Part shown: positions 1 to 53,798 of the stretch, in pieces
Layout: each line of letters opens with the position of its first letter
Position numbering within the stretch: position 1 is the first letter of the stretch
Assembly (NCBI GenBank): GCA_011089965.1
Contig: JAANAU010000024.1
Coordinates: 1-53,798 of the forward strand
Source: Magnetococcales bacterium
Lineage (GTDB): Bacteria; Pseudomonadota; Magnetococcia; Magnetococcales; Magnetaquicoccaceae
Length of the DNA: 53,798 nt
Direction of reading: 5' to 3'
Notes under the pieces: model-generated
Databases searched by the model: none
What the model was told of the DNA's origin: nothing
Seen by the model: the letters and a program-made list of their open reading frames with translations, nothing else
Position numbers and translations under genes: made by a program

Positions 1-22
1 CGGTTGAAAAAAAAGAGGGGGT

Positions 23-161
23 CTGGGGGATTCATCCCCCAGGGTTTTCATGTTTTCATGTTTCATAAATAATTTATAAATATTTTTATTTTATAGATTT
101 AAAAGATTAAAGTCCCAGGGGCCTTGCCCCTGGACCCCACCAGGGGGGGTAACCCCCCTGG
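23..161. repeat. Cluster of three G/C-rich hairpins around an AT-rich core (REP-like)
   Basis: Three perfect inverted repeats are visible. Positions 23-30 pair with 35-42 (CTGGGGGA/TCCCCCAG, 4-nt loop). Positions 115-121 pair with 127-133 (CCAGGGG/CCCCTGG, 5-nt loop). Positions 140-148 pair with 153-161 (CCAGGGGGG/CCCCCCTGG, 4-nt loop). The DNA from about 56 to 112 between the first two is very AT-rich. No gene is seen in 1-249. The elements resemble extragenic palindromes; they could also end transcription from a gene left of the window, but no T-tract follows. Confidence 0.6.
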
Positions 162-255
162 ACCCCTGATGATGGCGTATTCACTCTCAACTGAACAATA
201 CAAAATCACCAAACAGCCTCTAAACAAATGATCTCAACGGCAAGGGAGAATGTAC

Positions 256-1707
256 ATGTGGCGCGATTTTATCCGAGAACATGCCGTGGGTCGTCCAAAC
301 CATATCGCTCTGATGGACCGACAACAGCAACGCACCTACACTTATACCCAATTGCACCAGGAAATCAACCGACTGGCATGCCATTTACGACACCTTGGAG
401 TGCAAACTGGAGATCGGGTGGTGTTGCTGGCACCCAACCGCCTGGAACATGTGACGCTGTTTTTTGCCTGTGTCCGGTTGGGAGCGATCCTGGCCCCCTT
501 GAACCATCGTCTCTCCGGCCAAGAGATTGCCGCCATTGTGGCAGACCTGGATCCGGCAGTCGCACTGGCCGAAACCCCGGAGAAGGGATTTCTGGACCTG
601 GCCATTCTGGCAGACGATCCGGATGCCATCCACATCCCGGAGTTGACCATTGCCCATGATCAGATCCTTTTGATTCTGTACACTTCCGGATCCTCCGGAA
701 CCCCCAAAGGGGTGATGTTTCACGCATCCATGCTCATGGCCAATATGGACAACACCATCTCCTCAGACGTGTTGCGTCCGGACGATATCTCCATCGTCAA
801 CACCCCTTTCTTTCATACCGGGGGCTACAATGTCTTCTGCCTGCCCCTGTTGTCCATTGGTGGCACATTGATTCTCCATCCCCGTTTTGATCCGGCTTGG
901 GTATTGGCCGAGATTCGCCAGGCTGGTGTGTCGGTCTTCTGGGCTGTCCCCACCATGTTTCAGGCCATGTTTGATCATGCCGACTTTGCCGGCACGGATT
1001 TTTCCCGAATCCGTTTTTTTCTTTCCGGAGGAGCACCGTTGAGTGTAGCCTTGATTCAGGGGTATCACCAGCGCGGTGTGCCGTTCAAACAGGGATTTGG
1101 TTTGACCGAGGTGGGACCGAACTGTTTTCTGCTGGAGACCGGAGATGCTTTTGATCATCCGGACTCCATTGGCAAACCGATGCGCAACTCAACGGTGGTG
1201 GTGGTGGATGATGCCGGTCAACCGGTGGGCGTGAATACTGTAGGCGAGATGTGGATTGCCGGTCCCCATGTCTGCCTGGGATACTGGCGCAACCCGGAAC
1301 TGTTTGCTGCGACCATGCATGGCGATTTCTTTGCCACGGGAGATCTGGTGCGGGTCGATGCCGACGGTTTCTTTTATGTGATCGGTCGCAAAAAAGAGAT
1401 GTACATTTCCGGAGGGGAGAACGTCTATCCCGGAGAGGTGGAAAAACAGATCATCACCCATCCGGATGTGGTCCAGGTGGTGGTGGTGGGGGTTCCGGAT
1501 CCCAAATGGGGCGAGGTGGGTCTGGCCTGGTGCAAGGTACGTCACCCACTGACACTGACTGAGTTGCGGGACTATTTGAATCCGCGTCTGGCCCGCTACA
1601 AACATCCCCACCATCTGCACCTGCTGGAGGAGTTGCCGTTGCTGGCCAATGGCAAGATCGACCGCCCAACCCTGAAACAACGCGGAATCGAAGCGTATCG
1701 CCTCTGA
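256..1707 (+). CDS. AMP-forming acyl-CoA ligase (fatty-acid CoA ligase family)
   Basis: Predicted to activate a carboxylic acid as acyl-AMP and transfer it to CoA in the cytoplasm. The 483-residue protein has the ANL-family motifs in order: the phosphate-binding loop YTSGSSGTPKGV near residue 143, the A5-type GFGLTEVGP near 275, the ATP-binding GDL region near 365, the hinge motif GRKKEMYISGGENVYP near 380, and a C-terminal NGKID carrying the catalytic lysine. ATG at 250 and 256 are in frame; AAGGGAG at 242-248 is 7 nt from 256 but only 1 nt from 250, so 256 is chosen. It stands alone and converges with rseP with a 1-nt gap. Substrate chain length cannot be read from the sequence; the family also includes benzoate- and bile-acid-type ligases. 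Confidence 0.88.
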   Translation: MWRDFIREHAVGRPNHIALMDRQQQRTYTYTQLHQEINRLACHLRHLGVQTGDRVVLLAPNRLEHVTLFFACVRLGAILAPLNHRLSGQEIAAIVADLDPAVALAETPEKGFLDLAILADDPDAIHIPELTIAHDQILLILYTSGSSGTPKGVMFHASMLMANMDNTISSDVLRPDDISIVNTPFFHTGGYNVFCLPLLSIGGTLILHPRFDPAWVLAEIRQAGVSVFWAVPTMFQAMFDHADFAGTDFSRIRFFLSGGAPLSVALIQGYHQRGVPFKQGFGLTEVGPNCFLLETGDAFDHPDSIGKPMRNSTVVVVDDAGQPVGVNTVGEMWIAGPHVCLGYWRNPELFAATMHGDFFATGDLVRVDADGFFYVIGRKKEMYISGGENVYPGEVEKQIITHPDVVQVVVVGVPDPKWGEVGLAWCKVRHPLTLTELRDYLNPRLARYKHPHHLHLLEELPLLANGKIDRPTLKQRGIEAYRL

Positions 1708-1708
1708 T

Positions 1709-2788
1709 TCAGCCCATCGGGAACATCCGGGTCAGGTCATTCTTCATGGCCCAGGCCATCAACAACACCAGACAGAACATGCCCACCCGATTGGCATGCA
1801 TGCGCACGGTTTCCGATACCGGGGAACCTTTGGCCGCCTCGATCAAGAAGAAAAACAGATGGCCACCATCAAGCACCGGAATCGGCAACAGATTGAGGAT
1901 CGCCAGATTGATCGAGATCAATGCCATGAAAAACAACATGCTGGTCGCCCCCTGCTCGGCTGTCTTGCCGGCCATCTCCGCAATCATCAACGGACCGCCG
2001 ATCTGATCGGCAGGAATGGCGCGAATCAACAATTTCCACACTCCGGTCACGATCATATCGGTCATGCGCCAGGCATGTTGCACACCACGCATCAAAGCAT
2101 CGACCACCCCATACTGCACAAATTCGGTCATCCCGCCCGGACCAATGCCCACCAGCTGGGTGCGTACCGTCTCACCAAAAATATTGGTCACCTCCTGCAC
2201 GCGCGGTTGAATGGTGACCAGAAGCGCCCCTTCTGGCCGCTCCACCGTAAAGCGCAGAGGTGCTCCATCCGATTGCTTGATGGTCTGGCTCAACACCTCC
2301 CAACGGGTAATGGGCTGCTCGTTGATCGCCACCACCCGATCCCCCACCTGCAATCCGGCCTGCTCGGCAGGCATGCCCTTGCTCACAGAGCCGACCACGG
2401 GCAACACCTCGCCCACACCGATCATGAACGCCAACACCAGGGCCAGAATGGCAAACAGATAATTGAACGCCGGACCTGCCAACACAATGGCAATGCGCGA
2501 CCAAACCCCCTGGCTGGCAAAGGAGTACCGCTGCTCATCCGGGGTCAACGGAGGCTGATCCTCCTCATCCGACTCACCCAGCATCTTGACATAGCCACCC
2601 AACGGCACGGCAGAGATGCGATAATCGGTCTGCTCCTGCCCCCAACGCCAGCCCGCCAGACGCGGACCAAACCCCAAGGAAAAGACCAACACCCGGACGC
2701 CCACCCAGCGGGCCACCAGGAAATGGCCCAGCTCATGAACGAAAATCAACACCCCCAGCACCACCAAGGCCCACAATACGGTATTCAT
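1709..2788 (-). CDS. rseP: RIP metalloprotease RseP (site-2 protease)
   Basis: Inner-membrane zinc protease that cleaves transmembrane substrates such as anti-sigma factors. The zinc motif HELGH is at residues 18-22 in the first membrane segment, and the second active-site motif LDGGH lies near residue 303 in the third. A PDZ domain spans about residues 125-200. At 359 residues it is shorter than the 450-residue E. coli protein and shows one PDZ domain rather than two, as in many alphaproteobacteria. The ATG overlaps the dxr stop by 4 bp (ATGA), so translation is probably coupled. It is the last gene of the rpsB operon here; bamA, the usual next gene in many proteobacteria, is replaced by a convergent acyl-CoA ligase. 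Confidence 0.93.
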   Translation of the reverse strand: MNTVLWALVVLGVLIFVHELGHFLVARWVGVRVLVFSLGFGPRLAGWRWGQEQTDYRISAVPLGGYVKMLGESDEEDQPPLTPDEQRYSFASQGVWSRIAIVLAGPAFNYLFAILALVLAFMIGVGEVLPVVGSVSKGMPAEQAGLQVGDRVVAINEQPITRWEVLSQTIKQSDGAPLRFTVERPEGALLVTIQPRVQEVTNIFGETVRTQLVGIGPGGMTEFVQYGVVDALMRGVQHAWRMTDMIVTGVWKLLIRAIPADQIGGPLMIAEMAGKTAEQGATSMLFFMALISINLAILNLLPIPVLDGGHLFFFLIEAAKGSPVSETVRMHANRVGMFCLVLLMAWAMKNDLTRMFPMG

Positions 2789-4005
2789 CGCCTTCCACTC
2801 CCAACACCATGACGGATGATCCAGAGTTGCGCCTGGTCACGCGCCCAGCGATCCACAGCCAACAACTCCTCGACCGAACCAAATGTCCCTGGTCCATTCT
2901 GCTCCAACGTCCATTGAATCAGACGCGGGATATCGGCAAAACCGATCTCATGTCCCAAAAAGGCCGCGACAGCCACCTCATTGGCACCATTCAAGATCGC
3001 CGGAGCCGCCCCACCCTGCTGCAATGCCGCATAGGCCAACGACAGGCAGGGAAAGGCTTCCGGGTCAGGCGGACCCAAAAAATGCAATTTTCCCATAGAC
3101 GGCAGATCCAATGGTGCCACCGGAGCAGCGATCCGTTCCGGCCAGGCCAAAGCCACCGTGATCGGCGTGCGCATATCCGGCACCCCCATCTGCGCCAACA
3201 CCGAACCATCCGGATAGGCCACCATGGAATGGACGATACTCTCCGGATGGATCACCACCTGAATGCGTTCTGCCGGAATCCCGAACAGATGATGGGCTTC
3301 GATCACCTCCAGCCCTTTGTTCATACAGGTGGCCGAATCAATGGTGATCTTGCGGCCCATGCTCCAGTTGGGATGGGCCAGGGCCTGTTCCGGAGTGACC
3401 TGGACAAGCCGGTCACGCTCCCAGCCGCGAAACGGTCCGCCCGACGCGGTCAGAATCAACCGCACATCCGCATGACCCGGACCAAACACAGGGCCTGCCC
3501 CAACTCCGGTCAACCGGCCATTGTATAAGAGTTGAAAAATGGCACTATGTTCCGAGTCCACCGGAATGATTCTGGCACCACACCGATGCGCCTCGTTCAT
3601 GAACAGCGCACCCGAGATCACCAGACACTCCTTGTTGGCCAGCGCCACCTCCTTGCCACTTTGCAAGGCTGCCCAGGTGGGCCGCAATCCCGCTGCCCCG
3701 ACCATGGCCGACAACACCAGATCCGCACTCTCCCAATGGCCAATCCGCTCCACACCGGCATCTCCGGCCAGGATGGCCGTGGGTTGACCGGAAAGGGCTG
3801 CCCGCAGCTGTTCCACACCAGAGAGATCCCGCAAGGCCACAACCTCGGGCCGAAACCGGCGCGCCTGCTCGATCAGCCGACCCACATTGGAACCTGCTGC
3901 CAAAGCCACCACCCGAAAACGGTCCGGATGGGCTGCGATCACATCCAGGGCACTGACGCCAATGGATCCGGTCGATCCCAGAATGGCGATCCGTTTAACC
4001 CCCAA
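2785..4005 (-). CDS. dxr: 1-deoxy-D-xylulose 5-phosphate reductoisomerase
   Basis: Converts DXP to MEP using NADPH, the committed step of the non-mevalonate isoprenoid pathway. The NADPH-binding GSTGSIG is at the N-terminus; ILTASGGPFR, the metal/substrate segment around DSATCMNKGLE and VIHPESIVHSMV follow in the expected order. The start is placed at TTG 4005, giving 406 residues beginning MGVKRIAILG, which matches the family. It overlaps the cdsA 3' end by 11 bp, and GGGAG lies about 10 nt upstream. The reading frame stays open further upstream to 4110, but that part lies inside cdsA and does not resemble DXR. In the usual DSATLMNKGLE motif Leu is replaced by Cys here. Confidence 0.94.
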   Translation of the reverse strand: MGVKRIAILGSTGSIGVSALDVIAAHPDRFRVVALAAGSNVGRLIEQARRFRPEVVALRDLSGVEQLRAALSGQPTAILAGDAGVERIGHWESADLVLSAMVGAAGLRPTWAALQSGKEVALANKECLVISGALFMNEAHRCGARIIPVDSEHSAIFQLLYNGRLTGVGAGPVFGPGHADVRLILTASGGPFRGWERDRLVQVTPEQALAHPNWSMGRKITIDSATCMNKGLEVIEAHHLFGIPAERIQVVIHPESIVHSMVAYPDGSVLAQMGVPDMRTPITVALAWPERIAAPVAPLDLPSMGKLHFLGPPDPEAFPCLSLAYAALQQGGAAPAILNGANEVAVAAFLGHEIGFADIPRLIQWTLEQNGPGTFGSVEELLAVDRWARDQAQLWIIRHGVGSGRR

Positions 4006-4822
4006 AGAACCAGGCTCCCATGGAAATCCCACTCCCGCGCACCCGCAAATAGGCATAAAAGAGGGGAGCGACAAACAACAAACTGTCCAATCGATCCAGC
4101 AGCCCGCCATGACCAGGAATCAGTTGACTGGAATCCTTGACCCCGGCCTCCCGTTTCAAAACCGATTCGACCAGATCTCCGACGGCCCCGGCCATCGAAA
4201 GCACCCCTCCCAGCACCAATCCCTCCAGCCACGAAAAAGGCAAAGAAAAACCGACCATTCCTGCCCAACCCATCGCAGTTCCAGCCAGAGTCCCCCCCCA
4301 GAAACCGGCCCAGGTCTTGCCGGGGCTGATGGCTGGCACCAGTTTGGTAGTGCCCCACTTCCGACCTACCAGATAGGCCCCGGTATCCGTGGCCCATACC
4401 ACAAACAACAACAAACAGACCAGAGCACCGCCATGAGGCATGGCACGCACCCCATCCAGCAACATCAACGGCACGCCGCAGTAGACCACGCCCATGAAAC
4501 GAAACCCGGCCCGATCCGAAACCGACCCGCCGGGCCGGTACTCAACCAGTGACCAGGCAAACAGCGCCAACAATATCAACACCAGCTCCAGGCCGATCCA
4601 TCCCAAATAGCCGCGATAACCGGTATACATCACCAGAAATTGCGCAAGCAATAACGGAATCATCAACAAATACGAAAAAAGGTTCTTGAGCCGCAGCCAC
4701 TCCCAAAGCAATACTCCGGAAGCCACCAACAGCACGACAAAAAACCACATACGCGGTCCGGCCAACAGCAGCCAGATCAGCAAGGGAGCCAGGACAACAG
4801 CGGAGAGGGTACGTACGACCAT
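3995..4822 (-). CDS. cdsA: Phosphatidate cytidylyltransferase (CDP-diglyceride synthase)
   Basis: Makes CDP-diacylglycerol from phosphatidate and CTP for phospholipid synthesis in the inner membrane. The 275-residue protein is largely hydrophobic with several membrane segments. Its C-terminal half holds the family signature, with VLKREAGVKDSSQLIPGHGG followed by LLDRLD near residues 215-243. It lies between uppS (18-nt gap) and dxr (11-bp overlap) in the conserved envelope operon. An in-frame start at 4822 fits the usual length. Confidence 0.93.
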   Translation of the reverse strand: MVVRTLSAVVLAPLLIWLLLAGPRMWFFVVLLVASGVLLWEWLRLKNLFSYLLMIPLLLAQFLVMYTGYRGYLGWIGLELVLILLALFAWSLVEYRPGGSVSDRAGFRFMGVVYCGVPLMLLDGVRAMPHGGALVCLLLFVVWATDTGAYLVGRKWGTTKLVPAISPGKTWAGFWGGTLAGTAMGWAGMVGFSLPFSWLEGLVLGGVLSMAGAVGDLVESVLKREAGVKDSSQLIPGHGGLLDRLDSLLFVAPLFYAYLRVRGSGISMGAWFFGG

Positions 4823-4840
4823 CCAATTTCAATCCACAAG

Positions 4841-5566
4841 TTAACGGGCAGCCCCGAAGCGGCGATCCCGGCCAGCATACTCCTGGATGGCCTGTTCCAG
4901 GTGTGATGCATCGAATTCGGGCCAGAAAATGGGCAAAAACACCATTTCGGTATAGGCCATTTGCCACAAAAGAAAATTGCTGATCCGTTGTTCCCCGCCG
5001 GTGCGGATCAGCAGATCCGGATCCGCCTGACCTGCCGTGGTGAGACGGGAAGCCAACAACTCTTCGCTGATGGCCTCCGGATCCAGTCTGCCTGCTGCCA
5101 CATCCCGGGCCAGAGCGCGTGCCGCATCCACCAGTTCCAGACGACCGCCATAATTCAGGGCAATATTGAAATCCAGAGCATGATTCGATTGTGTTTTTGC
5201 TTCCAGATCACGCACCAGGAACTGGATGTTTTCGGGCAATTCATGAATCCGACCCAGGGCACGAAAACGGACCCCCTCTTCGATCAGTTCATCCATCTCC
5301 TTGCGCAGATGAATGGCCAAGAGGTTCATCAGCGAGGAGACCTCTTCCTGGGGCCGGTTCCAGTTCTCCGAGGAGAAGGTGTACAACGTCAAAGTGGGGA
5401 TTTTGAGTTCCAGACACGCTTCAACCGTACGACGGACAGCCTTGACCCCGCGACGATGCCCCTCGATCTTGGGCAACAGACGCGCTTTGGCCCAACGCCG
5501 ATTGCCGTCCATGACAATGGCAATATGACGCGGCATCTTTTCAGGAGGGATTCTGCTCATCGCCAT
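4841..5566 (-). CDS. uppS: Isoprenyl transferase / undecaprenyl diphosphate synthase
   Basis: Condenses isopentenyl diphosphates with farnesyl diphosphate to make the C55 carrier lipid for peptidoglycan and O-antigen. The N-terminal motif HIAIVMDGNRRWAK holds the catalytic Asp and substrate-binding Arg residues; TLYTFSSENWNRP and the late motif DLLIRTGGEQRISNFLLWQ are intact. Starts are possible at TTG 5581, ATG 5566 and ATG 5560. I chose 5566; AGGG just upstream suits 5560 at least as well. It follows frr and precedes cdsA, supplying the carrier made from the isoprenoid pathway of dxr. Confidence 0.93.
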   Translation of the reverse strand: MAMSRIPPEKMPRHIAIVMDGNRRWAKARLLPKIEGHRRGVKAVRRTVEACLELKIPTLTLYTFSSENWNRPQEEVSSLMNLLAIHLRKEMDELIEEGVRFRALGRIHELPENIQFLVRDLEAKTQSNHALDFNIALNYGGRLELVDAARALARDVAAGRLDPEAISEELLASRLTTAGQADPDLLIRTGGEQRISNFLLWQMAYTEMVFLPIFWPEFDASHLEQAIQEYAGRDRRFGAAR

Positions 5567-5596
5567 GCCCTGGCCAGCCAATCGGGAGTGCGTCGT

Positions 5597-6157
5597 TCAG
5601 ACCCGCATGACATCAGACTCTTTGTGGGCCACGACCTCGTCGATCTCTTTGACACGCAGATCCGTACGCTCTTGTACCACCTTTTCCATGTGTCGGAGAT
5701 CATCCTGGGAGATTTCCTTGTTTTTTTCCATCTTTTTGAACTGGTCCATGGTTTCGCGCCGCACGTTGCGCAGCGCCACTTTGGCCTGTTCCCCCATCTT
5801 CTGGACCTGTTTGACCAGTTCCTTGCGCCGTTCTTCATTCAATTCCGGCAGAGGCACCCGAATCAGCACGCCATCGTTGGAAGGGTTCAATCCCAGATCG
5901 GCTTCGAGGATCGCCTTTTCGATCACCTTGATCAATTTCTTGTCCCAGGGCTGCACGGTGATCAGGCGCGGTTCCGGGACATTCAGGGTTGCCACCTGGT
6001 TCAAAGGCGTATCCGAGCCGTAGGCATGGACCATCACCCGATCCAGAATCGTGGTGGATGCCCGTCCGGTGCGCACACCGGCCAGCTCATCCTTGAGCGC
6101 CTGAATGGCCTTGCCCATCCGTTGATCCATGGATTGAAGCTGTAGGGAATCCGTCAT
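5597..6157 (-). CDS. frr: Ribosome recycling factor
   Basis: Splits post-termination ribosomes together with EF-G. The 186-residue product has the expected length (E. coli 185) and the motifs [11 protein letters not shown] near residue 25, [22 protein letters not shown] in the middle and [21 protein letters not shown] in the C-terminal helix. Two adjacent ATGs occur at 6160 and 6157; GGGAG at 6169-6165 is 7 nt from 6157 and only 4 nt from 6160. The frame is open upstream to 6208, but that would run into pyrH and lengthen the protein beyond the family. Confidence 0.95.
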
Positions 6158-6204
6158 CATGCCACTCCCATCTTGAAAGGTGACAATGTCTCCATGGGAG
6201 ACGA

Positions 6205-6909
6205 TCAAGCCTTGCCTATCGTGGTTCCACGCGGCTCACCCTTGAGGATGGCCACCAAAGCGCCCCGTTCCAGGATCGAAAAAACGCACAACGGGATGCG
6301 ATTATCGCGACACAGCGTAATGGCTGTCAGGTCCATCACACCCAGACCTCGTTGCAAAACCTCGTCATACGAGAGGGTGACAAACCTCTGCGCTGCGGGA
6401 TTTTTCTTGGGATCATCATCATAAACCCCATCCACCTTGGTGGCTTTGAGCAGCAGATCGGCATGGATCTCAGCGGCCCGCAGGCTGGCAGCAGTATCGG
6501 TGGTGAAATAGGGATTCCCGGTTCCGGCAGCAAAGATGACCACCCGTCCCTCATCCAGATGGCGGACCGCCTCTCTTTGCACAAAGGGTTCGGCCACCTG
6601 CACCATGGGGATGGCGGAGAGAACCCGGGTGGGCACCCCGCACCCTTCCAGAGCCGACTGCATGGCCAGTGAATTGATCACAGTGGCCAACATGCCCATT
6701 TGATCCGCGCTGGTCCGCTCCATACCCAAGGCCGCACCAGTGGCACCCCGGAAGATGTTGCCCCCGCCCACCACCACGGCGATTTGCGCCCCATAATCCC
6801 GGGCCGCACGGATATCCTGGGCCAAAGCCTGGACAAAGGCTGGATCGATACTCTCCCCAGCCTTGCCCATCAACGCCTCGCCCGACAGTTTCAGCAGAAT
6901 GCGTGGCAT
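6205..6909 (-). CDS. pyrH: UMP kinase
   Basis: Phosphorylates UMP to UDP in pyrimidine nucleotide synthesis; a hexameric amino-acid-kinase-fold enzyme. The 234-residue protein starts [15 protein letters not shown], followed by the glycine-rich [10 protein letters not shown] loop near residue 47, the [12 protein letters not shown] region and the [13 protein letters not shown] segment near residue 160. It lies 12 nt after tsf and before frr, the usual order. Confidence 0.95.
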
Positions 6910-6921
6910 TGTGTGTTGTGG

Positions 6922-7839
6922 TTACCCGATCTGTTTGGCCACTTCAGCCGCGAAATCCTCTTCGCGCTTCTGCAACCCTTCCCCCATCATGAACCGGGCA
7001 AAACCGGTCACCCGGATCGGTGCGCCCAGTGATTTGGCACTGGCATCGACAATGGCTTGCACCGACTGTTCCGGATCCATGATAAAGGCCTGTTCCACCA
7101 GACAGGTGTCGGCATAGAATTTGGACAGACGGCCTTGCACCATCTTGTCGATGATGTTTTCCGGCTTGCCCGAAGCACGGGCCTGATCGGCCAGCACGCT
7201 CCGCTCCCGTTCCAGGTCGCTTTCCGGAACCTGATCGCGATTCAGGTAGAGCGGGGTCGAGGCTGCCACATGCATGGCGATCTTCTTGCCCAGTTCGCGC
7301 AACGCCTCCTGATCGCTGGCCGTTGACTCCAGTGCGACCAGCGTACCGATCTTGCCACCCATGTGCAGATAGCCCACCACCGCACCCTGTCCCACTTCGA
7401 GACGCAACACACGGCGCAGGTTCATGTTTTCGCCGATGGAGGAGATCAGAACCGTCAACTCTTCGCCAACACTGCGACCATTGCTGCGGGGATAGGGCAG
7501 ACCAGACAACAGCTCCACAGAGTTGATGCGCGCATCCAGTCCGATTTCCACGGCCATATTGGCGAATTCCAGAAACTTTTCATTCTTGGCCGCAAAATCG
7601 GTTTCGCTGTTGACCTCCAGCAACAAACCATGATTGCCACGGGCAGCCACCACCACCTTGCCTTCGGCAGCCACACGCCCGGACTTCTTGGCAGCCGATG
7701 CGATCCCTTTCTTGCGCAGCCAGTCAATCGCGGCTTCCAGATCACCATTGGTTTCGGTCAAAGCCTTTTTGCAATCCATCATTCCGGCTCCGGTCTTTTC
7801 CCGGAGATCTTTCACCAGATTTGCACTCACAACAGACAT
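6922..7839 (-). CDS. tsf: Translation elongation factor Ts
   Basis: Exchanges GDP for GTP on EF-Tu. The N-terminal UBA-like domain carries DLREKTGAGMMDCKKAL, and the core shows NSETDFAAKNEKF near residue 85. The C-terminal half includes the dimerisation region. Start ATG 7839 (MSVVSANLVKDL) has AAAGGA about 10 nt upstream and gives 305 residues. The frame is open to 7872, but that would overlap rpsB and add unrelated residues. Confidence 0.95.
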   Translation of the reverse strand: MSVVSANLVKDLREKTGAGMMDCKKALTETNGDLEAAIDWLRKKGIASAAKKSGRVAAEGKVVVAARGNHGLLLEVNSETDFAAKNEKFLEFANMAVEIGLDARINSVELLSGLPYPRSNGRSVGEELTVLISSIGENMNLRRVLRLEVGQGAVVGYLHMGGKIGTLVALESTASDQEALRELGKKIAMHVAASTPLYLNRDQVPESDLERERSVLADQARASGKPENIIDKMVQGRLSKFYADTCLVEQAFIMDPEQSVQAIVDASAKSLGAPIRVTGFARFMMGEGLQKREEDFAAEVAKQIG

Positions 7840-7868
7840 GATACGGATTCCTTTCTCAAGACAAGAAT

Positions 7869-8636
7869 TCAAGAGGCCGCAGCCACCATTTCGTCAGCAA
7901 CATCGGACATTGCGGACGGATCGGAACGCCCTTCAAACGTGGCCTCGTTCACCTCCGGACGTTTACCCTCCATGATGGCGTCACCCATTTTATTCAGGAA
8001 CAGTTTCAAGGAGCGGATGGCATCGTCATTGCCCGGGACCACCCAGTCGATATCATCCGGATCACAGTTGGAGTCAACCAGGGCCACCACCGGAATGTTG
8101 AGCTTGTTGGCCTCGGCCACGGCAATGGACTCTTTGTTGACATCGACCACGATGATCAGATCAGGCAGCCGACTCATCTCCTTGATGCCGCCCAAAGAGC
8201 GTTCCATCTTCTCCACTTGCCGTTCCAGACGCAGCACCTCTTTTTTGGGCAAAAGCTGCATGGAGCCATCTTCACGCATCTTTTCGATATCTTTCAGGCG
8301 CCGGATCGAATCCTGAATGGTCTTCCAGTTGGTGAGCGTACCACCGAGCCACCGATGATTGACATAATACTGACCGCAGCGACCGGCCTCTTCGGCCACC
8401 AGATCCACCACCTGCCGTTTGGTGCCCACGAACAACACCACGCCCCCTTCATTGACCTTTTCGGTCACGAACCGGCAGGCATCGCGCAACATATAGATGG
8501 TTTTTTGCAGATTGATGATATGGACCCCATTGCGCGCCGAGTGAATATACCGGCCCATCTTGGGGTTCCACCGTTTGGTCTGATGTCCGAAATGGAATCC
8601 TGCGTCCAGGAGTTCACGAATGGAAAACGTTGCCAT
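7869..8636 (-). CDS. rpsB: 30S ribosomal protein S2
   Basis: Small-subunit protein bound late in 30S assembly, which recruits S1. The 255-residue protein starts [20 protein letters not shown] and keeps the [16 protein letters not shown] and family C-terminal [11 protein letters not shown] segments. It is the first gene of the rpsB-tsf-pyrH-frr-uppS-cdsA-dxr-rseP run. AGGA precedes the ATG. No clear sigma-70 hexamers could be fixed in 8637-8782. Confidence 0.96.
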
Positions 8637-8782
8637 GTATCCTAAGTCCTTTGCATGTTTGAGTTCGGCTTGATCCTCCGCAGATGCCGTTGGACAAATC
8701 GATCCTGCCCAGGTTTCTCCGGGAGCCGGGAGCGATGGTCATCTGCGTGTGAAATGGGAAACAACGACAGCCCGTGCAGTGT

Positions 8783-8822
8783 AACCGCACGATCCCCCGG
8801 ATTGCAAGGGAATCGCGCGGTT
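8783..8822 (-). terminator. Candidate stem-loop after the CNNM gene, no U-tract
   Basis: On the minus strand, RNA from 8822-8808 can pair with 8797-8783 in a 15-bp stem with a 10-nt loop. Thirteen pairs are Watson-Crick and two are G-U. The wobble pairs become A-C mismatches on the plus strand, so the structure is favoured in minus-strand RNA. It begins 12 nt after the stop of the CNNM gene at 8835. No T-run follows, so it may be a 3'-end stabiliser or lie in the rpsB leader instead. Confidence 0.45.
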
Positions 8823-8834
8823 TGGGCAGAAAGG

Positions 8835-10271
8835 TCAACCAACGGCTTCAGGAACAGGATCTGCGGGACTTTCGGTATCGGCCAGCCACCAGTTGTTCTC
8901 ACTGTCCAGTGCCAACACCCGGAACAACACCTTGGCCACCCGAAGGTCATTGATCTCCAGGATCTGCAAGCGGGCATTATCGAGCCATACCACATCCCCC
9001 ACCTCAGGCACCTTGCCAAGACTCTGAAAGACCAGACCACCCAGAGTCACACAACCCGAAATCTTGGGAAAAGGAAAGTTCAACACCAGTTCCAGATCCG
9101 ACAGATGAGCCGTACCCGCGATCTCCCATTGACTCCCTTTGAGCTTGCGGACCGTCTCCGGCTTGCGGATGTATTCGTCCCCCGGATACTTGCCAGCCAG
9201 ACGCGACACGATGTCTGCCGGAGTCAGGATGCCCAACATGGATCCGAATTCATTCACCACCACACCAAACTGACGGCGATGATCACGAAATTCTTTCCAC
9301 GCCTGCATGAGCGTCAGGCTGTTGGGCAGAATCAACGGATCGGAACGCATCGTGGTGGCAATCGGTTGGGCCAGAAAGGCAGCCATATCGGCACGGTTCT
9401 CTTCCAACTGCCGTACCAGACGTTTCATGAACACCGTGCCAACCACCTTGTCTCCATCCAGTACCGGATATGTGTAGTAGTTGCTTTGAGCAAACAAGGT
9501 CAGAGCATCGCCCACCGTAGTGGTGGTGGACAATCCGCGCACTTCCGGTTTGGGAACCATGGCCTCTTCAACCCTGGACTCTTCCAGGTTGAACACGCCC
9601 TGCAACATCCGACCCTGATCCTTGTCAATGGAACCGGTGCTGGTACTGGCATTGACCACCAGAACCAACTCGTCCTGAGACATCGACGACGAATCGTGAC
9701 CATGTCCCCCCCCGCCATGTCCCACGATATCTCCCTGACCGCACGCCGTCAAAAGCCAGTTGGAGGCGTGATTCATCAACCAGATGACCGGAATCCACAT
9801 CACATACAGCAGATTGACCATCCAACCCAAGGAACAACTCAACGCCTCGGCCTTGTGATAAGCCAACACCTTGGGTGCCAATTCACCCCCCACAACATGC
9901 AAAAAGGAGACGATGACAAAGCCCATGGTCAAACCTGCGACAGATCCCCAGGATTGGGCTGTGGCGGGATCCACCATCACGGCAAACATGGCCTGAAAAG
10001 CCGGCGCCATCAACTCCTTGAAAGCATCCATGCCGATATAGCCCAACGCCATCGAAACCAAAGTGATACCAATCTGGGTCACTGCATAAAAACGGGTCGG
10101 CTCATCATGCAGCAGTTTGACAATTTTGGCCCGCTTGTCCCCCATGTCCGCAAGCTGTTTGATACGGCTGCGTCGTGCTGCCGTGATCGCCACCTCGGAA
10201 CCCACAAAAAAGGCATTCCCAGCCACCAGCAGTAATATGGCCACCAGTTTCCCAAATAAAACAACGTCCAT
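8835..10271 (-). CDS. CNNM/CorC (HlyC/CorC) family transporter with His/Gly-rich loop
   Basis: Predicted inner-membrane protein of the DUF21-CBS-CorC_HlyC family, linked to Mg2+ or other cation export. The N-terminal 190 residues contain the DUF21 membrane domain (GNAFFVGSEVAITAARRSRI near residue 19). A CBS pair follows at about 215-340 (MVPKPEVRGL and VVNEFGSMLGILTPADI), then a CorC_HlyC domain to about residue 455. Between the membrane and CBS parts is a GHGGGGHGHDSSS stretch that family members do not normally carry and that could bind metal. It is transcribed away from two further CNNM genes across a shared 337-bp promoter region. Confidence 0.85.
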   Translation of the reverse strand: MDVVLFGKLVAILLLVAGNAFFVGSEVAITAARRSRIKQLADMGDKRAKIVKLLHDEPTRFYAVTQIGITLVSMALGYIGMDAFKELMAPAFQAMFAVMVDPATAQSWGSVAGLTMGFVIVSFLHVVGGELAPKVLAYHKAEALSCSLGWMVNLLYVMWIPVIWLMNHASNWLLTACGQGDIVGHGGGGHGHDSSSMSQDELVLVVNASTSTGSIDKDQGRMLQGVFNLEESRVEEAMVPKPEVRGLSTTTTVGDALTLFAQSNYYTYPVLDGDKVVGTVFMKRLVRQLEENRADMAAFLAQPIATTMRSDPLILPNSLTLMQAWKEFRDHRRQFGVVVNEFGSMLGILTPADIVSRLAGKYPGDEYIRKPETVRKLKGSQWEIAGTAHLSDLELVLNFPFPKISGCVTLGGLVFQSLGKVPEVGDVVWLDNARLQILEINDLRVAKVLFRVLALDSENNWWLADTESPADPVPEAVG

Positions 10272-10608
10272 GCTCCACTCCTCTATTAGGGGATCCGTCA
10301 GAAACTTTCACCACCCACCCGGGCAAGCGAAATGACAGGAACGACATGTCATCATGATTTGACGCAAAATCATGGATCTGCAACCGGAACCCGATTGAAT
10401 GGATTTATTGAAGCAGATATTAAAAACGTGCGCAAGAGCTTTAATCAAATTTTTATATATAGGTATCAATCTTAATTTTGCTTAAGACACAGAAACCTGA
10501 AAAAAAAATGTTCATGTCTTCAGAAATGCTTCAGAAATATGATCTATACTCTGCCACAATAAACTCCACATGACCGATCATCCCTGCGGTGAACAATCAG
10601 GAGAAACC
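10272..10608. other. Shared AT-rich divergent promoter region of the CNNM genes
   Basis: This 337-bp stretch separates the starts at 10271 (minus) and 10609 (plus). It contains no convincing gene. The right side holds a promoter with phased direct repeats (10518-10550). A palindrome TCTTAA-N6-TTAAGA spans 10470-10487, and the AT-rich 10441-10475 could carry the minus-strand promoter, though no unique hexamer pair could be assigned. Confidence 0.6.
10518..10550 (+). promoter_or_regulatory. Promoter with 11-bp-phased direct repeat (PhoP-box-like)
   Basis: CTTCAGAAAT occurs at 10518-10527 and again at 10529-10538, an exact 10-bp direct repeat with an 11-bp period. A -10 hexamer TATACT follows at 10545-10550, and the -35 position (10522-10527, AGAAAT) is poor and lies inside the first repeat. 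OmpR/PhoP-type regulators bind half-sites repeated every 11 bp and replace a weak -35 in this way. The same transcription unit ends with such a regulator (13358), so autoregulation is inferred. Confidence 0.55.
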
Positions 10609-12030
10609 ATGGAAATTCCATCACTATTTGACCCAACCATCCTCATACAGTTGGTGCTGTTTGTCGGACTTCTGGGGTGTTCAGCCTTCTTTTCTGGCAG
10701 CGAAGTAGCCATGTTTTCCTTGAACCAGATCCAACTCGATCAGATGGCCCGGGAAAACCACCCGCGCCTGGCCCTGATTCGCGAACTGCTCAAGGATCCA
10801 CGCGCCCTGATCACCACCATCCTGATCGGCAACGAACTGGTCAATGTGGCCGCATCCAACATCTCTGCCACCCTGTTGATCACCTTTCTGGGCGGGGAAG
10901 AGAACTGGTGGGTGAACATCCTTGTCATGCTGCCGATCCTGCTATTGTTCGGAGAGATCACTCCAAAAACCATTGCCGTACGCAACAATATCGTAGTGGC
11001 CGGATTGATATGTCATCCTCTGAGCCTGTTCCGACGCGGCATCACTCCATTGCGCAAAATTGTTGGGTTGATATCCAATTATTTCATCACATTAGCCATC
11101 GGGGAGCAAAAGGAAAAAACCGCATCCGTCACCGAAGAGATGGTACGCACCCTGGCTGCCCAGGCCAGCCTGGATGGCGTGCTGGACGACACGGAAAAAA
11201 CCTATATCGATAATATCTTCAACTTCGGCAACATCCGCGTACGCGATGTCATGATCCCCAGAGCCAAGATCTTCTTTTTGGCCAAATCCACCCCACCCGC
11301 CGAAATCATCCGCATCTTCAAACAAACAGGCTACACCCGCCTTCCGGTCTATGAGGGTCACCGGGACGATGTGATCGGCATCATCCATGTACGCGATCTC
11401 CTCCAGCAGTATCAAGAGGCTGGCAAAAATGCCCTGCAACCCATGAGTCTGATCCGCAAGCCCTATTTTATAGCCGCCAACCGTCTGGCCTCTTCGCTGT
11501 TCCAAACCTTCAAGGAAAGAAATCAATCCGTGGCCATGGTGGTGGATGAATATGGTGGACTGGTCGGCATGATCACCATGCATGACCTGATGGAGATCAT
11601 TTTTGGCCCTCTGCACATGAAGCCAAACTTCAATCCGCAGACAACAGTCCGACCAGTCATGGTCAACGGCTGTTATCCATTGAAGGGGATCACCTCGATT
11701 GAAGAGTTCATGCAACTGACCGGTGAGGAACTGGTCGATGTCCAGGCCGAAACAGTCGGTGGTCTGGTATTGGATGCTTTGGGAGAAGTGCCGGAAAAAG
11801 GTCGCAAGGTCATGATCGGAAGGTGGGAATTCACGGTCCTGGAGATGGATAACAATCGTATCGCTTCACTATTGGCCTGTATCAAGGAGAACGATACCCT
11901 GGCATCTGCGGATCCTCCTGCACCTCTGTTGACAAACCAGACCCAGAAAACATCAGAGAATCCACCGGTGCTCGAAGGAGAAATCCTCAACAGCTTTCAC
12001 ACCTCGGCAACACCTGTGAACAAAGTCTAA
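10609..12030 (+). CDS. CNNM/CorC family transporter (DUF21-CBS-CorC)
   Basis: Second of three related membrane proteins. Residues 1-190 form the DUF21 domain (GCSAFFSGSEVAMFSLNQIQ near residue 23; FGEITPKTIAVRNN near 118). CBS repeats occupy about 205-335 (VMIPRAKIFFL, YTRLPVYEGHRDDVIG, VVDEYGGLVGMITMHDLMEI), and a CorC_HlyC domain runs to about 425. The C-terminal 45 residues are polar and unconserved in appearance. Start ATG 10609 is chosen because AGGAG lies 6 nt upstream; an in-frame ATG at 10570 has no ribosome site. It is followed after 12 nt by a further CNNM gene. Confidence 0.86.
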   Translation: MEIPSLFDPTILIQLVLFVGLLGCSAFFSGSEVAMFSLNQIQLDQMARENHPRLALIRELLKDPRALITTILIGNELVNVAASNISATLLITFLGGEENWWVNILVMLPILLLFGEITPKTIAVRNNIVVAGLICHPLSLFRRGITPLRKIVGLISNYFITLAIGEQKEKTASVTEEMVRTLAAQASLDGVLDDTEKTYIDNIFNFGNIRVRDVMIPRAKIFFLAKSTPPAEIIRIFKQTGYTRLPVYEGHRDDVIGIIHVRDLLQQYQEAGKNALQPMSLIRKPYFIAANRLASSLFQTFKERNQSVAMVVDEYGGLVGMITMHDLMEIIFGPLHMKPNFNPQTTVRPVMVNGCYPLKGITSIEEFMQLTGEELVDVQAETVGGLVLDALGEVPEKGRKVMIGRWEFTVLEMDNNRIASLLACIKENDTLASADPPAPLLTNQTQKTSENPPVLEGEILNSFHTSATPVNKV

Positions 12031-12042
12031 GGAGGAATGGAC

Positions 12043-13320
12043 ATGGAAGCCTGGATGACCCTGCCACTGATCGTGGTATGCCTCATGGTCGAGGCCTTTT
12101 ATGCCGGTTCTGAAATTGCCGTGGTGAGCGCTGACCGCTTGAAACTCCGTCACATGGCAGCCAAAGGTTCCCTGGGTGCCAAACTGGCCATGGACATGTT
12201 GCGCAAACCCGAACACCTGCTCACCACCACCCTGGTGGGCATCAATGTCGCCATTGTCACCAACTCCTCACTTTCGACACTCTTTGCCATCGATGTCTTG
12301 GGCCAAGAAAACGCATGGATCGGGATCATGATCTCCGCACCGCTGATCTGGGTTTTCGGTGAAATCGTCCCCAAAAGCATCTTCCAACAGCGGGCCGACT
12401 ATCTGGCCCCACGCATCATCTATGTCCTCAAGGTCTCGTCCTACCTGTTCTATCCTCTGATCGTGATCTTTTCGATCCTGTTCAAAATGATCAACAAGAT
12501 CTTCGGCGGCAAGGACAAGAATGCCATCTTCACGCTGCGTGAAGAGATCGACCAGGTGCTGCAAATGCATGCCCATGAAACCGATATCCTGCCCATGGAA
12601 AAAAACATGATCCGTCGCCTGTTCAATTTCGGGGAGACCCAGGCCCGGGACATCATGGTGCCTCTGATCGAATTGCGCGCTCTGGAACGCAATGCCACCA
12701 TTGGACAGGCCCTGCGCATGTCCGGGGAACACGCCCATCTGCTCCTGCCCGTGCATGCCGGACGTGTGGATAACGTAGTGGGCTATGTCAATGCCGTAGA
12801 ACTGCTGGGACTGCCAGAGTCAAAATCCATTACCTCCCATATCCAACCCATTCGCTATATCCCGGGCGCCAAAAGCATCGAAGATCTGTTGACCTCTTTC
12901 CAAAAGGATGGCGACCGACTGGCGATCATCGTGGACGAGTTCGGCGGATGCGAAGGGATGATCACCCTGGAAGATATTTTGGAACGGGTGGTCGGCGATA
13001 TGCGTGACGAATACGACACCAGCGAAAAAGGAACCACCTGGTGGCAGATGCTCCAACCCGGTCATTGGCGGGTCAATCCGCGCATGCGTCTGGTGGCCTT
13101 GCGGGATGAACTCGGCATCACCTTGCCCGACGGCCATTACGAAACCCTGGGCGGCTTCCTGCTCGACCATTTCCAGGACATCCCGGCAGAAGGGGCCACC
13201 CTCACCCGTGACGGCACGCAGTTTACCGTAATCAAGGCCACCCGACAGGCCATTCGCGAGGTGGAGATCCAAATGGCCTCCATGCCTCAGGATCAAACAG
13301 CAGGCCACTTTGCCCACTAG
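12043..13320 (+). CDS. CNNM/CorC family transporter (DUF21-CBS-CorC)
   Basis: Third CNNM-family protein, 425 residues. The DUF21 domain starts VEAFYAGSEIAVVSADRLK near residue 14 and includes FGEIVPKSIFQQRADYLAP near 106. CBS repeats lie at about 205-325 (IMVPLIELRAL, IIVDEFGGCEGMITLEDILE), followed by a CorC_HlyC domain. GGAGG at 12031-12035 is 7 nt from ATG 12043 but only 1 nt from ATG 12037, so 12043 is chosen. The gene is in one unit with the CNNM gene before it and the two-component pair after it (37-nt gap), suggesting cation homeostasis. Confidence 0.86.
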   Translation: MEAWMTLPLIVVCLMVEAFYAGSEIAVVSADRLKLRHMAAKGSLGAKLAMDMLRKPEHLLTTTLVGINVAIVTNSSLSTLFAIDVLGQENAWIGIMISAPLIWVFGEIVPKSIFQQRADYLAPRIIYVLKVSSYLFYPLIVIFSILFKMINKIFGGKDKNAIFTLREEIDQVLQMHAHETDILPMEKNMIRRLFNFGETQARDIMVPLIELRALERNATIGQALRMSGEHAHLLLPVHAGRVDNVVGYVNAVELLGLPESKSITSHIQPIRYIPGAKSIEDLLTSFQKDGDRLAIIVDEFGGCEGMITLEDILERVVGDMRDEYDTSEKGTTWWQMLQPGHWRVNPRMRLVALRDELGITLPDGHYETLGGFLLDHFQDIPAEGATLTRDGTQFTVIKATRQAIREVEIQMASMPQDQTAGHFAH

Positions 13321-13357
13321 CCAACTTTTCCAACCCATCCCGACCAAGGAATCCATG

Positions 13358-14032
13358 ATGCGCATATTAATCATTGAAGATGATCGCGTCCTGGCCGATC
13401 ATCTGAAAAAGAAGCTGGATGACGTCGGCTTTGCTGTGGATGTGGTCCATGACGGAGCCACCGGCGAAGCCATGGCCAATGAAACCAGCTATCACGCCGC
13501 CATTCTGGATCTTGGTCTTCCGGATCGGGCAGGATTGACCGTCCTCGGCAACTGGCGCCGGGGACGCAACCAGATCCCGGTGATCGTCCTGACCGCCCGC
13601 AATACCTGGTGGGAGCGGGTGGAGGGAATCGAGGCCGGTGCGGACGACTATCTGGGCAAACCCTTTCACATTGAGGAGCTGCTGGCCCGACTGCGCGCCC
13701 TGATTCACCGCTGTCACGCCAGGTTGCAAGGAACCTTAAGCGTGGGTGGATTCTCGCTGGATGAATCCCGACAAAGCGTACGTCTGCCGGATGGCAATGA
13801 AGCGCGTCTCACCGCCATGGAGTTCCGTCTGTTGCGCATTTTCATGCTCTCTCCAGGACGGATTCACTCCAAAGAGAGTCTGATGAATGCCATTTACGAT
13901 TATGACAAGGTCACAGATCACAATGTCATCGAAGTATATGTCAACCACCTGCGCAAAAAACTGGGCCGCGAGGTGATCGGTACTCTGCGATGGCAAGGAT
14001 ATGTCTTCACAGCAGGAGAAAAGCGGTCATGA
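13358..14032 (+). CDS. OmpR/PhoP-family response regulator
   Basis: Cytoplasmic DNA-binding regulator of 224 residues. The receiver domain has the acidic E7-D8-D9, phosphoacceptor D51 (AILDLGLPD), the T in VLTARNTW and the KPF lysine near 102. The C-terminal winged-helix domain starts near residue 125 (LTAMEFRLLRIFMLSPG) and ends with VYVNHLRKKLG and a GYVF wing. ATG 13358 is 7 nt after AAGGA; ATG 13355 is also possible. It overlaps the downstream kinase by 4 bp. Overall shape and motifs match the PhoP/QseB group, but the regulon is inferred only from neighbours. Confidence 0.88.
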   Translation: MRILIIEDDRVLADHLKKKLDDVGFAVDVVHDGATGEAMANETSYHAAILDLGLPDRAGLTVLGNWRRGRNQIPVIVLTARNTWWERVEGIEAGADDYLGKPFHIEELLARLRALIHRCHARLQGTLSVGGFSLDESRQSVRLPDGNEARLTAMEFRLLRIFMLSPGRIHSKESLMNAIYDYDKVTDHNVIEVYVNHLRKKLGREVIGTLRWQGYVFTAGEKRS

Positions 14033-15387
14033 GGCGCAAGGGAACCATCCAGAGTCAACTCCTTGCCACTCTGGTCACCGGTCTGTTGGTCATGGCCATG
14101 CTCTCCTGGTGGGTGGTCGGTATCGCCTTGCGGGAAATGACTGCAAACTATCTTGAATATCAGATGGATGGCGAAATGGCCAGCATCCTGACCGCCATCA
14201 GTCTGGATGATCAGGACAATATTACATTGGATGATCGCCATATCGATACTTTATTTCATCATCTTCTGTCCGGATATTATTTCCAGATCACCTCGCATCG
14301 CAACGAAAATCCACAAATTCTCCGTTCCCAATCCCTGGGGGAACATACCCTGCACCATCCCACCATTACTCCTGGCGAAGCCTTGCGTCATAAAGGAACA
14401 GGTCCGAAAAATGAACCCCTGCTAATGCTGATCAAATCCATCACCATGCGCAATAATCAACTGACGGTGATCGTAGCAACCGATCTGTCGCCCATTGACA
14501 AGGAACTGAATGACTATCTGTGGATTCATGGCCTGCTGTTTCTGTTTGGTTTGGTTTTATTGACCATAATGCAAATCTGGGCAATCCGACGTGCCATTCG
14601 TCCAATAGAAGAGATTCGCGAAGGTGTGATGCAGCTTGAAACCGGACAGATCAGTCGCCTGCATGATGATGTGCCCGATGAGATCAGACCGGTTGTGGAG
14701 GAGATCAACCAGCTGCTGTTGCGTATGGAACAGCGCCTGGTCCGTTCCCGCTCAACCATCGCCAATCTGGCCCATGCCATGAAATCCCCGCTCACCACGC
14801 TCTCCCAGATCCTGCGCCGTGAGGAGTCGGGTCTGAACGAAGATCAACGCATGGAGGTGTTGAACCGTCTGGATGATCTCCACGCCCTGATCGAAAAAGA
14901 GTTGCGTCGCGCCCGTCTGGCCGATCATCCAATCCCTGCCCGCTTTTTCAATCCAGAGCAATCTCTGGGCATGCTGGCGCGCACCTTGAACAACATCCAC
15001 TTCCAGAAACAGTTCACCATTGATCTCGATTTACCCTCTGGCCTTTTGTTGCCATTCGACGAAGAAGATATGATCGAATTATTGGGCAATCTGCTCGACA
15101 ATGCCTGCAAGTGGTGCCGCACCAGTATCCGGGTGACCATGATTGAAGAAAGATCAAAAGTCATTATGCGGGTGGAAGACGATGGACCAGGCGTGGCCCA
15201 GGCCGAAACCGAACATCTGACCCGACGCGGCGTCCGACTGGATGAGAAACGCTCTGGACACGGGCTGGGACTGGCCATGGTCCAGGAGACCGTGGATCAC
15301 TTTGGCGGCACGATTGAATTTGGACGCTCCCGGGAATTGAACGGTTTTCTGGCCGAGGTCACCCTGCCGATCAAACGGTTTTTCTAG
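14029..15387 (+). CDS. PhoQ-like sensor histidine kinase
   Basis: Membrane sensor kinase of 452 residues paired with the regulator before it (ATGA overlap). The first membrane segment is at about residues 12-33 and the second at about 165-185, leaving a periplasmic sensor of about 130 residues with many acidic and His residues. A HAMP linker follows. The HisKA site is NLAHAMKSPLTTL with the phosphorylated His near 249, the N-box is NLLDNACKWC and the ATP lid DDGPGV / GHGLGLAMVQE. The architecture fits PhoQ-type kinases that sense divalent cations or other envelope signals; Mg2+ sensing is inferred from the adjoining CNNM genes. Confidence 0.86.
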   Translation: MRRKGTIQSQLLATLVTGLLVMAMLSWWVVGIALREMTANYLEYQMDGEMASILTAISLDDQDNITLDDRHIDTLFHHLLSGYYFQITSHRNENPQILRSQSLGEHTLHHPTITPGEALRHKGTGPKNEPLLMLIKSITMRNNQLTVIVATDLSPIDKELNDYLWIHGLLFLFGLVLLTIMQIWAIRRAIRPIEEIREGVMQLETGQISRLHDDVPDEIRPVVEEINQLLLRMEQRLVRSRSTIANLAHAMKSPLTTLSQILRREESGLNEDQRMEVLNRLDDLHALIEKELRRARLADHPIPARFFNPEQSLGMLARTLNNIHFQKQFTIDLDLPSGLLLPFDEEDMIELLGNLLDNACKWCRTSIRVTMIEERSKVIMRVEDDGPGVAQAETEHLTRRGVRLDEKRSGHGLGLAMVQETVDHFGGTIEFGRSRELNGFLAEVTLPIKRFF

Positions 15388-15416
15388 TTGGTTGCGAATA
15401 TTGGCCGGTGCATCTC

Positions 15417-15995
15417 TCATTTGGCTGGAACGGTCACGCCTGGGGGTATGGTGGCAACCGTGGGGGCCGGGCGTACCTCCTGAACCGTGGCATGGGCGGG
15501 CATATGTGGTGGTTGCACCATGCGCATCACCCCGAACATCGCTCCGATGATCAAAGCGGTCTGGGCCGCAAACATGGCTGCTGTCCATTTGATGGTTTCG
15601 GATTTGGACAGCGCGATCTCCTTGCGAACCCCTTCAATCTCTGTTCCCAACTCTTTCCGGACCACTTCAATCTCTTTTCGGACCCCCTCAAGCTCCAGTT
15701 TGAGGTTGGCCTCGACTATGGCCAATTTCAATTCCAATTCCTGCCGCGTGGCCAAACCATCCAAACGGCCTTGCACCTGTTTTTCGTTCTTCTCAGCGAC
15801 TGCGTTCAAACGCTCTTCCGACTGCTTGTCGCGTCGGTTTGCCATCTCATCCAGTCGGGCATCGACCTGTTTCATGGCTGTGGTCAAAACACGGACATGA
15901 CCCTTGGCCTGCTCCTCGGGAACACCGGTGGCTTTCAGTTGCTCCACAAATTCAAACGGGTCAAACAGTGGAAAGGCCAGCAGGGTCGTGGTCAT
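15417..15995 (-). CDS. Coiled-coil membrane protein (DUF1640/CCDC90-like)
   Basis: 192 residues: a short N-terminal segment (FDPFEFVEQLKATGVPEEQA), a long charged coiled coil from about residue 35 to 130, one membrane helix at about 134-155 (WTAAMFAAQTALIIGAMFGV) and a Pro-rich tail. The pattern matches the bacterial DUF1640 family, related to the mitochondrial CCDC90/MCUR1 proteins. Function in bacteria is unknown. It lies downstream of crcB on the same strand with a 96-nt gap and converges with the PhoQ-like kinase. Confidence 0.7.
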   Translation of the reverse strand: MTTTLLAFPLFDPFEFVEQLKATGVPEEQAKGHVRVLTTAMKQVDARLDEMANRRDKQSEERLNAVAEKNEKQVQGRLDGLATRQELELKLAIVEANLKLELEGVRKEIEVVRKELGTEIEGVRKEIALSKSETIKWTAAMFAAQTALIIGAMFGVMRMVQPPHMPAHATVQEVRPAPTVATIPPGVTVPAK

Positions 15996-16091
15996 GGGCG
16001 GCTCCGGTCACATCTCAACAAAGGAATGTGTCCAGAATACCAGAACGCTTTTGACAATGCCACACAAGAGAAAAACCTTTCCAAACACCAT

Positions 16092-16484
16092 TCAGGTCAA
16101 CCAGGTCCGATCCATCCATTGCCAACTCCAGGCCCCGCACAGGGTCATGAGCAGAGAACCCAACAAATGCAAGGCCATGGCCGCCAGCCCCCACAACAAA
16201 CGCCCCTGCTGCAACAATCCCACCACTTCGGCAGAAAAGGTGGAAAAGGTGGTCAGCCCCCCACAAAAACCGGTGACAATCAACAAACGCCACTCGGGAG
16301 CCAAACTCGGAAGTTGCGCAAAAAAGGCCATGGCCAACCCAACGATATACCCACCCAACAGATTGGCCAGCAACGTCCCCATGGGCACAACCGAAAAAAG
16401 CGCATTATAGCGTACACTCAACTCCCAACGGAGCACCCCGCCCAAGGCAGCACCCACGGCAACAGCAACCATCGACCATCCCAT
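16092..16484 (-). CDS. crcB: Fluoride channel CrcB/Fluc
   Basis: Small membrane protein of 130 residues that exports fluoride as a dual-topology dimer. Four hydrophobic segments are visible, with the signature GGVLRW near residue 15, [14 protein letters not shown] near 37 and the pore motif [16 protein letters not shown] near 72. It follows the P1B ATPase after only 14 nt and is probably cotranscribed with it. No fluoride riboswitch fits in that gap. Confidence 0.92.
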
Positions 16485-16498
16485 TCGACATCAGCTCC

Positions 16499-18445
16499 TC
16501 AGTGAAAACGCAACAGCCTCCGCCCATTCAGGATCACCAACAAACTGGTGCCCATGTCCGCCAGAACCGCCATCCACAAAGTGGCCAAACCCATTCCGGA
16601 CAGGATCAAAAAAGTGCCCTTGATGCCCAGAGCCAACACGATGTTCTGCCACAACAGCCGCCGCGTGGCACGCCCTAAACGGACAAAATCCGCCACCTTG
16701 CGCAGATCATCGTTCATGATGGCCACATCCGCCGTCTCCATGGCCGTATCCGTGCCACTCGCCCCCATGGCAATGCCGATGGTGGCACCAGCCAAAGCCG
16801 GAGCATCATTGATGCCATCCCCAACCATGGCCACAACTCCGGCCTGGCGCATGGCATCAACAGCCATCCATTTCTCATCCGGCAACAACTCGGCACGCAC
16901 ATCCGTGATACCGGCATGGGCCGCAACCGCCTGGGCCGTAATCGCATTGTCACCAGTCAGCATGGTCACGGTGATCCCCATGGCTCGCAATGCCTGAACC
17001 GCCTCTACAGCACCCTCCCGCAGACGATCCGAAACAGCAATGACCGCCAAAGGGGCCTGGGACGAGGCCAACACCACCACACTCTTCTCTTCCTTTTCCA
17101 GAGGTCTGAGCAAAGCCTCCACCTCGGGGGTGCACAACCCTTGCTCTTTCAGAAAACGATGATTGCCAAGGGTGTAACCCGTATCGGCAATCACCCCGCG
17201 CACGCCACGACCCGCCAACGCCTGGAACTCTCGCACCTCCAACAACGGCAGACGATCACCCAACGCAGCCACAATCGCCACCGCCACCGGATGGCTGGAC
17301 AACCCATCCAGACTGGCAGCGATCTGCAACATTCGTTCCGGATCCTGTCCAGGCAGAGGATGCAGATCGCTCACGGTCAACTGTCCGCGTGTCAAGGTGC
17401 CGGTCTTGTCCAGGGCAACCCTCTTCAGATCGCTGACCTGTTCCAGATACAACCCGCCCTTGATCAGAATCCCCTGTTTGGCCCCGGCAGCCAGCCCGCT
17501 GACCACAGTCACCGGCGTGGAGATCACCAGGGCGCACGGACAAGAGACCACCAGCATGACCAGGGCATTGTACACCCACTCCCGCACCGCACCATCCAAC
17601 AACAAAGGAGGAATCACGGCAATGCCCACCGCAATGGCCACCACTGCCGGCGTATAGTAACGGGCAAACCGGTCAACAAACCGTTGCATGGGTGCCCGTT
17701 TGGCCTGGGCCTGATGCACGGTGTCGATGATGCGTGCCAGAGTGGAGTGACGCCAATCGGCGTTGATGCGATACTCCAACACCCCTTCGCCATTGATGGA
17801 ACCAGCAAAGAGCTTGTCCCCGGCCCCTTTGGCCACCGGCAGGCTTTCACCGGTAATCGGGGCCTGATTGACATGGGAACAACCCGAGATGACCTCGCCA
17901 TCCAGGGCGATCCGCTCCCCGGGTATGACCCGCGCAACGGTGCCGATGACGGCCTGGGCAGCAGGAACCTCGACCCAACCTTCGGTTTCGGTACGCACGG
18001 TCACGGTTTCCGGAACCAGGGTCATCAATTCCCGCACCGCATTGCGCGCCCGATCCAAAGAGCGTGCCTCGATCCGTTCTGCCACCGCAAACAAAAAAAT
18101 CACCATGGCGGCTTCCGGCCACTGCCCCAAACCCATGGCTCCCAGCACAGCCAGACTCATCAGAAAATGGATGTTCAAGGTCACACGGCGCAACGCCACC
18201 CAACCACGCTGCAACACCTCCAGACCACTGACCAGGATCGCGGATCCAGCCAAAACCATGGTCCAGAATCCATCCTCCCCCATGCCCGCCCAGGCCAGCA
18301 GCTCTGCCCCAACTGCCAGCACCCCACCCACGAGCAGACGCAGATCATCCCGGGTCACAACACCCACATCCGCCGGTCGCCCCTTTTGGGTCGGCACAGA
18401 ACCACAACAACCAGACGCACACGACAGATCAGAAACATCAGACAT
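16499..18445 (-). CDS. zntA: Heavy-metal P1B-type ATPase (Zn/Cd/Pb exporter)
   Basis: Inner-membrane pump of 648 residues that exports soft divalent metals using ATP. Motifs: actuator TGES near residue 203, metal-site CPCAL near 305 in the sixth helix, phosphorylation site DKTGTLTRG near 346, HP motif in SSHPVAVAI near 387 and hinge GDGINDAPALAGA near 550. CPC plus the late helix with MADMGTSL supports the P1B-2 (Zn/Cd/Pb) class. It lacks the usual N-terminal HMA domain and instead has a short Cys motif C-A-S-G-C-C near residue 9. Expression is from a MerR-type promoter shared with the divergent regulator. The gene name is by family; exact metal is unknown. Confidence 0.9.
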   Translation of the reverse strand: MSDVSDLSCASGCCGSVPTQKGRPADVGVVTRDDLRLLVGGVLAVGAELLAWAGMGEDGFWTMVLAGSAILVSGLEVLQRGWVALRRVTLNIHFLMSLAVLGAMGLGQWPEAAMVIFLFAVAERIEARSLDRARNAVRELMTLVPETVTVRTETEGWVEVPAAQAVIGTVARVIPGERIALDGEVISGCSHVNQAPITGESLPVAKGAGDKLFAGSINGEGVLEYRINADWRHSTLARIIDTVHQAQAKRAPMQRFVDRFARYYTPAVVAIAVGIAVIPPLLLDGAVREWVYNALVMLVVSCPCALVISTPVTVVSGLAAGAKQGILIKGGLYLEQVSDLKRVALDKTGTLTRGQLTVSDLHPLPGQDPERMLQIAASLDGLSSHPVAVAIVAALGDRLPLLEVREFQALAGRGVRGVIADTGYTLGNHRFLKEQGLCTPEVEALLRPLEKEEKSVVVLASSQAPLAVIAVSDRLREGAVEAVQALRAMGITVTMLTGDNAITAQAVAAHAGITDVRAELLPDEKWMAVDAMRQAGVVAMVGDGINDAPALAGATIGIAMGASGTDTAMETADVAIMNDDLRKVADFVRLGRATRRLLWQNIVLALGIKGTFLILSGMGLATLWMAVLADMGTSLLVILNGRRLLRFH

Positions 18446-18485
18446 GCCAAATCTCCATGGACAGAGTCAAACCGACTATGGCATC

Positions 18486-18516
18486 ATCCAACACCCTGGA
18501 GCAGCTACAGGGTCAA
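18486..18516 (-). promoter_or_regulatory. MerR-type promoter/operator for the P1B ATPase
   Basis: On the minus strand, -35 TTGACC (18516-18511) and -10 TTGGAT (18491-18486) are separated by 19 bp, the long spacer that MerR-family activators correct by twisting DNA. The spacer contains a dyad, ACCCTG-N9-CAGGGT on the plus strand. The arrangement closely follows known PbrR/ZntR/CadR-type promoters. It lies 40 nt from the ATPase start and 30 nt from the divergent MerR gene. Confidence 0.8.
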
Positions 18517-18545
18517 GCTTTTTTTGCATTCGAGTGGAGCGGTGG

Positions 18546-18971
18546 GTGCGTATCGGAATCTTGGCCAAACTGGCGGCCTGCGATGTGGAGACGGTCCGTT
18601 ATTACGAACGGGAGGGACTGCTGGAAAAACCGGAGCGGGCGGCATCCGGCTATCGTCACTATGCGCCCCGTCATCTGGAGGCCTTGCAATTCATCCGTCA
18701 CTGCCGTTCTTTGGATATGAAACTGGCAGAAATTCGTCAACTGCTCGATTTCCGCCGTCTGCCTGAACGGGATTGTTCCGGGATCAATGCCCTTCTGGAT
18801 GCCCAGATCGCCCGCGTACTCCAACAAATCCAGATGCTGGAATCCCTGAAAGAACAATTATACCTGCTGCGCGCCGAGTGCGAACAGCGTCAAAGCGCGC
18901 AAGGGTGCGGAATTCTGCGTTCGCTCAACGATGCCGCCATGGGCAGACCGTGCCCATGCCATGAACCATGA
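18546..18971 (+). CDS. MerR-family metal-responsive regulator (CadR/PbrR/ZntR type)
   Basis: 141-residue activator that binds the 19-bp-spacer promoter next to it. Residues 1-70 form the winged helix (GILAKLAACDVETVRYYERE), then a dimerisation helix. Cys77, Cys112 and Cys121 lie where CadR/ZntR-type regulators bind Cd2+, Pb2+ or Zn2+; the tail adds Cys136 and Cys138. Start GTG 18546 has GGAG 6 nt upstream and gives the same length as E. coli ZntR. The frame is open far upstream, but that part is antisense to the ATPase. The stop overlaps miaA by 4 bp, which is an unusual partner. Confidence 0.9.
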   Translation: MRIGILAKLAACDVETVRYYEREGLLEKPERAASGYRHYAPRHLEALQFIRHCRSLDMKLAEIRQLLDFRRLPERDCSGINALLDAQIARVLQQIQMLESLKEQLYLLRAECEQRQSAQGCGILRSLNDAAMGRPCPCHEP

Positions 18972-19897
18972 AGGTTCTGGTCATCCTTGGTCCGACCGCC
19001 TCTGGCAAGACCCGTCTGGCCGTGCAACTGGCCAGACAACTCGATGGCGAGATCCTCTCTGCCGACTCCCGGCAGGTCTATCGCGGATTGGATATCGGCA
19101 CCGGCAAGGATCGGCACGAATATGGCGAAATCCCGTGCCACTTGATCGATCTGGTGGATCCGGGGGAACCGTTTGATCTGTTTCAGTACCAACAACGCTG
19201 TCATATCGCGCTGTCTGAGATTCTGGCACGTCACCGTCTGCCCATTCTGACCGGTGGCAGTGGAATGTATCTTGCGGCCATTGTTCAGGATTACCGGCTG
19301 GTGCCAGCCCAACCCGATCCCCTGTCACACCGTGAGTTGGAACCACTCTCGGACCAGGAGTTGACCGAGCGGCTGTTGACCCTCCAACCGATCCAGCACA
19401 ACACGACCAATCTGGATACGCGGGCACGCATCATCCGCGCTTTGGAGATCGCCCAGGCAACCCATGCAGCGGCTGGACAATCCATCACACGTCCGACCTG
19501 TGATTTTCTCATCCTGGGCATGCGCTGGGAACGCCCGGTTTTGCGCGCGCGCATTGCGCACCGTCTCCAGGAACGTCTGGAGAATGGATTGATTGACGAA
19601 GTGTCCGGATTGCTCGCGCGCGGTATTGCACCGGCCACGCTGGAGGCATTCGGATTGGAGTACCGCTTTGTCACCCGTTTCGTTCTGGGGCAGATCGATC
19701 AGGCCACTCTGTTTGACCAACTGGTGCAAGCGATCCGACAATTTGCCAAACGCCAGGAGACCTGGTTTCGCCGCATGGAGCGTCAGGGGGTGACCATCCA
19801 TTGGCTGGATGCAGCGCACGATCCGGAACAGACGGCCCTGACACTCATCCGGACGGCATGGTCGTTTCCGGTTCGCCACCCTTCTTCCCAACCGTGA
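18968..19897 (+). CDS. miaA: tRNA dimethylallyltransferase
   Basis: Adds the isopentenyl group to A37 of tRNAs that read UNN codons. Motifs: P-loop GPTASGKTRLA near residue 8, SADSRQVYRGLDIGTGK near 32, LIDLVDP near 58, TGGSGMYL near 95 and the C-terminal RRMERQGVTIHWLDA. Length 309 is normal. The final 20 or so residues (ALTLIRTAWSFPVRHPSSQP) are encoded by the left copy of a 71-bp direct repeat (19835-19905). It starts inside the MerR stop codon region (ATGA), so it is probably cotranscribed with that regulator. Confidence 0.93.
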   Translation: MKVLVILGPTASGKTRLAVQLARQLDGEILSADSRQVYRGLDIGTGKDRHEYGEIPCHLIDLVDPGEPFDLFQYQQRCHIALSEILARHRLPILTGGSGMYLAAIVQDYRLVPAQPDPLSHRELEPLSDQELTERLLTLQPIQHNTTNLDTRARIIRALEIAQATHAAAGQSITRPTCDFLILGMRWERPVLRARIAHRLQERLENGLIDEVSGLLARGIAPATLEAFGLEYRFVTRFVLGQIDQATLFDQLVQAIRQFAKRQETWFRRMERQGVTIHWLDAAHDPEQTALTLIRTAWSFPVRHPSSQP

Positions 19898-19905
19898 CCG
19901 CTCTG
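19835..19905. repeat. 71-bp direct repeat, left copy
   Basis: Matches 21019-21089 in the same orientation at 70 of 71 positions; the one difference is C at 19874 versus T at 21058. This copy encodes the end of miaA, including its stop. The repeat period is 1184 bp, and the Rpn-family gene fills the space between copies. Confidence 0.95.
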
Positions 19906-19951
19906 GTGAGGCCACTGGTATCGGAGTGTTCTGACCACCCTTGACCAATGC

Positions 19952-20968
19952 TCAGGCCCGAGTGGCGAACACCTCATCAAGGGAGTGGGCGTCCATCAAT
20001 TGCAGGCTCCACTCTTCCAGCAATCTGGAATCGGCCTTGGAGATTTGTTCCTTTACCCAATCAGGCAGAGGGCCGAAACGGCGTTGGAGAAGGCGGGTCA
20101 AAAGAGCGGCTTCGCCAATCTGGATGCCCTCCTGACGGCCCTCTTCCTTACCGAGTTGGATACCTGCCAGAATCCCTTCTTCTTTGCCCTTTTTATGACC
20201 AATACGTTCCACGCTCGTGATGTAAGTCATATTCTTGTTCTCCTCAAAGTCGGATAAAATCACCCAAAATTGGTTGTCCAACTCTTCAGGCAGGCTCAGC
20301 AACCAATCAATGAATCGAAAAAGATCAACGATGCGCTGACGGCTGAAACCATGCTCGTACAACATGCGCGTCATGCGCATTTTTTGCTGAAATCGTTCTG
20401 TTGGTTGGTTCCTGGTCTGTTTGCCGGTCAAATGTGCCAGAGTGACAATGGCAAACGGATTGGCAGATGACTCCAAAACATCCAGCCTTGTCAGATAATC
20501 CAATAATTTGATGGCATTGAACTGAAAACTGACCCGAGATCCCCACATCTGGTAGCCAAATTCCGATGGGTGCCAGCCACTCTCTTCATCGGCGAGGATG
20601 GCCAAGCTGACCACAGGACGCCGATACAAATCATACGCCCGATATTGGCAGATGTACATCCGCTCGCCAAAACTGGTGGCACGGTCTCCCTGGATCTCAA
20701 CATGAATCAGCACCCAGAGTTCATCACCACCGAGCAGCCAAACCTTGACCAGCAAGTCCACGCGACGGTTGCCAGATACCGCCTCCCGGGTAATCCGGTC
20801 CAACTCCTTGTCGAGAAATTCCGGACCACGCTCCCAGTCGATAGCCGCATGCGCTTCCGGAAGAAAGAAGGCCAGGAAATCCTCAAAATATGTCTTCAGG
20901 ATCTCTTTCCAGGGTGAGTCGTACTCGGTCGCATGGCTGTTGAACTCGTGATTGGTCATGTGAGACAT
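19952..20968 (-). CDS. Rpn/PD-(D/E)XK nuclease family putative transposase
   Basis: Rpn-family (recombination-promoting nuclease, Transposase_31-like) protein of about 338 residues. The nuclease core is in the N-terminal third: an Asp in RRVDLLVKV and the VEIQGD motif near residue 90, followed by MYICQYRAYDLY. The middle is helical and ends with FRFIDWLLSLPEELD. The C-terminal part contains a Gly/Glu/Lys repeat rich in KEEG and IQLGKEEGRQEG and a helical tail, as in many Rpn proteins. Starts at 20968 and 20959 are both weakly supported. It is flanked by 71-bp direct repeats, which suggests insertion between miaA and the MucR-like gene. Whether it moves itself is unknown. Confidence 0.8.
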   Translation of the reverse strand: MSHMTNHEFNSHATEYDSPWKEILKTYFEDFLAFFLPEAHAAIDWERGPEFLDKELDRITREAVSGNRRVDLLVKVWLLGGDELWVLIHVEIQGDRATSFGERMYICQYRAYDLYRRPVVSLAILADEESGWHPSEFGYQMWGSRVSFQFNAIKLLDYLTRLDVLESSANPFAIVTLAHLTGKQTRNQPTERFQQKMRMTRMLYEHGFSRQRIVDLFRFIDWLLSLPEELDNQFWVILSDFEENKNMTYITSVERIGHKKGKEEGILAGIQLGKEEGRQEGIQIGEAALLTRLLQRRFGPLPDWVKEQISKADSRLLEEWSLQLMDAHSLDEVFATRA

Positions 20969-21018
20969 GCCCTTTTCACCGGTATGTTGCTTCCCCAACT
21001 CACCACCATCATATGGCT

Positions 21019-21089
21019 GCCCTGACACTCATCCGGACGGCATGGTCGTTTCCGGTTTGCCACCCTTCTTCCCAACCGTGACCGCTCTG
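21019..21089. repeat. 71-bp direct repeat, right copy
   Basis: Matches 19835-19905 with one mismatch. This copy holds the 3' end of the minus-strand MucR-like gene (stop at 21029-21031) and also still contains the C-terminal codons and stop of the miaA frame on the plus strand. Confidence 0.95.
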
Positions 21090-21544
21090 ATGGCTGGTGG
21101 TGAAAGGGGAGTGGCCGCATCCAGTCCGAACTGCTCCCGATACTGCTCAACAGTCATCTTGTGAGTCCGACCCAAATGGACCTTGATCCCCTTGAAGGTC
21201 TGCCCACACACAAGACAGGTGATCCCGGTTTCAGGGGCTGGAGTAGGGAGTGGGATTGGTTCTGGAACAGGTTCGGGAGTTGATTCCACCTCCAGTGGCA
21301 CCCCGGATGTGACCGGTTGGGCAGGAACATCCACCTCAGCCGCTGAAACGGGGGTTTCCTGCGTGGAACACCTCACCTCGAAAACCTCGGTTACGGATTG
21401 GGTTGGCACGGCCACAGGAACCGGAGTCGTCATGGCCCCTCCTGTGCTCTGCACCGCCGCTTCGGCTTTCCGGCGATCCAACACCATGCGCAGACCGATG
21501 TACCCGATCACCGCCACCAGACCCAGCCATCCCAAACCCTGCAT
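21029..21544 (-). CDS. Membrane-anchored Ros/MucR-like zinc-finger protein
   Basis: 171 residues in three parts. A hydrophobic helix at about residues 3-22 is followed by RRK, as in a membrane anchor with a cytoplasmic C-terminus. A Pro/Val/Thr/Glu-rich linker spans about 30-105. The end is a Ros/MucR finger: C110-x2-C113-x9-H123-x4-H128, then KMTVEQYREQFGL, the typical MucR follow-on. MucR proteins are normally soluble DNA-binding regulators of about 140 residues, so the anchor is unusual. Start ATG 21544 has GGAGG 5 nt upstream; ATG 21556 is also in frame. Its C-terminal VGKKGGKPETTMPSG is encoded by the 71-bp repeat. Confidence 0.7.
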   Translation of the reverse strand: MQGLGWLGLVAVIGYIGLRMVLDRRKAEAAVQSTGGAMTTPVPVAVPTQSVTEVFEVRCSTQETPVSAAEVDVPAQPVTSGVPLEVESTPEPVPEPIPLPTPAPETGITCLVCGQTFKGIKVHLGRTHKMTVEQYREQFGLDAATPLSPPAIRAVTVGKKGGKPETTMPSG

Positions 21545-21639
21545 GCGCGCCTCCATCAGGTGATTGGAGCATTTTATGACTCTGTATCACAAAGCATGCA
21601 TCAGGGTCAATACGCATTTTTTTTGGCGCTGCCGGGTAT

Positions 21640-21658
21640 TTCCGGTTCTGAACCGGAA
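21640..21658. repeat. Perfect hairpin in the MucR-like/radical SAM intergenic region
   Basis: TTCCGGTT at 21640-21647 and AACCGGAA at 21651-21658 form an 8-bp stem with a 3-nt loop. A weaker ACAGC/GCTGT stem followed by six T residues lies at about 21657-21687. No plus-strand gene ends nearby, so a terminator role is doubtful. The rest of 21545-21815 shows no gene. Confidence 0.4.
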
Positions 21659-21815
21659 CAGCGCACTGTCGGCAATGCTGTTTTTTCACCCTTGACGTAA
21701 GCCTCCCATGTTGTGAGTCTGTTCTGAATCCATTTGATTTTGCAAAATGTCATGGCACATATCACCCTTCCATGACAATTCTGTGATATACCATACGGGT
21801 TCAGGAGGCTGCGGG

Positions 21816-23387
21816 ATGAAATGTGTATTTCTTTGTGAGCGGAACAGTTTTGCGGTTCTTGGTGTCGAATATCTCATCGCAATCCTGCGTCTCCATGAAC
21901 ACGAGGTAAAGGTTGTCTTCGATGCCAGCTTCACAAAGCCGTGGGAACCGCTCCTGCTCAAAACCGCACAAGACTCCTCCGTCGTTCATGACTTGATCTC
22001 CACCCCCTGTGATCTGGTCCTGGCATACATCAATAGCACCAATTTCAAGCGCATCGTACATTTGTTTGAGTTGCTCAAGGAAGCCATGCCAAACGTGACG
22101 ACCTGCGTTGGCGGACCGCATGCCAGCTATGCCCATGAAAACACCCTTGCCAAGCCCTGCCTTGATTTCGTTTGTCGGGGCGAGGGTGAAATCGCCATTC
22201 TCGAACTGATCGACTTTCTTTCCAAACGTCGAACCACACTGCCGCAAGGCATTTATCGCCGCGTCAACGGAATCAATGAAGGTTATGGGTTTGGCACGTT
22301 GGTCGCCGATCTGGATCAACTGCCTTTCCCTGACAAATCCGATTATTACGCCAATTTGCCGCAAATTCGCGATGTCTACACGGTCATCTCTGGACGCGGC
22401 TGTTATAATCGCTGCACCTTCTGCAACAGCAGCACAATCCGCAATTATTATCGAGAAGACGGTTTCAACTTCATGCGTCGACGCAGCGTCAGAGACGTGA
22501 TTGCTGAACTGCGGCAAGCCAAGGAAATTTATCGCCCGAAATTTGTCTGGTTTTGCGACGACACCTTCATCTACAACAAGAAATGGATCCGCGAATTTGC
22601 GGACCGCTATGCCACCGAAGTCAACCTGCCCTTTGGCTGTTCCACCATACCGGATTTCTTTGACGAAGAACTCATGGCAGCTCTCGTCCGTGCCGGATTG
22701 TGCAATGTCGAGGTTGGAATCCAAACCCTGAATCCGGAAACACGATTCAGAGTGTTCGGAAGACGCGAGACCAACGAACAGTTCCTCCGTTTCGTCAAAC
22801 TCTTGCGCCGCCATGGCATTTACGCCCATTGCGATCACATCTTGAATCCCTGGGATTCGCGAGACTCTTTGAAAACCCAAATCGACGCTTACATCGACGT
22901 TGAACCCTGTTGGATCAATGTATTTCATCTCCAGTATTTTCCCAACACCAGCGTGGTGGAGTGCGCCGTTGCCGATGGATTCCTGACAAAAGAGCAGGCG
23001 ACTGAAGTCGGAGAGGGGTCTTTGGATACCTTCTTCAGTGGCGGATCCATTCAGGAACATTTCGACAACCAGAAAGACCTGGCGCTTCTGCTGTTCCTTT
23101 CTCCGCTTCTCCCGGCACGCCTGATCAGATGGCTGTTGGCAAGCCCCCATCTTTCCTGGGTAGGCAAAATATCACCACGCATAACTCTTGTTATTCGCGC
23201 ACTCAATGCCGTTTTGCGCCATGCCGACATGTTCGGGCGCGTTCATCTGAGAAACGTGATACTATCCATTGTCCGATGGCCGCAGCCAGCCGACCCGAAG
23301 GTGGTGGCGGGCCTGCGCGCCATGGCATTGAGCAAAGGACGCCTTGAAGTCAGGTCAGCCCCAATGAAGATGCGCAGTGGATCCTGA
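21816..23387 (+). CDS. B12-binding-type radical SAM protein, function unknown
   Basis: 523 residues. Residues 1-150 resemble the cobalamin-binding Rossmann domain of class B radical SAM enzymes (CVGGPHASY and a GEGE motif near 127), but the DxHxxG cobalamin-ligand motif is not seen. The radical SAM cluster motif is C196-x3-C200-x2-C203, followed by a TIM-barrel region with FVWFCDDTFIYNKKW and VEVGIQTLNPETRFRVFGR. The C-terminal 130 residues hold hydrophobic segments. ATG 21816 is preceded by AGGAGG at a good distance; upstream in-frame ATG 21747 has none. It stands alone, and its base composition looks less G/C-rich than its neighbours, so transfer is possible. Substrate is unknown. Confidence 0.8.
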   Translation: MKCVFLCERNSFAVLGVEYLIAILRLHEHEVKVVFDASFTKPWEPLLLKTAQDSSVVHDLISTPCDLVLAYINSTNFKRIVHLFELLKEAMPNVTTCVGGPHASYAHENTLAKPCLDFVCRGEGEIAILELIDFLSKRRTTLPQGIYRRVNGINEGYGFGTLVADLDQLPFPDKSDYYANLPQIRDVYTVISGRGCYNRCTFCNSSTIRNYYREDGFNFMRRRSVRDVIAELRQAKEIYRPKFVWFCDDTFIYNKKWIREFADRYATEVNLPFGCSTIPDFFDEELMAALVRAGLCNVEVGIQTLNPETRFRVFGRRETNEQFLRFVKLLRRHGIYAHCDHILNPWDSRDSLKTQIDAYIDVEPCWINVFHLQYFPNTSVVECAVADGFLTKEQATEVGEGSLDTFFSGGSIQEHFDNQKDLALLLFLSPLLPARLIRWLLASPHLSWVGKISPRITLVIRALNAVLRHADMFGRVHLRNVILSIVRWPQPADPKVVAGLRAMALSKGRLEVRSAPMKMRSGS

Positions 23388-23469
23388 CACAACCGGAAAA
23401 CAACGACTGCATCCACATCTATACCTGGCAACCTGACCCGTGATAGGATGGTGCATTTTCCAAATTTGA

Positions 23470-25116
<1,647 letters not shown>

Positions 25117-25119
25117 ACC

Positions 25120-25968
25120 ATGAACCAGCCGCAACGCCAACTCCAGATCGGTCAGATCACCATTGGCAACGCACTGCCTTTGGTATTGATTGCCGGACCC
25201 TGTGTTCTGGAAGGAGACGACTACGCCACCCGTCGGGACTTTGCCCTCTCCACCGCCAGCCACATCCAGAAAATCGTCCACCGAATCGGCATCCCCTGGA
25301 TCTACAAGGCCTCCTTTGACAAGGCCAACCGCACCTCGACCCACGGCTTTCGCGGACCGGGCATTCATGATGGGCTGCACCTCCTGGAAACGGTCAAGCA
25401 AGAGCTGGGCGTTCCGGTCATTACCGACATCCACACCCCGGAACAGGCCACCCTGGCCGCCGAGGTGGTCGATCTGTTGCAAACCCCGGCCTTTTTATGC
25501 CGTCAGACCGATCTGATCCAGGCTGCTGCCCGCACCATGCGTCCGGTGAACATCAAAAAGGGACAGTTCCTCGCCCCCCAGGATATGGCGCGCGTGGTGG
25601 ACAAGGCCCGTGCCACCGGCAATGATCAGATCCTGGTGTGTGAACGTGGTTTTGCCTTTGGTTATGGCGATCTGGTGGTGGATATGCGCGCCTTGACCAT
25701 TCTGGCCGAAAGCGGTGCCCCGGTGGTGTTCGATGCCACCCATTCGGTACAAAAACCCGGCGGATTGGGTTCTGCTTCCGGGGGAGAGCGCCGGTTCGTG
25801 GCCCCACTGGCCCGCGCTGCCGTGGCCACCGGGGTGGCCGCGCTTTTTCTGGAGACCCATCCCGACCCGGATCACGCCCCCTGCGATGGTCCCAATATGG
25901 TCCCCTTTGATCACCTGGAACCCCTGCTGCGACAACTGAAACGATTGGATGAGATCTGCAAACCATGA
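25120..25968 (+). CDS. kdsA: 3-deoxy-8-phosphooctulonate synthase
   Basis: Condenses phosphoenolpyruvate with arabinose 5-phosphate to KDO 8-phosphate for lipid A core synthesis. The 282-residue TIM barrel has LIAGPCVLEGDDYA near residue 22, KASFDKANRTS near 61, PVITDIHTPEQA near 98, and FDATHSVQKPGG near 205. KDO synthesis points to an LPS-bearing Gram-negative cell. The stop overlaps the next gene by 4 bp; eno, often the next gene, is absent here. Confidence 0.95.
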   Translation: MNQPQRQLQIGQITIGNALPLVLIAGPCVLEGDDYATRRDFALSTASHIQKIVHRIGIPWIYKASFDKANRTSTHGFRGPGIHDGLHLLETVKQELGVPVITDIHTPEQATLAAEVVDLLQTPAFLCRQTDLIQAAARTMRPVNIKKGQFLAPQDMARVVDKARATGNDQILVCERGFAFGYGDLVVDMRALTILAESGAPVVFDATHSVQKPGGLGSASGGERRFVAPLARAAVATGVAALFLETHPDPDHAPCDGPNMVPFDHLEPLLRQLKRLDEICKP

Positions 25969-28121
25969 CCTCCTTGCGTCAATGGCGCAAACGGCTGACA
26001 GCCTGGCTCATCCAATGCCGCCTGCGCATTACCGATCCCCATTGGTTGGCGGACCGTTCCAGCGCCTGGCTGGCCGTGGCCAATCACGACCATCCCAAGG
26101 ATTGGTTGCTGTTGGCACCATGGCTGCCGGATGGGGCCATTCTGGCGCTGCATCCCTCTGAACTCCCCTCCCTGCGCTGGCAACGCTGGTGTGATTGGAT
26201 CACCTTTCTCCCCCTGGATCCTTTGAACCCCAACACCCTCAAACCGCTGGTCCGCCGGTTGAAGAATGGCGGCCAGGTCGCCTTGTTCGCCTCGGGGGGC
26301 ACCTTTGGCGATGGTGCTGTCGGACAGATCCAGCCCGCTGTCGCCCGTCTGCCGCTTATGGCCGAGGTTCCGGTGATTCCGGTCTGGATCATGAACAACA
26401 TCTGGTGGCGCAGTGGCCGCATTCGGCCTCCTCTCCATCTGACCGCTTTTCCGCCGCGTCCCCTGCTGCCCACAACCGAAGAAAAAAACCAACTGCCCCC
26501 GGAACTGGCCATGACCACTGTGCTGGAGGAGGCGGGGCTGGCGGCCCAAGGTTGGCCCTCCACCCTGTGGGCAGCGGCCTGCGCCATCGTGGCCCAACAA
26601 GGACGCGCCACTCCCATCCTGGAAGACTCAACAGGCACCCGGCTCACCTATGGACAATGGCTCACCCGCGCTGTGCTGTTGGGTCGGGTGATCCGCACGC
26701 TCACCCAACCGGGAGAACGGATCGGCGTGCTTCTGCCCACCTCTGCCGGTGCTCTGGTGGTACTCTTTGCCATCCTGGCCTTTGGCCGCATTCCGGCCTT
26801 GCTCAACTTCACGGTCGGGGCCGGACCGCAACGTTCTGCCTGCCGTACCGCCCGTTTGCAGCGTGTGATCACCGCCCGCCGCTTTGTGGACAAGGCCGAT
26901 CTGCACCCGATGATCACCGCCCTCTCCCAGGAGGTGACACTCCATTTTCTGGAAGATCTCGCCCCGGCAGCCAAACACCCGGTCAACCTGGTGGCCAGTT
27001 GGATCGCCTCGTTCTTTCCGGCCCAACCGCCCTTTGTCACCCCAGACTCCGAGGCAGCCATCCTGTTCACCTCCGGAACCGAAGGGGAACCCAAAGGGGT
27101 GGCTCTCTCCCATCGGGCAGTGTTGACCAATATCCGTCAGGTGCAACTGCGGGTCGGACTGCATGCAGCACCTGGACAGGAGTGCATGCTGAATGTCCTC
27201 CCGCTCTTTCATGCCTTTGGTCTGACTGTGGCTGCCCTGGCCCCTCTGTTGTCCGGCATCCGTCTCTGCCTGCACCCGTCCCCTCTGGACTATCGGGCCA
27301 TTGCCGACATGGCCTCCCGGATCCGTCCCACCCTGATGGTTGGAACCGACACCTTTCTCTCCAGTTATGGCCGGGTGGCCCATCCAGGGGATTTTCGCTC
27401 CCTGCGCATTGTCTTTTCCGGAGGCGAACCGATGCGGGAACAGACCCGCCATTTGTGGTTGGAAAAATTCGGTGTTCCGATCTTTCAGGGCTACGGCACC
27501 ACAGAGTGCGGACCGGCCATTGCCGTCGATACCCCATTGCAGCACAGCGCAGACAGCGTTGGTCGTCCACTCGCTGGCATCCGCATCCATCTGGAACCAG
27601 TGGTGGGCGTGACGACCGGGGGCCGGTTGTTCGTTTCAGGTCCGAATCTGATGCTCGGCTACATCCCACCTGGTGGTGATGGTCAAGTGGTTCCGGTCGC
27701 TGCCCCTGACCTGGGAGCGGGATGGCATGAGGTGGGGGATGTCGTGACCCGGGATGCCGAGGGATTTCTCCAGATTATCGGACGGTTGAAACGGTTTGCC
27801 AAAATCGGTGGGGAGATGGTCTCTTTGGCCGCAGTCGAGGCCCTGGCAGAACGGGTCTGGCCAGAGTGCCGACATGCCGCCATCACCCTGCCCGATCCAC
27901 GCAAGGGGGAACGCATCGTGCTGGTGACCGAACATCCCATTCCAAAACGCGCCGATTTCATCGCCGCAACCCGAGGGGAACAAATGGCGGCCTTGTACAT
28001 TCCCGGCCACATCCTGACCGTAACCACCCTGCCTGTACTCGGACCAGGCAAAATCGACTACCGCGCCGTACGTACCCAGGCCGAAGAACTACTTCAAACC
28101 GATGCCAACCGTTCCGGTTGA
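25965..28121 (+). CDS. Aas-like bifunctional acyltransferase / acyl-ACP (acyl-CoA) synthetase
   Basis: 718 residues with the two-part layout of Aas, which re-acylates lysophospholipids. Residues 1-200 form a PlsC-like domain with the H-x4-D motif in NHDHPKD near residue 45; the usual P-E-G-T/R motif appears as FASGGTFGDG near 108, so the conserved Glu is missing. Residues 225-715 are an AMP-forming ligase with LFTSGTEGEPKGVALSHR near 366, GYGTTECGPA near 511, a GDVVTRDAEGFLQIIGRLKR hinge and GPGKID with the catalytic Lys near 695. It overlaps kdsA by 4 bp and converges with the GGDEF gene with a 28-bp overlap. The acyltransferase half may be altered or weak. Confidence 0.8.
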   Translation: MTSLRQWRKRLTAWLIQCRLRITDPHWLADRSSAWLAVANHDHPKDWLLLAPWLPDGAILALHPSELPSLRWQRWCDWITFLPLDPLNPNTLKPLVRRLKNGGQVALFASGGTFGDGAVGQIQPAVARLPLMAEVPVIPVWIMNNIWWRSGRIRPPLHLTAFPPRPLLPTTEEKNQLPPELAMTTVLEEAGLAAQGWPSTLWAAACAIVAQQGRATPILEDSTGTRLTYGQWLTRAVLLGRVIRTLTQPGERIGVLLPTSAGALVVLFAILAFGRIPALLNFTVGAGPQRSACRTARLQRVITARRFVDKADLHPMITALSQEVTLHFLEDLAPAAKHPVNLVASWIASFFPAQPPFVTPDSEAAILFTSGTEGEPKGVALSHRAVLTNIRQVQLRVGLHAAPGQECMLNVLPLFHAFGLTVAALAPLLSGIRLCLHPSPLDYRAIADMASRIRPTLMVGTDTFLSSYGRVAHPGDFRSLRIVFSGGEPMREQTRHLWLEKFGVPIFQGYGTTECGPAIAVDTPLQHSADSVGRPLAGIRIHLEPVVGVTTGGRLFVSGPNLMLGYIPPGGDGQVVPVAAPDLGAGWHEVGDVVTRDAEGFLQIIGRLKRFAKIGGEMVSLAAVEALAERVWPECRHAAITLPDPRKGERIVLVTEHPIPKRADFIAATRGEQMAALYIPGHILTVTTLPVLGPGKIDYRAVRTQAEELLQTDANRSG

Positions 28122-29032
28122 TAAGTGGCCGACTGGAACTGGTTGCGCCCTTGCCGTTTGGCGGAATACAACAGACGATCTGCTGCCGTCAATATCTCTT
28201 CCGGTTCCAACCCCCTTTGTGGTGTGATCGAAACCACCCCCATACTCAAAGTGACAATGTCTGACACCTCGGAACGGGGATGAGGAATGGCCAAAGCCGC
28301 CACAGCCTGCTGGATCTTTTCCGCCGTATGAATGGCTCCGGGCAGAGGGGTTTCCGGCAGGATGCACGCAAACTCCTCCCCCCCATACCGGGCCACCAGA
28401 TCGGTCTTGCGCTCCAGGGCACGGGAGAGTGCACCGGCAATCTGCCGCAAACAGTGATCACCCGCCTGATGACCATGATGGTCATTGAACTTCTTGAAAT
28501 AATCCACATCAATCAACATCGCGGACAACCGGGTCTCATGCCGCAATCCCCGATGCCATTCCAGACGCAAAAATTCGTCCATGGTGCGACGATTGGGAAT
28601 CCCGGTCAATCCATCCATGGCTGCCAATCGCTTCAACAGATCATTCTTGCGTTTCAGATCGATATGAGTGCGCACCCGAGCGCGCAACAAAAACGGTTTC
28701 ACCGGTTTGGTCACATAATCAACCCCACCAACCTCAAAACCGATGGCCTCAAACTGCTCTTCACTCATGGCGGTCACAAAAATCACCGGAATATCCCGCG
28801 TCTCCGGACGATTTTTGAGTTGGCGACACACCTCATATCCATCCGTGACCGGCATGATCACATCCATCAGGATCAAATCCGGCTCTTTCTGTGCAGCCAA
28901 ATGGAATGCCCGACTTGGATCCGTGGTGAAAAGAACACGATGATCGGGCTGCAACAACTTGGCCAGCACCTCGATATTGGTCGGTTCATCATCCACGATC
29001 AGAACCGTTGCCAGACTATATTCCTGATTCAT
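28094..29032 (-). CDS. REC-GGDEF diguanylate cyclase response regulator
   Basis: Predicted to make c-di-GMP from GTP when its receiver is phosphorylated. Of 312 residues, 1-130 form a receiver domain ([30 protein letters not shown] with the conserved Lys), and about 145-310 form the GGDEF domain. The active site is RYGGEEF near 235, with an upstream [10 protein letters not shown] motif and [10 protein letters not shown] metal/GTP region. No clear RxxD inhibitory site was found. Starts at 29032 and 29050 are possible; 29032 follows a GGGGGA run. Its 5' end overlaps the upstream hybrid kinase by 17 nt, so the two are probably one signalling unit. Confidence 0.9.
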
Positions 29033-31406
29033 CTCGTCTTCTTCCCCCATCAATCCCTGTGAGCACGTCACGTGGCATGGCCAGAACCAACAAACGTGCC
29101 GCTTCGGTAAAATTCAGTTGATCGAAACACTCTCCAATCTGTTCCAATGTTGCGGTCGGAATCCGGGACACCAAACCAGCGTGCAATTGATGAAATAAAG
29201 CGCGAGCCTGAAAATCACCATCTTCCACCAGACGCAACAACTCCTGAATCTGGGTATCGGAACAAGGCTCTCTCGTTGCAACCACAATCGGCTCATCCTG
29301 AACATGCGCATAACGCCCCACCCAATCCAGAATCGCAGAAACAACTTTAGTAAGTTCAATATTCAACTCATCAAGAGTATGGCGCAACGCCTCCAACTGC
29401 CCGGATACAGCCTCCTCTTCCAGACGGGCTGCCAGGGCAGCCACGCCATTGGCAGAAATATTGGCCGCCACCCCTTTCAAGGCGTGAGCAGCATTGCGGC
29501 AACCCGTGAGATCAGCGGCACTCAGCCGTTCCTTGAGCAGTGCCACTTTTTGTCCATGTGAAACAATGAAACGCTCCAACAATCGGATCACCAACTCTCG
29601 ATCCCCATCCAAACGTTCCATGAGCTGTGGCAAATCGATTCCGGACAACGGTGGCAGTTGAGGGGCATCGGTCGGTTGAATCGCCTGCACAACCGCTGGT
29701 TCCTGACGCACAGGAATACGCACCCGACCAACCAGATGCATGGACAGGACACTGAACATGCGTGCCACATGCACCGGTTTGGTCAGATAGTCGTTCATGC
29801 CCAACTCCAGACAACGTTCTTTTTCGCTGACCAGGGCATTGGCCGTCATGGCAATGATCGGCAGACGCTCCTTGGAAAAGTGCTGTCTTAACTTCCGCGT
29901 GGCCTCGTAGCCATCCATGACCGGCATTTGCAAATCCATCAACACACAATCAAACCCGTTTGGTTGTTCCTGGAGACGCTCCACTGCCTCCTGTCCATGC
30001 ACTGCCCTTTCCACCTCCAGACCGCTGCGTTTCAGAATGGCCTTGACCACCTGCCAGTTCAGGTCATGATCCTCCACCACCAAAATGCGCGCTCCTTGCG
30101 GCACATCCATCCGTGGCACGGACGAACGCCCGGTTTGTTGCCGTTTTCTTTCATCCTCCGAGAGATTCGACCAGGGAAAAAAGATCGTGAAAAAAAACTC
30201 ACTTCCTGAACCCGGCCAGCTTTGCACCTCCAGTGCCCCCTCCATCAACTCCACCAGATTGCGACAGATCGCCAACCCCAATCCGGTCCCGCCATAGGTG
30301 CGCGTGGTGGTGGAGTCCACCTGCACAAACGGTTTGAACAGCCCGGCTGTCTGTTCATCCGTCATGCCGATGCCGGTGTCCCGCACCCGAAAACGCAAAC
30401 CGATCCGTTCGGTACTCCGTTCAACCTCCTCAATGCGAAAGGAGATGGTTCCACGTTGGGTGAATTTGATGGCATTGCTGCCCAGATTGATTAAAACCTG
30501 TTCCAGACGCAATGCATCGCCAACCAACAGGCGTGGCAGATCGGTGGGCAACTGTTGAAGGATTTTCAATCCTTTTTCCTTGGCCTTGCCCGCAATCAAT
30601 CCCATCACCCGTTCCAGCACCTCCTCCAGCCGGAACGGCAAATGCTCCAGTTCCATCTTCCCGGATTCGATTTTGGAAAAATCAAGAATATCGTTGATAA
30701 CGCCCAACAGGGTATCGGCAGCCATCCGGATCTGTCCCATGCGCAGCCGCTGTTCCGGGGTGAGAGGACTTTGACTGAGCAGATACCCCATGCCGATGAT
30801 GGTATTCATCGGAGTGCGCAACTCATGGCTCATGTTGGCCAGAAACAGGCTCTTGGCCAAAGTCGCGCTCTCCGCCACATCCTTGGCCTCGCGCAAGGCA
30901 CTCTCCATCTGCATGCGTTCGGAGATGTCCAAGCCCATACCAACCAACAAGGGTTGACCATAGAGATCCACACGCTTGCCAATAAAATAATGAGGCGTGA
31001 CCGTTCCCACCCGGGAGACAATGCTGGCCAAAGCGGTGGCGCTCCCCTCCACAAACACCTGCTGTACCCGCTCCCGGATCAACTCTTGTTCTGAACCTTG
31101 GAAAAACTCTTCGGGTGAAGCTTGCGCCATCTCTTCCGGAAGATAGCCGGTCAACTGCTCCAATTGTTTGTTCCACATCCGGAAACGGCCATCCGGGGTG
31201 ATGACGTAGAAGACTCCGGGCAAGGCATTGACCAGTTCCCGGATAAAATCACGCTCCTGCCGCATGTTTTCCGAGATTTGACGATACCGCTCCTCACTGG
31301 CGCGCAAGGCCTGGGTCACCCGGTCATGACGCCGGTAGGCCCGCCACGCCACCAACAATACCGATACGCCAACCAGAACCACCACAGGCAACCACAGATG
31401 GGTCAT
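29016..31406 (-). CDS. Hybrid sensor histidine kinase (TM-PAS-HisKA-HATPase-REC-HPt)
   Basis: 796 residues. One membrane helix at about 5-20, a PAS domain at about 60-170, HisKA with [13 protein letters not shown] near 195, ATPase boxes [17 protein letters not shown] and [13 protein letters not shown], a receiver with [11 protein letters not shown] near 500, and an HPt domain with [10 protein letters not shown] near 680. The last 70 residues ([19 protein letters not shown] region) recur at the end of the neighbouring kinase. Start ATG 31406 lies 4 nt after the stop of that kinase; GTG 31409 is also possible. It has almost no periplasmic part, so it probably senses inside the cell. Close motif identity with its neighbour indicates tandem duplication. 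Confidence 0.86.
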
Positions 31407-31410
31407 CACA

Positions 31411-34400
31411 TCATTGAACTCCTTCCAGGAGCGCCACCAGCGCCTCGGCAGCAGCATCGAACTCCAGCATCTCCACGTGCTGATCGATTCGCGCCAACCA
31501 CTCCGCATCCCCATGCTGCGCCAACAGGTCACGCAACGAGGCATACAGATTGCGTGCCTGAAAATCTCCGTCCACCAATAACCGATGCAAACGGTGCAGC
31601 TCAGCCAATGGCAAGGACACAGATCCCGCAGGTGGATCCGCAGCCGCCACCTTCACCACTCTCTCACCCTCCTCCCAGCCATGGATGGCATCGACAAGCT
31701 GGTTGATTTCCGCGCACAAGCTCCCCAGCAGATCCCGGCACCCTGCGGAATCGCCGTTTACGACCAACCCCTCCATCTGCCCGGCCAATCCGGCAATCGA
31801 ATGGGCAGCCAGATTCCCGGCAACCCCTTTGATGCCGTGCAACACCTGACGCGCTCCCTCCAGATCGCCGCCCTCCAGACACTCCCCCACGCGCACTCCG
31901 GAATCGCGATGCAAGAGGGCAAACTGCCGCACCATCCGCCGGAACATCTCCCCATCCCCATCCAACCGTTCTGCGACCTCCGCAAGATCAATGCCTGCCA
32001 ACTCCGGGAAATGGCCACGCTCTCTCCCGGGGTCAATCGACTCAAAACGGGCAGGAGCAACACCCTGGATCCTTGATGGCAGATGGGCTGCCAGTAACGC
32101 ATACAACTGTCGGACATGAACCGGTTTGGTCAAATAGTCATTCATGCCCAAGGCCAGACAGTGATCCTTTTCGCTCTTCAGGGCATTGGCCGTCATGGCA
32201 ATAATGGGCAAACGTTGCGCATCGAAGTGAACGCGCAATCGTTTGGTCGCCTCATACCCATCCATGATCGGCATATGCAGATCCATCAACACGGCATCAA
32301 ACCGGTTCGGCTCTGCCAACAGACGCGCAACTGCTTCAGCGCCATTAACGGCGTTCTCCGCATGAATCCCGGCCCGAGACAGGATCCCTTCGGCCACCTG
32401 CCAGTTGATCTCGTGATCTTCCACCACCAGAATGCGTGCGCCACGGATCTGTTCCGGAATCCCCTCGATCTGGCCGGAACTCCTGGCATCCTCGCGAACC
32501 GGCACCCCCTTGCCCAACACCTCCTGCAAGGTATTCAACAGCAAGGACGGGGTGACAGGCTTGAGCATGAATCCATCAACCCCCACGGCACGCGCATCCT
32601 GCATCACATCCTGCCGACCAAATGCAGTCACCATGATCACCTGGGTCGATTCCATGGCCGCATTGGCGCGAATGCGGCGTGCGGTTTCGATCCCATTCAT
32701 GCCGGGCATCTGCCAATCCAACAGGATCACGTCATAGGGAGGCTCACCGGCAGCCACCACCCGTTCCAACTCGGCCAGCGCCTCCTGTCCGGAAGAGACG
32801 ATGAGTACATGACATTCCAACCCTTGCGCCATTTCACTCAGAATTTGCCGCGCACTTTCATTATCATCAACTATCAGAAGCCGTAACGGACAAGGTTCAT
32901 CGTCTTCTTTGGCAGGTTGAAAACGTACCATATTGGTCTCTTCCGGTTGACGATCCAATGACACCACAAAAGCAAATTCACTGCCCTCGCCCGGAGTGCT
33001 GCTGACCGTAAAAGAGCCATGCATCTGATCCACCAGATTTTTGCAAATCGCCAGACCCAACCCGGTGCCCCCATAATAACGGGTGGTGGATGAGTCAGCC
33101 TGGGAAAAAGGCTTGAACAGGCCCGCAATCTGCTCTTCGGTCAAACCAATGCCGCTGTCACGCACCGAAAAACGCAGCAAAGCCGTCCCGGCCGTGACCT
33201 CCAGAGGCTCCACCCGAAACACGATTTCACCACTCCGGGTAAATTTGACGGCATTGGTTCCCAGGTTGATCAGGATCTGTTCCAACCGCAAGGCATCCCC
33301 GATCAACGAACGCGGCAGATCCGGTGGCAAGGCAAACAGAATCTCCAGCCCCTTCTCTTCGGCCCGCATGGCCACCATGCCCGCCACCTTCTCCAGCACC
33401 ATCCCCAGTTCAAAGGGTTCGTGTTCCAGCTCCATGCGTCCGGCCTCGATTTTGGAGAAATCGAGAATATCGTTGATGATCCCCAGCAAGGTCTCGGCAG
33501 CGGATTGGATCTTGCGCATGCGGGAGTGCTGACTGGGCGTAAGGGCCGATTGGGACAGCAGATAACCCATACCGATGATGGTGTTCATCGGAGTACGGAT
33601 CTCGTGACTCATGTTGGCCAGAAACAGGCTTTTGGCCCGATTGGCAGCTTCGGCACTCTCTTTGGCGGCCAGCAACAACTCGGCAGCATGCTTGCGTTCC
33701 GTGATGTCGCGAATCACGGCAGAAAAAAAACGTACCCCATCCGCATGGGTCCAGGTATTCAGCGACAACTCCAATGGAAACTCGGTCCCATCCTTACGCA
33801 ACCCTGCCATCTCCACAGTTTGACCAATCAACGGCGCAATCCCTCGCTCCAGAAAACGCCCGAAACCAAACCGATGCGCTTCCACATAACGTTCCGGGAT
33901 CAATCGATCCAGTTTCTGGCCCATGATCTCGGTACGGGTATATCCAAACAGCTCCTCTGCCCCTTTGTTCCAGAAAATAACGGTCTGTTCATAATCGGTG
34001 GCAATGATCGCGTCCCGTATGGAGAGGGTAACGGAGCGGAACCGCTCTTCGCTGGCCTGGAGCCGTGCCAGGGTCTGTTCGTGCCGGATCACCTCCTGAC
34101 GCATCTGCTGGTTGCTTGACTCGGCAGCGGCAATGGCATCGTTCAAGGAGGCCAGCATCTGCCTGCGCTCGGAGATGTCCCGCAAAAAGGCGGTAAAAAA
34201 AGTATAATTCTCACCTGGAATCACGGTGATGGCGATCTCGGTGGGAATGCGATCCCCGCGCGCGTTGATCGCATCCAACTCGATATGCTGGTTGATCACC
34301 CGTTTCTCACCCGTGGCCACATAACGCGCCAGACCACGCCGATGGGCCTCACGCATCTCAGGCGGAATGATGGTCTCGCTGATATCGCGCCCCAACACAT

Positions 34401-35571
34401 CTTCCTTGTTGAATCCGAAAATCCGCTCGGCAGCGCGGTTGAATTCCAGGATGTATCCGTGTGTGTCGATGGAAATGATGGCATCCAGTGCGGTATTGAG
34501 AATGGCCCGGGTGCGCGCCTCCCCATGCCGAAGATCTGCGGTGGCCTTGCGCAGGTTGGCTTCCACCCGCCGCAACAGCACATGAAAGATCCAACCCAAA
34601 AACAAGGCGCTCAACACAATACCAATGATCACGCGCGTTTTATGGGCACTAACGACCTTTTCCAGAGGTTGATCCTCGAATAACACCACCAGCCTGGCCA
34701 CAACCCGACCCTCGACATCCGACAACGGCATGATGAAATAGTGAATATGGCTCACCCCACTCGTCTCATCCAGGCCAGAAGAAAACGAACCGGCCATGCG
34801 TTGTTCCTCCTGAATCCGGGCCATGAACTCACTGGGGGGCATACCTCTGGTTCCACCCGCATACACAATATCGGGAAAACGATCCCACTCTTCGGGCGCT
34901 TCGGGCGGATCCATGCGATGTTGCCAGGCTGTGGCTTCCAGAAACTGTTTCTCGATGAACAGATGGATGTCCACATGCAGGCTCGCATGGAGCAGATTCA
35001 TCAGAACCGGCAACTCCTTGCCGATCTCCAGATAGCCGATCACCTCCCCATTGACCTCCCAGGGCAGAACCACCCGCAAGGTCAAACCACCGGTCACGCC
35101 AAGCTCCAGACCTGCCGCGATCTGACGGGTCTCTTTGGCCTTGCGCAAGGTGGCCCGCTTGATCAGGTCTCCATGTTTGCCGGGATGGTGTACCCGCAGA
35201 AACACCACCCCTTCCGGCTCATGGAGATACAAATGGGAGATCCCCTGAATCTGCTTCCAACGCGCAAACAGCGTCGCCGTCTCCTGCAACGCCCCATCCC
35301 GGTCTCTGATCCGAAACCGCTTTTCCAGGAGCTGGTCACGGCTCAGTCCCAGCAACAATCCTTCCATGTGTCGCTGCTGTTCTTGAACGATTTCATAAAA
35401 AAAATCATGTATTTGTTGTTGAAAATAAAAGGTAAGGCTCTGCTCCTGTTCACGGTGCATCCAGTGCAGCGAAAAAAGGAAGATGACGACCAGCGCACCA
35501 AAAGCAAAAAGAAACGAAGCGATGATCGGCTGTCGAATCCGCCAAAGGCGTGTATCGGAGGGCTGGCTCAT
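31411..35571 (-). CDS. Large hybrid histidine kinase (dCACHE-like sensor, 2 PAS, 2 REC, HPt)
   Basis: 1386 residues. The N-terminus has a membrane helix at about 14-37, a periplasmic sensor of about 260 residues resembling a double-CACHE domain ([20 protein letters not shown] near 170) and a second helix near 310. Two PAS domains follow at about 345-470 and 500-640, then HisKA ([13 protein letters not shown] near 660), ATPase boxes ([30 protein letters not shown]), two receivers ([22 protein letters not shown]) and an HPt ([10 protein letters not shown] near 1250). The complete internal phosphorelay allows output to a separate regulator, plausibly the GGDEF protein. No Shine-Dalgarno is visible before ATG 35571. 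A set of GTTACA repeats lies upstream. Confidence 0.88.
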
Positions 35572-35612
35572 GGCAATAGATATGAAGAATAGGTAATATT
35601 CATCGTTCTCTG

Positions 35613-35694
35613 GTTACAAAATCGACACTGACAATCCTGAATGAAGTGTTACATATTTTTCACAAGATTTCCATCCATGTTACATTCTGATACA
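35613..35694. promoter_or_regulatory. Repeated GTTACA elements upstream of the hybrid-kinase operon
   Basis: GTTACA (TGTAAC on the minus strand) occurs at 35613-35618, 35648-35653 and 35679-35684, with a variant GATACA at 35689-35694. They lie in the AT-rich 155-bp gap between the hybrid kinase and the nuclease gene, 42-124 nt before the kinase start. Clustering of one hexamer suggests an operator, but no regulator can be named. Confidence 0.35.
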
Positions 35695-35726
35695 TAACCG
35701 GATCATCACATCTTGAGCTGCTGAAG

Positions 35727-36263
35727 CTACTCACGACGCGGATGGGTCTGTTTCCACACCCATGGCGGGGTGGGTTGCGGATCAGACCAGAGGCCGATGC
35801 GGCGGCTGCGCGCACTCTGTTCCAAACGCTTGAGCTGATGATCATCGGAAAAATATTGATGCCGCCAGGCCAATCCGGCACGAACCAATGACAGCCCCAG
35901 CTCCTCTCCTCCTTCGGGGGTCACCCAGGCCACCAGTCGCCCAAAACGATCCCTCTCCTTCTCCCGCACCCAAACCAAACGTTTTTCCACCAGACGGACG
36001 GCATACGTTCTGGCCTCTTCGGCAAAGGGCTGACCATGTTCCGGGGTATCCACTCCGGCCAGACGAATCTTTTCCACACCTTTTGCCCGCTCCACCCGCA
36101 ACGTATCCCCATCCAACACCCGCTCCACCCGTCCACGCCACTCCCCCGCTGCCAGCATGCCGGGCGCGCACATCCACGCAATCCACACAATCTTGCCAAT
36201 ACCCAGAAAAAAAACCCGGCATTGACGCCCAAAAGGGACTATACTGGTACTCCGAATCATCAT
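35727..36263 (-). CDS. Secreted thermonuclease-like (SNase) protein
   Basis: 178 residues with an N-terminal hydrophobic segment ending in A-rich GMLAAG near residue 40, probably a signal peptide. The SNase fold follows: VLDGDTLRV, KIRLAGVDTPEHGQPF (Arg, Asp and Glu of the active site) and ERDRFGRLVAWV with the second catalytic Arg, then a C-terminal helix. It should cut nucleic acids in the periplasm or outside with Ca2+. ATG 36263 has AAGGGG 8 nt upstream; ATG 36281 is also in frame. It is divergent from cheV. Confidence 0.85.
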   Translation of the reverse strand: MMIRSTSIVPFGRQCRVFFLGIGKIVWIAWMCAPGMLAAGEWRGRVERVLDGDTLRVERAKGVEKIRLAGVDTPEHGQPFAEEARTYAVRLVEKRLVWVREKERDRFGRLVAWVTPEGGEELGLSLVRAGLAWRHQYFSDDHQLKRLEQSARSRRIGLWSDPQPTPPWVWKQTHPRRE

Positions 36264-36313
36264 CACCTCAACCCCTTTCATCCGGACCAAGGACAGCAGT
36301 AAGGAGAATCCAT

Positions 36314-37243
36314 ATGTCAGAAGCAAACTTCCTGGCCGATGTCAACAAACGCGCCAACCTCGCCTTCAGCAATGAAATGGAGATGCTGACCTTTGTCCTG
36401 ACCGATGGCCAACTCTATGGTTTAAACGTTTTCAAAATCATTGAAATCCTCGAATGCCCCAAAAACATTACCCGCATACCCCAATCCCACCCGGCCATCA
36501 AAGGAACCATCGACTTCCGTGGCCATGCCATCAACCTGTTGGATCTCTCGGATGCCTTGGGGCTGGAACCGATCCGCTATCAGGACCGACTCAGCTATGT
36601 ATTGGTGTGCGAATACAGCACGTCGATTCAAGGTTTTCTGGTCAGTGAACCCGACCGGTTGATCCAGAAAAGCTGGAGCGATGTCATCCGACCCGACGGC
36701 TCTTTGTATAATGCCAGCTACCTGACCGCCATCACCTACGATGGAGAACGCACGGTACAGATTCTCGACGTGGAAAAAATCCTTGGGGACATCATCGGCA
36801 TCGAAGATGTTATTGCCTCGGATTTGACCCAACGGGCACAACGGTTGCAGGTGGAGAAATTTCACGTCCTGGCCGTGGACGACTCCAACGCGGCCCGCCA
36901 ACTGATGGCCTCGGCCTTTACGCAACTCGGTCTGAAACATACCATGTTCGACAGCGCAGACAAGGCCCTGGCCGAATTGGAACGGTGCATCTCGGCAGGT
37001 GTGGTGCCTTACAACATCATCTTCTCCGATATCGAAATGCCGGTCATGGATGGGTTCACCTTTACCCGCAAAGTCAAACAGAACCCCAAGCTGGCCCATA
37101 TCCATCTGGCGCTGCACAGCTCACTGAGCAACAAATCCAATCAGGAGAAGGCCAGTCAAATGGGAGCCGATGCCTTTATCCCGAAATTCCAACCCAATAA
37201 AATCGCTGCCGCAATCCTGGACCAAATGGAACGGGTGGCCTGA
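36314..37243 (+). CDS. cheV: Chemotaxis adaptor CheV (CheW-REC)
   Basis: 309 residues: CheW-like domain at about 25-165 (YGLNVFKIIEILECP, HPAIKGTIDFRGHAINLLDLS) and a receiver at about 180-305 with DD at the acidic site and phosphoacceptor Asp in IIFSDIEMPVMDG; the Lys region is PKFQPN. It couples receptors to CheA and may adjust sensitivity when phosphorylated. AAGGAG at 36301-36306 is 7 nt before ATG 36314; the open frame further upstream is antisense to the nuclease gene. No other chemotaxis genes are in the window. It converges with the degenerate integrase gene. Confidence 0.92.
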   Translation: MSEANFLADVNKRANLAFSNEMEMLTFVLTDGQLYGLNVFKIIEILECPKNITRIPQSHPAIKGTIDFRGHAINLLDLSDALGLEPIRYQDRLSYVLVCEYSTSIQGFLVSEPDRLIQKSWSDVIRPDGSLYNASYLTAITYDGERTVQILDVEKILGDIIGIEDVIASDLTQRAQRLQVEKFHVLAVDDSNAARQLMASAFTQLGLKHTMFDSADKALAELERCISAGVVPYNIIFSDIEMPVMDGFTFTRKVKQNPKLAHIHLALHSSLSNKSNQEKASQMGADAFIPKFQPNKIAAAILDQMERVA

Positions 37244-37250
37244 TCTCTCG

Positions 37251-38171
37251 CTACTTGCCCCCCAACCCCACCTCGTCCAGACGCGCCACCAGCATCTCAA
37301 CCGCTGGACGAGGTGAACGCGGACCTCCCCGAGGCACCGGCAAGCCAGCCAATACCTGAAGTTCGATCTCGGTCAACCCGGCATCACGCATGCGCGCCAA
37401 TGCTTCCTCACGCAAATCCGCAAAACGCAACCCTTTCAAACGGGCCTGCTGCACCACGGATCGAAAACTTTTATCAATTGCCAAAGGACGTCGAATCCCG
37501 GTCGTTCCCAACGCGCCATAAAACAACAGCTCCTCATCTGCCGGACGGTCGGGATGGTGCCATGCCTTGGCAAACCAACGTTCGGCTTCCCGTGTCAAAG
37601 GCACCTGACGCCCGGGCCGGGTTGGAGTTCTGACAATGGTCACGATACGTGCTTTCAGGTTTACGTCCTGCTTGCGGATGTTCAAGATTTCATCTTTGTG
37701 CATGGCGGTCTGCAAGGCAATGCGCACGATCCAACCCAACATCGGAGAGGGACGGCGCTCACAGGCAGCAAACAGACGCACCTGTTCACCTGGACTCAAA
37801 CGCCGACTCCGCTCCACGACATCGCGAGGCGCAGCCACGCCATGGGACGGGTTGCCCGCCAACGACACACCGGACTCCAGCAACCAATCAAACAGATCGC
37901 GCAACAGATCCAGATCGCCCTGAACAATGGCGGCATTGGCTTCACGCATGCGTTGATCCCGATAACCACACAAATCCAGGGGAGTCACCTCCCCAAGCGG
38001 CATGGTGCCCAGACGGGCGGAAATCTGACGGGCCTTGCGCTGTTCGCGCGCCTGGGTGAGGGGAGACTTGCGTGCCGACACCTGCTCCACATAACCAGAG
38101 AGTGCGGCATCCAGGGAACTCTCTTCGGTAATCGGCTCTCCGACTCCCGAAGTGACACGTGAGGAACTCAT
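37251..38171 (-). CDS. Degenerate tyrosine recombinase/integrase-like protein
   Basis: 306 residues with the two-domain shape of phage-type integrases: an N-terminal SAM-like helical domain (about 20-110) and a catalytic-like domain (about 120-290). The active-site residues are mostly lost. The Box I region reads LQTAMHKDEILNIRKQDV with His-Lys where Arg is expected, the beta-hairpin Lys is not seen, Box II keeps only the Arg of ADLREEALARMRDAG and lacks the usual His residues, and no Tyr follows in the last 60 residues. Recombination activity is unlikely; a DNA-binding role is possible. It overlaps the TetR gene by 4 bp at its start. Confidence 0.7.
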   Translation of the reverse strand: MSSSRVTSGVGEPITEESSLDAALSGYVEQVSARKSPLTQAREQRKARQISARLGTMPLGEVTPLDLCGYRDQRMREANAAIVQGDLDLLRDLFDWLLESGVSLAGNPSHGVAAPRDVVERSRRLSPGEQVRLFAACERRPSPMLGWIVRIALQTAMHKDEILNIRKQDVNLKARIVTIVRTPTRPGRQVPLTREAERWFAKAWHHPDRPADEELLFYGALGTTGIRRPLAIDKSFRSVVQQARLKGLRFADLREEALARMRDAGLTEIELQVLAGLPVPRGGPRSPRPAVEMLVARLDEVGLGGK

Positions 38172-38782
38172 CCGTGACCGGAGTCGTTGCCGTTCAATCC
38201 ATACAACAGCAAACGAGCCAAATGGGCCGCAATGCGCTCGGCATCCTCATGCTCAGGATGACAACCAGGAAGACGCTTGCGAATCGGGGTCAGTTGAAAA
38301 TGAGACAACACCAAACCAAGAATGGCAAAAAACAACAAATGCTCATCCACCCTGCCGCGCGCCAAAGTGGCCATGGTGGTCTTGCACCGTTCATAGACCG
38401 GCATAAAAATCCGATCCAGCAACAGGCGCAGTCGTTGCTCATCGGCATCGCTCATTTCCCGTTGCAACAACGAACGCAGAATGACATCCCCTCCCAGGAT
38501 CTCGATCCAGAATGAAATCAAGCGTCGCAACCGCCCGTCAGGATCCGGAGACGCATGGAGTTCAGAGGAGAGACTGTCCACCTTGTCGGCAAAGGCATAC
38601 TCAAGCGCCTGATAATACAAAGTCTCTTTGCCGGAAAAGTGATTGTAGAGGGCGGCGGCAGTAATCCCGACGGTTTGCGCGATATCGCGCATGGCCACTC
38701 CGTTGTAACCACGGGCAGCAAACAATGGCAGGGATGCCTCCAGGATCTTGACCGCAGTTTTGGAATAACCGGAAATATTCAT
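38168..38782 (-). CDS. TetR-family transcriptional regulator
   Basis: 204 residues. The N-terminal helix-turn-helix region reads FAARGYNGVAMRDIAQTVGITAAALYNHFSGKETLY (given as two joined pieces around residues 21-56), typical of TetR. The C-terminal ligand domain has RLRRLISFWIEILGG near 85. It overlaps the receiver gene upstream and the degenerate integrase downstream by 4 bp each, so all three are translated as one coupled unit. The ligand is unknown. Confidence 0.9.
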   Translation of the reverse strand: MNISGYSKTAVKILEASLPLFAARGYNGVAMRDIAQTVGITAAALYNHFSGKETLYYQALEYAFADKVDSLSSELHASPDPDGRLRRLISFWIEILGGDVILRSLLQREMSDADEQRLRLLLDRIFMPVYERCKTTMATLARGRVDEHLLFFAILGLVLSHFQLTPIRKRLPGCHPEHEDAERIAAHLARLLLYGLNGNDSGHG

Positions 38783-39189
38783 GATGCAAACTCAGAAATC
38801 AAACCATAATTACGTACCTTCTCCAACAATGCGGCCCGCCGGATCGGCTTGCCCAGATAGGCATTGCACCCTCCCTGGTCAAAGGAGCGGATGATGGAGT
38901 CCAGGGTATCCAGGGCAGTGGTCATGATCACCACCGCCTCATCATGGGCCGAAATCTGACGGGATTTCTCCTCGGCACGAATGGCCTGCACCGCCTCGTG
39001 ACCATCCATTTCAGGCATCATGATATCCATGCACACCAGTTGGAACGGTTCGTTCTGATCCAATGCCGCACAAAAGGCACTCACAGCCTCCATCCCGTTA
39101 TCCACCTCATGACAGGCACCATAAGGGGCCAGAATCGAGGTCAAAATGACCCGGCTGTTGATATCATCATCTGCAATCAGAATCTTCAC
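38779..39189 (-). CDS. Stand-alone response-regulator receiver protein, probably leaderless
   Basis: 136 residues, all receiver domain: acidic cluster ADDD at 6-9, phosphoacceptor D55 in LVCMDIMMPEMDG, T in IMTTALD and Lys in YLGKPIR. No output domain. GTG 39189 is the only sensible start (VKILIADDD). No Shine-Dalgarno is visible, but a sigma-70 -10 sits 7 nt upstream, so transcription would begin at the start codon itself. The gene heads an operon with TetR and degenerate integrase genes and is divergent from the M23 peptidase. Confidence 0.82.
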   Translation of the reverse strand: MKILIADDDINSRVILTSILAPYGACHEVDNGMEAVSAFCAALDQNEPFQLVCMDIMMPEMDGHEAVQAIRAEEKSRQISAHDEAVVIMTTALDTLDSIIRSFDQGGCNAYLGKPIRRAALLEKVRNYGLISEFAS

Positions 39190-39195
39190 GGTTAT

Positions 39196-39224
39196 ATTAT
39201 ATCCATTAATAAAAGTTAAACCAA
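39196..39224 (-). promoter_or_regulatory. Sigma-70 promoter producing a leaderless transcript
   Basis: On the minus strand, -35 TTGGTT (39224-39219), a 17-bp spacer and -10 TATAAT (39201-39196). Counting 7 nt from the end of the -10 places +1 at 39189, the G of the GTG start codon. The -10 is a perfect match to consensus; the -35 matches at the first three bases. Confidence 0.6.
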
Positions 39225-39324
39225 AGATTCCCCCCTCTGTGATGCGAAAAGCTCTCACCTCTTGCCATCCTGACCCGATAGATAGGGTGTTGCCCAGGTG
39301 CATTTCAATCCAGGAGATTTCCGC

Positions 39325-40368
39325 ATGCAATCATTATATCCCATTTCCGCCACCATGCGCAACCATTCACCGCACTTGGGCTGCACATATGGGTCAGTGG
39401 CGACTCATTTTCTGCGGAATGAGCTGTTGCCCCGTTTCTTTACCCTCCTCATCCCAGCCATGCTGGGGAGTCTGGCCGTCAGCAGTTGGCTGAATACGCC
39501 ATCCATGGCCTCAGCGCCTCTCAACTCTGCGAATCGCCCCCTGGCTCCGGTCATGGCCGCTGCCCGGTCTGAACATGCTCAACCAGCCACAGCCCATCCG
39601 ATTCAGAACAGCGTCCACCTGTTACCCACCCTGGAATCCCTGGATGGCATGTTCGGACCAGGCGGTGAACAGACCGAATCAGACCCCGATACGTTGCCAC
39701 TTCCCAACGACACCAACACCGAACTCTCACCGTTGGAAATCCAGGTCAATGAGACGCTGTTGGCCGCGCTCGATCCCTATCTGTTGAGTCGCGAACAAAA
39801 ACAACTCTTTGCCCGCAGCATTCCCACCGGCTATCCGCTTTCATTCCGTGGCATCACCAGTCCATTCGGATTTCGCATTCATCCAACCCTGCATACACAA
39901 CGTTTTCATCCAGGCGTGGATCTCCAGGCTCCGATGCATACTCTGGTCACCGCCACTGCCGACGGGGTGGTGGAATTTTCCGGAGTGGATACCGGCAAGC
40001 TCGGTTTGAATGGTCTGGGACAGGTGATCAGCATACATCACAATTACGGATTCACCACCACCTACAGCCATCTGAGCAAACTGCACGTCAAGGCCGGTGA
40101 TTTTGTCAAAAAAGGGGATTTGATCGCCTTGACCGGCAACAGCGGAATCGTCACGGCCCCGCATCTCCATTACGAGATCCGTTTCATCCACCACTATCTC
40201 AACCCGGCCCCATTTCTGGAATGGACCCCGGAACAGTATGAACGGCTCTTCCGGGAAAAAAATGTCAAATGGATGGCGCTGATTGAACTGCTGGGGATGC
40301 CATCGGTGACAACCCAGACCGCACGGGTCATGACTCCCGGGACCGTGTCGGCGGGTACTCCAAAATAA
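39325..40368 (+). CDS. M23-family metallopeptidase (peptidoglycan hydrolase-like)
   Basis: 347 residues. A hydrophobic segment at about 36-55 anchors or exports the protein. Residues 55-170 are a low-complexity Ala/Pro/Thr region, and the C-terminal half is a LytM/M23 domain: GITSPFGFRIHPTL, H-x3-D in HPGVDLQAP near 203, and H-x-H in PHLHYEIRF near 290, all zinc ligands intact. It probably cuts peptide cross-links in the cell wall. ATG 39325 follows AGGAGA at 7 nt. The 3' end overlaps dtd on the other strand by 41 bp. Confidence 0.88.
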   Translation: MQSLYPISATMRNHSPHLGCTYGSVATHFLRNELLPRFFTLLIPAMLGSLAVSSWLNTPSMASAPLNSANRPLAPVMAAARSEHAQPATAHPIQNSVHLLPTLESLDGMFGPGGEQTESDPDTLPLPNDTNTELSPLEIQVNETLLAALDPYLLSREQKQLFARSIPTGYPLSFRGITSPFGFRIHPTLHTQRFHPGVDLQAPMHTLVTATADGVVEFSGVDTGKLGLNGLGQVISIHHNYGFTTTYSHLSKLHVKAGDFVKKGDLIALTGNSGIVTAPHLHYEIRFIHHYLNPAPFLEWTPEQYERLFREKNVKWMALIELLGMPSVTTQTARVMTPGTVSAGTPK

Positions 40369-40789
40369 AGGTGACCGGCCCATCGTTGACCAGATGCACC
40401 TGCATGTCGGCCCCGAAACGACCGGTGGCGACCGGCACACCCGTGGCCGTCAATTGCCGACAAAACAGCTCGAAAAGCAACAAGGCCGATTCCGGGGCCT
40501 CAGCGCCATCAAACGAAGGACGAAATCCTTTGGCCAAAGTGGCTGCCAGGGTAAACTGCGATACAGCCAACACCGCCCCTCCGATGTCGCGTACCGACCG
40601 GTCCATCCTGCCGCGATCATCCGAAAAAATCCGCAGACCAGAGAGCTTGTGCACCATTTTGGCCACCTGTTCCGGACCATCGCCACGCTCCACAGCCAAC
40701 AGGACCATCAACCCCTGATCAATCTCCCCCACGCGCTCGCCGGAGACCAGAACAGCGGCGGATTGAACCCTCTGCACCACGGCTTTCAT
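40328..40789 (-). CDS. dtd: D-aminoacyl-tRNA deacylase
   Basis: Removes D-amino acids and glycine mischarged on tRNA. The 153-residue protein starts MKAVVQRVQSAAVLV and holds VSQFTLAA, the core SQFT motif near residue 79, and the C-terminal NDGPVTF (N-x-G-P-V-T motif). ATG 40789 gives normal length. It lies 22 nt after the degenerate receiver gene and overlaps the M23 gene end by 41 bp. Confidence 0.93.
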   Translation of the reverse strand: MKAVVQRVQSAAVLVSGERVGEIDQGLMVLLAVERGDGPEQVAKMVHKLSGLRIFSDDRGRMDRSVRDIGGAVLAVSQFTLAATLAKGFRPSFDGAEAPESALLLFELFCRQLTATGVPVATGRFGADMQVHLVNDGPVTFILEYPPTRSRES

Positions 40790-40811
40790 CCATGTCCCCC
40801 TGATCCAGCCG

Positions 40812-41231
40812 TCACAACCCCCGCTGCTCCCAAGCCAGATCCATGGGCTGCCACTCGGGAAACAGTTCCTGGATGGTACGCAACAACTCCTGACGAAAAA
40901 CCGGTTTTTCCAATATGCGCAACCTGCTGCTGCGCAACGGCTCCGGAAAAACGCGTTGCATCCTCCGGCACACCTCTCGCCCACCCAGAACAATAATCCG
41001 CAACTCCGGAAACTCCCGCAACAATACAGGCAAAATGGCCTCGTCCTCAATCTCAGACAACATCAACTCCCCGATCAACAGGTCGCATGGAGCAGCACGC
41101 ACCACAGACACCCCCATCTGCTCCTCCCCGGCACCAATCACCTGCAACCCTTCGCCTTCCAGGATGCCGCGCAACAAGATACGGCTCAGTCGGTCACCCT
41201 CAATCACCAGAACCTGGATCGTCCGTGCCAT
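40812..41231 (-). CDS. Degenerate receiver-domain protein with Glu at the phosphoacceptor site
   Basis: 139 residues with a receiver-like pattern of alternating strands and helices but an altered active site. The acidic pair is E11-G12, the phosphoacceptor position is E55 (LLIGELML, normally Asp), the T/S switch position is Gly in IIVLGG, and only the Lys of ILEKPV is kept. Glu can mimic a phosphorylated Asp, so the protein may be fixed in one state. ATG 41231 has AAGGAGG 8 nt upstream. It overlaps the OmpR-type regulator gene by 32 nt. Confidence 0.75.
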   Translation of the reverse strand: MARTIQVLVIEGDRLSRILLRGILEGEGLQVIGAGEEQMGVSVVRAAPCDLLIGELMLSEIEDEAILPVLLREFPELRIIVLGGREVCRRMQRVFPEPLRSSRLRILEKPVFRQELLRTIQELFPEWQPMDLAWEQRGL

Positions 41232-41961
41232 GCACATCCCCTCCTTGTTCCACGCGGACCGCCAACACATAACCCGAACTGCGCACTGTCTTGATCAGTG
41301 CGGGTCGCTTGGGATCATCACCCAATCGTCGCCGCAACCGGCTGACCTGCATATCAATGGTCCGATCAAACGGCTCGATCTCCCGCCCATGGGAAAAATC
41401 CAACAACTGATCCCGACTCAATACCCGGTTGGGATGGTTCAAGAAGACACGCAACAGGGCAAATTCCCCGCCACTCAAGAAAATCTTTTTGGACTTGGGC
41501 GAGTACAACTGTCGCGTCGGCACATCCAACACCCAGCCGGCAAACCGATACGTGGTATTGGCATCCAACTCCTGGGTCTCTTCCGGCAAAGTGCGGGCAC
41601 GACGCAAAACGCTCTTGACCCGTGCCAACAGTTCCCTGGGATGAAAAGGCTTACCCAGGTAGTCATCCGCCCCCATCTCCAGACCGATGATCCGATCCAT
41701 ATCCTCACCGCGTGCACTCAGAATGATCACCGGGATATTGGAACGGGAACGCAAATTACGACACAAGACCAACCCATCTTCATCCGGCAACATCAAGTCC
41801 AGAATGATCAAATCCGGCTGACTCTTCTCCAGTATCTGCCGCAAGCCCAGACCATCTGCCACCTTGCTGACCCGAAAACCGTTCTTCTCCAGTAATTTTC
41901 CCACCAGGGTACGGATGTCAGGGTCGTCATCGACCACCAGGATATGATCCGGAGTGGGCAT
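41200..41961 (-). CDS. OmpR-family response regulator
   Basis: 253 residues. The receiver has DDD at 11-13, phosphoacceptor D55 (IILDLMLPDEDG), S/T at LSARGED and Lys in LGKPFHP. A winged-helix DNA-binding domain covers about 150-250 (SGGEFALLRVFLNHPNRVLSR, RTIDMQVSRLRRRLGDDP, TVRSSGYVL). ATG 41961 follows AAGGAGG at 5 nt. Closest in style to the OmpR group with a long linker. It sits between an HPt gene and the degenerate receiver gene; no kinase is encoded beside it, so the HPt probably relays phosphate from a hybrid kinase. Confidence 0.9.
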   Translation of the reverse strand: MPTPDHILVVDDDPDIRTLVGKLLEKNGFRVSKVADGLGLRQILEKSQPDLIILDLMLPDEDGLVLCRNLRSRSNIPVIILSARGEDMDRIIGLEMGADDYLGKPFHPRELLARVKSVLRRARTLPEETQELDANTTYRFAGWVLDVPTRQLYSPKSKKIFLSGGEFALLRVFLNHPNRVLSRDQLLDFSHGREIEPFDRTIDMQVSRLRRRLGDDPKRPALIKTVRSSGYVLAVRVEQGGDVHGTDDPGSGD

Positions 41962-42014
41962 GTCAACCTCCTTCGCCAATCTGCTCGTCGCTCGCGCCCG
42001 GTCGCGCGCCACGT

Positions 42015-42326
42015 TCACTCATAAATCACTTCCAATCGACTCAAATAGGAAGCCAGGGCTGCAATTCCCTGTTCCACACCCGCCCGATCCTCCTGCTTGG
42101 CAGCCTCTTCGATGGCGCGTCCGATCTCGGTGATCCCGTCAAACCCGTAACCTGCACCCGACCCTTTCATGCGATGACCAAGCGTACGCAAGACCTGAAA
42201 ATTTCCTTCCACCAAAGCACGCGGCAACTGTTCCAGATCCTTGCTGCGATTCTCCAGATAGCCTGGCGCAATTTCCGCCAGATCTTCATCGATGCGTACC
42301 ACGATTTTATCCTGCGCCACGCCCAT
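42015..42326 (-). CDS. HPt phosphotransfer protein
   Basis: 103 residues, all helical. The HPt phosphorylation site is H51 in LGHRMKGSGAGYGF, with an upstream NRSKDLEQL helix. Stand-alone HPt proteins carry phosphate between hybrid kinases and response regulators. ATG 42326 has AGGAGG 6 nt upstream. The next gene downstream is an OmpR-type regulator, its likely partner. The two hybrid kinases in this window carry their own HPt domains. Confidence 0.85.
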   Translation of the reverse strand: MGVAQDKIVVRIDEDLAEIAPGYLENRSKDLEQLPRALVEGNFQVLRTLGHRMKGSGAGYGFDGITEIGRAIEEAAKQEDRAGVEQGIAALASYLSRLEVIYE

Positions 42327-42418
42327 CCATCCCCTCCTCAATTCGCAATGACCACCACCACCATGAGAACCATGCCCAAATTCTAACAAAAAAACCATGT
42401 CACGAAAACGGTTTCTCC

Positions 42419-44503
42419 TCACCCCTGCGACAAATCCGGCAAACTCGGATCATCTGCCAACGACAACCCGGGCAAAAACAGCTCCTGCTCCAGCGCAATC
42501 AGACGATCACGATAAATGGCTGCCAGCTCAAAATCCAGGTTGGCTGCTGCTGCGCGCATCTTTTTTTCCAGTTGTTTCAGATCACGTGCCGAATCCTTGG
42601 CAGGCTGACCACTGTTGTAGCCCATGGCCGCATCAGCCACTTTCAACCGGGCCGACACCACCGGCACACGCGGAGCAAAAACGTCGGCAGGACTCTCCTT
42701 CACCCCCTTCCGGACCGATACCGGAATGATCCCATGGGCTTGATTGAACGCCTCCTGCAAGGCACGTCGACGTCTGGTCTCGCACAAAGCCGCTTCCATG
42801 GAGCCGGTCATGCGATCTCCATACAATATCACACGCCCATCCCGATTGCGCGCAGCCCGGCCAATGGTCTGGATCAATGAGGTTTCCGAACGCAAAAAGC
42901 CCTCCTTGTCCGCATCCAGGATGGCCACCAGACCGGTTTCCGGAATATCCAACCCCTCACGCAACAGATTGATGCCGATCAATACGTCAAACACCCCCAG
43001 GCGCAACTCCCGAATGATCTCCAGACGCTCCAAAGTGTCGATGTCCGAGTGGAGATAACGCACCCGAATCGCCAACCCGTCCAGATACTCGGTCAGATCT
43101 TCGGCCATACGCTTGGTCAAGGTGGTGACCAATACCCGCTGGCTGCATGCAATGGCACTTTGGATCTCAGCCAGCAGGTGATCCACCTGACCCGTTGCTG
43201 GCCGCACCACACATTCCGGCTCCAGCAATCCGGTGGGACGGTTGATCTGTTCCACCACCACTCCATTGCAAAGCTGCAACTCGTATGCGCCGGGAGTTGC
43301 GGATACATGCACGGTACGCGGACGCATACGCTCGAACTCTTCAAAGGTCAATGGACGGTTGTCCAGTGCCGACGGCAAACGAAAGCCGAATTCAACCAGA
43401 GTCTCTTTGCGGCTGCGATCCCCACGGGCCATACCACGCACCTGGGGCAGGGTGACATGGCTCTCATCGACAAACAAAACCGCATCCCGGGGCAGATATT
43501 CAAACAAGGTCGGAGGTGGCTCCCCTGGTGCACGTCCGGTCAAATAGCGGCTGTAGTTCTCGATCCCGGTGCAATATCCGACTTCACGCATCATCTCCAG
43601 ATCGTGCATGGTACGGGTCTCCAGCCGTTGCGCCTCCAGCAGTTTGTTCTGCGCCCGCAACTGCTCCAACTGCTGCACCAGATCCCGTTTGATCTCCTCC
43701 ATGGCCCGCAACACCACCTCGCGGCGCGTGACATAGTGGCTGGCCGGAAAGATGTCAAACCGTTCCAGCTCCCGCGTGGGATTGCCGGTCAAGGTATCCA
43801 CATAGCGCACCCGTTCCACCTGATCACCAAAGAATTCCAGACGCACAGCCCGGTTCTCTTCATGGGGCGGAAAGATCTCCACCGTATCCCCGCGCACCCG
43901 GAAAGTGCCCCGGGCAAATTCGATATCATTGCGTTGGTACTGCATCTCCACCAGTTTGCGCACCACGGTCCGCTGTTCGATCTCCTGATCCACAGCCACC
44001 TCCAATGCCATCTCCTGATAGGATTCCGGTGAACCGATCCCATAAATGCACGAAACCGAGGCCACGATGATCACATCCCGCCGCGACAGCATGGCCCGGG
44101 TGGCCCCGTGCCGCAACCGGTCCAAACGGTCATTGATGGAGGAGTCCTTTTCAATAAAGGTATCGGTGCGCGGCACATACGCCTCGGGCTGATAATAATC
44201 ATAGTAGGAAACAAAAAATTCCACGGCATTGTGCGGAAAAAAGGCTTTCATCTCCCCATACAGTTGCCCGGCCAGCGTTTTATTGTGCGCCAACACCAGA
44301 GCCGGACGACCCAGGGCACGAATCACATGGGCCATGGTAAAGGTCTTGCCAGATCCGGTCACCCCCAACAGGGTCTGATCACGCTTGCCCGCCTGCCATC
44401 CTGCAACCAGTGCACGAATGGCCTCGGGCTGATCCCCGCGCGGCGGAAAGTCCGAAACCAATTCAAACACGGATCCTTCCTCTGGCCCCTGTTGCCGTGC
44501 CAT
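42419..44503 (-). CDS. uvrB: Excinuclease ABC subunit B
   Basis: Damage-verification helicase of nucleotide excision repair. The 694-residue protein has Walker [15 protein letters not shown] near 38, the beta-hairpin [20 protein letters not shown] near 92, the DE box in [13 protein letters not shown] near 335, helicase motifs V/VI ([21 protein letters not shown]) and a C-terminal UVR domain ([18 protein letters not shown]). ATG 44503 has GGAGGGG about 6 nt upstream; the frame is open to 44536. A sigma-70 promoter is seen at 44572-44600. Confidence 0.96.
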
Positions 44504-44940
44504 GACACCCCTCCACTGGATGGTTGACAGAATCAAATGGTGATACAGTACATATATTACTTATATAATATATTATACCATTGCAGAGCCATCCACACAA
44601 CAGCCATCAAACCCATCCACCAAACCCAGCACCAGACGCGCGGGTTGGTCACCCATCATTCTGAGACACCTGCTCAATCCGCTCGGCACGGAGAATCCTC
44701 CTGCTCCAGATCTTGATCAAATTGTCATCCCCTGCGGACAACCTCTCACGAACCCGTTAACACATTTTTGCTCTCTTTAAGGCCAAGAACAGTCGGATCC
44801 CAGCGCCTATCGGCACGGACTGGATTTCGATATTGGAACAAATCTTGCTTAATCTCCCTTTGGTGATCTCCTGGCCACGTAACGGACAGAGTACACCGTT
44901 GAGAAACACTCCAAACGGGTGAGGCGCACAGATCAACTCC
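44504..44940. other. Intergenic region between uvrB and the secretin gene
   Basis: This 437-bp gap separates the divergent uvrB and secretin genes. An AT-rich palindromic stretch at about 44545-44580 holds the uvrB promoter. The remaining 340 bp toward the secretin gene show no gene and no promoter hexamers I could fix with confidence. Confidence 0.6.
44572..44600 (-). promoter_or_regulatory. Sigma-70 promoter for uvrB
   Basis: On the minus strand, -35 TTGTGT (44600-44595), a 17-bp spacer and a perfect -10 TATAAT (44577-44572). Predicted +1 near 44565, giving a leader of about 60 nt. The downstream AT-rich palindrome could open readily. No LexA box of the CTGT-N8-ACAG form was seen. Confidence 0.65.
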
Positions 44941-46920
44941 ATGTCCTGGTTTCCCGGAAAACGCATCTTGCTTGCAGGAGTCCTGCTGCTCTCTGCCTGC
45001 GCCCTTCCGGGACCAACATCCGAAGAACGGGATCTCACGCCCGCGGCCACCCCCCCAAAAAAAGAGTTCCAGTCCGCCTTTGACACCATCCAGGAAGAGG
45101 TCACTACCGGTCAGAAAAAAACCGGAAAAGAGAGCGGTCAACGCGACGAAATCCCGGCCATGGTCTTCCAGGAACTGTTGGGAGACGACACCCATGCCGA
45201 CACCCGACCCATCGCCAGCGGACCTCCGGTACGCCGCCTGGACATCAACGTCAGCGATGTCCAGGCACGAGATTTCTTCATGAGCCTGGTCCAGGGCGCA
45301 GCAGGCATGAACATGGTGGTACATCCCGAGGTCAAAGGCACCATCTCTTTGGAACTCAAGGGAGTCACCGTGGAAGAGGTGGTGGATGTGGCCTGCGAAA
45401 TGTATCAATACGACTGTCACCCCTTTGCCGACAGTGGTCGCAGCGGGTTGCGCGGCTTCAAGATCTATCCCTGGCGCCTGGTCACCAAAACCTACCGCGT
45501 CGATTTTCTGCCGGTCAAACGGGGCGGACGCACCGATACCCAGGTCAGCTCCGGAACCACCAAAGAGTCCACCACCAGCAGCCGGGAAGGCAACATCTCC
45601 ACGGTCAAAAACGAATCCCAAGGCTCGGGCAGCAGCATCGAAACCGCCTATGGTTCCGACTTCTGGCATGACCTGGAGACCACCATTCACTCCATTCTGA
45701 AACTGGATCTGGCCATCGAAACCATCACCGATACGGTCAAAGGGAGTGGCGAGCTGGAAAAAAGGACCATCAACCGCAAACGGGATATGGTGACGACGAC
45801 CACCACCACACCCAAAAGCGGCGAGGAGAACAAAGAGGAAAAGGCCAATCAACAGACCCTGACCATGCCGCTCTCGGCAGGCGAAGAGATGAAAAGCGTG
45901 ATCGTCAATCGTCAGGCCGGTCTGGTGACGGTGCGCGCCTTTCCCAAAGAGTTGGCCGAAATTGACACCTTTCTGGAAGATCTGCGCGTGCGCAGCCAAC
46001 GCCAGGTGATCCTGGAAGCGAAAATCCTGGAGGTGGAACTCAATGACGGTTTTCAGTTCGGCATCGACTGGCTGGCGATCAACAAAGGGTTGGGCAGCGA
46101 CCGCTTTTCCCCATTGGCCTCGGAACCGAACAGTGGCCGTACCTTTGTCAGCAGCCAGAATGAACAGTTGACCTCCGGAGACACGGTCCTGAACCTCAAT
46201 CCACTCTTTACCAAAGGATTTGTCGGCTCTCAGGCCGGAGCGGGAACCCCGTTCAGTCTGGCATTCCGGGCACACGATTTCACCACGTTTCTGGGACTGT
46301 TGCAGAGACAGGGCAAGGTGCAGGTACTCTCCAGCCCGCGCATTGCCACGATCAACAACCAGAAAGCGGTTATCAAGGTGGGCGAAGACGGTTTCTTCAT
46401 TACCGGCATGGAGACAACGAGCGGGGAAGGGGAATCGGCGGCCTATGTCGATCCCACGCCGATCTTTACCGAAATGTTTACGGGCGTCGCCTTGGATGTC
46501 ACCCCGCAGATCGGTGAAAATGGCATGGTGACCTTGCATGTCCACCCGATGGTGCGCACCGTACAAGACAAAGAAAAAAGTTATAAAATCAAAGACAAAC
46601 AACACTCCGTCCCCCTGGCCCTCAGCACCACGCGCGAAACCGACAGCGTGATCCGCGTGGCCAGCGGAGAGTTGGCGGTCATCGGCGGCCTGTTGAAAAA
46701 GGAACGCCGCGAAGACTTGGACAAACTGCCGGTTCTGGGCGATCTGCCCGGATTGGGGGTGTTGTTCCAAAAGGTTCGGGAAAGCTGGTACAAAAGCGAA
46801 ATGGTGATTCTGCTTCGCCCCATCGTGGTGGATGCCCAACATGACTGGGAGACCGAACGCAACCGCACAGCCAATCGAATCGGCACCATGCGCAGAGAAG
46901 GTCGGAATGGGATACCCTAG
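44941..46920 (+). CDS. mshL: MshL-like pilus secretin (lipoprotein)
   Basis: 659 residues. Lipoprotein signal with lipobox LLSAC, Cys at residue 20. N0/STN-like domain at about 100-160 ([28 protein letters not shown]). A low-complexity Ser/Thr/Glu insertion at about 200-315, then N1-type domain and the secretin core from about 345 ([16 protein letters not shown]) to 620 ([21 protein letters not shown]). Forms the outer-membrane ring for the pilus. It is the first gene of the MSHA-like run here. The ribosome site before ATG 44941 is weak. Confidence 0.88.
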
Positions 46921-46942
46921 TGATGGATAGGAGTCATGCACC

Positions 46943-49162
46943 GTGAGCCTGATGATCAATTTATGGAAAAAAAGTGACAAAGAAGCACTGGAGCGGCTCG
47001 AATCGGAACAACGGAGCAGTTCCTGGAGCACCTGGGCCGGTTGGGGCGTGGCTGCCGTGGTGGTCGTGGCCATGGGACCGCTCATTGTGGAACGCTGGCA
47101 CATCAAGGGTGCCATCAACCCGATCTCTGCCTGGAGCGGCCCAGCCACAGCCCAACCCAACCCGGAAGCGGTTTCGGCGGCCCTGGGCACAATCCATGCC
47201 TTAAGCGAACCCGCAGGTGCAGGAGTGCTGCTCGATGGCCGTTTCATCGGCGTGACCCCGCTTCGCTTCCAATGGGCCAGCGGAGCCACCACCCTGACTC
47301 TGAAAAAACATGGATTTCAGGATCTTGTGGCACCTGTTCAGGTCGAGTCTGGCCAACAACTGGATGTGCGGGTCACACTGCAACCGGAACTTCTGCCTGT
47401 GGCAGCCGCACCGGCAGCCCCAACAACCGCACCGATCTCCCCTGCTCCAACGGCAACGGCATCAGCAGCCCTGGCAGACCCACCCCCATCCGCAGAACCC
47501 GCCATCCTGATCCCAGTCAGTGAAGAGCCGGAATCGGATCCACCACTCAAGCTGGCCGGCATCATTCGTCATCCTCCCGAAGTCAAAGGAGGCAACGCCG
47601 CCAAAGAGGAAGGCAAGACAAAACCCCAAAAAACGGCCAAAACCAGCAAAGGGGCCTCCGAGGCGGAACTGCTGCATGGTCCGATTGTGGATGTCCGGGA
47701 GAGCAACAAGGATCCGGATCTGACCCCCTTGCTGCGTCAGTCGGAGAACACTGCTCCGGACAGCCTGAATTTCTCGTATGCCATTCAGATCGCAGCCTTT
47801 TTGGATCGCGACAGTGCGGTGCGCAATGCGGCCTACTGGCGCAAACGCGGCTATGACGCCTATGTTCTGGAGTTGTGGGGAGTCAAGGATCCCACCCGTT
47901 TATGGCAGAGTGTGCGCGTTGGTCGATTCAACGATCTGGCCCAGGCCAGACAGGCACTGGAGGCCCTGAAACGCCAAGAGAAACAGTCCGGTTTCTATGT
48001 GGCGCGCAGCGACTCCTTCACCCCTCCGGAAGGGACAGCCCCAACCCAGTCCGCCAAGATCGTGCCGTTACCCGCGTCCGAAAATCCTGTTGGCAACCGT
48101 GCGCCCACAGAGACGGAACCAACCCGGGAAGAGCCGCAAAACCTGGCCGCTGCCACCAGTGATGCCCCTTCCGCACCTCTGCCAATGCCGGTGGTCTCCC
48201 CAACCCCGCGCAAAAACAGCGTCAAACCGGAACCAAAACTCCCGGCGGCAGAAGCCCCCAAAGCCGAAGATCTGCCCCAGGCAGCCACACCGCCAACACG
48301 GGCAGAGTTCGAGGCCGAATATCCCCAGGCTGCCAAAGCACCCCCCCCCTGCTCCAAGGAGTCGTCACCCCCACCCACAGCCCGCCTGGAACCCAACCCG
48401 GATGAACGCAAGGTGGTGGCCCTGCAACCCAGTGTCGTGGGCGTGCAAACCGCCCGGGATGTCCTGCCCGAACCATCCGCCTGGTCGGACAACGAATTCC
48501 GTGGGTCGTCCCGTTCCAACGACACCAAACCCTCCAAACAGACCGCAGCGGATCAGAGCCGCAACCCGACACCACAGATGGCTCCGGAGTCCAAGGCACT
48601 CACGGAAAAACGACGCACAACTCCAACTCCAGCCAACAGCGATCCCCAAGGCCGTGACACCGCCAAGGCCAATACCGATCAGGCCACCTGGATCGCCCGC
48701 ACCTATCAACAGGCCGTTGAAAAGAAAGAGGCCGGAGACCGGGAAGGCGAAGAAGGGTTGCTGCAACAGATCGTCAAGATGGATCCGAATCACAAACCAG
48801 CCGTGCGCCGCCTGGCCCGGATCATGGTGGAGACCAATCGGGGGGATAGAGCCTTGGAGCTGTTGCGCCAGGCCACAGGCAATCGTACTGATCCCTCTTT
48901 GGCAGAGGATGATCCAAACCTGGCCGCATTCCTGGCTGCCCTCTATCAGCGGCGCGAAGAGCACTGGCAAGCAATAGACCTGTACGACGCCTTGCTGAAA
49001 CGCTATCCTAACAAAGGACTGTGGCAGATGGGCATGGCCATCTCGTTGGAGAAGGTCGAAGAGAACAACGAGGCCTTGCGCGCGTATAAAAAAGCGTTGG
49101 CCAGCGGGGATCTCAGCCACAAACTGCAAAGCTTCGTGCGCAAGAGGATCGAAAAATTGTAA
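46943..49162 (+). CDS. PEGA-SPOR-TPR membrane protein of the pilus locus (MshN-like)
   Basis: 739 residues. A single membrane helix at about 31-49 anchors it with the remainder in the periplasm. A PEGA domain spans about 87-150 (LLDGRFIGVTPLRF). A Pro/Ala/Lys-rich linker follows, then a SPOR-like domain at about 273-355 (YAIQIAAFLDRDSAVRNAAY), a long disordered Pro/Glu/Lys region and C-terminal TPR helices from about 590. TPR and position match MshN, but PEGA and SPOR domains in one chain are unusual and suggest peptidoglycan contact. The start is GTG 46943, AGGAG 9 nt upstream. Confidence 0.7.
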   Translation: MSLMINLWKKSDKEALERLESEQRSSSWSTWAGWGVAAVVVVAMGPLIVERWHIKGAINPISAWSGPATAQPNPEAVSAALGTIHALSEPAGAGVLLDGRFIGVTPLRFQWASGATTLTLKKHGFQDLVAPVQVESGQQLDVRVTLQPELLPVAAAPAAPTTAPISPAPTATASAALADPPPSAEPAILIPVSEEPESDPPLKLAGIIRHPPEVKGGNAAKEEGKTKPQKTAKTSKGASEAELLHGPIVDVRESNKDPDLTPLLRQSENTAPDSLNFSYAIQIAAFLDRDSAVRNAAYWRKRGYDAYVLELWGVKDPTRLWQSVRVGRFNDLAQARQALEALKRQEKQSGFYVARSDSFTPPEGTAPTQSAKIVPLPASENPVGNRAPTETEPTREEPQNLAAATSDAPSAPLPMPVVSPTPRKNSVKPEPKLPAAEAPKAEDLPQAATPPTRAEFEAEYPQAAKAPPPCSKESSPPPTARLEPNPDERKVVALQPSVVGVQTARDVLPEPSAWSDNEFRGSSRSNDTKPSKQTAADQSRNPTPQMAPESKALTEKRRTTPTPANSDPQGRDTAKANTDQATWIARTYQQAVEKKEAGDREGEEGLLQQIVKMDPNHKPAVRRLARIMVETNRGDRALELLRQATGNRTDPSLAEDDPNLAAFLAALYQRREEHWQAIDLYDALLKRYPNKGLWQMGMAISLEKVEENNEALRAYKKALASGDLSHKLQSFVRKRIEKL

Positions 49163-49165
49163 ACG

Positions 49166-51121
49166 ATGACCCAAGCCTCTCCCAATAAATTCCGACTTGG
49201 AGATCTGCTGGTGGAAACCGGCCTGATCTCGGCGGAACAGTTGCGTCAGGCTCTGCTCCACCAGGAGCAGACCGGAGCCAAATTGGGAGAGGCCCTGGTC
49301 CATCTCGGGGCCGTGACCGAACAGGCGTTGCAGAATTTCCTGAACCGGCAACGCCAGAAACTGCGCATCGGAGACCGGCTGGTCGAAGCCAAAATCATCA
49401 CGGCGGATCAACTCCAAACCGCCCTGGCGGAACAGAGGAAAACCGGCAAAAAACTGGGACACTCCCTGGCCCAGTTGGGTTTCCTGAGCGAGACCGGCTT
49501 TCTGGAGTTTCTGGCCAGCCAGTTGCGCATTCCCTATATCGATCTCAAAAAATTTCATTTCAATCCGGATCTCGTCAAAATCCTGCCCGAGACATCGGCC
49601 CGCCGCTTTCGCGCCGTGGTGCTGACCCGCGAAGGAGAGCATGTGCGGGTGGGCATGGCCGATCCCACGGATATCTTCGTCTTTGATGAGTTGACCCGTG
49701 CCCTGGGTCAAACCCCGCGTCTGGCCCTGGTGAGCGAAAGCCAATTGCTGCGCGCTTTGGATCTGGTCTATCGCAGCGAAGGCAATATCCGCGAACAGGT
49801 GATCGCCCTGGAAGAGGAGGTGGGCAAGTCGGAGTTCGATCTGGACAGCATTGTCCAGGCTGGAATGACCGTCGATGCACCGGTGGTCAAGATTCTGCAA
49901 TCCTTGTTCGAAGATGCGATGCGCATGAATGCCTCGGATATCCATATCGAACCCGATGCCGACGTGTTGCGCATTCGACAACGGATCGATGGCGTCCTGA
50001 ACGAACAGATCGTCAACGAAAAACGGATCGCTCCAGCTTTGGTCTCAAAACTCAAACTGCTGGCCAATCTGGAGATTGCCGAAAAGCGTCTGCCCCAGGA
50101 TGGCCGTTTCAACATCACGGTCAAAGGCAAAAGCGTGGATGTGCGTTTGAGCACACTGCCGATCCAGGATGGCGAATCGGTGGTGATGCGCCTGCTGGAC
50201 CAGTCCGCCGACAACCTCAATCTGGATGCGGTCGGCATGGAACCGGGTCTGCTCAAACGGTTCCGGTATTGGCTGAACCGTCCCCATGGCCTGATTCTGG
50301 TCACCGGTCCCACTGGCAGCGGCAAAACCACCACCCTGTATGGCTCGCTCAACACCCTCAACTCCCCGGGCAAAAAAATCATCACCGTCGAAGATCCCGT
50401 GGAGTACCGTCTGCCCCGCATCAATCAGGTGCAGGTGCGCACACGGATCGGTTTGACCTTTGCACGGGTGTTGCGCACGGTGTTGCGTCAAGATCCGGAT
50501 ATCATCCTGGTCGGTGAAATGCGCGATCAGGAGACTGCCGAGATTGCCATTCGCGCTGCCCTGACCGGCCATCTGGTGCTCTCCACCCTGCATACCAACA
50601 GCGCCGTGGCCACTGCCATCCGCCTGGTCGAGATGGGCGTGGAAGGATATGCCGTGGCATCGGCATTGAAATGCATCCTGGCTCAACGCCTGGTGCGACG
50701 GATCTGTATGGATTGCAGCGTACAGGTGGATCCTGACCCCGAAGAACAGATCCTGTTGCAAGGTCTCCTGGGACCACGCGCCCATGGGGTCAGACTCAGC
50801 CGTGGCAAGGGGTGCCCCCAATGCAACCGCACCGGCTATCGGGGCCGGATCGCGGTGGTGGAGTTGTTGGAAATGCGCTCAACCCTGGCCGAAGCGCTCC
50901 GCAACAACGATACCACCGGTTTCATGCGGCTGGCCGAACTCCAGGCCGGTTTCCTGCCCTTGCACAAGGCGGCTCTGGAGTATGCCTTGCAGGGGATCAC
51001 CACGCTGGAGGAGGTGCTGCGTCTGGTGAGCGACACCGAAGAAGAACAACCGCCACGCCCCGAAGAAAAAGAAGAAGAGGAGCTGCCCACCTCACCCCCC
51101 GCTTCTGACAAGGATGCCTGA
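49166..51121 (+). CDS. mshE: MSHA/type II pilus ATPase with MshEN c-di-GMP domains
   Basis: 651 residues. The N-terminus contains two MshEN-type repeats: R10-L-G-D-L-L-V through Q33 matches the c-di-GMP motif closely; a second copy begins near residue 67 (RIGDRLVEAKIITADQL) with Gly replaced by Lys at the motif's tenth position. The GspE/PilB core follows with Walker A GPTGSGKTTTLYGSL near 385, Asp box, Walker B and His box (STLHTNSA near 475). Two CxxC pairs, C-M-D-C and C-P-Q-C, are the metal-binding Cys set of extension ATPases. It drives pilus assembly and its c-di-GMP response ties it to cyclases such as the one at 28094. Confidence 0.9.
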   Translation: MTQASPNKFRLGDLLVETGLISAEQLRQALLHQEQTGAKLGEALVHLGAVTEQALQNFLNRQRQKLRIGDRLVEAKIITADQLQTALAEQRKTGKKLGHSLAQLGFLSETGFLEFLASQLRIPYIDLKKFHFNPDLVKILPETSARRFRAVVLTREGEHVRVGMADPTDIFVFDELTRALGQTPRLALVSESQLLRALDLVYRSEGNIREQVIALEEEVGKSEFDLDSIVQAGMTVDAPVVKILQSLFEDAMRMNASDIHIEPDADVLRIRQRIDGVLNEQIVNEKRIAPALVSKLKLLANLEIAEKRLPQDGRFNITVKGKSVDVRLSTLPIQDGESVVMRLLDQSADNLNLDAVGMEPGLLKRFRYWLNRPHGLILVTGPTGSGKTTTLYGSLNTLNSPGKKIITVEDPVEYRLPRINQVQVRTRIGLTFARVLRTVLRQDPDIILVGEMRDQETAEIAIRAALTGHLVLSTLHTNSAVATAIRLVEMGVEGYAVASALKCILAQRLVRRICMDCSVQVDPDPEEQILLQGLLGPRAHGVRLSRGKGCPQCNRTGYRGRIAVVELLEMRSTLAEALRNNDTTGFMRLAELQAGFLPLHKAALEYALQGITTLEEVLRLVSDTEEEQPPRPEEKEEEELPTSPPASDKDA

Positions 51122-51123
51122 GC

Positions 51124-52347
51124 ATGCCTGCCTATCGTTTTACCGGACGCAGCGAGGGCAAACCGGTCGATGGCGTGATCAACGCCCCATCCACCGAAGC
51201 CGTGGTCGAACAACTCTTCAACCGCAACATCGAACCACTGCTTGTCGAAGAGATTGTGAGCAGCAGCGGAGAGATTGAACTCGATTTCCTGGTCGAGTGG
51301 CCCAACGACGACGATAAAATCCTGTTTGCCCGCCAGATGTTCACCCTGACCAAATCCGGGGTCTCCCTGGTCCGCTCCTTTCAGGGACTGGTCGAAAGCA
51401 CCCACAACAAACGGCTGAAACAGGCCATGGTCCGCATCATCGAGGATCTGCAATCCGGCAAGGAGCTTTCCACAGCCCTGGCCGAACACCCGCGCATCTT
51501 TGACCGGCTCTTCGTACGCATTGTCCGCATGGGCGAAGAGACCGGACGCATGGACGAATCGTTCAAGCAGCTCTTTCAATACATGGAGGTGGACAAAAAC
51601 ACCCGTCGGCAAATCAAAAGCGCCATGCGTTACCCCACCTTTGTGGTATTGGCCATCGTGATCGCCATGATCGTGGTGAACTATTTCGTGATCCCGAAAT
51701 TCACCTCGATGTTCAGCAAACTCGGATCCGATCTTCCTGTCATGACGCAAATACTCATGTCTACATCAGTCTTTGTAAAACTCTATATCGGACATATTCT
51801 TACCGCCCTCACACTCTCGATCACCGGTTTCGTTCAATACATCAAAACCTCCGGTGGCCGCCTCTGGTGGGACAAGATCCGCCTGAAACTGCCGATTGTC
51901 GGCTCGATCATCAATCGGGCCACCCTTGCCCGCTACGCGCGCGCCTTCTCCATGGGATCCCGCGCCGGATTGCCGATGATCCAGATTCTGGTGGCCGTGG
52001 AAGAGGCGGTGGATAATGCCTTCATGGCGCAACGGATCCTCGGCATGCGCGAAGGGATCGAACGGGGTGAAAGCCTGACTCAGGCCGCCTACAACAGTGG
52101 CCTGTTCACCCCTCTGGTCTTGCAAATGATCTCAGTCGGCGAAGAGACCGGCGGCATGGACGAAATGATGAACGAAGTGGCCGAATTCTACGAACGGGAG
52201 GTGGAGTACGAGGTCAAGGGATTGAGTTCTGCCATCGAACCCATTCTGCTCACCGTGATCGGCGGCATGGTGCTGGTTTTGGCTTTGGGGATCTTCATGC
52301 CCATGTGGGACATGGGGTCCGCTGCCATGAACAAGGCCAAACATTAA
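51124..52347 (+). CDS. mshG: MshG/GspF/PilC-family inner-membrane platform protein
   Basis: 407 residues. Two T2SSF domains repeat: the first starts near 58 (KILFARQMFTLTKSGVSLVRSF) and the second near 265 (ATLARYARAFSMGSRAGLP). Membrane helices at about 160-190, 212-235 and 370-395. Motif GEETGRMDESF / GEETGGMDEMM near 138 and 339. It sits under the pilus as the platform turned by the ATPase. It follows the ATPase gene after 2 nt. Confidence 0.93.
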   Translation: MPAYRFTGRSEGKPVDGVINAPSTEAVVEQLFNRNIEPLLVEEIVSSSGEIELDFLVEWPNDDDKILFARQMFTLTKSGVSLVRSFQGLVESTHNKRLKQAMVRIIEDLQSGKELSTALAEHPRIFDRLFVRIVRMGEETGRMDESFKQLFQYMEVDKNTRRQIKSAMRYPTFVVLAIVIAMIVVNYFVIPKFTSMFSKLGSDLPVMTQILMSTSVFVKLYIGHILTALTLSITGFVQYIKTSGGRLWWDKIRLKLPIVGSIINRATLARYARAFSMGSRAGLPMIQILVAVEEAVDNAFMAQRILGMREGIERGESLTQAAYNSGLFTPLVLQMISVGEETGGMDEMMNEVAEFYEREVEYEVKGLSSAIEPILLTVIGGMVLVLALGIFMPMWDMGSAAMNKAKH

Positions 52348-52350
52348 GCC

Positions 52351-52911
52351 ATGAATCTGGCATCCTGGTGGCTCTCCATTCTCCTGATCATGGCGGTCAT
52401 CGGCTCCGTGGCCGGACTGGTACTGGGCGCCTGGATTTTCTTGAATCCGGATGCCAACGCGCTGCTGGATCGACCCGCCTCTGAAGCTTTGCGTCATCTC
52501 TCCCGTCCGGTACGGATCGAACGGTTTGTCTATCGACACCACCGCTGGTTTGGTGGCGGCATTGTCATCGGCTCGTTCTGCACCCTGGTGGCCCTGGGCG
52601 GTTATGTGCGACGCCTCATGGCTCTGGCCGCACTCGGCGGACCGCGCACCCTCGATGCCTGGCTGTGGGAGAGTCTGTTGCTCTTTGTAGCGTTGGGAAA
52701 TTTCTTCACCCTGACTGCCGGACTGTTGATCCTCATCCGTCCAAGCGGTCTGAAAGGATTCGAGACGTGGGCCAATCGTCCCGTCTCACTGGCCGAGTGG
52801 CGCGCAGCACTGCGCACGGCATTCCGCAACCACCCGCGTCTGTTTGCCCTGCTCCTGGCAACAGGCGGTTTCTTTTCTCTTGTTTTATTGTTTCGTATGA
52901 TACTGAAATAA
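52351..52911 (+). CDS. Multipass membrane protein of unknown function in the pilus locus
   Basis: 186 residues with four likely membrane helices at about 5-30, 67-90, 112-132 and 158-180. A conserved-looking cytoplasmic or periplasmic segment RPVRIERFVYRHHRWFGG lies at 49-66. No family is recognised. It starts 3 nt after mshG and reads as the last gene of the pilus operon in this window, so a role in pilus assembly is inferred. Confidence 0.6.
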   Translation: MNLASWWLSILLIMAVIGSVAGLVLGAWIFLNPDANALLDRPASEALRHLSRPVRIERFVYRHHRWFGGGIVIGSFCTLVALGGYVRRLMALAALGGPRTLDAWLWESLLLFVALGNFFTLTAGLLILIRPSGLKGFETWANRPVSLAEWRAALRTAFRNHPRLFALLLATGGFFSLVLLFRMILK

Positions 52912-52927
52912 TCAATCCCGCATCCAG

Positions 52928-53647
52928 CTACCAAACACGCGGAACAAAGGCCGGATCATTGGCAATCCGCACATTCTCGCCTGCCTGGACGATCACAAAC
53001 AACCCCTGATGCATGGCGAAACGCAATACGTTCTCCTCAACCACCATGGCCGCAACAGCTCCGATCACCCGCATATCGGCATATCTGGGAAAAAATTCCT
53101 TGAACAATGACAGATCTTCCATGAACTCCTGCACATCGCTCACAGTCAACTTGCTCTTCACCTCCACCAATCCCAAGGAATCGGAATTTTCCACCACCAG
53201 GTCAATCTCCATGAAACGACCTCCAGACAACTTGGCCGTCATCCGTCGAAACACCCGATGAATGGGAATGCCACGCTCGGCAAACAACCGTTCACATGCC
53301 GGGGCCACCATCTCCTCCACAAACTCTCCCAGGCGACTGCCCAACTGACCAATACGGCGTCCCACCTCCTGCAACTTCCGGTCAGTCTCTTGAAATCTCA
53401 GATCCGTCTCTTTAAACCTCCGGTCGGTATCCTGGAATTTCAGATCCGTCTCCTTCATCATTGCAAAGACTTCCTGGGACATACGTCTGATCTCTGCAAA
53501 CGTGTTTTCTGCCTCTTGACGCCGACTCAATTCCATCTCATGGAACTTCCGATCCGTCTCCTGGAACTTCCGATCCGTCTCCTGGAACTTCCGATCCGTC
53601 TCCTGGAACATGCTCCAGACATCGTCATACGTAAGAAATTGCGACAT
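52928..53647 (-). CDS. DUF3782/PD-(D/E)XK nuclease-like protein with heptad repeats
   Basis: 239 residues. Residues 15-115 form a coiled coil with repeated QETDRKF heptads, three of them nearly identical. Residues 120-239 form a PD-(D/E)XK-type domain with D in FMEIDLVV and E-V-K in LVEVKSK. The gene is unlinked to its neighbours in function and converges with the pilus operon after 16 nt. ATG 53647 follows GGAGG at 7 nt; the frame is open to 53716. Nuclease activity and target are inferred from the fold. Confidence 0.75.
   Translation of the reverse strand: MSQFLTYDDVWSMFQETDRKFQETDRKFQETDRKFHEMELSRRQEAENTFAEIRRMSQEVFAMMKETDLKFQDTDRRFKETDLRFQETDRKLQEVGRRIGQLGSRLGEFVEEMVAPACERLFAERGIPIHRVFRRMTAKLSGGRFMEIDLVVENSDSLGLVEVKSKLTVSDVQEFMEDLSLFKEFFPRYADMRVIGAVAAMVVEENVLRFAMHQGLFVIVQAGENVRIANDPAFVPRVW
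53541..53603. repeat. Three tandem 21-bp repeats encoding QETDRKF heptads
   Basis: The 21-bp unit (tggaacttccgatccgtctc plus c) occurs three times in tandem, 53541-53561, 53562-53582 and 53583-53603, with at most one base changed. It encodes seven residues of the coiled coil. Copy number may vary between strains by slippage. Confidence 0.85.
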
Positions 53648-53798
53648 GAGGTGTCCTCCAATCCAAATTCCACCGATAACCCATCTTACCGTGAAAGAGT
53701 GCTGAACAGAAGACAATAAACCACTATTCGCCTTTTTTACCTCAGAAAGACGATGCCGCAGACAGGATTGAAATTTAGTTCAGGCCGCCGCAGGCAGC
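53648..53798. other. Right edge of the window, no gene seen
   Basis: No coding frame or structured RNA could be supported in this 151-bp stretch upstream of the PD-(D/E)XK gene. It ends with sequence that continues outside the window. Confidence 0.5.

Follow-up and report, generated by a model that had tools for sequence, protein, structure and literature searches.

Recent insertion of an Rpn-type gene with a 71-bp target duplication at an overlapping gene junction in a Magnetococcales bacterium

In the lineage leading to this Magnetococcales species, a single Rpn gene was recently acquired at the site where the 3' ends of two convergent genes, miaA and a MucR-like gene, overlapped by 53 bp, and a 71-bp duplication of that junction left both genes intact. 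The arrangement resides in a stretch of 53,798 nucleotides that was analyzed as a whole and is referred to as the window in the following. The initial annotation of the window had pointed to 71-bp direct repeats, matching at 70 positions and in the same orientation, and a repeat search returned exactly this pair at a spacing of 1184 bp (Table 1). As extended by the search, the pair comprises positions 19835-19908 and 21019-21092 with 72 of 74 positions matching. There are exactly two copies of the 71-bp repeat in the whole 3.66-Mb assembly (80 contigs), and the single ORF enclosed by them is a DUF4351/Rpn gene. The ends of the neighboring genes are distributed over the repeats as had been described: the final 63 bp of miaA including the stop codon at 19897 lie inside the left copy, the stop codon of the Ros/MucR-domain gene (21029, minus strand) lies inside the right copy, and each copy also encodes the end of the other gene. 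No terminal inverted repeats were detected by the repeat search at the ends of the inserted segment.

Table 1. Features at the miaA/MucR-like junction, given in window coordinates
Feature	Position	Strand	Remarks
miaA (tRNA dimethylallyltransferase)	18968..19897	+	intact ORF; Pfam IPPT PF01715, E 1.2e-57
Left repeat copy	19835..19905		miaA 3' end and 3' end of the minus-strand MucR-like gene
Inserted segment, ~1.11 kb	19906..21018		one Rpn gene and ~50 bp on each side; missing in congeners
Rpn-type gene with DUF4351 at the C-terminus and a nuclease-type motif (D71...E91-x-Q93)	19952..20968	-	ORF without start limit reaches 21028
Likely internal gene for a C-terminal product of 92 aa, RpnS-type	19952..20230	-	ATG at 20230, GAGGAG ~9 bases upstream
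ATGGCTG	21013..21019	+	5' (Rpn-side) insert end; equals the 7 target bases just beyond the right repeat
Right repeat copy	21019..21089		MucR-like gene 3' end; also most of the miaA 3' end
Gene with C-terminal Ros/MucR zinc-finger region and hydrophobic N-terminus	21029..21556	-	intact ORF; PF05443
ATGGCTG	21090..21096	+	target bases immediately outside the right repeat; microhomology partner

The name MucR-like holds for the C-terminal half of the encoded protein, in which Pfam places the Ros/MucR domain (PF05443, E 8.5e-13, residues 101-155), but not for the remainder. Upstream of this region the protein features a hydrophobic start resembling a membrane anchor and a middle part of low complexity that is variable among congeners. 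MiaA is 55-68% identical to its counterparts in congeners. A further direct repeat in the window (81 bp, 89%, 30778-30858 and 33557-33637) looks like a box of neighboring histidine kinase paralogues.

To locate empty sites, the miaA 3' region was used as a query against relatives, and the junctions were then read. In five congeners (G010, G008, G005, G002 and G001) miaA and the MucR-like gene are convergent, Rpn-free and overlap at their 3' ends by 125, 53, 119, 8 and 8 bp, respectively. If the flanks of the window site are joined at the repeat, both genes are intact, overlap by 53 bp as in G008 and align colinearly to the congener sites. A convergent ancestral overlap without Rpn gene, as the initial annotation had predicted, is thus present in five congeners, and it is because of these Rpn-free overlapping junctions that we explain the site by an insertion during which 71 bp of the target were duplicated. 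The proposal that the junction was duplicated upon arrival of the Rpn gene with both neighbors being kept agrees with the finding that the doubled 71 bp span the whole 53-bp overlap, and neither empty relatives with two repeat copies nor non-overlapping genes were encountered among the congeners examined. On grounds of parsimony, the Rpn gene is an insertion in the species' own lineage, as loss in all other congeners would be a needless assumption.

Assignment of the inserted gene to the Rpn family is less straightforward. Pfam recognizes DUF4351 alone, without a match of the nuclease domain to PF04754 (Transposase_31), NCBIfam provides no Rpn model for the protein, and PADLOC returned no match. 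The family label is upheld by a profile comparison of 11 homologues of the window protein with PF04754-type proteins (probability 99.3), in which RRVD...HVEIQG is aligned opposite R-SD...LEFQS and to the score of which the common C-terminal DUF4351 contributes. The nuclease region of the window protein thus appears homologous to that of PF04754 proteins, including a shared D...ExQ motif. RpnL/RpnS toxin-antitoxin genes are furthermore characterized by an internal start for a C-terminal product and by four-residue repeats (Zhong 2023, PMC10327210). The internal ATG behind GAGGAG is kept in all 11 of the homologues, where it is followed by G-x-x-E-G repeats, and judging from these features an RpnS-like product would be translated from within the window gene. 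A structure model of the protein was of low confidence (pLDDT 64) and had no PDB match. Rpn has been characterized as an endonuclease that cleaves DNA in a metal-dependent manner, and in E. coli it increases RecA-independent recombination (Kingston 2017, PMC5350276). The genome itself contains 38 matches to the window Rpn protein, many of them to its C-terminus only. The nearest of these Rpn genes is ~80% identical to that in the window while the two repeat copies are 98.6% identical to each other, and we therefore conclude that the gene came from outside and is not a local copy; a donor or parent locus was not found.

The idea that other Rpn genes carry long flanking repeats as well proved fruitful. 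A second Rpn gene in the same genome is flanked by perfect 62-bp repeats (G000:C56:121829-121890 and 122924-122985) that occur in two copies only in this genome. The encoded protein matches PF04754 (E 1.3e-23), and the insert extends ~15 and ~20 bp beyond the Rpn gene. The repeat spans a 4-bp stop/start overlap between nfo, assigned to endonuclease IV on the basis of its sequence, and the ORF upstream of it, and this overlap is Rpn-free in all seven congeners examined. When public genomes were scanned for Rpn, the closest matches were found in Magnetococcales bins. In isolate nWRX3bin6 (G035, locus L193), a member of another Magnetococcales genus, an Rpn gene resides between fdx and iscX and is flanked by a 97-bp repeat (94%, 6 differences) carrying the end of fdx and the start of iscX. 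A plain 4-bp ATGA overlap free of Rpn connects fdx and iscX in sister species (G029, G039) as well as in further genera. The repeat sequences from the nfo and fdx sites occur at a single location in empty relatives wherever they were matched. Three Rpn insertions from different subfamilies hence reside in overlapping gene junctions and each duplication spares both genes.

Further repeat-flanked Rpn genes were detected in other surroundings. At locus L401 (G036) the repeat comprises 327 bp (92%, 27 differences) and corresponds to the 3' end of a neighboring membrane-protein gene. Locus L113 (G010) features an identical 75-bp repeat (100%) that reaches from the CCA end of tRNA-Lys through its terminator, and the insert also contains a second large ORF resembling a transposase. 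A 42-bp repeat (93%) is present at L420. Three cases look older, i.e. L127 with a repeat of ~64 bp (87%) that includes the upstream stop and a promoter-like pair, L399 (72 bp, 82%) and L388 (62 bp, 79%). With the exception of tRNA-like stretches at L113/L181, the flanking repeats have no extra copies in their own genomes (2.7 Mb of loci). At L127 (G002, 2544-2594 and 3929-3979), the promoter-like pair TTGATC-17-TATGAT has been retained in both copies, and the duplication may therefore provide Rpn with a promoter while the downstream gene keeps its own. In one Rpn subfamily (L113/L054, L055, L067, L174 and L181) the 3' tail of the gene resembles a tRNA-Lys end with terminator, and at L113 this tail stretch forms the flanking repeat beside the real tRNA-Lys.

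Are such repeats a peculiarity of Rpn genes? The two flanks of each ORF were compared for a set of about 400 Rpn ORFs, counting fragments, and for 295 controls located at the same loci; an all-versus-all direct-repeat scan of an 800-kb sample covering 553 further ORFs served as a control from the own genome. Neither the 295 control ORFs nor the 800-kb scan yielded a unique repeat of at least 40 bp and at least 90% identity around a non-Rpn gene, and no other unique direct-repeat pair of 35 bp or more at a distance of 400-4000 bp surrounds a non-Rpn gene in the 800-kb sample, the remaining repeats of which are tandem protein repeats or interspersed families. Clean cases, a status settled after removal of multi-copy repeats, amount to 5 of 415 for Rpn when the window is excluded as compared to 0 of 295 for the controls (p 0.08), or to 0 of 848 once the 553 own-genome ORFs are added (p 0.004). 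All of them stem from draft genomes, mostly metagenome bins. The excess over controls is modest and lends support to, but does not prove, a preference of the process for Rpn genes. Most of the ~400 Rpn ORFs tested, fragments included, lack a flanking repeat, and the same is true for E. coli rpnA and rpnC. Old duplications would decay, and repeat-free Rpn genes are equally explicable by other entry routes.

A number of candidates were rejected or left uncounted. Terminator-like repeats at L142 and L143 were discarded as evidence since the palindromic repeat is interspersed: the element GAGGGGGTCTGGGGGATTC...CCCCCAGACCCCCTC is frequent across these Magnetococcales genomes (L142, L143, L138, L106, L326, L328 and L330). 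At L234, from the complete genome of a cyanobacterium, the repeat occurs in eight copies and reads as a PEP-CTERM tail. L140 and the cyanobacterial loci L210, L214, L217, L243, L244 and L250 are possible cases that were not counted, as copy number or contig ends were not cleared. Exact 121-bp repeats at C12 and C54 are contig-end effects or tandem Rpn copies. L036, L053, L087, L122, L137, L160, L343, L345, L356, L387, L397 and L404 represent tandem or partial Rpn duplications and not target duplications, while L314, where the repeat consists of the 3' end of a neighboring gene together with Rpn, is ambiguous. Many Rpn genes are directly followed by a truncated copy (48-192 bp) of their own 5' end (L404, L122 in G000:C20, L397, L345, L343/L356 and L387), i.e. 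by partial tandem duplications limited to the N-terminal part. Tandem Rpn genes at L118 (G000:C61:20060-21977) and L137 (G008:C45) are identical over 917 and 1052 bp, respectively, and L137 contains additional 207-bp repeats. A MITE-like interspersed repeat of 127 bp with complementary ends (TAAACC...GGTTTA-like) was observed at L310 (12436-12562 and 15458-15584) and in L314 near 6240.

By which route did the Rpn genes enter? The duplicated stretches measure 71, 62, 97, 75, 327 and 42 bp and always consist of target sequence. As repeat lengths vary and neither terminal inverted repeats nor fixed ends are present, this is not ordinary transposition, and the fact that the inserts hold little beyond the gene argues against a classical transposase. 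The initial annotation had likewise set the event apart from normal transposition and had named repair of a break or a novel way of insertion as possible routes. Variable repeat length and absence of element ends fit better with a repair-type capture than with a classical transposase. The explanation we lean towards is that an Rpn fragment is captured at a staggered break with filled-in ends, whereby the target is duplicated, at overlapping junctions. One nick in each strand, at a distance of tens to hundreds of bases from each other, would open the target, the long single-stranded ends would be filled in such that the stretch between the nicks is duplicated, and a foreign fragment with the Rpn gene would be captured between the filled-in ends. 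Insertions with a duplication of sufficient length to leave both overlapping genes unharmed would then pass selection, and the repeat would still be visible at packed junctions because only insertions sparing both overlapping genes survived. The obvious candidate for making the nicks would be the Rpn nuclease itself, given the activity reported for it and its influence on RecA-independent recombination (PMC5350276).

Three of the nine inserts examined begin with a copy of the target bases that border the repeat on its outer side (CAGCCAT in the window, CACCAGGAA and ATCCACCC), and L193 and L127 exhibit 10-bp matches to the repeat itself at this position. This microhomology, which was noticed post hoc, suggests that joining may have been guided by microhomology or that templates were switched. 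In the latter scenario, which is possible though clearly not our first choice, a stalled polymerase leaves at the end of the repeat, copies a foreign Rpn gene and returns 71 bp upstream, such that the repeat is copied twice. Variable lengths, lack of element ends and microhomologies of 7-10 bp are all accounted for, and the partial tandem Rpn duplications elsewhere are covered as well. The drawbacks are that two switches with a backward jump are required each time and that no reason is apparent why Rpn in particular should be copied with little beyond its reading frame. Somewhat more speculative is the notion that Rpn is a mobile gene without ends, the enzyme of which nicks the target irregularly, whereupon the gene encoding it is captured or copied at this site together with a long target duplication, enters overlaps harmlessly and leaves again by recombination between the repeats.

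It is unlikely that a circle with the Rpn gene, already bearing the repeat, recombined with the chromosomal repeat, as has been modeled for gene transposition in Arabidopsis. Such an integration yields exactly the repeat-Rpn-repeat order, and genes related to the Rpn gene of L113 have 3' tails that are ~80% similar to the tRNA-Lys terminator forming the L113 repeat. At miaA, nfo and fdx, however, a donor containing the same junction would be needed, which shifts the problem to an earlier insertion, and no second locus with the repeat was found in the genome for either of its two cases. Even less credible is a two-step process in which a tandem duplication of the junction preceded an insertion of Rpn, free of any duplication, between the copies: the order microhomology-repeat-microhomology-rpn-repeat is readable as a tandem of microhomology plus repeat with Rpn in the second copy, but none of the relatives examined contains a duplicated junction without Rpn and the coincidence would be required at several independent sites. 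An assembly or chance artefact can practically be dismissed, despite the draft status of the genome and 121-bp exact overlaps at Rpn repeats on some contig ends, because the copies differ internally (by 1 base in the window, 6 at L193 and 27 at L401), which together with the position of the window site inside a 53.8-kb contig makes an assembler k-mer effect unlikely, because lengths are inconstant and sites lie within long contigs, and because empty relatives show the expected ancestral state.

Capture at a staggered break, our preferred reading, can be compared with a process known from eukaryotes. Paired nicks are established there to result in tandem duplications by fill-in of staggered breaks (PMC5730883). 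Both settings have in common that the stretch between opposite-strand nicks is duplicated, that its length varies and that inserts occur at times, while the published case concerns eukaryotic end joining at engineered nicks and ours a bacterial 1-kb gene insert deduced from sequence. In Arabidopsis, single-gene transposition left flanking repeats of 30-287 bp (Woodhouse et al. 2010, PMC2869330); most of these are genic, and they can be traced to the empty site in orthologous position. Here as there, one gene moved and the direct repeats are gene sequence found at the orthologous empty site. The plant study deals with nuclear genes from many families, some with known parent loci, whereas the insertions described here concern a bacterial nuclease family and occur at gene overlaps that are kept intact, with no parent locus found. 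We found no description of a repeat-flanked single-gene insertion from bacteria in the open-licence papers searched. Insertion sequences and DDE transposons likewise form discrete insertions between direct repeats of the target, but theirs are short and fixed, unlike the variable 42-327 bp without terminal inverted repeats reported here.

For Rpn/YhgA-like genes (PF04754, DUF4351), published work found neither target-site duplications nor evidence of autonomous transposition (PMC5350276, PMC10327210), and the main paper on these genes explicitly describes them as lacking target-site duplications, which the present cases contradict. The genes studied here share with the published ones (PMC5350276, PMC10327210) a PD-(D/E)XK-type motif, the internal C-terminal start, four-residue repeats, and occurrence as mobile single genes with varying ends; they differ in that several of the insertions carry long target duplications. 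The varying ends noted by Zhong et al. (PMC10327210) are thus confirmed, while the lack of target duplications does not apply to all Rpn genes. These findings bear on the way in which Rpn genes, widespread genes for toxin/defence nucleases, are disseminated. Recent insertions proven by empty sites supply exact junctions, so that a role of the nuclease becomes testable. They also show how two overlapping genes can receive a third one between them with neither being lost, and they hint at a process in bacteria that parallels the repeat-flanked gene transposition of plants.
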